Virus record (IMG/VR): IMGVR_UViG_3300020469_000159
Location: 1 to 31,796 of that record
Length of the DNA: 31,796 nucleotides
Strand: one strand, 5' to 3'
From: a virus
Part shown: piece after piece, positions 1 to 31,796 of the stretch
How the letters are laid out: each line of letters starts with the position of its first letter
How positions within the stretch are numbered: the stretch's first letter is position 1
Notes under the pieces: generated by a model
The model's database searches: none
Told to the model about the DNA's origin: nothing
The model's input: the letters and a program-made list of their open reading frames with translations, nothing else
Program-made: the position numbers and the translations under genes

Positions 1-86
1 CGTACTATGACGACTTGACCCCCGTTCCGCCCCAAGAATTTGAACATGGTGAACTATCTAAATTGCTTGAGGAGTATGGACTATGA
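1..86 (+). CDS. 3' end of a truncated unknown gene
   Basis: An open frame enters from the left edge (first full codon at base 3) and ends with TGA at 84-86, leaving about 27 C-terminal residues that end LSKLLEEYGL. Its stop overlaps the ATG of the next gene in an ATGA junction, the same compact junction seen at many other places in this half of the window. That junction is the main reason to believe the frame is real. The fragment is acidic and too short to assign. Confidence 0.5.
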   Translation, partial: YYDDLTPVPPQEFEHGELSKLLEEYGL

Positions 87-268
87 AGTTAAAAGTTCAT
101 TTCATCAACAGCGGAACTCAGATAGATGAGGGGAGTTTTCTTGTAACGTGCAAAGAACCTTTCCTTTGGGGGGGGATGCCAGCCATTTTGGTGGAGTCCC
201 CTTTCGGTTTAGGGGGATGGCTCACTGCTTATTATGTAAATAACAAGTGGGTGTGCGACTTAGACTGA
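83..268 (+). CDS. hypothetical protein, 61 aa
   Basis: This 61-residue protein is not recognised. It has no membrane segment and no cysteine-rich motif apart from two scattered Cys. It is rich in Gly, Trp and aromatic residues, with a FLWGGMPAILVESPFGLGGW stretch in the middle, which suggests a small folded beta-rich domain. The ATG overlaps the stop of the preceding frame (ATGA) and a GGAG lies just upstream at 71-74. A strong hairpin follows the stop at 279-304. It is probably one of the small early phage proteins, many of which act on host functions, but nothing in the sequence shows which. Confidence 0.6.
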   Translation: MKLKVHFINSGTQIDEGSFLVTCKEPFLWGGMPAILVESPFGLGGWLTAYYVNNKWVCDLD

Positions 269-278
269 TTGCAGCCCT

Positions 279-304
279 AAGCGGGTGGGAGTACTCACCC
301 GTTT
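279..304 (+). other. G+C-rich hairpin downstream of a small gene
   Basis: AAGCGGGTG (279-287) pairs with CACCCGTTT (296-304) as a nine-pair stem with one G-U pair. It sits 11 bases after the stop of the 61-aa gene and ends in only three T. It could be a weak terminator or an RNA-processing site. The short T run argues against efficient termination. Confidence 0.45.
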
Positions 305-335
305 ACAGATGTAATCAAGCATCAACTCATGCCTA

Positions 336-345
336 AGGAGGGCTA
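336..345 (+). promoter_or_regulatory. stereotyped ribosome-binding site AGGAGGGCTA (copy 1 of 3)
   Basis: The exact 10-mer AGGAGGGCTA precedes the start codons at 349, 1063 and 1493 (copies at 336-345, 1049-1058 and 1481-1490). It contains a near-perfect Shine-Dalgarno core. At the first two copies it is preceded by a similar GCCTA, so part of the leader is shared as well as the core. It fixes the starts of all three genes. Confidence 0.7.
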
Positions 346-348
346 AAT

Positions 349-531
349 ATGTTTGTATTTGAATATTTTCAGATTGAAGCTGACAAACTTCAAAAGAAGG
401 AACAAGAGGGGCGGGATAAACTCGCTCAGATGGCTGGTGTATGGTCTCAGGATCAATCCATTATCAATGTCCAAAAGGATATTGCATGGGCTATGAACTC
501 ACTGGATAGGATGCAGCGTCATTACAGCTAA
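349..531 (+). CDS. hypothetical protein, 60 aa
   Basis: This 60-residue protein is not recognised. It is hydrophilic and predicted helical, with a charged segment of Lys, Glu and Gln (about residues 10-27) and a second helix-like segment ending in SLDRMQRHYS. It has no membrane span and no Cys. A strong AGGAGGG ribosome-binding site at 336-342 fixes the start. A clear intrinsic terminator (549-579) begins 17 bases after the stop, so this is probably the last gene of a short leading transcript. It may be a small early host-takeover protein, but that is a guess from position and size alone. Confidence 0.65.
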   Translation: MFVFEYFQIEADKLQKKEQEGRDKLAQMAGVWSQDQSIINVQKDIAWAMNSLDRMQRHYS

Positions 532-548
532 ATTTTAATTGTCAAAAG

Positions 549-579
549 AACCCCTTGTAGAGATGCAGGGGGTTTTTTT
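549..579 (+). terminator. Rho-independent terminator
   Basis: AACCCCTTG (549-557) and CAGGGGGTT (566-574) form a nine-pair stem with one G-U pair and an eight-base loop, followed directly by seven T (573-579). It is the most convincing intrinsic terminator in the window and separates the leading small genes from those that follow. Confidence 0.85.
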
Positions 580-609
580 ATGGCTAAACTTAGAGGAGAA
601 GTAGTATGA
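580..609 (+). CDS. possible nine-codon leader peptide
   Basis: An ATG directly after the terminator T run opens a nine-residue frame (MAKLRGEVV) whose TGA (607-609) overlaps the ATG of the next gene at 606. The G run of the terminator stem (568-572) lies seven bases upstream and could act as a ribosome-binding site. This may be coincidence, but the ATGA junction would couple translation of the next gene to this mini-frame. Confidence 0.2.
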   Translation: MAKLRGEVV

Positions 610-779
610 CCAGAGAACAAGCAAACAACCCTGATTTAGTTCGGGGTTTTAAATGTGGGGTGAATGGCCCTGTAGTATACCTAGGTCTTATGACTAGGGA
701 GGAGGTGCATAACCTTCAAATTCAAGCATATGCTGATGGTAAAAAGATAAGCATATGGCAACAAGCAAAGGTGACATAA
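606..779 (+). CDS. hypothetical protein, 57 aa
   Basis: This 57-residue protein begins MTREQANNPDLV. It is soluble in appearance and mixed alpha/beta, with no recognised motif. An AGGAGAA sequence at 593-599 lies seven bases before the ATG. The stop (777-779) overlaps the ATG of the next gene at 779 in a TAATG junction, which supports both frames. It is the first gene after the terminator at 549-579 and would depend on read-through or on a promoter that I cannot identify. Confidence 0.6.
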   Translation: MTREQANNPDLVRGFKCGVNGPVVYLGLMTREEVHNLQIQAYADGKKISIWQQAKVT

Positions 780-961
780 TGTTAGAAAAATGCAGCACAC
801 CCGACTTCCCATTTTATTGGTGGGATATGATCTTTATGCCTATTGTAGAGAGGGTTATAGACATTCCTTGTGATGGGTTTGTTATACTATCAGGATTAGG
901 ATTAGGGGTAGCAGCAGCAGTTGTTGCCTCTATTCCTCTATGGTTCGTAGTCAAGAGATAA
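779..961 (+). CDS. small single-span membrane protein, 60 aa
   Basis: This protein of 60 residues has a hydrophobic C-terminal segment of about 23 residues (from roughly residue 35, rich in Gly, Ala, Val and Leu) and ends in a basic VVKR. That suggests one membrane span with a cytoplasmic basic tail. The N-terminal part is rich in Trp, Phe and Pro. I chose the ATG at 779 because it overlaps the previous stop (TAATG) and follows AAAGGTGA at 768-775. An in-frame ATG at 755 would add eight residues inside the previous gene and has no good ribosome-binding site. Its role is unknown; small phage membrane proteins at this kind of position may affect lysis or exclusion of other phages. Confidence 0.55.
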   Translation: MLEKCSTPDFPFYWWDMIFMPIVERVIDIPCDGFVILSGLGLGVAAAVVASIPLWFVVKR

Positions 962-965
962 CCAG

Positions 966-1041
966 AGGGTACACTTGCATGGTGAGTGTATCCTGTGGTG
1001 CGCTTTTTGCACTACCCTGCCTATGGGGTTGCATAGGTTTT
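966..1041 (+). other. three tandem RNA hairpins filling an intergenic gap
   Basis: Three stem-loops lie nearly end to end between the stop at 961 and the leader of the HTH gene. The first pairs 966-975 with 985-994 (ten pairs, one G-U). The second pairs 995-1001 with 1009-1015 (seven pairs, one G-U, T-rich loop). The third pairs 1020-1025 with 1032-1037 (six pairs) and is followed by TTTT. The third could be a weak terminator. The set could also be a structured 5' leader that controls the HTH gene at 1063. Confidence 0.55.
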
Positions 1042-1062
1042 AAAGCCTAGGAGGGCTACAAT

Positions 1063-1491
1063 ATGACTACCACTACAAAAACTAACCTGATGGTCCCTAA
1101 CAAACTCAATGCATTCAACAGAGTTAAGTTGGTTGCGATGGCAGATGCAGGGGTTCGCCATTCTGCTATTGCTAGGGATTTGGGTATTACTCAACAGAGT
1201 GTCCTCTATCATGTAAACCGTCAAAAACAGTTGGTTGATAAGTATACTGATAAAACAGCTACTGTTTCGCATAAAGAGGCTCGCAGCAAGTTGGAAAAGA
1301 CAACTATAGAAAGTTTGTCTCTACTATCTAAAGCGGGTAGTACCTTAGTGACTAATGGATATCTTGTGGGTAGTACCTATTATGCTACCTTACAGGAAGT
1401 AAAGGATGTTGCTGTTATTGGCGACAGTGTAAAAACTATAACTGTAACCGCTACACAGACAGTGGGTCTTGTAGAACAGAAGGAGGGCTAA
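1063..1491 (+). CDS. helix-turn-helix DNA-binding protein, 142 aa
   Basis: Residues about 20-52 form a helix-turn-helix unit: a helix with LVAMADAGVRH, then AIARDLGITQQSVLYHVNR, which has the hydrophobic spacing and the central Gly expected of a homeodomain-like or resolvase-type HTH. The remainder is rich in Thr, Val and Ser and may be a dimerisation or effector domain; it is not recognised. An AGGAGGG ribosome-binding site (1049-1055) fixes the start. The gene follows a structured leader and heads a compact five-gene operon. It is a good candidate for the regulator of that operon or of the dyad-rich promoter before the integrase, but no target can be shown from sequence. Confidence 0.7.
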   Translation: MTTTTKTNLMVPNKLNAFNRVKLVAMADAGVRHSAIARDLGITQQSVLYHVNRQKQLVDKYTDKTATVSHKEARSKLEKTTIESLSLLSKAGSTLVTNGYLVGSTYYATLQEVKDVAVIGDSVKTITVTATQTVGLVEQKEG

Positions 1492-1492
1492 G

Positions 1493-3208
1493 ATGCCTAG
1501 ATTTCAAATCACGATAGAAGATATCAATGCAACTTATGTCTCCCAGTTGGGGGGCATAGGTTGCTGCTATGAGGGACAGGTGCTGAACGTAGAGGAGAGC
1601 GGCTCTGTCTTTACTGAGGACAGTAACAGGCTCATCGGTGGCAGGGTATGTATACCTGTGCACAATGGGATTGAAGACACTAGCAACTGGTGGCATATAG
1701 GGAATGAGACCCCTTACGGTCTTAAAGTAAGTAGGGTTGATGATCCTATGCTTAGTGCTTGGGGGTATGACCAAGATGCGGCTTATGGGATGGCTGCTAT
1801 GACCGAGGACCGCAAGCTAAAGAGGTTCATCATGGACTTCGTACGTGAGTCCGGTGCGATATATGGCTACGAGAATACCCGTGGTAATTGTGTCAATACG
1901 GGACAATACATGAATACTGGTCAGAGGTTGGGGTACTTCAACCCAAAGCGTTCTGAGGAGTTCAAGGGTAAGATATCCCTGTTCAAAAACCATGCTGATG
2001 CTATTCGTGATGAGGACGGTAGCAGACGTGTGGCTATGAAGATAGGTCGTGCGTTCAAATGCATGTTCCCTAATTTTGCTGACAAGACCATTGAGCGTAT
2101 GGTAGATGACTATCGTTCCAAGATGGTATCCCCTGATCTTATCTTGAAGTCTGGTAAATCACGTGATGACTTTGAGAAGGCATATGGTGGTGCATTGGGT
2201 ATGAATGAGAACCCTGAGACTCATCACTACAGGAAGTTCTTGGGTAACTCATGCTTGCGTCCTCAATACTTATACTCAGATGACAACTACCATAAAGACT
2301 ATTTGCCTTATCACCCTGCTCAAGCCTATGCTAGTGGTGACTTTACTGTGTATTGGGCTGAACAACCTGATGGTAAGATTGCTGGTCGCTGCGTTGTTCT
2401 TACTACTTATCCTGATAAGCCTAGGGCTGGGCCTCTGTATGGTCTATCAGAACACGCCATGAACATTATCGGTAAGGCTATTGAGAATACTAGGGCAGAT
2501 GATAGTTGGGATATCTTTAGGCATGATGGTTGGGCTGGTGCTAAGATGCTTAATATTCGCTACAGGGATCGTGATAATCAGTATGTTGCACCTTATCTTG
2601 ATGTAGAGCCTACACGTCTAAAAGAATTAGATTGTAAGCATTTACAGATTGATTGGAAGGGGCCTATTAACGCTGGTTCTTATCGTGGTGTGCTTGAGGG
2701 TAATTCCTTTCATTGCGATGATTGTGGTTGCGATTATGATGAGGATGATAGTTACTACTCAGAGTGTACAGGCACTCAGTTGTGTGAGAGTTGCTATCAA
2801 AACACACATTCACAGTGTGAGGTTGATGACTGCTACTACCACAACGATAACATGACAGAGGTAAACCATGTTACACGTTGGGGTTATAGAACATACATGG
2901 TACATGACAGTAACCTACAAGATCATGCTTGTTTCTGTACTGATGGTGAGTGGTGGCGTGAAGAGGACGTTACATTCTGTGAGTATGAGAATGAGTATAT
3001 CTCACCTAATGATATAGATAACTACTTTACCTCAGATTGGGACAGTGAACTATACCCTCTGTCAGAGCAGGTGGTTGTTAGAAATACAGATGGTACTGAT
3101 TCCCATGTATCTAGTGATGAAGCAGATGATAATGATGATTATGTACAGCTTGGTAAAACAGGTATATATCATCCAGTAGTAAAAGAAAAAGAAGGAGAAG
3201 TAGCATAA
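1493..3208 (+). CDS. large unknown protein with C-terminal zinc-ribbon-like domain, 571 aa
   Basis: I do not recognise this 571-residue protein as a named family. The N-terminal 400 residues look like a globular mixed alpha/beta region rich in Tyr, Asp and Gly. A Cys-rich module follows: C408-x2-C411, C413, C425, C431-x2-C434, then C442 and C447 with nearby His. This is the layout of a zinc ribbon or treble clef, so zinc binding is likely. The C-terminus is strongly acidic. The start has a strong AGGAGGG site at 1481-1487, and the stop overlaps the peptidase ATG (TAATG at 3206-3210), so the two are probably translationally coupled. It could be a nucleic-acid- or protein-binding partner of that peptidase. 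Confidence 0.75.
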   Translation: MPRFQITIEDINATYVSQLGGIGCCYEGQVLNVEESGSVFTEDSNRLIGGRVCIPVHNGIEDTSNWWHIGNETPYGLKVSRVDDPMLSAWGYDQDAAYGMAAMTEDRKLKRFIMDFVRESGAIYGYENTRGNCVNTGQYMNTGQRLGYFNPKRSEEFKGKISLFKNHADAIRDEDGSRRVAMKIGRAFKCMFPNFADKTIERMVDDYRSKMVSPDLILKSGKSRDDFEKAYGGALGMNENPETHHYRKFLGNSCLRPQYLYSDDNYHKDYLPYHPAQAYASGDFTVYWAEQPDGKIAGRCVVLTTYPDKPRAGPLYGLSEHAMNIIGKAIENTRADDSWDIFRHDGWAGAKMLNIRYRDRDNQYVAPYLDVEPTRLKELDCKHLQIDWKGPINAGSYRGVLEGNSFHCDDCGCDYDEDDSYYSECTGTQLCESCYQNTHSQCEVDDCYYHNDNMTEVNHVTRWGYRTYMVHDSNLQDHACFCTDGEWWREEDVTFCEYENEYISPNDIDNYFTSDWDSELYPLSEQVVVRNTDGTDSHVSSDEADDNDDYVQLGKTGIYHPVVKEKEGEVA

Positions 3209-4236
3209 TGTTTAGTTTAGTAGAGATGTTGCGTTATATGCGGCCCGATGGTTGTGAGGCGCAAAGGTTGTTTTGTCAGAGGTTCTTGGAACCTGTGTTC
3301 GGTTATCCAGATGTGCATGGCAATTACATCAAGATTATCAGTGATGAGACTGGTCAGTATCCACCTATCTGTTTCACTGCTCACCACGATACCGTACACA
3401 AGAAGGGTGGTATGCAGAATGTCCTAGTCATCAATGATGTGGCTTCTGTTGCTGATCCTTCTACCTCATCCTGTTTGGGTGCTGATTGTACTACAGGTAT
3501 CTGGCTTATGCTTAATATGATTGAGGCTGGTGTTGTTGGTACGTATGTTGTCCATGCAGCAGAGGAGATTGGTTGCTTGGGTAGTCAGGCGTTGGTCAAG
3601 GCTAAACCTCAGTGGCTTGATGAGGTCAAGGCTGTCATATCATTTGATCGGTATGGTAACAAATCTATCATCACTCATCAGTCATCCTATCGTACTGCAT
3701 CTGATGAGTTTGCTGAGAGCCTGTCCGATGCCCTAGGTATGCCTCAGTTGCAACCTGACGATGGTGGTTCCTATACTGACAGTAACGAGTATGCTGGTGT
3801 TGTGTCCGAGTGTACAAACGTCAGTGTGGGTTATTACAAACAGCATACATCCAATGAGACACAGGACTTGCGGTATGCCAATGAGTTGTCCGAGCGTCTT
3901 ATCAATGCTGACTGGTCTCGTCTGGTGTTTGTGCGTGACCATACTGCAGAGCCTGAGTGTCTATGGGGTGTTGATTGGTCACGTGGTTGGGGTGATATTA
4001 CTGGCTACAATGGTAGTACGTACAGATCAAAGTTTGACTACTATGACGATTCCTGCCTAGCCTACGAAGACGATGTAGAAACCTTACGTCTTGAGGATGT
4101 AATAGAAGACAATGTACAAGCAGTAGCCAAGTTGCTGCACTCTTATGGATACAGGTATGATAGTTTACTCGAGGAGATGGGTGTCAGAGATAGTGTAGCT
4201 GCTACATACGCAAGAGTAGAATACGTAAAATCATAG
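3208..4236 (+). CDS. M28/M20-like zinc metallopeptidase, 342 aa
   Basis: The order of putative metal ligands matches co-catalytic two-metal aminopeptidases and carboxypeptidases: H59-x-D61 in AHHDTVH, D93 in LGADCTTG, the catalytic pair E119-E120 in HAAEEIGCLG, D147 in SFDRYG, and H213 in GYYKQHTSNE. All are present, so an active hydrolase of peptides or acylated amino acids is likely. No signal peptide is visible, so it should act in the cytoplasm. About 100 C-terminal residues after the peptidase core are acidic and not recognised. It is translationally coupled to the zinc-ribbon protein upstream. The substrate is unknown; a host protein, a peptide or a small conjugate are all possible. Confidence 0.8.
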   Translation: MFSLVEMLRYMRPDGCEAQRLFCQRFLEPVFGYPDVHGNYIKIISDETGQYPPICFTAHHDTVHKKGGMQNVLVINDVASVADPSTSSCLGADCTTGIWLMLNMIEAGVVGTYVVHAAEEIGCLGSQALVKAKPQWLDEVKAVISFDRYGNKSIITHQSSYRTASDEFAESLSDALGMPQLQPDDGGSYTDSNEYAGVVSECTNVSVGYYKQHTSNETQDLRYANELSERLINADWSRLVFVRDHTAEPECLWGVDWSRGWGDITGYNGSTYRSKFDYYDDSCLAYEDDVETLRLEDVIEDNVQAVAKLLHSYGYRYDSLLEEMGVRDSVAATYARVEYVKS

Positions 4237-4249
4237 AGGAGTATAAGAT

Positions 4250-4645
4250 ATGCGTTGGAACGATGAGAATACTGCAGAAGTTTTGAGACTGCACAAACTA
4301 GGTATGACAGGGGTTGAAATATCCAAGAGACTTGGGACCAGTGCTGACTCTGTACGGGGTAGATTAAGGACTCTAAAAGATAGGAAAAAGAAAAAGAATA
4401 TTCCTATTGAGGCTACTAAAACAGAAGTTACTATTGTTAGGAAGTTTGGTAAGCAACCAAGAGTTTCTAAGAATACCTATAAAGTCTTTCAGGTTCGTAA
4501 CTTAGTTACTGGGGTTACCTATAAAGTATCTGGTAATAAAAAAGAACTGCCATATGAAAGACTGAGTTCACTTCATCTTGGCAACAAGATAGAAATTTTT
4601 AGTGCTAGGATTGGACAAGAACTAGAGTTTGAGAGGTTGGTGTAA
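4250..4645 (+). CDS. helix-turn-helix protein with basic linker, 131 aa
   Basis: Residues about 5-45 (TAEVLRLHKLGMTGVEISKR, then LGTSADSVRGRLRTLKDR) form a helix-turn-helix of the GcrA, sigma-region-4 or homeodomain-like type. A very basic run of Lys follows (about 42-50), then a beta-rich C-terminal domain of about 75 residues that is not recognised. A GAGGAG site at 4235-4240 supports the ATG. It sits 14 bases after the peptidase gene and is followed without a gap by the 126-aa gene (TAATG). It may bind DNA and help regulate the operon or the nearby integrase promoter. Confidence 0.65.
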   Translation: MRWNDENTAEVLRLHKLGMTGVEISKRLGTSADSVRGRLRTLKDRKKKKNIPIEATKTEVTIVRKFGKQPRVSKNTYKVFQVRNLVTGVTYKVSGNKKELPYERLSSLHLGNKIEIFSARIGQELEFERLV

Positions 4646-5025
4646 TGAAAGTAGATGTTTATTTTAACTTACATAAGAAAGTTCTCTCTGTCAGGCACAA
4701 GGGTAAGGTAATTCACTATGCTAGACTTATGTTGCTTAAAGATGTTGAGTTTGTGGTCAGTAAATCTGGTAGGGAGAGAGTCTTGAAGGATAACAGAAAG
4801 AATGTTCATGCTTTTGTAAGGGGAGAAGTAGTAGATAGTATTCCTGTCAATAGCTACAAATCGTATCCTGTCAAATACGACCCTTACAAATCAGGTAGCT
4901 TCTTGGATGATAAAGATAATCCTGTTTACGACACTAAATGGGTCCATGTAGGTGTGCATGAGTACAATAATAAGCCTTACATAATGATGTTGGGTAGAGA
5001 TAAAAATGCTGCTGCACACTCTTGA
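4645..5025 (+). CDS. hypothetical protein, 126 aa
   Basis: This 126-residue basic protein is not recognised. It starts with a beta-strand-like segment (KVDVYFNLHKKVLSVRHKGK), has a basic middle with KSGRERVLKDNRKNVHAFVR, and many Tyr and Lys in the second half. There are no Cys, no membrane span and no obvious catalytic motif. Its basic character fits a nucleic-acid-binding protein, but this is weak evidence. It is the last gene of the five-gene operon; its ATG overlaps the previous stop (TAATG), and its own stop lies inside the TTGACA promoter element and operator-like dyad described next. Confidence 0.65.
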   Translation: MKVDVYFNLHKKVLSVRHKGKVIHYARLMLLKDVEFVVSKSGRERVLKDNRKNVHAFVRGEVVDSIPVNSYKSYPVKYDPYKSGSFLDDKDNPVYDTKWVHVGVHEYNNKPYIMMLGRDKNAAAHS

Positions 5026-5059
5026 CAACATCTGTTGTACGAGATATTAGGTGTATAAT
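5022..5059 (+). promoter_or_regulatory. candidate promoter upstream of the integrase
   Basis: A perfect TTGACA lies at 5022-5027 and a perfect TATAAT at 5054-5059. Their spacing of 26 bases is too long for one sigma-70 promoter. TTGACA could instead pair with the weaker TATTAG 17 bases downstream, and TATAAT may work with another partner. There is therefore promoter potential, but the exact start is uncertain. It would drive the integrase at 5145 and perhaps the genes after it. Confidence 0.5.
5025..5038. promoter_or_regulatory. operator-like dyad ACAACA-TC-TGTTGT
   Basis: A perfect six-base inverted repeat with a two-base centre overlaps the last three bases of TTGACA and extends into the spacer. 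This is a typical position for a repressor that blocks RNA polymerase. The two HTH proteins encoded just upstream are natural candidates to bind here. Confidence 0.5.
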
Positions 5060-5060
5060 C

Positions 5061-5121
5061 ACTTAAAGTATCCTAAAATACTATTACTTCAAAGTAGAAG
5101 TAGTAAGTAAATACTTTAAGT
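5061..5121. repeat. 11-bp perfect inverted repeat with nested dyads before the integrase
   Basis: ACTTAAAGTAT (5061-5071) is repeated in inverse as ATACTTTAAGT (5111-5121). Between them TACTTC (5085-5090) and GAAGTA (5097-5102) form a second, nested dyad, and related AAGTA words recur. The arrangement could be a regulator-binding region or integrase arm-type sites next to a phage attachment site. No tRNA-like core was found to support an attachment site. Confidence 0.5.
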
Positions 5122-5144
5122 ATACTTTTAGTAGGAACAATTAC

Positions 5145-6074
5145 ATGGCAATAAAAAGAAGTAGGAAGGTAGGGGTAGGATTGCATCCTGCTTCTACTGT
5201 CGAAGAAGTAGTTACCTATTACTTTAACACGCCTAGGTTTAGGGATTTATCTAATAACACCCATAGAACTTATCACTACAGCCTGATCAAACTCTGTTCC
5301 TGTAATGTCGTAGGGAAAAGAGTAGGAGATATTCGTATCAACAAACTTACCCCTCAAATATGTGACACCTTGTATAACGATTGGGCAGAGGATGTTAGTG
5401 TTAGTCATGCTAATGAAATGTCACGTATCTTTTCTATGCTTCTAAATATGTGTGTTGGTCTTGATCTTATGGATCGTAATCCAATGTCAAAGGTTCACAA
5501 AAGAACTACAGAAGTAAGGTCAGTGGTGTGGACTAATGATCAGGTGGTGTCTTTTCTTGATACTTCCTTCTCTGATTTTAAGTGGAGAAATATAGGTCTG
5601 TTGGTAATGCTTGCATATGAATGGGGGCAAAGACCTGTGGACATACGAAACTTGGAGTGGGACAATATAAACTTGGAAGATGGTATTGCTACTATTAAAC
5701 AAACCAAGAGAGGAGCAGAGGTACAATTACCTATTGACGAGCAGATGAAAGAGATGCTAACAGAGCAAGAACTTCACTGGGGCTTCCAGCCATACGTAGT
5801 ACCCCACTACAGGAAGCAGGACAGGGCTTACAGGCCATACACGTGTGGTCAGGTAGGTATCCTAGTCAACCAAGTTAAAGAGGCTGCAGGGTTGCCTGAT
5901 GAGCTTAAAGCTGGTGACTTACGAAAGACTGCTATTGTTGAAATGATAAAAGGAGGAGCAGACAGCTTACAGATCATGTCAGCTACAGGACATAAAAATG
6001 TAGCAAGTTTAAATCCCTACAACAAACACAACTTGGAGACTGCAACCGCAGCTCTTAATAGGAGAAAAAGATGA
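5145..6074 (+). CDS. int: tyrosine recombinase / phage integrase, 309 aa
   Basis: The protein has the two-domain layout of lambda-type integrases: an N-terminal SAM-like core-binding domain (about residues 17-110) and a C-terminal catalytic domain. Catalytic residues are visible as R163 (EWGQRPVDIR), K188 (TKRG), R260 (GDLRKTA), H283 (TGHKN) and the nucleophile Y292 (NPYNKH). The first His of the usual HxxR box is replaced by G257, which is unusual. It would integrate or excise the phage genome by site-specific recombination. Length is normal for the family. A TAGGAA sequence precedes the ATG. Dyad-rich promoter DNA lies directly upstream, suggesting separate control from the operon before it. 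Its presence suggests a temperate life style, although no clear CI-type repressor is seen. Confidence 0.9.
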   Translation: MAIKRSRKVGVGLHPASTVEEVVTYYFNTPRFRDLSNNTHRTYHYSLIKLCSCNVVGKRVGDIRINKLTPQICDTLYNDWAEDVSVSHANEMSRIFSMLLNMCVGLDLMDRNPMSKVHKRTTEVRSVVWTNDQVVSFLDTSFSDFKWRNIGLLVMLAYEWGQRPVDIRNLEWDNINLEDGIATIKQTKRGAEVQLPIDEQMKEMLTEQELHWGFQPYVVPHYRKQDRAYRPYTCGQVGILVNQVKEAAGLPDELKAGDLRKTAIVEMIKGGADSLQIMSATGHKNVASLNPYNKHNLETATAALNRRKR

Positions 6075-6244
6075 CTATTAGCCCACACTACATTACTTCC
6101 ATTGCGTTAAATACAGCCCCTTCAAAAAAGAAAAGTAACAACACAATGGTTAAACTAAAATGTCCATCTTCAAGGACAATGAGAAGGGCAGAAGAAAAGA
6201 AAGACAACCGTATCAAAGGAAAACTAAAACTTAATTTACACTGA
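6071..6244 (+). CDS. small basic hypothetical protein, 57 aa
   Basis: This 57-residue frame starts in an ATGA overlap with the integrase stop and has a good AGGAGA ribosome-binding site at 6060-6065. Its stop overlaps the next ATG (TGATG at 6242-6246). It is strongly basic, with Lys/Arg runs from residue 19 on, and has no recognised motif. The position next to the integrase and the small basic character would suit an excisionase or DNA-binding accessory protein, but no winged-helix signature can be seen, so this is only a possibility. Confidence 0.5.
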   Translation: MTISPHYITSIALNTAPSKKKSNNTMVKLKCPSSRTMRRAEEKKDNRIKGKLKLNLH

Positions 6245-6372
6245 TGAGAAAACCTAACCCAATGGCGAAAGACTTGAGGCAACCTAAATACAAGCCTCAA
6301 GTTATTCCTAATAAAAAGAAACCCTCAATCCGAAAGGAGAAGCATAAAAATGATAAACAGAGAGACACATAG
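6244..6372 (+). CDS. very small basic protein, 42 aa
   Basis: This 42-residue frame is coupled to the previous gene by a TGATG overlap and itself overlaps the next gene by 23 bases. It is extremely rich in Lys, Arg and Pro and would be largely disordered. There is no separate ribosome-binding site, so translation would depend on coupling. It may be a nucleic-acid-binding peptide or a non-functional frame; the evidence is the junction alone. Confidence 0.3.
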   Translation: MRKPNPMAKDLRQPKYKPQVIPNKKKPSIRKEKHKNDKQRDT

Positions 6373-6523
6373 GGAGTTGTGTGAAAAGTATAAAGAGTTA
6401 GAGGAGGATTTACGTCAGAAACATGAGGAAATAGAGTATTGGAAACAGCAGTCTTATACACTAGAGGTGCGTAATAAGCAATTAAAGGCTGAGTTAAAAC
6501 TTTGGATGGGAACAGGAGTATGA
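6350..6523 (+). CDS. coiled-coil protein, 57 aa
   Basis: An AGGAGA at 6335-6340 precedes the ATG at 6350. The 57 residues are almost wholly predicted helix with Leu, Tyr and Trp at heptad-like spacing and many Glu and Lys, so a short coiled coil is likely. The TGA at 6521-6523 overlaps the ATG of the Na/phosphate transporter gene at 6520 in an ATGA junction, so the two proteins are probably made together. It could be a soluble partner of that membrane protein. No Cys and no membrane span are present. Confidence 0.6.
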   Translation: MINRETHRELCEKYKELEEDLRQKHEEIEYWKQQSYTLEVRNKQLKAELKLWMGTGV

Positions 6524-6954
6524 ATAATTATGTATATACAGCCATTGGACTTGTGGTCTTTTACATTGGCCTCAAGATGTTTAGTGGGGGAATGAAATCT
6601 ATGGGCAACATAGACCACTTGACTTGGTTCTTAGGCAATCCAATCTATATGTTCTTTGGGTCAATCGCTATGACACTGGCGTGGCAGAGTAGTAGCCTTA
6701 GCACTACAGCAATCATTGCTTTAGTTGCATCAGGTGTACTACCCCTACCTGCTGCTGTGGCTGCTGTACTAGGGGCTAACGTAGGTACAACAGGTACGAT
6801 CTGGCTGGCAGGACTTCTAGTGTCTGACGGTATGCCAAGGGGTGATACACTACGCATAGCCATGATACACACTGGCGTCAATCTTTTGATGGCAATAAGT
6901 CTGTTGCCATTTGTAAATTACATAGCTAAATTTGTAGGTAAGGTAGGCCAATGA
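6520..6954 (+). CDS. half-length Na+/phosphate cotransporter (NptA / PF02690-like), 144 aa
   Basis: The signature pair of type II Na/phosphate cotransporters is present: QSSS at residues 56-59 followed by TTAIIALVASG, then LGANVGTT at 84-91. A C-terminal segment (TLRIAMIHTGVNLL, then LLPF) also matches the family. There are about four hydrophobic segments. Full transporters of this family have two inverted repeats, each with a QSSS motif; this protein has one repeat only, so it may work as a homodimer or with a host protein. The ATG at 6520 overlaps the previous stop and follows AGGAG at 6514-6518; an upstream ATG at 6502 lacks such a site. If active, it would bring phosphate into infected cells for DNA synthesis. 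Confidence 0.8.
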   Translation: MNNYVYTAIGLVVFYIGLKMFSGGMKSMGNIDHLTWFLGNPIYMFFGSIAMTLAWQSSSLSTTAIIALVASGVLPLPAAVAAVLGANVGTTGTIWLAGLLVSDGMPRGDTLRIAMIHTGVNLLMAISLLPFVNYIAKFVGKVGQ

Positions 6955-7268
6955 GACAACACATATACGACACGTGGACACTGATCATGGACTCAGATAG
7001 AAGCCCACTAAAGAATATACCTGACAACAATGCCCGTCACTTGATCTTGCAGATACTTGCATGGATGTGGTGTATTGTATTTAGTATTTTCTTGGGTAGC
7101 TATGTTGTGTTTGGACTGACAGCAATAGCTCACGTGTTACTTTTAGCAGCAATAGCTATTACCGTTGGTACGTTTGATACTGCCAGTAGAAATCCTAGAG
7201 TGTTATCTGATTTTGCTAGGCGTGTTGATGGGTACAATGGTAGGCGTAACAATGGGGAGCATGACTGA
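6951..7268 (+). CDS. two-span membrane protein, 105 aa
   Basis: Residues about 28-48 and 52-75 form two adjacent hydrophobic helices (HLILQILAWMWCIVFSIFLG and an Ala/Ile/Leu-rich helix). A hydrophilic N-terminus of 25 residues and a basic, Arg/Asn-rich C-terminus flank them, so both ends are probably cytoplasmic. It has the size and hairpin shape of some holins, but also of many unassigned phage membrane proteins. The gene overlaps the transporter gene by four bases (ATGA) and the next small membrane gene by one (TGATG), so it belongs to the same membrane-protein cluster and may be a partner of the half transporter. Confidence 0.65.
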   Translation: MRQHIYDTWTLIMDSDRSPLKNIPDNNARHLILQILAWMWCIVFSIFLGSYVVFGLTAIAHVLLLAAIAITVGTFDTASRNPRVLSDFARRVDGYNGRRNNGEHD

Positions 7269-7399
7269 TGGGAAGCTTTTTTATATTATCACTAAAAATA
7301 GTAGTATTAGTTGCTATCTTTTGGTTCTCAGCAATTCTACTAAGTGATGATGTGAATAACTTGTATCAAGAAGTATTTATTAAGGAGAAACCAGTATGA
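7268..7399 (+). CDS. very small membrane protein, 43 aa
   Basis: This frame begins at a TGATG overlap with the previous stop and ends in an ATGA overlap with the next gene. The 43 residues are mostly one hydrophobic helix (about residues 4-25, FFILSLKIVVLVAIFWFSAI) followed by a short charged tail. A single-pass membrane protein is likely. The clean junctions on both sides are the evidence for coding; its function is unknown. Confidence 0.5.
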   Translation: MGSFFILSLKIVVLVAIFWFSAILLSDDVNNLYQEVFIKEKPV

Positions 7400-7566
7400 G
7401 TACAAATAACTATTGCACAACTAAAGGCTTAGGCAAAGCATTCGCTGTAATCGTTGTTCTGATGGTGGGTGTACCGTTAGGTATTGCTATGACCTATGAT
7501 GACTACCCAAAGTATTGCAGTATGTCTATCCTACTACCGTGTATAGGAGTATTTACTGATGATTGA
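7396..7566 (+). CDS. small membrane or exported protein, 56 aa
   Basis: The 56-residue frame has a hydrophobic segment (about residues 14-31) after a Lys-containing N-terminus, like a signal anchor, then a Cys-containing tail with C41 and C49. AAGGAG at 7382-7387 precedes the ATG, which overlaps the preceding stop (ATGA). The C-terminus overlaps the start of the ThyX gene by eight bases. It could be exported with a disulfide bond or stay anchored. No family is recognised. Confidence 0.5.
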   Translation: MSTNNYCTTKGLGKAFAVIVVLMVGVPLGIAMTYDDYPKYCSMSILLPCIGVFTDD

Positions 7567-8245
7567 AGTAACATACGTAGACCACATGGGGTCAGACCTT
7601 AGTGTTGCTAATGCAGCTAGGGTAAGCTTTGGCAAGAAGAGTGAGATGGATACGAGTGATCAGTGGGGTCCGCCTAAATTAAAAGAGAAGGATGCTAAAC
7701 TAATCCACTATCTAGCCAAGCATAAACATATGTCCCCCTTTGGTCATGCCTTTGCATCCTTTCATGTCAAGGCTCCTATATTTGTAGCTAGACAATTAGT
7801 TAAGCATAAGTTCTTACGATGGAATGAGATTAGTCGTAGGTATGTAGAAGATGACCCTGAGTTTTATATGCCTGATCAATGGCGAGGTAGAGCTGATGAC
7901 AAGAAGCAGGGTAGTGCTGGTATAGTAGATATAGACAAGTATTGGACAGAGAACGTTTCTGATGATGGTTGGACCCCAATGCCTAGCCTTGCTTATGAAG
8001 ATGCTTTATATTGTTACCATGGCCTTCTTAATGCAGGAGTATGCCCAGAACAAGCACGTATGGTGTTGCCGCAAAGCATCATGACTGAATGGTATTGGTC
8101 AGGTAGTCTTGACGCTTTTGCTGACATGTGCAACTTACGATGCAAAGAGGATACGCAACTTGAAACTCTACAAGCAGCACAGTGTGTGTCTCAAGGCATG
8201 AGAGATTTATTTCCTGTATCATGGGGGGCTTTAGTTGATGGGTGA
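7559..8245 (+). CDS. thyX: flavin-dependent thymidylate synthase ThyX, 228 aa
   Basis: ThyX methylates dUMP to dTMP with methylene-tetrahydrofolate, FAD and NADPH. The signature RHRx7S appears here as K82-H83-K84, seven residues, then S92, within ARQLVKHKFLRWNEISRRYV, so both arginines of the usual RHR are lysine. Other family features are present: the N-terminal SVANAARVSFG, the HMSPFGHAFASFHVKAP segment and the C-terminal ARMVLPQSIMTEWYWSGS. Length is normal. AGGAG at 7545-7549 supports the start. It overlaps the primase-helicase gene by eight bases and, with the RNR and MazG downstream, belongs to the dNTP supply module. Confidence 0.92.
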   Translation: MIEVTYVDHMGSDLSVANAARVSFGKKSEMDTSDQWGPPKLKEKDAKLIHYLAKHKHMSPFGHAFASFHVKAPIFVARQLVKHKFLRWNEISRRYVEDDPEFYMPDQWRGRADDKKQGSAGIVDIDKYWTENVSDDGWTPMPSLAYEDALYCYHGLLNAGVCPEQARMVLPQSIMTEWYWSGSLDAFADMCNLRCKEDTQLETLQAAQCVSQGMRDLFPVSWGALVDG

Positions 8246-9809
8246 TAACCCACACCTAGCTTGTCCCTTTGAGGACTGTGGATCAAGTGATGCGTTTAAT
8301 TGGAATGATTCTGGTTATGGTTTCTGTCATAGCTGTGGGGAGTCATATCCAGCAAAGAAAGGAACAAGAGTGTTTGATTGGGCAAGTAAAGAATATCCAA
8401 TAGCTGAAAGGGTTAGACCTATGGATATACCAGTAACAGGTGTTACATACGATAATATACGTGGTATTAACGAGGGGGTGTGTCAGCTATACGGAATACA
8501 GCTTCAAACAGGAGAGGGAGACGTACCAGTAAGATATGCTTACAAGTATCCTCATACTGTTAAATACCGAGACTATAATGACAAGTCAAACTCTTGGGTG
8601 AAGGATCGTGGCAAGGGGATGAACTATCTTTTTGGTCCTGATTTTAATGCTGGTTCTGCTACAAGAATATATCTTACAGAGGGCGAGTTTGACGCTGCAA
8701 GTTTATACCAAATCTTAGGTGAGAAGTGGCCTGTTAAGTCTTTGCCCAGCGCATCAATAGGAGACAAGTTTATTAAGGCTAATCATGCATACCTAAACTC
8801 TTTTAATGAGGTTGTATATGCGGGTGAGTTGGATGATGCAGGGAGACGTGCAGCAGATAGACTGTACGAGGCACTTGCAGATAAGTTTTGGTATGTCCCT
8901 ATGTCCAAGCACAAGGATGCTAACGACTTCCTGACGAGTGGAGATGGAGACGATCTTAGATGGGCTGCACTTAAACCACAAAGGTATTCTCCTGATAACT
9001 TCTTTTGTTCTGATGAAGAAGTAGAAGCAGCTATCCGTAATGAGAACCCTTACGAGTATGTTCCTACAGGTCATGTGGGTCTTGATGATAAGATCAGAGG
9101 CTTAGTAAAGGGGGGCATTACCTTCATTAAAGCACCACGTGGTATGGGTAAGACTGAGGTAATTCGTTACTTTGAGACAGGCTTGTTGAAAACTCCTGAT
9201 GTACGCATAGCGTTACTACACATGGAAGAGATGAAGTCCACCACCTATCGTGCTATGGCTACTTATGAGTTGGGATGTAATGTCCGTACAAAGGATGATG
9301 CAGCAGAAAACAATATCTCAGAGGATAGAGTAGTAGAGGCGGCTAAAGATGCTACAAAGGGGGAGCGTACTATTGTTTTTGAGATGAGGTCACACGATGA
9401 TCCTTTAAAGTTACTTGAGTACATTCGTCTTGCTGCTACTGTCTATGGGGCAGGGTATATTTTTATTGACCACGTGCAACGTCTTGCATACCTATCTAAT
9501 TCTGGTGTTGATGGGGCCACTAGCACTCTTACAACATTGGGTGCAAGGTCAGCGCAACTTGCTAAAGAGTTAAACATTGGGGTCATTTTTATATCTCAAG
9601 TTAATGATGATGGTCGTACCAAGTATGCCGCCTCACTAGAGGAAGAAGCAATCATATGTATTAAAATTGACCGAGATGTGGAGACTGATGATGAGGTCTT
9701 GCAAAACACTACTAACTTCCTTCTTGACAAAAACAGACCTTTTGCTAGGTTAGGCCATGCAGGGTCAGTCTATTATGATCCTGATACAACTATATTGACG
9801 GAGGGTTGA
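8238..9809 (+). CDS. T7 gp4-like primase-helicase, 523 aa
   Basis: The protein unwinds the replication fork and primes lagging-strand synthesis. A zinc motif is formed by C9, C14, C30 and C33. A TOPRIM fold follows, with the catalytic E148 in TEGEFDAAS and an acidic ELDDAGRRA motif. The C-terminal RecA-like helicase domain has Walker A APRGMGKT (299-306), a Walker B-like IFIDHVQRLAYL and VIFISQVNDDGR. I chose the ATG at 8238; a TTG one codon earlier is less likely. Length is close to the 566 residues of T7 gp4. It overlaps ThyX by eight bases and the DNA polymerase start by one. Confidence 0.93.
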   Translation: MGDNPHLACPFEDCGSSDAFNWNDSGYGFCHSCGESYPAKKGTRVFDWASKEYPIAERVRPMDIPVTGVTYDNIRGINEGVCQLYGIQLQTGEGDVPVRYAYKYPHTVKYRDYNDKSNSWVKDRGKGMNYLFGPDFNAGSATRIYLTEGEFDAASLYQILGEKWPVKSLPSASIGDKFIKANHAYLNSFNEVVYAGELDDAGRRAADRLYEALADKFWYVPMSKHKDANDFLTSGDGDDLRWAALKPQRYSPDNFFCSDEEVEAAIRNENPYEYVPTGHVGLDDKIRGLVKGGITFIKAPRGMGKTEVIRYFETGLLKTPDVRIALLHMEEMKSTTYRAMATYELGCNVRTKDDAAENNISEDRVVEAAKDATKGERTIVFEMRSHDDPLKLLEYIRLAATVYGAGYIFIDHVQRLAYLSNSGVDGATSTLTTLGARSAQLAKELNIGVIFISQVNDDGRTKYAASLEEEAIICIKIDRDVETDDEVLQNTTNFLLDKNRPFARLGHAGSVYYDPDTTILTEG

Positions 9810-11653
9810 TGTTAATATTTGATATAGAAACAGATGGTTTTAATCCTACTAAAATACACTGTCTATCTTACACTTACTCACAAGACCTAAATGTAAAAAC
9901 TTTGTTTGACTACGGTGATATGCGTAGATTATTATCTAAACAAAAGCATATAGCAGGTCACAACATCATTAGGTATGACATTCCTGTGATTGAAAGGTTA
10001 CTAGGTATAGAGCTTAATTGTGATTATTATGACACACTACCTATGTCTTGGGTAATGAATACTGATAGGGCTAAACATGGTCTTGCAGGTTTTGGGGAAG
10101 ACTTCGGGATACCTAAACCTGAGATTGAAGATTGGAAAGGTCTCAGTCAGGAGGAGTATGCACACAGGTGTCAAGAGGATGTTAAGATCAACTTTTATCT
10201 GTGGAAGGACCTCATAACTAAGTTCTCTAGGGTTTATGAAAAAGACAAAGCCCTTCTTAATAAGTACCTACAATACTTGTCGTATAAAATGAAGTGTGCA
10301 GCAGAAGCAGAAAGACAAGGATGGAGACTTGATATTGATTTAGCAGAGAAGTGTGTAGAGGAACTCACTAGACAGCAGGATCAGAAGGTAGCAGAACTTG
10401 TTGATGTTATGCCTATGAACAAGCTGTATAAGGTGGCGAAGAAACCTAAAAAGTGTAACAAAGAAGATGGGTCACGTTCAGCTCACGGTAAAAAATGGGA
10501 TGCACTACTAGAAGAGTATGGTATGCCCAAGGGATACGAGGGAGAGATAAAAGTAGTAAAGGGCGTTGAACCTGCTAATCCTAAATCCTCTGATCAAGTA
10601 AAAGACTGGCTGTATTCTATGGGGTGGGAACCTTGCACACATAAGTATGTCAAGGAGGATGATGGGTCAGAGAGAAAGATACCGCAAGTCCGTAAAGATG
10701 GGGAACTCACACGCTCTGTTAGGCTGCTTATTAATCAGGACAAAGCAGTAGATGTTCTTGATGGTCTAACTGTTATTCAGCACAGGTTGGCTATATTTAA
10801 GGCTTTCTTGGAGTGTCAGGTTGATGGCTATGTAAAAGCAGAAATAGCAGGTCTTACTAATACTCTACGTTTTAAACACAGTAAGCCTTTGGTTAATCTT
10901 CCCGGAGTTGACAAGCCTTGGGGTAAAGAGATTAGAGGGTGTCTTGTTTCTCCTGATGCTGATCATGTTCTTTGTGGTGCTGACATGACTTCTCTTGAAG
11001 ATACAACTAAGAGACACTATATGCAACCATATGATCCTGACTACGTAGAGGAGATGAGTAGAGATGGGTTTGATCCTCACCTTGATCTAGCACTACACTC
11101 TGGTGCAGTTACTCAGAAGCAAATAGATATGCATAACAGTGGGCAGAAGAGTTTAAAAGCTTTACGAAAAAACTATAAGGTTGTAAATTACTCTGCTACT
11201 TATGGGGTTGGTGCACCTAAATTATCGAGAGAAACTGGTATGAGCATAGGCCAAGCTTCTGCTCTTCTAAAGGCTTATTGGGAAAGAAACAAGGCAGTAA
11301 CAGAATTTGTAGATGATCAACACGTGAGAACAATATCTGGTCAGATGTGGGTGCAAAATCCTGTAAGTAAGTTCTGGCATACTTTGAGGTTTCGAAAAGA
11401 TATATTTTCTACTCTTAACCAAAGTACAGGAGCTTATTGTTTTGATAGGTGGGTCTACAACTATAGATCGGAAAGACCTAACCTAATAGGACAGTTTCAT
11501 GACGAGACAATAAACGTAGTAAAAAAGGGTGACGAAGCACTACATACAGAAACTTTGCAAGATGCAATAAAAAAACTAAATGACCACTTGCAACTTAATG
11601 TAAAACTTGGTATTGATGTTCAATATGGCAATACATATGCCGATATACACTAA
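9809..11653 (+). CDS. family A DNA polymerase with 3'-5' exonuclease (T7 gp5-like), 614 aa
   Basis: The replicative polymerase. Exonuclease motifs: D5-x-E7 (IFDIETDG), HNIIRYDIP and YAHRCQEDVKINFY. Polymerase motif A is GADMTSLED with D392; motif B runs from K457 to the TYG motif; motif C is H564-D565-E566 in QFHDETI. The residue that matches E. coli Phe762 and T7 Tyr526 is Y461. No DnaJ-like zinc insert is visible. The ATG at 9809 overlaps the helicase stop and follows GGAGGG at 9800-9805. Length is slightly below the 704 residues of T7 gp5. The protein probably needs a processivity partner, which cannot be identified here. Confidence 0.94.
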   Translation: MLIFDIETDGFNPTKIHCLSYTYSQDLNVKTLFDYGDMRRLLSKQKHIAGHNIIRYDIPVIERLLGIELNCDYYDTLPMSWVMNTDRAKHGLAGFGEDFGIPKPEIEDWKGLSQEEYAHRCQEDVKINFYLWKDLITKFSRVYEKDKALLNKYLQYLSYKMKCAAEAERQGWRLDIDLAEKCVEELTRQQDQKVAELVDVMPMNKLYKVAKKPKKCNKEDGSRSAHGKKWDALLEEYGMPKGYEGEIKVVKGVEPANPKSSDQVKDWLYSMGWEPCTHKYVKEDDGSERKIPQVRKDGELTRSVRLLINQDKAVDVLDGLTVIQHRLAIFKAFLECQVDGYVKAEIAGLTNTLRFKHSKPLVNLPGVDKPWGKEIRGCLVSPDADHVLCGADMTSLEDTTKRHYMQPYDPDYVEEMSRDGFDPHLDLALHSGAVTQKQIDMHNSGQKSLKALRKNYKVVNYSATYGVGAPKLSRETGMSIGQASALLKAYWERNKAVTEFVDDQHVRTISGQMWVQNPVSKFWHTLRFRKDIFSTLNQSTGAYCFDRWVYNYRSERPNLIGQFHDETINVVKKGDEALHTETLQDAIKKLNDHLQLNVKLGIDVQYGNTYADIH

Positions 11654-11665
11654 AGGAGGCCATAA

Positions 11666-12199
11666 ATGGCAAACAGGATAAAGTTACGAGGTATACTTGA
11701 GTGGGCAAAAATCTTTGAGGAAAACAGAGATTTGACAGGCTATAAACCTACTGAAAGTCCGGGAAATTATGAGCAGTATGATGGTGCTTGTACCACTAAC
11801 ATTATTCTTGATGAAGATAATGCTGAACTTCTACGATCAACAGGTTTTCCTAGGAAACTAAAGCCTGATCCAGATGGCAGGGGTTTAATCGCAAAGTTAG
11901 ACCGCAAGTTTAATACTGGACACAGTTTTAGTAGTGGTGCGCCAGAGGTTTTTGACGCTACTACAGGGGAACGTTGGACTTTTGAGGATGGTTTGATAGG
12001 TAACGGCACTGTTGCAGATGTGTATCTATCTGTCTATACAACTCAATACAAGACTGTAGGTAGTAGGATAGAGAAGATAGAAATTATAGACTATGTGGAG
12101 CCTGTTGGTTTAGGTCCAAATGAGTATGAGTCTGTATCTAGCACTACACCTAATGCCACATCTCGTCCGATACAAAAAGCAGAAGAGATTCCGTTCTAG
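11666..12199 (+). CDS. ssDNA-binding protein (T7 gp2.5-like), 177 aa
   Basis: The protein probably coats single-stranded DNA and links the polymerase and helicase. Evidence is its position directly after the polymerase, its size, an OB-fold-like beta-rich body (about residues 25-150), and a disordered Ser/Thr-rich linker ending in the acidic, aromatic tail KAEEIPF. T7 gp2.5 also ends in an acidic tail with a terminal Phe that contacts the polymerase and helicase. A strong AAAGGAGG ribosome-binding site at 11653-11660 suggests high expression, as expected for a stoichiometric protein. Sequence identity to gp2.5 cannot be judged here. Confidence 0.75.
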   Translation: MANRIKLRGILEWAKIFEENRDLTGYKPTESPGNYEQYDGACTTNIILDEDNAELLRSTGFPRKLKPDPDGRGLIAKLDRKFNTGHSFSSGAPEVFDATTGERWTFEDGLIGNGTVADVYLSVYTTQYKTVGSRIEKIEIIDYVEPVGLGPNEYESVSSTTPNATSRPIQKAEEIPF

Positions 12200-13062
12200 T
12201 GAAAAATATAGATACCCTTGTGGATGATATCTACAAAGTTGTAAAAGGCTCAGGTGGCTGGACAGACACTGATGGAGCTATGATGGGAAATAGTATGTCC
12301 CTAGTAGCTAACCAAAGATTTTCTAAGCAGCAAGAGCCTAGAGGGTATCTATCACTTTCTTCTGTAGGTACTCCTTGCAAAAGAAAACTCTGGTATAAAA
12401 TAAACAAGTCTGGTGAAGGAGAAACTCTTACGCCAAACACACTACTCAAGTTCTTCTATGGAGACTTGATTGAGGAACTAATACTATCTCTAGCCTCTGC
12501 CTCTGGTCACAGTGTAAAGGGTCAGCAGGACAGGCTAGATGTTCATGGTATAAAAGGCCATAGGGATGCAGTTATAGATGGTATGACTGTGGATGTAAAA
12601 TCCTGCAGTAGCTATGCTTTTAGAAAGTTTAAAGAAGGTAGCTTACGTCAAGATGATCCCTTTGGCTATATATCTCAGCTTAGTTCCTACGTCTATGCAG
12701 GGAAGAACGATCCCCTAGTTACAGATAAGACTAGGGGTGCTTTTCTTGCAATGGACAAACAAAATGGGCATCTGTGTTTAGACATACATGATTTTACTGA
12801 TGATCTAAAAACAAAAGAGCAAGAGATGCTTTCAACTAAAGCTATGGTTAAGGGTGACATTCCAGAAGAGCGTATTCCTTTAAAACAACAATCTAAAACT
12901 AGTCCTAATACTAAATTATCAATGCAGTGTAGTTACTGTGAATATAAAAAAATGTGCTGGCCTAAATTAAGAACTTTTATCTACTCTTATGGGCCAGAGT
13001 ACCTAGTTGATGTTAGAAAGGAACCTAAAGTTCCAGAGATAAAGCATGACCAAATCAGCTAA
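12199..13062 (+). CDS. RecB/Cas4-type PD-(D/E)XK exonuclease with probable Fe-S cluster, 287 aa
   Basis: The nuclease core is visible as GHRDAVIDG with D123, then D132-V-K134 (the D-x-K catalytic strand), then Q160 and Y164 in QLSSYVYA. Four cysteines have the layout of the Cas4/AddB Fe-S nucleases: C60 in TPCKRKLWY near the N-terminus and C244-x2-C247-x5-C253 near the C-terminus. It probably takes the place of T7 gp6 exonuclease in host DNA degradation, primer removal or recombination. The start is GTG in a TAGTG overlap with the SSB stop, with only a weak ribosome-binding site, so it is probably translationally coupled. It overlaps the resolvase gene by 17 bases. Confidence 0.82.
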   Translation: MKNIDTLVDDIYKVVKGSGGWTDTDGAMMGNSMSLVANQRFSKQQEPRGYLSLSSVGTPCKRKLWYKINKSGEGETLTPNTLLKFFYGDLIEELILSLASASGHSVKGQQDRLDVHGIKGHRDAVIDGMTVDVKSCSSYAFRKFKEGSLRQDDPFGYISQLSSYVYAGKNDPLVTDKTRGAFLAMDKQNGHLCLDIHDFTDDLKTKEQEMLSTKAMVKGDIPEERIPLKQQSKTSPNTKLSMQCSYCEYKKMCWPKLRTFIYSYGPEYLVDVRKEPKVPEIKHDQIS

Positions 13063-13402
13063 AGCAAAAGGTCGTGTTGGTCAGCAAGAGGTGCGAGACA
13101 AACTACTTGAAACTTTTCCAGAGTTTGAACCTGATGATATTAAATCAACAACTATGGGTGATACTGGGGAGGACATTCAGCTTAGTCCTGCTGCAAGAAA
13201 AAAACTTCCTATTTCTATTGAAGTTAAACGTAGAAAGGGGGAGTTAAAAACTGTGTATGGTTACTTGGAACAAGCATCAAAGCATGGTAAAGGGGAGCCT
13301 GTGGTGTTTTTTAGGTCAGACAGAAAGCCTTGGGTTATTATGGTTGGCATGGATCACTATATGGAACTTTTAAAAAACTGGAAAGGTAGTAAAAGTGAGT
13401 AG
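13046..13402 (+). CDS. Hjc-like Holliday-junction resolvase / PD-(D/E)XK endonuclease, 118 aa
   Basis: The N-terminal KGRVGQQEVRDKL helix supplies a conserved Glu, followed by GDTGEDI with an Asp, then IEVKRRKG, the E-x-K catalytic strand. This is the order of active-site residues in Hjc-type resolvases and related small endonucleases. It probably resolves branched DNA, the job of T7 gp3 endonuclease I. The length of 118 residues is normal for the fold. It overlaps the exonuclease gene by 17 bases, which fits coordinated expression. A general VRR-type nuclease is an alternative. Confidence 0.75.
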   Translation: MTKSAKAKGRVGQQEVRDKLLETFPEFEPDDIKSTTMGDTGEDIQLSPAARKKLPISIEVKRRKGELKTVYGYLEQASKHGKGEPVVFFRSDRKPWVIMVGMDHYMELLKNWKGSKSE

Positions 13403-13649
13403 TAATGTTAAAGTTTGGGGTATAATTGATGGCCCAACATCTAGAGAAGAAATGCCTAACATGGATGATCTTCCAGAAGATTTTGCATATTTGTTAGTTT
13501 GTAAAGTAGAAGTAGATGGTAAGATAGAAGATCATAATTTTTGGTTTGATTCTTTGGATGGTGCATACGAATGGAAAAAGTATTTTGATAAAAACATAGA
13601 GCCACTTGATTTAGATGGAGAGTATCCAAAAGGAGTTTATAATGACTAA
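13395..13649 (+). CDS. acidic hypothetical protein, 84 aa
   Basis: The start is GTG in an eight-base overlap with the resolvase, with GAAAGG at 13381-13386 upstream. The 84 residues are strongly acidic and contain FWFDSLDGAYEWKKYFDKN, which looks like a helix following a beta strand. No known family is recognised. Small acidic phage proteins sometimes mimic DNA or bind host enzymes, but no such motif is shown. It overlaps the metallophosphoesterase by eight bases. Confidence 0.6.
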   Translation: MSSNVKVWGIIDGPTSREEMPNMDDLPEDFAYLLVCKVEVDGKIEDHNFWFDSLDGAYEWKKYFDKNIEPLDLDGEYPKGVYND

Positions 13650-14415
13650 AACAGCAGTAGTATTCACCTGTTCTCATGTTGATCCAAGCGTGAGTAACGA
13701 AAGGTTTGATTGGTTAGGGGGTCTTATATATGATTTACGTCCTGATTATGTCGTTGATTTAGGTGATGGTGCAGAGATGAAGTCTTTGAATAGCTATGAT
13801 ACTAAATACCCTAAAGCAGTGTCAGCTCAAAGCTATGAAAAAGATATTAATCACTACAATGAAGCGCAAGATAGGCTCAGGCGTAAGTTTAAGGATATGA
13901 AGAAACGTAAGCCTGCCTTCTTTGGGTGTGAGGGAAATCATGAATATCGAATTAAACGTGCTATTAATCTTGATCCTAGGTTAGAAGGTAGTAAGTATGG
14001 TATCAGCTTTAGTCACTTACAAACAGATTATTGGTTTGATGAGTATCAAGAATATGAAAACTCAGCTCCGTCAACTTTTGACAAAGATGGGGTCACATAT
14101 GCTCATTACATTAGTAGTGGTAATTATGGTACAGCTATGTCTGGTGAGCATCATGCTTACAATCTCCTCAAAAAGCGCCATCACTCTACTACTGTTGGGC
14201 ATAGTCATAAACGTGGTATGTTTTTTAAAGATGATTCGCATCCAAACCCTACTATCGGACTTGTCGCGGGGTGCTACAAAGGAGCATCAGAATGTTGGGC
14301 TGGTCAGGCAAACAAAGAGTGGTGGAAAGGCGTAATAATTAAGCGTGATATCTCAAACGGGTTTTATGATCCAGAATTTGTATCTATATCTCGTTTAAAG
14401 GCTATATACGGTTGA
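13642..14415 (+). CDS. calcineurin-like metallophosphoesterase, 257 aa
   Basis: The fold is indicated by GD at 41-42 (VVDLGDGAEM), GNHE at 98-101 (CEGNHEYR) and GHSH at 186-189, the standard metal-binding series of this superfamily. The first motif, normally D-x-H, reads C10-S11-H12, so a usual metal ligand is replaced by Cys. Activity on phosphodiesters or phosphomonoesters is likely but the substrate is unknown; SIO1-type marine phages are known to carry related genes. I chose the ATG at 13642 because AAAGGAG lies at 13629-13635; an upstream ATG at 13615 is inside the previous gene and lacks such a site. Confidence 0.82.
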   Translation: MTKTAVVFTCSHVDPSVSNERFDWLGGLIYDLRPDYVVDLGDGAEMKSLNSYDTKYPKAVSAQSYEKDINHYNEAQDRLRRKFKDMKKRKPAFFGCEGNHEYRIKRAINLDPRLEGSKYGISFSHLQTDYWFDEYQEYENSAPSTFDKDGVTYAHYISSGNYGTAMSGEHHAYNLLKKRHHSTTVGHSHKRGMFFKDDSHPNPTIGLVAGCYKGASECWAGQANKEWWKGVIIKRDISNGFYDPEFVSISRLKAIYG

Positions 14416-14439
14416 CAAATGTGTGTAGTTGAGTATAAC
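14412..14439 (+). promoter_or_regulatory. candidate sigma-70-type promoter
   Basis: TTGACA (14412-14417) is followed after 16 bases by TATAAC (14434-14439). It overlaps the end of the metallophosphoesterase gene and lies just before the small gene at 14454 and MazG, so it could give the RNR block its own transcript from host RNA polymerase. Confidence 0.6.
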
Positions 14440-14453
14440 TAGGGGTTACGGCA

Positions 14454-14621
14454 ATGAAGTATGAAGTAATATTAAATATAAAGGTAGACTCTGCTGCTAA
14501 TTTTTTAGAGGTAGATGATCCTAACAACCCCTTAGTCATAAAAGAACTGATGTATAATATTCTGCATGACATAGATGATGTAGAAATAATAAACTGTGAG
14601 GTAACACTAAATGCTGACTAA
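14454..14621 (+). CDS. hypothetical protein, 55 aa
   Basis: This 55-residue acidic frame begins MKYEVILNIKVDS and contains alternating hydrophobic residues at both ends with a helix between them (VIKELMYNILHDIDDVE). That beta-alpha-beta pattern suggests a small ferredoxin-like or ACT-like fold. AGGGG at 14440-14444 is a modest ribosome-binding site. It is the first gene after the candidate promoter and overlaps MazG by 11 bases, so it is probably co-expressed with it. The function is unknown. Confidence 0.55.
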   Translation: MKYEVILNIKVDSAANFLEVDDPNNPLVIKELMYNILHDIDDVEIINCEVTLNAD

Positions 14622-14946
14622 AGAAAATATGAAGGCTTTTCAAGAATACAGTGAGTGGGTGGAGCGTAAGATTGTTACAGACCCACAAGACAGGCTAAAT
14701 GAGAATGTACTTGGTCTTTGTGAAGAAGCAGGTGAAGTAGCAGGTAAAATTAAAAAACGTATTCGTGACAAAACAAAGGTAACACCCGAAGCTATTCTAG
14801 GTGAATTAGGTGATGTGTTATTTTATACTACTGCTTTAGCAAACTACTACAACTTCAATCTAGCATCTGTTATAACACAGAATATGTTTAAACTTGATGG
14901 ACGTGAAGCTAGGGGAACTATAAAAGGTAGTGGTGATGAAAGGTAA
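14611..14946 (+). CDS. mazG: MazG-type nucleotide pyrophosphohydrolase, 111 aa
   Basis: The metal-binding signature ExxE...ExxD of all-alpha NTP pyrophosphohydrolases is clear: CEEAGEVAGK in the first helix and ILGELGDVLFY in the second. The enzyme would hydrolyse (d)NTPs to monophosphates and pyrophosphate. Phage MazG proteins are common in marine phages and have been proposed to recycle host nucleotides or alter ppGpp levels. The single domain of 111 residues is the short phage type, not the double-domain E. coli type. GAGGT at 14597-14601 precedes the ATG, and the RNR gene follows one small gene later. Confidence 0.87.
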   Translation: MLTKENMKAFQEYSEWVERKIVTDPQDRLNENVLGLCEEAGEVAGKIKKRIRDKTKVTPEAILGELGDVLFYTTALANYYNFNLASVITQNMFKLDGREARGTIKGSGDER

Positions 14947-15142
14947 ATACAGTAAAATTCAAAGACGTGCACAAGAACTAATCAAACCTATTGAACAACA
15001 GATAATGATGTGTGATAGTAGGGAAGAAACTTTATTGTTTGCTTGTGTTTTGCTTGAAAAAGCAAAGACTATTTTTGAAGCAAATTTAGGTAAAGATGGA
15101 AGAAGAGAAATATTTAGTATGAAAATGGGTGAAGACAGATGA
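14936..15142 (+). CDS. hypothetical helical protein, 68 aa
   Basis: This basic 68-residue protein is mostly predicted helix, with one hydrophobic helix (ETLLFACVLLEKAKTIFEA) that is too polar overall to be a membrane span. I chose the ATG at 14936, which has AAAAGG (14922-14927) eight bases upstream, over a GTG at 14930. It overlaps MazG by 11 bases and the RNR gene by four (ATGA). It could be a small partner of either enzyme; no family is recognised. Confidence 0.6.
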   Translation: MKGKYSKIQRRAQELIKPIEQQIMMCDSREETLLFACVLLEKAKTIFEANLGKDGRREIFSMKMGEDR

Positions 15143-17052
15143 GTAACAACTACCTACCAACAGACTATCAGACATTTATTGCTACTAGTAGGTATGCTAG
15201 GTGGCTTGAGGAGGAAGGTAGGCGTGAGACTTGGGGTGAAACAGTAGAGAGGTACATACAGAACATTGTATGTAACCCTAAATTTCAATCAATACCTAAT
15301 AAGATTGTCAATGAAATACGTGATTCTATTCTCAGCCTAGAGGTAATGCCTAGTATGAGGTCACTCATGACAGCAGGTAAGGCATCTTCACGCGACAATA
15401 CTTGCATGTATAATTGTAGCTACCTACCCGTAGATGATCCTAAGTCTTTCGATGAGGCTATGTTCATCCTCCTTTGTGGGACGGGGGTTGGTTTCAGTGT
15501 TGAGCGTCAGTTCATTACTAAGCTCCCAGACGTTCCTAACCTTTTCGAGAGCGATACGACTGTCGTTATCAAGGACAGTAAAGAAGGGTGGGCTAAAGGA
15601 CTCAGGCAAGTTTTGGCACTCCTATGGGCAGGTGAAATCCCTAAGTGGGATGTATCTAAAGTCCGCCCTGCTGGTGCTAGACTAAAGACATTCGGTGGTA
15701 GAGCATCTGGTCCTGCTCCACTGATTGATCTGTTTAACTTTGCTGTTACTACCTTCAAGCAAGCACAGGGGCGTAGGCTATCTAGTATTGAGTGTCATGA
15801 CCTCATGTGTAAGATTGGTGAGGTAGTGGTAGTAGGTGGTGTAAGACGTAGTGCTATGATTAGCTTATCTAATCTGTCTGATGATCGTATGCGTCACGCT
15901 AAGTCAGGGAACTGGTGGGAAAATGCAGGACATAGAGCCTTAGCTAATAATTCTGTTTCCTATACAGAAAAACCTGACAGTATGGCATTCATGCGTGAAT
16001 GGACAGCCTTGATGGAGAGTGGTAGTGGAGAACGAGGAATATTCAACAGAGAAGCATCAGTTAAACAAGCTGAAAAAAACGGCAGGAGAGAGTCTAAACA
16101 TGAGTTTGGAACAAATCCATGCTCAGAGATCATTCTTAGGCCGAATCAGTTTTGCAATCTTACGGAAGTTGTCATCCGTGCTAACGATAGTGTGGAAGAC
16201 CTTGCAAGAAAAGTCGGCGTTGCAACTATACTTGGAACAATTCAGTCAACCTACACCCACTTCCCATACTTGCGAAAGGTGTGGTCTAGTAACACGGAAG
16301 CAGAAAGACTGTTGGGTGTGTCACTCACGGGGATAATGGATAATAAGCTTATGACCTTGAGTAATGAGGGTCTATCTAAAACCTTGGAGTATCTTAAAAA
16401 TGTGGCTATTTCTACTAACGCTGAGTGGGCTGACCGTCTTGGTATCAATTGTAGCACTGCTATTACTTGTGTCAAGCCCAGTGGAACAGTTTCCCAACTG
16501 GTTGACTCATCTTCTGGCATTCATGCTCGTCACAGTCCCTATTATATCCGTACTGTTCGTGGAGATAATAAAGACCCATTGACAGAGTTTATGAAGTCAC
16601 AAGGTATTCCTAACGAACCTGATGTAATGAAGCCTGATGCTACTACAGTATTTAGTTTCCCTATGCAATCACCACTAGGGGCAGTGTGTACGGCTGATAT
16701 GACAGCACTAGAACAATTAGAAATGTGGCTGATGTATCAACGTCATTGGTGTGAGCATAAACCTAGTGTTACCATCAATGTAAAAGGAGATGAGTGGCTA
16801 GAGGTAGGGGCCTTTGTGTACAAACACTTTGATGAAATGTCTGGTGTATCCTTCCTACCTTATAATGAGCATACGTATCAACAGGCTCCCTATCAAGAGT
16901 GCACACAGGAGGAGTTCTATGATATGTTAGACAAGTCTCCTCTTAAGATTGATTGGACTAAACTAGCAGAATTAGAACACGCAGACAACACTTCTGGTAT
17001 GCAAACAATGGCATGTAATGGTGACGTATGTGAAATAGTAGATATAACCTAG
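15139..17052 (+). CDS. adenosylcobalamin-dependent (class II) ribonucleotide reductase, 637 aa
   Basis: The enzyme reduces ribonucleotides to deoxyribonucleotides with a B12 cofactor. Diagnostic residues are the thiyl-radical Cys C328 with N326 and E330 in TNPCSEII, the redox Cys pair from C93 (NCSYLPVDD; C89 is nearby) and C339 (FCNLTEV), and the C-terminal shuttle pair C626-x4-C631. The finger-loop region GGVRRSAMISLS is also present. Single-chain organisation and length match the monomeric Lactobacillus-type enzyme found in marine phages such as SIO1. No intein or intron is visible. No separate small subunit or thioredoxin gene is in the window. It depends on B12 supplied by the host. Confidence 0.93.
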   Translation: MSNNYLPTDYQTFIATSRYARWLEEEGRRETWGETVERYIQNIVCNPKFQSIPNKIVNEIRDSILSLEVMPSMRSLMTAGKASSRDNTCMYNCSYLPVDDPKSFDEAMFILLCGTGVGFSVERQFITKLPDVPNLFESDTTVVIKDSKEGWAKGLRQVLALLWAGEIPKWDVSKVRPAGARLKTFGGRASGPAPLIDLFNFAVTTFKQAQGRRLSSIECHDLMCKIGEVVVVGGVRRSAMISLSNLSDDRMRHAKSGNWWENAGHRALANNSVSYTEKPDSMAFMREWTALMESGSGERGIFNREASVKQAEKNGRRESKHEFGTNPCSEIILRPNQFCNLTEVVIRANDSVEDLARKVGVATILGTIQSTYTHFPYLRKVWSSNTEAERLLGVSLTGIMDNKLMTLSNEGLSKTLEYLKNVAISTNAEWADRLGINCSTAITCVKPSGTVSQLVDSSSGIHARHSPYYIRTVRGDNKDPLTEFMKSQGIPNEPDVMKPDATTVFSFPMQSPLGAVCTADMTALEQLEMWLMYQRHWCEHKPSVTINVKGDEWLEVGAFVYKHFDEMSGVSFLPYNEHTYQQAPYQECTQEEFYDMLDKSPLKIDWTKLAELEHADNTSGMQTMACNGDVCEIVDIT

Positions 17053-17065
17053 AAAGGATATTAAA

Positions 17066-17287
17066 ATGGTATGGGTTTATACAGTAGTAATGATGATGAT
17101 AGAGCCAACAACAAGTGAAAAAACTTTTATAGTATTCTCACCAAACACAGCTTTTATAAATGAAGAGTCTTGTCAACAATGGAGAGAGGTAGATATGATA
17201 AGGCTTTATAATTCAAGACCAAACGAAGCCGCAGAGGCAATAAGTAAATGTATTCCCTTTCCTTTTAATGTAGATAAAGGGGTATAA
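17066..17287 (+). CDS. hypothetical protein, 73 aa
   Basis: AAAGGAT at 17054-17060 precedes the ATG. The N-terminus has a short hydrophobic run (VWVYTVVMMMI) that may be a beta strand or a weak membrane segment, not a clear signal peptide. Two Cys (C36 and C62) and a helix with a QQWRE motif follow. It sits directly after the RNR gene, a place where phages often carry glutaredoxin or thioredoxin, but no CxxC redox motif is present, so that function is not supported. Confidence 0.55.
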   Translation: MVWVYTVVMMMIEPTTSEKTFIVFSPNTAFINEESCQQWREVDMIRLYNSRPNEAAEAISKCIPFPFNVDKGV

Positions 17288-17290
17288 GCG

Positions 17291-17548
17291 TTGACTAAGT
17301 GGACTCTTCCTGATCAAGAATCTTTTGATCCTGTAAAAAAACCATTACATTACAACGTGGGTGGAATAGAATGCATTGACTATATAAAACAGGTACTAGG
17401 TGTGGAGGGTTTTATTGCATACTGTCACGGCAACATGATTAAATATCAACATCGTCACAGGTACAAAAATAAACCTGTTGAAGATATGGATAAAGCTGAT
17501 TGGTATATGCAGAAGATGAGAGAAGCTATGAGGGAGGTACATAAGTGA
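17291..17548 (+). CDS. DUF3310 family protein, 85 aa
   Basis: The sequence DPVKKPLHYNVGGIECIDYI, followed by GFIAYCHGNMIKYQHRH and a C-terminal KADWYMQKM, matches the DUF3310 (SaV-like) family of phage proteins. I recall T7 gp1.7, described as a nucleotide kinase, as a relative, but I cannot verify that here, so a nucleotide-metabolism role is only suggested. The start is TTG, supported by AAAGGGG at 17276-17282 and by the position before the conserved segment. The protein is short for the family, which often has an extra N-terminal part. It follows the RNR block. Confidence 0.75.
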   Translation: MTKWTLPDQESFDPVKKPLHYNVGGIECIDYIKQVLGVEGFIAYCHGNMIKYQHRHRYKNKPVEDMDKADWYMQKMREAMREVHK

Positions 17549-17730
17549 GGCCGTATGATCGGGGCAGACGAGACTTTAAGATAGGTAATATTACTAATCC
17601 CTATCATAAAAACTCTAAAGATAGTAGAGATTGGGAGTATGGATTTAATAAAGCGTACTTTGTTAATTTAGAAAAGGTAAAAATAAGTGAAGAAAAAAGA
17701 CTTAGCCGAAGAAGCAAAGAGGTACACTGA
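17545..17730 (+). CDS. small basic hypothetical protein, 61 aa
   Basis: The start is GTG in a four-base overlap with the DUF3310 gene, preceded by GGGAGG at 17532-17537. The 61 residues are highly basic and begin MRPYDRGRRDFKIGNITNPY, then KDSRDWEYGFNKAYF. The spacing of Tyr, Trp and Gly resembles small phage proteins of the ribosome-modulation-factor-like type, with a helix after DSRDWEYGF. That comparison is tentative. It overlaps the next gene by 44 bases, which is more than usual in this string. Confidence 0.5.
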   Translation: MRPYDRGRRDFKIGNITNPYHKNSKDSRDWEYGFNKAYFVNLEKVKISEEKRLSRRSKEVH

Positions 17731-17896
17731 CAAAAAAATAACTGCTAAAAAATTAAAACCTCTTACTTCTAGGAGGTATTTAGCAGGTCAAGCTCTTTCT
17801 GGAATACTTTCAAATAGCAGAGGTTCTTTAAATATGTATGAGGTAAGACGATCTGCATACGAGTGGGCAGACTTTATGCTGGAAAGCGACAGTTAA
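17687..17896 (+). CDS. last rightward gene, hypothetical protein, 69 aa
   Basis: The start is GTG with AAAAGG at 17672-17677 upstream, and a 44-base overlap with the previous gene. The protein is basic, with a Lys-rich N-terminus and a helical C-terminus with conserved-looking RRSAYEWADFML. No family is recognised. Its TAA (17894-17896) overlaps the stop of the opposite-strand gene by three bases within a TTAA, so this gene marks the exact meeting point of the two transcription units. Confidence 0.55.
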   Translation: MKKKDLAEEAKRYTDKKITAKKLKPLTSRRYLAGQALSGILSNSRGSLNMYEVRRSAYEWADFMLESDS

Positions 17897-20800
17897 TAAG
17901 AAGTCAAGTTATCTAGTTTATACTGTTTATACTCAAAGAATGCATCTAATAACCCCAGTTGCTGTAAGGCTTCTGAGGTCGTTTCTATTTCTGCAAAGTC
18001 AGAGAACTCCATATCTGATCCCATATCTCTTAGTGCCTTATCTAGCTTTTTAATGCCGCCTCTAGTAGAAACCATATCAATCATTTTAGCTAACACTGTA
18101 TCATTAGCTTCATCAGCACCAATCCTCATAAATTCTTTTGTTAAGGCTCTGGCTCTATCCAAAACATCTTTAACAAGCGTTTGTCTTTCTTCTAATGATT
18201 TACCTTTCATCAGACCAGATTTTAAAAGTCTTGCAGCTCCATACTCTCCAAAGGTATTAAACATCTCTGCATACCTGTTACTACCTTTAGCAGAACCAGT
18301 TCTATAAAGAGCCATATCAGCTTGAAAATCTGCTCTTCCTATCATATTCATTACTTTAGAAAGGTCAGATACTTTTACTTCTCTAGTACCAATAATCTTA
18401 CCAGCGTCTTGAACTTCTTTACCTGCTGCTGCTCTAAACCTTTGAGGTGCTAAATCTCCTCCTATGGAACCAATTATTTGATCCATGTAACGAAAACTAT
18501 CATTTACAAACCTATTATTATCTCTCCTATCAATCGCTACATAGTCTGACCCTCTAGCTAATCCTACTACTTGATTAACTGGGTCTAAAAATCTAGTAGT
18601 TCCTGAGATAGCTTGGCTTCCCATTTTAATGCCAACTTTTTTTAACTCTTTAATAGCTGCTACATCCCCAGCAATAGCAGCAGCAAGGGTGCTTCCAAGT
18701 CCGTCTACTGTCTGGTTGAGCTGACGTGTAATAGCTCCTATTGCAACTGTCTCTGCTATCTGAGTGACTTCCTCTCTTGGTACTTCCCCACCATGTGTAT
18801 AGTAGGACATAATCCTAGCACCTGCCTTGAGATGGGAAAGAGGAAAATCATATTTATCAGTTACTACAGCACCAAATCTATCTCTCTTTTGGTCCCAAGC
18901 TAGTCCTTCATCCCTACTGAACTTCTCGTTATCAGCTAAAGAATACATTGTACCCCAACCAATAGCTGCTCTTACTGCTAACTCTTTAGCTGTTTTCTCC
19001 TTGTACACCTTACCAGTAGCCGCCTTGAGTACAAGCGCACCACCAGAGGACTCTACCATAAAGTTTACTGTGTTGTTAAAGAAACGACCAAAAGGAACTA
19101 GCAAACCAAGTCCGGGAACATTACGTGCTTGCTCAATAGTTTTTGGTATAAGACCTAAGCTTTCATAAGACTTAGAGTATGTAGCTTTTTGAGTTTCTAC
19201 TACGGCAGTAGCAACAGCATCTTGAAAATCTTTAGTTCTCATTGCTGCATCTGCATCATCAGCTTCAAAAAACTTACTCCAACTCTTATTAAATTTTATT
19301 CTTAATACTTTATCTAGTTGAAATGTAAATTCTTGAGACTTAGTAATAGCATCTTGTGCGCTAACAAAAGTAAGACCCTGTATAACGTCAACAGTTTGGT
19401 CAGCATAACGTCCATACACTGTTTGGTCAGGATTAAAAGTAGTAACCTTTGCTGCATCAACACCCCCACTTAACGTTTCGGATAACTCTTTTAAGAGCTT
19501 TGGGTTTTTTACTGCAATAGCTTTGAATGCATCATATGTCATGTTAGGGTCAAGCAAGTTTCTTACTCGTTGACGATTAGCCCTAGCTAAAGAACTAGCT
19601 ATGTGCATGGCTTCTTGTGCTTTCTGGGGCTTACCAAAAACCCTATACATGCCAGCTAAAGGTAGTTGCATAAGTGCCACACCCATATCAGCAGCAGAGT
19701 TCATAGAAGTAGCAGCACCCCAGCCCACTAAGTTTAAAGCAGAGGTAGATGGATTAGAAACAAGCAACCTAATAATTCTGTTTTGATTAGCCCTTACACC
19801 TTCACCTATGTACTGCTCCACAAACTTTTGAAATTTGTTTAACTCAGAAGGAGTAGAATCAACACCATAAGAAACTGTACCGTTTAAAACATCCCTAAAA
19901 TTAAACTCTATATTTTTAGAGTCATTACTTACTTTAAGTCTTCTTGCAGTTTGAGATAAAGCATTTTGTAAAACAGCAGCATCACTAATTTTAGCAGCAA
20001 ATAGCTCTGCAAAGTTGTCCATGTTTAAGTTTTCAGGTTTTGTAGGTCCGCTAGGATCACCTTTTACGTTTATCTTATTGATTCCTGTAGCAGCCATAAA
20101 ATCTTTTATGTATTTAGTAGCTACACTTTCTTCTCCCATAAATTTATGATTTTTAGTGCTAACTAAAGCATCTAAAATAAATTTACTGATTGTGTCATCC
20201 TTACTTCTACGTCTAAAAACATATCCTTGTTCTGCTAAAGCCTCTGTTATTCCCCTTATACCTAAATCTTTATCTCCAAGTAATAATTTAGTAAAAAATT
20301 CATCATCTAATTCGTCTAGTGTAGGGGCTTTTGTAGGACCAATAAAGTCTGGGTCTAATTCTTGTATTCTACCTCTTTCTGCTAAGTTTGTTTTTCTTCC
20401 TTGATCTACAAGTTTCTTCCAACTACGCAGTACACCCTCATTACCACCTGTAGCTTCATTATCAGCTAGTCTTAAGTTTGTTCTACTAAGATATTGCACT
20501 TCTCCGTCTGGAAACTGTACAATAACTTTACCATCTTCAAATCCAAGAACAGAACCTTCTGGGGTCTCTACTATAGCACTGTCTATTTCACGATCAGTTT
20601 TTCCCGGACCTTTTTTTATTACCTGAGAACCAATTTCAAAATTAAAACCAAACATATCGGTCATGCTAAGAAGAGGGTCTTTATTATTTTCTACCTTAGT
20701 AGCTAAACCCAAAGCCTCTGTACCTAAGAAATCCTCAGAGCCTCTGGCTAAACTAACACCACCTACAGCACCACCTAAAACTATAGTTCCAAGAGCAGCA

Positions 20801-21696
20801 AAGCCCAAGGAATAAGGATTAATCTCTTCTTGCACATCAGTTCGTACTAGGCTGTTCTCATAAGCGTAAGTAGTCCCTATTGCCTGTACAGTATCTACTG
20901 CCACCGTGCCAGCTACTTCTCTTACTACAGACTTTTTACCCTCCCTAGCAGCAAGACGTTTAGCAGCTTCTGCACTGATACGTCCAGACTGTCTAGCAAA
21001 AACTTTCTTTGCTGATCTTTCTGCAGCCTCTCTAGTAGCACCCTTTGCAAGCTGTCTTTTCATAGCTTCTTTAGCCATGATCTGTGCAGCTTTAGTACCA
21101 GCTTTCATACCGCCACTAGCAAACAATTTACCTACACCAAGACTTACTAAGTTTACTGGGTCTGCAAGAAAGGAACGAACATAGTCCCAAGTACCACCAG
21201 CAGTTTCACCAAAACTAGTCTCATCACTAAACAGATTAGCCATACCTTCATATAGGGTATAAGCTTCTCCTACTTTACCCAGTTGTTCATCATCAAGACT
21301 GTTAAGATATGCAACCTCAGATACAGCACGTGTAGTGTTACCACCAGCAAAACCCCGCATGTTGTTCATAAACATACGAGTTATATCTCTTCTGTCGTAC
21401 TCTTCACCCTCTTCAATATTATAGCGGTTCTTCATATACTCAGACACAGTGCCATAATATTTATTATCTACTAAATCATTCTCAGTATAAGTACCTTTTT
21501 CAAGGGTATTAACATCAAGAGGTTGAGTTGTAGGTTGTTGATCTTTCTCTTGACTAAAAGGATTTACAAAATTAGGTATGCCCTGAGTAAGAGGGTTTAC
21601 AAAATTAGGTATTCCTTGAGTTTCATTAGTAAAAGGCTCTTGAGAAGTTTGTTGATTAAAAGGATTTACAAAATTAGGTATGCCCCCATTAGCCAT
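17893..21696 (-). CDS. large internal virion / ejection-type protein, 1267 aa
   Basis: Size, position at the end of the virion block and composition resemble the giant internal proteins of podoviruses such as T7 gp16 (1318 residues), which leave the particle to build the DNA channel. The N-terminus carries GIPNFVNPF/L three times (residues 5-13, 28-36, 39-47). A Lys/Arg/Ala-rich helical region (about 200-260) precedes a hydrophobic segment (296-315). A small beta-barrel like SH3 or Tudor domains follows (about 355-411). The rest is largely helical. No transglycosylase motif is visible in it; that activity is in the separate gene at 23204. The start has GGAG nine bases upstream. Confidence 0.7.
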   Translation of the reverse strand: MANGGIPNFVNPFNQQTSQEPFTNETQGIPNFVNPLTQGIPNFVNPFSQEKDQQPTTQPLDVNTLEKGTYTENDLVDNKYYGTVSEYMKNRYNIEEGEEYDRRDITRMFMNNMRGFAGGNTTRAVSEVAYLNSLDDEQLGKVGEAYTLYEGMANLFSDETSFGETAGGTWDYVRSFLADPVNLVSLGVGKLFASGGMKAGTKAAQIMAKEAMKRQLAKGATREAAERSAKKVFARQSGRISAEAAKRLAAREGKKSVVREVAGTVAVDTVQAIGTTYAYENSLVRTDVQEEINPYSLGFAALGTIVLGGAVGGVSLARGSEDFLGTEALGLATKVENNKDPLLSMTDMFGFNFEIGSQVIKKGPGKTDREIDSAIVETPEGSVLGFEDGKVIVQFPDGEVQYLSRTNLRLADNEATGGNEGVLRSWKKLVDQGRKTNLAERGRIQELDPDFIGPTKAPTLDELDDEFFTKLLLGDKDLGIRGITEALAEQGYVFRRRSKDDTISKFILDALVSTKNHKFMGEESVATKYIKDFMAATGINKINVKGDPSGPTKPENLNMDNFAELFAAKISDAAVLQNALSQTARRLKVSNDSKNIEFNFRDVLNGTVSYGVDSTPSELNKFQKFVEQYIGEGVRANQNRIIRLLVSNPSTSALNLVGWGAATSMNSAADMGVALMQLPLAGMYRVFGKPQKAQEAMHIASSLARANRQRVRNLLDPNMTYDAFKAIAVKNPKLLKELSETLSGGVDAAKVTTFNPDQTVYGRYADQTVDVIQGLTFVSAQDAITKSQEFTFQLDKVLRIKFNKSWSKFFEADDADAAMRTKDFQDAVATAVVETQKATYSKSYESLGLIPKTIEQARNVPGLGLLVPFGRFFNNTVNFMVESSGGALVLKAATGKVYKEKTAKELAVRAAIGWGTMYSLADNEKFSRDEGLAWDQKRDRFGAVVTDKYDFPLSHLKAGARIMSYYTHGGEVPREEVTQIAETVAIGAITRQLNQTVDGLGSTLAAAIAGDVAAIKELKKVGIKMGSQAISGTTRFLDPVNQVVGLARGSDYVAIDRRDNNRFVNDSFRYMDQIIGSIGGDLAPQRFRAAAGKEVQDAGKIIGTREVKVSDLSKVMNMIGRADFQADMALYRTGSAKGSNRYAEMFNTFGEYGAARLLKSGLMKGKSLEERQTLVKDVLDRARALTKEFMRIGADEANDTVLAKMIDMVSTRGGIKKLDKALRDMGSDMEFSDFAEIETTSEALQQLGLLDAFFEYKQYKLDNLTSY
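21559..21684 (-). repeat. three coding repeats of GIPNFVNP(F/L)
   Basis: Three 24-base copies at 21559-21582, 21592-21615 and 21661-21684 differ at only a few bases and each encode GIPNFVNP followed by F or L. Spacing from start to start is 33 and 69 bases, both multiples of three. They lie at the N-terminus of the 1267-aa virion protein and are a repeated short protein motif. Confidence 0.9.
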
Positions 21697-22708
21697 CAGG
21701 GTACTCCAATGCGTATTGTTGTTCTATCTGCTCGTCTGTAGCATCAGGATAGGCTATTCTAACTTGAGCTTTAAAATCTTCTAAACTAGGTATAGCTGTG
21801 GGAGCAACAGGAGGAGTTTCTATACCAATAGTGGGTCTAGTAAATGCAGAACCAAAAATTTGCTCATTATCAATGCTTGTATACAAATCATCCCAAGCAG
21901 CTTGACCAAACAAGAAGTCACGCTCTGAATTGTCACCATTTCTTGCAGCTTCTTGAGCATCCTTTACTCTTCTTATTCTGGTTGTGTCTAGTTCGGTCGC
22001 GTCTACGGAAAGCGAAGCTGCAATCTCCCTGTCCATTAATTCATTAACTTTTTCGTTCCAAATATCTTTCTGTTTCTTATAGTCTTCAGGAGAAGGAAGT
22101 CCCATTCCTAATTTTTGAGGGTCTACAATTCTATAAGAGGTAGTAGGAGCAGTAGGAGCAACAGAAGCCCTTGAAAGAAGATCAAAGAAAAATGTATCGT
22201 CCTGTATATCACCTTCAGAAAGAGCTTGAAACAAGTCACCTTTGGTTGCAAACTCTTGTAAAGCTGCCTCTGGATCACTACTAGAACCAATAATCTTAAA
22301 GTTAGCTACTAAGTCTTCACCAGTAATATCTATGTTGAGGTTTTCTTTTGCGTCTCTTACAGCTTTAGCTGCTGCTGATATTATAACAGGGTTTTTACCA
22401 AGACTTGTTAGCCATTCGTTACCGCTTTCAACCTCTCCTACTCTTTCTTTAAGAAAAGCAAGATCAGCTAACACAGCCGAACTAGGCTTACGATCATTAA
22501 AATATTTAGTAGAAGCTTTACCAAAAGCCTCAAACCTTTTTGATTTTATACTACGAAGAAAGTTTTCTTGTGCCTGTGCTTTTGCATCAAGACTGTCTTG
22601 ACGAATAAGCTCTTTCCATTCTTGATTCTTTTGTGCTGTAGCAGCAGCAGTTCTTTCGTCTTCTATAGCTTGACGTGCTTGATTAAAACCTACAAAACTT
22701 AAAGCCAT
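21689..22708 (-). CDS. probable virion structural protein, 339 aa
   Basis: This 339-residue, mainly helical, charged protein has no recognised motif. The N-terminal 80 residues look like a long coiled helix rich in Ala, Gln, Glu and Lys. The middle is acidic, and a Pro-rich linker (about 295-308, TPPVAPTAIPS) leads to a C-terminal helix-loop with DFKAQVRIAYPDATDEQIEQ. It overlaps the 1267-aa gene by eight bases, and AAGGAG precedes its ATG. By position it is likely an internal virion or tail protein that assembles with its large neighbour. It could correspond in role, not in sequence, to T7 gp14 or gp15. Confidence 0.6.
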   Translation of the reverse strand: MALSFVGFNQARQAIEDERTAAATAQKNQEWKELIRQDSLDAKAQAQENFLRSIKSKRFEAFGKASTKYFNDRKPSSAVLADLAFLKERVGEVESGNEWLTSLGKNPVIISAAAKAVRDAKENLNIDITGEDLVANFKIIGSSSDPEAALQEFATKGDLFQALSEGDIQDDTFFFDLLSRASVAPTAPTTSYRIVDPQKLGMGLPSPEDYKKQKDIWNEKVNELMDREIAASLSVDATELDTTRIRRVKDAQEAARNGDNSERDFLFGQAAWDDLYTSIDNEQIFGSAFTRPTIGIETPPVAPTAIPSLEDFKAQVRIAYPDATDEQIEQQYALEYPDG

Positions 22709-22710
22709 AC

Positions 22711-23196
22711 TTAAGCTCTCCTTGCCATTAGACCAGCAGGTTTAGCCTCTGGTATATTTTCTTTTGGTTTTTCTTCTAACGGGCTTTGATCTGCATCCAG
22801 TCTTTCCAACATGTTTCTGGCAGTGTTCATCTGACGAGAATAAGTTTTTACTTTTTTAGTATTTTTATCTTCAAACCCGTCATCAAAATCCATACCTGCA
22901 GACAAGGGTATGCCACGAATAAACTCATGTACAACAGGACCAATTAATAGACTTACATCTATACTATGGATACCCTGCATAACAGCACTACGTAGTACTC
23001 CCTCTGTCAAAGTCTTTACATCTACTCCTGCCTCAATAAAATCTAAAATATCTTCTGCTGCTTCTTCATTGTTAAGATGATCTAAATGCACCATAAGAGC
23101 CTCATCAGGATCAGTAATCTCTGGCGGGTTTTCATAGGGTGCATTTTTAGGTTCAGTAGTAAGAGACTGTCCCGGAATTGGTCTATCGTACATCAT
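22711..23196 (-). CDS. probable virion structural protein, 161 aa
   Basis: An acidic protein with a Pro-rich disordered N-terminus (about residues 1-35), a helical middle (EEAAEDILDFIEAGVDVKTL then a hydrophobic SLLIGPVVHEFI segment), and a disordered Pro/Lys/Glu-rich C-terminus. The hydrophobic stretch is short and flanked by acidic residues, so a membrane span is doubtful. The start has two ATG in a row, with AGGAG 11 bases before the first. The gene lies two bases upstream of the 339-aa gene. No family is recognised; a minor virion component is inferred from the neighbours. Confidence 0.55.
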   Translation of the reverse strand: MMYDRPIPGQSLTTEPKNAPYENPPEITDPDEALMVHLDHLNNEEAAEDILDFIEAGVDVKTLTEGVLRSAVMQGIHSIDVSLLIGPVVHEFIRGIPLSAGMDFDDGFEDKNTKKVKTYSRQMNTARNMLERLDADQSPLEEKPKENIPEAKPAGLMARRA

Positions 23197-23203
23197 ATTC
23201 TTA

Positions 23204-23962
23204 TTATCTCCTAGGATTTTTGTAGAAACCCATAAACTTTTCTAAGTACTCAGGTGCAGTTGTATATCCATCACTAACATTACCTGCTTTTTCTACAGGT
23301 TGACCAGTGAACCAAACAGATGCTGCGTCTTCAACTGTCCCATATTTGTTGTAGTACTCATTTATTTTATATTCTGTAACGTATGCTTGTGCAGCAGGAT
23401 TATCCTTAAAATCTTCTACAGACATTTCATAACCAAGGGCTTGCTTTGTCCATTGAGGTACATTTCCGGGCATGATAGCATACTCACCAATAGCCCTTTG
23501 ACCTTTATACTGACCTTTTTTAACAAGAGGGTGATTTGTATTCTTACCTCCACTACTTTCAGCCATACTAATTGCGTCTACTATTTTCATAACAGTGTCA
23601 GATACCTCTTCAGGACCACTTGTAATACCCTCCATAGGTCCAGAAGAGAGATTAATTCCAAGAGCTTTAGTAATTTTATCTTCTTCTCTTCTTATTTGAT
23701 CCCCGTAAATGTTAGCTTGATTTTGCAGCTCTATGTTTTGAGCATAAAGTTGTGCCATAACATCATCTCTAAACATAGAGTCTTTTTTAGCCACAGCAGT
23801 AGGGCGTTGCTTAAAAAAACTTTCAGTTCCATCAACTTTTGTTGTTTTAACTTCTGCTAACGGAACACGGGGTCTAGTAGAAGTTGCAGCATCAGCCACG
23901 TTTAGTGCATAAGTAGCAGCTTTTGTTGCAGCATTTTGATAAGCATCTTTAGTATATGCCAT
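23204..23962 (-). CDS. virion-associated lytic transglycosylase (SLT-like), 252 aa
   Basis: The C-terminal half shows a lysozyme-like SLT domain: DAISMAESSGGKN with catalytic E135, then GEYAIMPGNVPQWTKQALG, which matches the usual G-QI-P-N segment, and later AASVWFTGQP near the sugar-binding end. It probably cuts peptidoglycan locally during DNA entry. The N-terminal 100 residues are helical and may anchor the enzyme in the particle. In T7 this domain is fused to gp16; here it is separate and is encoded before the 1267-aa protein. No signal peptide is present, which argues for a virion enzyme and not a secreted endolysin. AGAGGTAA precedes the ATG. Confidence 0.8.
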   Translation of the reverse strand: MAYTKDAYQNAATKAATYALNVADAATSTRPRVPLAEVKTTKVDGTESFFKQRPTAVAKKDSMFRDDVMAQLYAQNIELQNQANIYGDQIRREEDKITKALGINLSSGPMEGITSGPEEVSDTVMKIVDAISMAESSGGKNTNHPLVKKGQYKGQRAIGEYAIMPGNVPQWTKQALGYEMSVEDFKDNPAAQAYVTEYKINEYYNKYGTVEDAASVWFTGQPVEKAGNVSDGYTTAPEYLEKFMGFYKNPRR

Positions 23963-23976
23963 TAATATTACCTCTA

Positions 23977-25890
23977 TTATGAAAACAAGAATCTGTATAA
24001 AAATTCAGACTCAGCTACATCTTCTTGTCTGTCTATTTGTGTTCTTAACTTTTGCATCTCTTTATCTGCTACTACTAATTTAAGATTTCTTTCTGCTAAA
24101 CTCTCTCCTGCAGTAAATGAGTAAGCCATAAGGTCTCTTTCACGTTGCCATATTTGATTAATAGCATTTTCAGTTAGGTTGTTTGCAAACTTAGCATCTG
24201 CCATATAGCCTTCATTCTCAGCAGCAGTATTAAGTGTAGCTATATTCTGTCTCCATTGAGCATTAGCCTGTGCTACGACAAGAGTATTAGTTGCATTAAA
24301 TTGATCTCTTTGATTTTGTAACTCGGAGTTAAATTTAGAGATTGCATTTTTCTCCCCAGCATTAAACTGTGCCATTGCATTTGTTTGAGTTGTATTAAAC
24401 TGATCAATTTGAGAAGTAAGACTTGCCATAAACTGAGTGGTTTGATTTTTACTAGTAGCGTTGAATTGCCTAGATGCATTTTCAGCAGCAACATCAGTAA
24501 GAAGGGACTGCTGTATTGCTTGAGCCTTAAACATAGAAGTCTGCTGTTTATTACTTAAATTTTGCATATCCATCTGCAAAAAGTTTTGAGCATTTTGTAC
24601 AGCAGCCTGTTGTTCATTAGACAGATTAGCTAAATCCATCTGACTCATAGCAGCAGCATCAGCCATAACTTTAGCATTTAATGCAGACATATTAGCAAGA
24701 TTTGCAGTCTGTGTCAACCTTGCATTTTCTAAAGCTATCTGTTGTTCAGCAGTAAAATTCATATTAGCTATGTCACTAATTTTAGCAGCATTAGTTACAC
24801 GTGCTTGGAACTCTTGGGTAAAGTCTAACTTAAGAAAGTCAGCACGTTGTTGAGCAGCAAACAAAGCAGTCTGTTGACGGTTGCTTAGGTTCTGTGCCTC
24901 AAATTGTGCGACTACTTGTGCATCTTGCTGTGCTATAGGCAGTGCAGACTCCATGGTGGCCTGTATGATAGCCTGTCCAGCCATACTACTAGCACCTATA
25001 CCACGTGCGTTCATAGCCGCTGTAGCCGCCCTCATAGCCCCTGCAGCCCATGCTGGTGTAGCTCCACCCTCAAAGTCTGCCATAAGGCCCTCTAGCTGTC
25101 CTTTTACAGTAGCTTTTTTACTAGGATCAGCAGTAGCAGCTTGTATGTCTGTTGCTTCTTTTACTGCAGCCATGTCTACAGCAGAACCACTAATCATCTC
25201 ACCTTCTTCTACCTTTCTAGCAGGAGGAGGAACTATCTTAGTAGGATCAGTAATCTGTTGTATGTCTTGAGTGCCTGTACCAGTAATTTTAGTTGGATCA
25301 CCTCTAGCAGCAGTTACTTGTGCATCTTCAGAAACTGTTCCAGCAGCAGGAGTTACATCATCTAAAGCATCTTTAGTTTTTTCTGCTACACTTTCTGCTG
25401 AAATTGTTTCTGGTACAATAGCTGCGGGTTGTCCTGTGGTGGCTACAGTAGAAGGTGTAGCTACTGCCTGAGTTGTTACATCGTCTAATTGACCTGAAGT
25501 AGTGCTTAAAATTTGAGCTGGGTCTTCTGTAAGGGGAGACACTTTAGTTTTAGCTATTTGATCTGCAGGATTTAATACTGCACTGTAAGACTTATCTCCT
25601 ACAGCTTTATTTTTTATTCTTGCTTCTTCTGCTAATTCTTCTGGTGTTTTAGCTGTATTAGCATCAGGATCAGCAGTAGTAGTTGCTGTTGTAGTATCTC
25701 CACCTTCTGCCATCTTTTTAATTCCACCAACTGCATTTTCTGCTGCTTGCATAGCCATATCATAAGCACTAGAATTTCCCGGAGTGGACTTAATAAACTT
25801 GTCCATTTCCGTATTATCTACTTTACCTTTGTAGCCCATAGTTTGAACCACTTTATGCTTCTGCTCTGGGGTAAAACCTGCAAATTTCAT
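23977..25890 (-). CDS. repeat-rich structural protein with NLSN-QQ repeats, 637 aa
   Basis: The first 260 residues are Thr/Ala/Pro-rich and probably disordered. The next part is an Ala/Gln/Asn-rich helical repeat region in which NLSNRQQ, NLSNEQQ, NLSNKQQ and the variant NFTAEQQ recur, each followed by several Ala, Gln and Met residues. A second series with QFNATS, QFNTTQ, QFNAGE and QFNATN follows. The C-terminus (about 580-637) is charged and helical. Such repeats suggest a long extended helical bundle or fibre. Similar repeat proteins are common among marine phage virion proteins, but the exact role is unknown; an internal core or tail component is likely. Confidence 0.65.
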   Translation of the reverse strand: MKFAGFTPEQKHKVVQTMGYKGKVDNTEMDKFIKSTPGNSSAYDMAMQAAENAVGGIKKMAEGGDTTTATTTADPDANTAKTPEELAEEARIKNKAVGDKSYSAVLNPADQIAKTKVSPLTEDPAQILSTTSGQLDDVTTQAVATPSTVATTGQPAAIVPETISAESVAEKTKDALDDVTPAAGTVSEDAQVTAARGDPTKITGTGTQDIQQITDPTKIVPPPARKVEEGEMISGSAVDMAAVKEATDIQAATADPSKKATVKGQLEGLMADFEGGATPAWAAGAMRAATAAMNARGIGASSMAGQAIIQATMESALPIAQQDAQVVAQFEAQNLSNRQQTALFAAQQRADFLKLDFTQEFQARVTNAAKISDIANMNFTAEQQIALENARLTQTANLANMSALNAKVMADAAAMSQMDLANLSNEQQAAVQNAQNFLQMDMQNLSNKQQTSMFKAQAIQQSLLTDVAAENASRQFNATSKNQTTQFMASLTSQIDQFNTTQTNAMAQFNAGEKNAISKFNSELQNQRDQFNATNTLVVAQANAQWRQNIATLNTAAENEGYMADAKFANNLTENAINQIWQRERDLMAYSFTAGESLAERNLKLVVADKEMQKLRTQIDRQEDVAESEFLYRFLFS

Positions 25891-25892
25891 TA

Positions 25893-26156
25893 TTAAAATC
25901 CGTCCTTTAATCCGTCAAGTATATCTTGAACTGATACTTTCTTCTTAGCGTTAGGTGTGTATCTACACATAAATTGTTTTGGGCATTCTTTAAAACTAAA
26001 ACTTGGATAATGATATCCTATTGTACCATTAGGGCCACGGTAAATGCAAACCTTTTCTTCTCTTATCTTTACTCTTTTTGCTAGTTGGCATATTACAAAC
26101 TCAGGGCTGCTTAATAAACCTGCCAACACTAATGGCATAACTGTAAGTACACCCAT
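25893..26156 (-). CDS. small membrane or exported protein, 87 aa
   Basis: The first 20 residues (MGVLTVMPLVLAGLLSSPEF) form a hydrophobic signal-like segment, followed by a basic region. Four Cys (C23, C37, C58 and C64) make disulfide bonds in the periplasm plausible. No lipobox is clear. AGGAG lies nine bases before the ATG, and the gene starts one base into the previous gene's stop (TAATG). It lies between a C-terminally anchored membrane protein and the repeat-rich structural protein, so it may be a lysis or envelope protein such as an outer-membrane spanin partner, but this is speculative. Confidence 0.5.
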   Translation of the reverse strand: MGVLTVMPLVLAGLLSSPEFVICQLAKRVKIREEKVCIYRGPNGTIGYHYPSFSFKECPKQFMCRYTPNAKKKVSVQDILDGLKDGF

Positions 26157-26635
26157 TAACCAACTCCTAGTATTATTAAATAAATGCCCCCACCTAATGT
26201 ACCAAGAATTAGGAACGATAAAGTGGCTATGGCTAAGTTATTTTGTATTTGTCTTTTAGCTTCCATAGCCTTATATACAGTCTCTTCACGATCCTTACGT
26301 ATCTGTCTACGCATACCTAACATTTCATCGTATGTGCCAAGACCAAACCTGTAGTCTAACATAAACTTTATTTCTTTTTCTTTCTCAAGCAATGTCTTCT
26401 TACGAACAATAATGTCCATTGCTTCTTGTTCTATATTCTCAGTACCGTGTGTCTGCTTGTCTAACCATGTAGGGTTTTTACGTTGGGACTCAGCCCTAGT
26501 AATATCAGCTACTGCACCGTACCATGCACCTAGTTGCTGTGATACATCTTGTATCTCTCTACCAGCACCTACTAGCATCTTAACCCCTTTGAAGGCTGCA
26601 TTAGCTGCAGCAAAAGCTGTAACGGGGTCTATCAT
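26156..26635 (-). CDS. C-terminally anchored helical protein, 159 aa
   Basis: The N-terminus (MIDPVTAFAAANAAFKGVKM) is Ala-rich and amphipathic. The middle is a long charged helix with many Glu, Lys and Arg, and the last 25 residues (LAIATLSFLILGTLGGGIYL) are a clear membrane span. I associate this sequence style with proteins common in marine phages but cannot give a function. With the N-terminally anchored coiled-coil gene just upstream it could form part of the lysis or envelope-crossing machinery. It overlaps the next gene by one base (TAATG). Confidence 0.55.
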   Translation of the reverse strand: MIDPVTAFAAANAAFKGVKMLVGAGREIQDVSQQLGAWYGAVADITRAESQRKNPTWLDKQTHGTENIEQEAMDIIVRKKTLLEKEKEIKFMLDYRFGLGTYDEMLGMRRQIRKDREETVYKAMEAKRQIQNNLAIATLSFLILGTLGGGIYLIILGVG

Positions 26636-26639
26636 TTAA

Positions 26640-26894
26640 TTATCTCTGTACGTGATTAGTTGTAACCACATTTAATGCTTCCTTGATTGCTTCTACATTT
26701 GCATCAATACGTGCAATCATTACGTCATTCTCATGTATATCATCAGCTAGTCTTGCTGTGCTGTTTTCTACATCAGCTATCTCAGCCCTGTTATACTGTA
26801 TGTCTGATACCATACTAGACACTGCCCATACTACAGCAGCACCCTGTGCTAGTAATGCTCCTGCTATTGTTACCAATGTCCAGTTTATATCCAT
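26640..26894 (-). CDS. N-terminally anchored coiled-coil protein, possible holin or spanin, 84 aa
   Basis: Residues about 6-27 (LVTIAGALLAQGAAVVWAVS) form one membrane span. A hydrophilic helix with hydrophobic residues at heptad spacing follows (about 33-75). One N-terminal anchor plus a coiled coil is the shape of inner-membrane spanins (Rz-like) and of some small holins. GAGGTAA precedes the ATG. It lies upstream of another membrane protein and near the tail genes, a usual place for lysis genes in podoviruses, but no endolysin is encoded beside it, so the assignment is open. Confidence 0.55.
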   Translation of the reverse strand: MDINWTLVTIAGALLAQGAAVVWAVSSMVSDIQYNRAEIADVENSTARLADDIHENDVMIARIDANVEAIKEALNVVTTNHVQR

Positions 26895-27229
26895 TACGTT
26901 ACCTCAACCCAGCTAGTTGTGTCTTCATTCCACAAATACATCTTGCCATCATCGGGGTACGCAACAGGTGCTTCCCACAGACAGGTTGTTTCGTTTAGCG
27001 TCCAGCTTGGATAAGGCTTTGGTGTATAAAAAGCATCACGGGTACTGTCATATGTATAACCAATGCCAGCGTAGTTTTTCCGCAGTGGTGTACCCCCCAA
27101 CAAATGTTGACCGCCGTGCGTATTGTATGACGTTTGAACCCAAGTGCCTGCTTGAGTGTCAATAAAATCTTGTTCTGCCACAATGACTTGCGTGACAATT
27201 CCACTTTCTATTTTTGCATAATGTGCCAT
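26894..27229 (-). CDS. marine-phage tail-associated protein, 111 aa
   Basis: A beta-rich protein that starts MAHYAKIESGIVTQVIVAEQ and contains TWVQTSYNTHGGQH, then LRKNYAGIGYTYDSTRDAFY and a Trp/Pro-rich C-terminus with PYPSWTL and MYLWNEDTTSWVEV. I recognise this pattern as common in cyanophage and other marine phage tail regions, where it is unassigned. It lies directly after the glycine-rich adhesin and may be a small tail-fibre accessory or decoration protein. It overlaps the next gene by one base. The ribosome-binding site is weak. Confidence 0.6.
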   Translation of the reverse strand: MAHYAKIESGIVTQVIVAEQDFIDTQAGTWVQTSYNTHGGQHLLGGTPLRKNYAGIGYTYDSTRDAFYTPKPYPSWTLNETTCLWEAPVAYPDDGKMYLWNEDTTSWVEVT

Positions 27230-27237
27230 ATTATTTT

Positions 27238-28149
27238 CTACCCATTAGTCAAATATCTAATGATAGCAATACCAGAGCCACCAGTTGCTGTATTTCCTGC
27301 ATCATATAAACCTCCAGCACCACCTCCTGTATTGGCAGAACCTGACGTAGCGGTATTTGATGTGGTAGAACCATTACCTGCACCGCCTTTATTAGCAGTT
27401 GTAGCTGTACCGCCACCTAAACCACCTGTATTGTCCCCTTGACCACCACCACCACCAGCATAATAGACCGTTGCGCCAGAAATATCTGACGTTATTGCCG
27501 TACCGCCAGCGCCACCAACTCCATTTGACGCACCACCATTTTGTCCAGCGCCACCTGCGCCACCACCACCGCCACCAGTATAAGGTGGATTAGCACTTGC
27601 CCGTCCAGCGCCACCTGCATTTCCTGACCCTGTTTCGCCAGTACCTTGCCCTTGTGTTGAACTACCCCCCGGCGAGCTACCGTTACTTGTGCCGCCACCG
27701 CCACCAGAGCCACCGTCAGCACCATCATCAGTGCCAGCATATCCGTTTGTACCACCACCGCCGCCTCCGACAGCAGCCGTTATTATGCTACCAGCAGAAG
27801 TATTACTTCCGTTAGCCCCTCGCGCGCCTCCGCTTGCGCCAGCAGCGCCTCCTGCACCAATAGTAATTGTATACGAGCCTGCGGATACTTCTTTGGAATT
27901 TGTAGAAACAACGCCGCCACCACCGCCGCCACCACCTAAATTACCGCCGCCACCACCGCCGCCTGCTACAACTAAACATTGAACTGAGGTGCCACTTGGG
28001 GCAGAATTTACCGTAAATGTACTGGACGAAGTAAAGGTGTGGATTGTGTAACCACCAGAGGTTGTAACAGTTCCACCGGTTGCACTGATAGCAACGCTTC
28101 TGTTTGGAAAAGAACCAAAACCTAACATATTATAACCAAAGCTACTCAT
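27238..28149 (-). CDS. glycine-rich tail adhesin, 303 aa
   Basis: Residues about 1-65 form a beta-rich head that includes TGGTVTTSGGYTIHTFTSSS and QCLVVAG. From about 64 on the protein is dominated by runs of Gly (up to eight in a row) broken by Ala, Asn, Ser and Thr, then a conserved-looking C-terminus ending IAIIRYLTNG. Gly-run proteins of this kind are known as receptor-binding adhesins of phages such as Salmonella phage S16, where they form polyglycine sandwich folds. A role in host recognition is likely by analogy. The gene is visibly richer in G+C than its neighbours. Its ATG overlaps the previous stop (TAATG). Confidence 0.75.
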   Translation of the reverse strand: MSSFGYNMLGFGSFPNRSVAISATGGTVTTSGGYTIHTFTSSSTFTVNSAPSGTSVQCLVVAGGGGGGGNLGGGGGGGGVVSTNSKEVSAGSYTITIGAGGAAGASGGARGANGSNTSAGSIITAAVGGGGGGTNGYAGTDDGADGGSGGGGGTSNGSSPGGSSTQGQGTGETGSGNAGGAGRASANPPYTGGGGGGAGGAGQNGGASNGVGGAGGTAITSDISGATVYYAGGGGGQGDNTGGLGGGTATTANKGGAGNGSTTSNTATSGSANTGGGAGGLYDAGNTATGGSGIAIIRYLTNG

Positions 28150-29018
28150 TATGCATCATTCGCCGCATCAGTAGTAAAGAATATTTTAATACCCAAAAGT
28201 CTAGCATCCCCACTTTGATCATCAGCACTTACATCACGCATAATTTGAAAGAATGTCATTGTGTCTACTGCTGCACTAGCAACAGTTACTGCTCCACTTT
28301 CTGCAGTTACATCTAAATCATTTGATGTACCACTATGTGCTTTTGCTGTAGCCACGACATTAGTGCCAAAGGCAGTATTACAGCTTGCATTATCTGCAAT
28401 GCCAACACCAGATAAACCCCAAGCCACTGTACCTGTATTAGTTCCTGTTACCGTAAAAAATACTTGAAATGTTATTGTGCCTTCATTCCATGATTTAGGA
28501 AAAGCAATACTAAATTGAGCATTTTCGTCACTACTTGCATCAAAATCTAAACATTTAATTTCAGGACCATTAGATAATTCAACTTGTGCTAAATCTGCAC
28601 ACCCATTTGTAGTATTAGGATACATGGCAGCAGCAGGTACATATATAGTTTCTTTACCTGCCTGTTTAACTGATGATGAAGTAAGAGAGGTACTACCTAA
28701 TATTAAATCCCCATCAGGTACAATAAGATCACCTGTCATTGTACCACCAGTTAAAGGCAGTGCATCTGCTGATTGGAATGTACCAAAAGAAACAATCTCT
28801 ACTACATCATCTGCTGTAGCACCAGAGGCCAACACAACGTCTGACCCATTGGTAGCTGTAAAGTCTGCCCTAGCTAAGTGTACACCGTTAAGATATACAG
28901 AAACAAAGTTAGGCGTATACCCTTGGGTAGTAAATGTAGTTTGATTTGATGTGGCTGTATATACGTCCCGACTTTGTGTAGCCTGTGGGGTAGGTATTGC
29001 GCCTATGTATCCTGACAT
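28149..29018 (-). CDS. tail-fibre-like protein, 289 aa
   Basis: The N-terminal 80 residues (MSGYIGAIPTPQATQSRDVY, then PNFVSVYLNGVHLARADFTA) match the start of the paralogue at 30073-31116 and form a beta-rich module common in marine phage tail fibres. A short collagen-free linker with LTGGTMTGDLIVPDGD follows, which is the repeat type seen in many fibre shafts. The C-terminal 170 residues are a different beta-rich head domain, not shared with the other fibres here, with two Cys near its middle. AAGGAA precedes the ATG. It is probably a receptor-binding or fibre-connecting protein. Confidence 0.7.
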   Translation of the reverse strand: MSGYIGAIPTPQATQSRDVYTATSNQTTFTTQGYTPNFVSVYLNGVHLARADFTATNGSDVVLASGATADDVVEIVSFGTFQSADALPLTGGTMTGDLIVPDGDLILGSTSLTSSSVKQAGKETIYVPAAAMYPNTTNGCADLAQVELSNGPEIKCLDFDASSDENAQFSIAFPKSWNEGTITFQVFFTVTGTNTGTVAWGLSGVGIADNASCNTAFGTNVVATAKAHSGTSNDLDVTAESGAVTVASAAVDTMTFFQIMRDVSADDQSGDARLLGIKIFFTTDAANDA

Positions 29019-29027
29019 TTTGTTTCC

Positions 29028-29756
29028 TTATGAATTAACTATTCCGAACATAGTAATTTCGCCTGACTCAATGTTTCCACTACTAAATAAAAATTTAACT
29101 GCATCAACGTCTTCTGCGGCAAGCCTTGCACTGCCAGATGACACAGATGTGTATGAAGTAGACATATTATAAATATAATTACCAGAATCTTGCGTGTCAT
29201 ACGTTATACCAGAACAATTAGCAAAAGTGTATGAACTTGTGTTATGCGGAGCATATAACATAAATGGGCCTGACACACCAAACTCGTTTGAATCACTGCC
29301 CACCTTATAACCTGCATAACCTGCAACAGTGAGACCTGTAACATCAGTAGTACCAGCAGTATGATAATCACCAGATGATGAAGAATAAGAACTGCCAGTA
29401 TTAGTGCTTGTTTGGGCTATTAATAGAACATCATCCGTTGCGGGTATTACGTGTTGAAGCATAAACTGATAATGGTCATATTTGCTTGCATCAAAACCTG
29501 TGAAGGCTACTGAGGCAGCATTACTTATAGCACCAGACGAAGATATAAACTCTAACCCACCACCTATCTTGGTTCCCATATAAGTAGCTAACCTACTCAT
29601 GGTAGCCTTGCGGTTAGTACCCCCTGCCCCATCGTCTACAATCATAAGGTCAGCATCTACAAGAGCAGCACCAATATCTGTACCTGCGTCAATGTCTAGT
29701 AGTGACAGACCCACCCCACTACCAGTAAGGTTTGCTGTATCTCTTGCTTTGGTCAT
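29028..29756 (-). CDS. tail-fibre protein with shared C-terminal domain, 242 aa
   Basis: After a short N-terminus the protein has a linker module (GTDIGAALVDADLM, then VDDGAGGTNRKATMSRLATY) almost identical to that of the gene at 30073. Then comes a C-terminal domain of about 150 residues starting near FISSSGAISNAA and ending SSGNIESGEITMFGIVNS. The same domain is in the proteins at 30073 and 31126. The variable parts lie between conserved ends, as in receptor-binding tips. AAAGGAT precedes the ATG. It probably forms the distal part of a fibre, possibly as a trimer. Confidence 0.7.
   Translation of the reverse strand: MTKARDTANLTGSGVGLSLLDIDAGTDIGAALVDADLMIVDDGAGGTNRKATMSRLATYMGTKIGGGLEFISSSGAISNAASVAFTGFDASKYDHYQFMLQHVIPATDDVLLIAQTSTNTGSSYSSSSGDYHTAGTTDVTGLTVAGYAGYKVGSDSNEFGVSGPFMLYAPHNTSSYTFANCSGITYDTQDSGNYIYNMSTSYTSVSSGSARLAAEDVDAVKFLFSSGNIESGEITMFGIVNS
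29560..29699 (-). repeat. fibre linker repeat (copy A)
   Basis: This segment encodes DIDAGTDIGAALVDADLM through KIGG and is nearly identical in protein sequence to 30584-30723, with many synonymous base differences. The two copies join the N-terminal parts of different fibre proteins to the same kind of C-terminal domain. Confidence 0.8.
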
Positions 29757-29766
29757 GTTCTATCCT

Positions 29767-30048
29767 TTAGCTAGGCTTGGTAGGCCACGTAATACTATTA
29801 GGGAAGCCACTCTGTGCTGGTACATCCCGTAGTGCAGTACGATAAGTAGTCCATGCACTAGACATGGTTACATCACTGTTACCCATCCAATCGGTAGCAG
29901 CTAGTAGTGCATCCCGTTCTTGACGGACAGAAGCAGCAGCACGTGTGTCTGCAGCATCAGCCCATGCTTTTTCTTCAGCATCACGTGCAGTCTCTTCGTC
30001 TGCTGTGAACTGAACCATTTCTCCGTTAATGTTATGATATCTTGGCAT
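29767..30048 (-). CDS. tail-fibre assembly / chaperone-like protein, 93 aa
   Basis: The N-terminus binds nothing obvious, but the C-terminal half (RDALLAATDWMGNSDVTMSS, then WTTYRTALRDVP, then ITWP) matches the conserved segment at the end of many phage tail-fibre assembly proteins, with the TDW, YR-LRD and WP residues. Such proteins help fibres to fold or trimerise. It lies between two fibre genes, which supports the role. An Ala/Glu/Asp-rich helix occupies residues 16-47. AAAGGAAAAG precedes the ATG. At 93 residues it is short for the family. Confidence 0.7.
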   Translation of the reverse strand: MPRYHNINGEMVQFTADEETARDAEEKAWADAADTRAAASVRQERDALLAATDWMGNSDVTMSSAWTTYRTALRDVPAQSGFPNSITWPTKPS

Positions 30049-30072
30049 TTCTGCTTTTCCTTTGTTGTTGTG

Positions 30073-31116
30073 TTATGATTCTTTAATTCCATACATTCTA
30101 ATTTCACCAGACTCTATATTTCCTGAACTAAAAAAGAATTGTGCTGCGTTTACATTAGCAGTAGCTATTCTTGATCCACCATAAGTTGCATAATAACCAG
30201 AGTAGTAAAAACCCGTTGTACCTTCAGAAACCCCACCTCCTGAAATAACATGAGTGTGAGAGCTAGTAATATGGGGTGATCTACACTCAACTACTAAACT
30301 TACACCCAGTTCTCCAGAAGCAGACCCAACAGTTTCAGGGGCAATATTGTGTATAGCAGTAACACCAGTAGTACTACCAAGAGTATGATAATGATCACTG
30401 CCAGAATCGTAACTACTGCCACCATTAGAACTAGTTCTAGCATATAATTGTACATTATCATCAACAGGAATAACATTTCTAAATTCAAATTCGTAATGTA
30501 CATATTTACTGCTATCAAATTGAGTAAATGATTGAGTAGCAGCATTACTAATAGACCCAGATGAAACTATAAACTCTTTAAGTCCACCAATTTTAGTTCC
30601 CATATAAGTTGCAAGCCTAGACATTGTAGCCTTACGATTAGTGCCACCTGCACCGTCATCTACAACCATCAAGTCTGCATCTACTAGTGCTGCACCAATG
30701 TCTGTGCCACCGTCTATGTCTAGGTCAACCAAAGGTATTGAGCCATCTGGGACAACTAGACTATTTGCAGTAACACTACCAGTTGCAGTGACATTACCAC
30801 TAACTGTTACGTTACCACTAAACGTACCACCAGAGGCTTTACTTACTGTATCAGCAGTTTCAAAACTACCATGTGACACAATAACAATCTGGTCATTCTC
30901 AGTAGCACCTGTGCTTAACGTAATGGTAGAACCATTCGTGGCAGTGTAGTCTGTGCCATCTACTAGACGTACACCATTCTGATACACATGCACAGCACCT
31001 ACCGTATAGCCAACATTAGTAATACTAGTTTGGCTGGCTGTTGCCGTAACTGTGTGTTTAGTTTCTATTTGTTGTGGGGATGATATTGCTACCTTACCAC
31101 CAATATAACCTGCCAT
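30073..31116 (-). CDS. tail-fibre protein combining both paralogous modules, 347 aa
   Basis: The N-terminal 85 residues (MAGYIGGKVAISS, then GAVHVYQNGVRLVDGTDYTA) are the module shared with the gene at 28149. Next comes a shaft-like repeat (GNVTVSGNVTATGSVTANSL), then the DIGAALVDADLM linker, then the C-terminal domain shared with 29028 and 31126, ending GNIESGEIRMYGIKES. So one protein carries what is split over two genes further on. It may be the full-length fibre from which the others arose. The middle of the C-terminal domain contains several His and differs from its paralogues, as expected of a receptor-binding surface. The sequence before the ATG is nearly the same as before the gene at 28149. 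Confidence 0.75.
   Translation of the reverse strand: MAGYIGGKVAISSPQQIETKHTVTATASQTSITNVGYTVGAVHVYQNGVRLVDGTDYTATNGSTITLSTGATENDQIVIVSHGSFETADTVSKASGGTFSGNVTVSGNVTATGSVTANSLVVPDGSIPLVDLDIDGGTDIGAALVDADLMVVDDGAGGTNRKATMSRLATYMGTKIGGLKEFIVSSGSISNAATQSFTQFDSSKYVHYEFEFRNVIPVDDNVQLYARTSSNGGSSYDSGSDHYHTLGSTTGVTAIHNIAPETVGSASGELGVSLVVECRSPHITSSHTHVISGGGVSEGTTGFYYSGYYATYGGSRIATANVNAAQFFFSSGNIESGEIRMYGIKES
30584..30723 (-). repeat. fibre linker repeat (copy B)
   Basis: This is the counterpart of 29560-29699 and encodes DIDGGTDIGAALVDADLM through KIGG. A degenerate third form (NIDGGTSRGTT to ATYMGTKIGG) is in the partial gene at the right edge. Confidence 0.8.
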
Positions 31117-31125
31117 ATTGTTTCC

Positions 31126-31796
31126 TTATGAATTAACTATTCCGAACATAGTGATCTCACCTGATTCAATATTACCACTAAGCATTTGAAATTTTATTGC
31201 ATCCACATCTGCTGCTACTAAATGAACTACCCCAGCATCAGTTACTTCTCTAATCTGACCACTTGTATCCATCATTACACCATTACTAGTAGCATAAGTA
31301 TAAGTGGTTAAATGAGGATTAAATAATATAAATATAGTACATACACCAAACTCATTTGTGTCTGAACCCATATTATAACCATTACCAAGACTTACATCAA
31401 AACCAGTTCTGTCAGTTGTTAGTGTTTGATGATAATTACCATTAGTAGAATCGTAACTAGAACCGCCATCTGTAGACGCAAGAGCTTGTAAAGAAGTATT
31501 ATCTGTAGCAGGAACTACATTTTGTACCCAAAATTGATAGTGATCATATTTACTTGCATCAAACTGGGTAAATGAAACATTAGCTGCATTAGAGATTGCT
31601 CCACTAGAGGCAAGAAACTCCATGCCCCCACCAATTTTAGTTCCCATATAGGTAGCCATAGTCTCAACAGAAGTCATACGCATAGTGCCAGCATCGTTGA
31701 TCAAGACACCATCACCATCAGCAATAGCAGTTGTCCCTCTGGATGTACCACCGTCTATGTTATCTAGTTCAGTTTTGGTTACACCAGTGCTTGCCA
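31126..31796 (-). CDS. tail-fibre protein, 5' end beyond the window
   Basis: The frame is open to the right edge of the window, so the protein's N-terminus is outside. The visible part starts ASTGVTKTELDNIDGGTSRG, a typical phage fibre shaft motif, then a linker ending MATYMGTKIGG and the C-terminal domain (FLASSGAISNAANVSFTQFD to GEITMFGIVNS) shared with the genes at 29028 and 30073. The last seven residues are identical to those of the 29028 gene. A TTG at 31704 could be read as a start, but the frame clearly continues upstream with fibre-like sequence. It is probably the first of the three fibre genes in transcription order. Confidence 0.75.
   Translation of the reverse strand, partial: ASTGVTKTELDNIDGGTSRGTTAIADGDGVLINDAGTMRMTSVETMATYMGTKIGGGMEFLASSGAISNAANVSFTQFDASKYDHYQFWVQNVVPATDNTSLQALASTDGGSSYDSTNGNYHQTLTTDRTGFDVSLGNGYNMGSDTNEFGVCTIFILFNPHLTTYTYATSNGVMMDTSGQIREVTDAGVVHLVAADVDAIKFQMLSGNIESGEITMFGIVNS

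Follow-up and report, generated by a model that had tools for sequence, protein, structure and literature searches.

The window, meaning the whole stretch of 31,796 nucleotides that was analysed (IMG/VR virus record IMGVR_UViG_3300020469_000159), carries on its plus strand, at 6520-6954, an ORF with an ATG start encoding a protein of 144 aa. The ORF shares ATGA overlaps with its neighbours on both sides (upstream ORF 6350-6523, downstream ORF 6951-7268), and ThyX, primase/helicase and DNA polymerase genes lie further downstream. A TTG at 6502 stays a possible start, because that position is an in-frame ATG in many close relatives. The first-pass annotation had placed the motifs QSSS and GANVGTT in this ORF, and both were found, at residues 56-59 and 85-91. 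The features of the window are listed below.

3208-4236, plus strand: gene of the phage early region resembling a zinc aminopeptidase; its 342-aa product matches Peptidase_M28 at E 1.4e-7
5145-6074, plus strand: phage integrase (PF00589), close upstream of the half transporter; the copy in L011 is likewise near an integrase
6502-6519, plus strand: possible alternative start TTG, in-frame extension MDGNRS (ORF reading; relatives)
6520-6954, plus strand: single-repeat Na_Pi_cotrans (PF02690) protein, 144 aa (profile search, six-frame search, phmmer against the PDB, AlphaFold2)
6526-6600, plus strand: predicted TM1, residues 3-27 (AlphaFold2 model)
6640-6729, plus strand: predicted re-entrant hairpin, helices 41-55 and 58-70, with a break at Q56-S57 (AlphaFold2 model)
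6685-6696, plus strand: QSSS motif (of 144 distinct viral sequences, all keep SSS and 143 keep Q)
6772-6792, plus strand: GANVGTT motif, inside predicted TM2, residues 76-101 (G, A, N, G, T and T invariant in the 144; AlphaFold2 model)
6844-6942, plus strand: predicted TM3, residues 109-141, with invariant H117 and N121 (AlphaFold2 model; 144-sequence alignment)
6951-7268, plus strand: 105-aa protein, hydrophobic by eye, ATGA overlap with the half transporter
6951-7566, plus strand: three consecutive, overlapping ORFs between the half transporter and thyX, small (105, 43 and 56 aa) and by eye hydrophobic
7559-8245, plus strand: ThyX-type thymidylate synthase; in the window's group no downstream neighbour is more common (homologue in L011)
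28149-31704, minus strand: several adjoining ORFs with similar stretches (e.g. MATYMGTKIGG), like a paralogous tail-fibre-type gene array

The profile search proposed by the first-pass annotation gave a match of the 144-aa protein to PF02690 at 54.8 bits (E 1.3e-14), above the gathering cut-off of 29.1, and a six-frame search of the whole record with this profile returned the same gene only. Full-length NCBIfam models stayed under their curated cut-offs (TIGR00704, 47.1 against 210.1 bits; NF037997, 36.1 against 50; TIGR01013, 28.2 against 306.15). When all PDB chains were searched with phmmer, SLC34A2a (9z60 and related entries) was the only significant match; 9z60 was matched twice, independently, at residues 106-214 and 390-475, once per repeat. 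A profile of the viral family scored these two repeats at 41.8 and 37.4 bits, and cellular homologues were also matched twice with scores alike for both repeats (e.g. 30.2 and 40.2 bits). As both repeats are matched at similar scores, the protein corresponds to one repeat, about equally like RU1 and RU2, whereas a full NaPi-II/NptA transporter has two inverted repeats in one chain. The separate alignment to each repeat of 9z60, together with the half size of the gene in 262 of 262 loci, bears out the earlier claim of a single repeat.

The protein thus shares with SLC34/NaPi-II (PDB 9z60, SLC34A2a; PF02690) the repeat anatomy, the QSSS hairpin, the GxNxGT motif and the H..N motif, both repeats aligning with it, but it has one repeat instead of two inverted ones and lacks the linker loop and the Na1 residues Q206 and D224. 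NptA/YjbB-type bacterial Na/Pi proteins (TIGR00704, NF037997) resemble it by the profile match over one repeat and differ in size, Chloroflexota matches having 355-721 aa and Escherichia coli YjbB 543 aa. The 105-aa protein encoded downstream was considered as the missing second half and rejected: it gave no PF02690 signal and, with a homologue in only 28 of the first 222 loci, it is no obligate partner. Judged by sequence, the product of 6520-6954 is a true member of the family, consisting of one intact repeat and not a fragment.

An AlphaFold2 model built with 72 viral relatives (alignment A3) reached a pLDDT of 85 and a pTM of 0.76; a first run with 20 close relatives only had a pLDDT of 60, and its model was not used. 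Helices were predicted at residues 3-27, 32-38, 41-55, 58-70, 76-101 and 109-141, forming TM1, a hairpin that breaks at its QSSS tip, the GANxGTT-bearing TM2, and TM3. Helices 41-55 and 58-70 are too short for spanning and are broken at Q56-S57, which fits the expected re-entrant hairpin, and the QSSS hairpin on which the first-pass annotation had staked its reading is thus present in a confident predicted structure. Foldseek searches with both models against the PDB and BFVD returned nothing significant; this carries little weight, because the solved homologue 9z60 was itself not among the hits. The predicted number of membrane crossings is odd, so that a single chain alone would be unable to supply both inverted halves. 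The single repeat with odd crossings in the model, and the single gene without a sister gene in the viral contigs and loci read, are as expected of a dual-topology homodimeric half transporter.

The gene is under strong purifying selection (pN/pS of about 0.03-0.1 between the window gene and its nearest relatives). Across 144 distinct viral sequences SSS, L60, T62, T63, G85, A86, N87, G89, T90, T91, H117 and N121 were invariant, and Q56 and T93 had one exception each; the ligand-equivalent set Q56, S57, S58, T62, T63, N87, T90, T93, H117 and N121 is therefore invariant or nearly so. In human NaPi-IIa, Q417, S418, S419, T451 and T454 have been assigned to the Na3 site, and phosphate has been placed almost on the symmetry axis of the repeats (PMC6325988). 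In our alignment these Na3 residues correspond to Q56, S57, S58, T90 and T93 of the phage protein. Of the Na1 residues, D209 corresponds to D/E103 and N227 to N121, while Q206 and D224 are replaced (L/M/F100 and T/S118). This replacement predicts about two Na+ per phosphate and electroneutral transport, as do the two Na+ sites that a homodimer would form round one phosphate. It would also fit another small anion as the substrate, or conduction of Na+ only, given that a symmetric site would hold Na2/Na3-like ligands alone and that two Na1 positions differ from NaPi-IIa; we regard this as improbable, the QSSS and GANxGTT signature and the hairpin being those of the phosphate family.

At least 566 relatives were found in IMG/VR viral contigs, which answers the first-pass suggestion to look for the gene in other phages. 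Each of the 222 loci first read, and each of 262 in total, had one half-size gene; some of the 262 overlap on a shared contig, and 169 gene sequences among them are distinct. Searched with PF02690 as whole records, 20 viral contigs (48-177 kb) and one MAG (holding L082) each had exactly one match, and no second repeat was found in any frame of the 20 viral contigs. A pseudogene was rejected on the selection and the uniform size. A small, hydrophobic, phage-borne product might suggest a holin-like protein, some other small membrane protein without a transport function, or the remnant of a decayed transporter. Such a reading is very improbable and largely refuted by the invariant polar motifs under strong purifying selection, by the single size class of the many relatives in all loci read, by the missing second repeat and by genomic contexts without a tie to lysis genes.

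Among 50,697 isolate phage records the window protein had no match at E<=0.01. For a relative, L145, there were 13 matches, all weak (<60% identity), to Staphylococcus, Listeria and faecal records that lack annotation and are probably bacterial DNA; INPHARED OR849875, OR844989 and OR848251, unannotated Staphylococcus/Listeria 'phage' entries that match Na/Pi weakly, are among those that may be host DNA. No PHROGs family matched the half transporter, a plasmid search gave no match, and no relatives of E. coli YjbB were detected in viral contigs by a scan sensitive to close relatives only. In Chloroflexota, the phylum of G001, 19 of 101 genomes had PF02690 matches, all in open frames of 355-721 aa except that of L082. 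The sole half-size gene among these 101 sampled genomes of that one phylum thus lies on a phage-like contig. This contig (L082, PAAV01000031.1, Chloroflexi MAG) was binned as bacterial and resembles a phage with metabolic genes beside the half-size gene. The gene, widespread in viral contigs, is missing or nearly missing from isolate genomes.

The 169 distinct genes were found in 86 different upstream/downstream contexts, and no neighbour was constant. In HMO-2011-type phages, to which L011 and its relatives belong by their DNA polymerase, the gene adjoins ThyX and a DnaB-type helicase; the window phage is a CRP-6-type carrier. Elsewhere, in T4-like and other phages, the gene lies upstream of the large terminase (L136), between portal and head morphogenesis genes (L117), near tail genes (L064), after a T4-type DNA polymerase (L199), near a gp32-like protein (L203) or beside a GMP-reductase-like gene (L145). 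The position beside nucleotide and replication genes noted at first pass is therefore correct for the window but is no general rule, packaging, head or tail genes being the neighbours in other phages. Genes for PnrA/Bmp-type substrate-binding proteins were seen near the half transporter at L167:465-1547 and, by shared cluster only, at L120:8553-9569.

DNA identity between the window gene and its counterparts in HMO-2011-type phages was mostly 85-92%, that of the adjacent 105-aa gene about 88% where present, and that of thyX about 71-84%. Downstream beyond thyX no DNA match was seen with the HMO-2011-type pieces, and the replication genes had little or none. High identity in the gene against little or none in the replication genes shows that it moves as a one- or two-gene cassette. 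The gene tree required 31 label changes for 8 groups (minimum 7), with few alignment columns and labels taken from partial contigs. The half-size gene is thus a small cassette that passes from phage to unrelated phage and has no constant partner.

The absence of both a constant neighbour and a second copy favours either a homo-oligomer or a partner from the host. In the latter case the half transporter would pair with, or poison, the host's own two-repeat Na/Pi transporter as a regulatory or dominant-negative subunit. One copy per contig, the lack of a constant phage partner and the resemblance to both cellular repeats would suit such a role, but the gene occurs in several phage types with presumably different hosts and has kept every presumed ligand, more than simple inhibition would require; we consider a host partner rather unlikely.

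We put at about even chances the reading that the half-size protein, a natural member of the type II Na+/phosphate cotransporter superfamily, works as an antiparallel homodimer in phosphate uptake; dimerisation, the antiparallel arrangement, Na+/phosphate specificity and the uptake direction are what we infer for it. Each chain would provide one repeat (TM1, the re-entrant QSSS hairpin, TM2 with GANxGTT, and TM3), and two identical chains would be inserted in opposite orientations. The pair would rebuild the two-fold symmetric binding site that RU1 and RU2 make in full transporters, with phosphate on the symmetry axis and, to either side of it, one Na+ bound through QSS and positions T90/T93. 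In the infected cell the Na+ gradient would then drive extra phosphate inward for phage DNA synthesis.

Uptake is the part of this reading that the full-size superfamily member YjbB counts against: it is described as a phosphate exporter and is reported to switch on PhoB/PhoR when over-expressed (PMC11389368). Transport direction cannot be read from sequence, and the phage protein might instead export phosphate or let Na+ or phosphate leak; as part of host takeover or starvation signalling, this would reduce the phosphate in the cytoplasm or the Na+ gradient. Among solved structures the nearest relative is, however, an SLC34 cotransporter, from a family known for uptake, and in the window's group the gene adjoins ThyX and DNA polymerase, where phosphate demand is highest. 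Export or leakage is accordingly held to be unlikely, if slightly less so than a host partner.

The dual topology implied by an antiparallel homodimer is permitted in the window clade, where the K+R difference between the two membrane sides is only 1 (bias -1). Outside it the bias ranged from -1 to -3, and the long form of one clade is strongly N-in. In this clade (47 of the 144) the N-terminus is lengthened by a stretch that is conserved, coding and strongly basic, with a mean of 7.4 K/R and a pN/pS of 0.22; the extension, MKKKDRKLYDSWKYKK, precedes the half transporter in L143-L269 (about 47 distinct genes, e.g. L158 upstream of 8001). It should hold the N-terminus inside, so that dual topology in this clade would need a shorter start too. 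Most members have an internal start, either an ATG or a TTG placed one codon before that, and the conservation of a Shine-Dalgarno sequence ahead of it is suggestive and not uniform. As a lead only, two starts could give both orientations from one gene.

Dual-topology half transporters such as EmrE/SMR and Fluc (PMC3755343, PMC4560821) likewise have one gene, one repeat and, as in the window clade, near-balanced charge; the phage protein would similarly act as an antiparallel homodimer, with a different fold. PF02690 was reported in 2022 in eight HMO-2011-type genomes, with phosphate uptake proposed (PMC9038755), and those metagenomic genes are very probably of the same family as the half transporter. 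The first-pass interpretation is supported in part. PF02690 in marine phages was thus already published; no mention of the half size, the spread to other phage types or the small-cassette transfer was found in the passages on it. In the open-access literature no mention of a half-size phage Na/Pi protein was found.

Inverted-repeat transporters are thought to derive from the fusion of half-size genes. To our knowledge, working half-size transporters exist for few small folds only, and no natural half-size form of the re-entrant-hairpin NaPi/DASS-type transporters has been described. We tentatively raise the possibility that the phage gene encodes a mobile, self-sufficient, single-repeat elevator-type Na+/phosphate transporter, a dual-topology homodimer like the presumed ancestral half of the NaPi-II fold, for which one clade may obtain both orientations from two start codons, one giving an extended basic form and the other a short form that begins with ME. 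If so, the gene-fusion step could be tested directly on this natural half of a cotransporter with re-entrant hairpins and probably an elevator mechanism, and a phosphate transporter of medical importance would gain a model of 144 residues. In phage biology the gene stands out as widespread, phosphate-related and without a PHROG match, travelling as a small cassette among phages that are unrelated.
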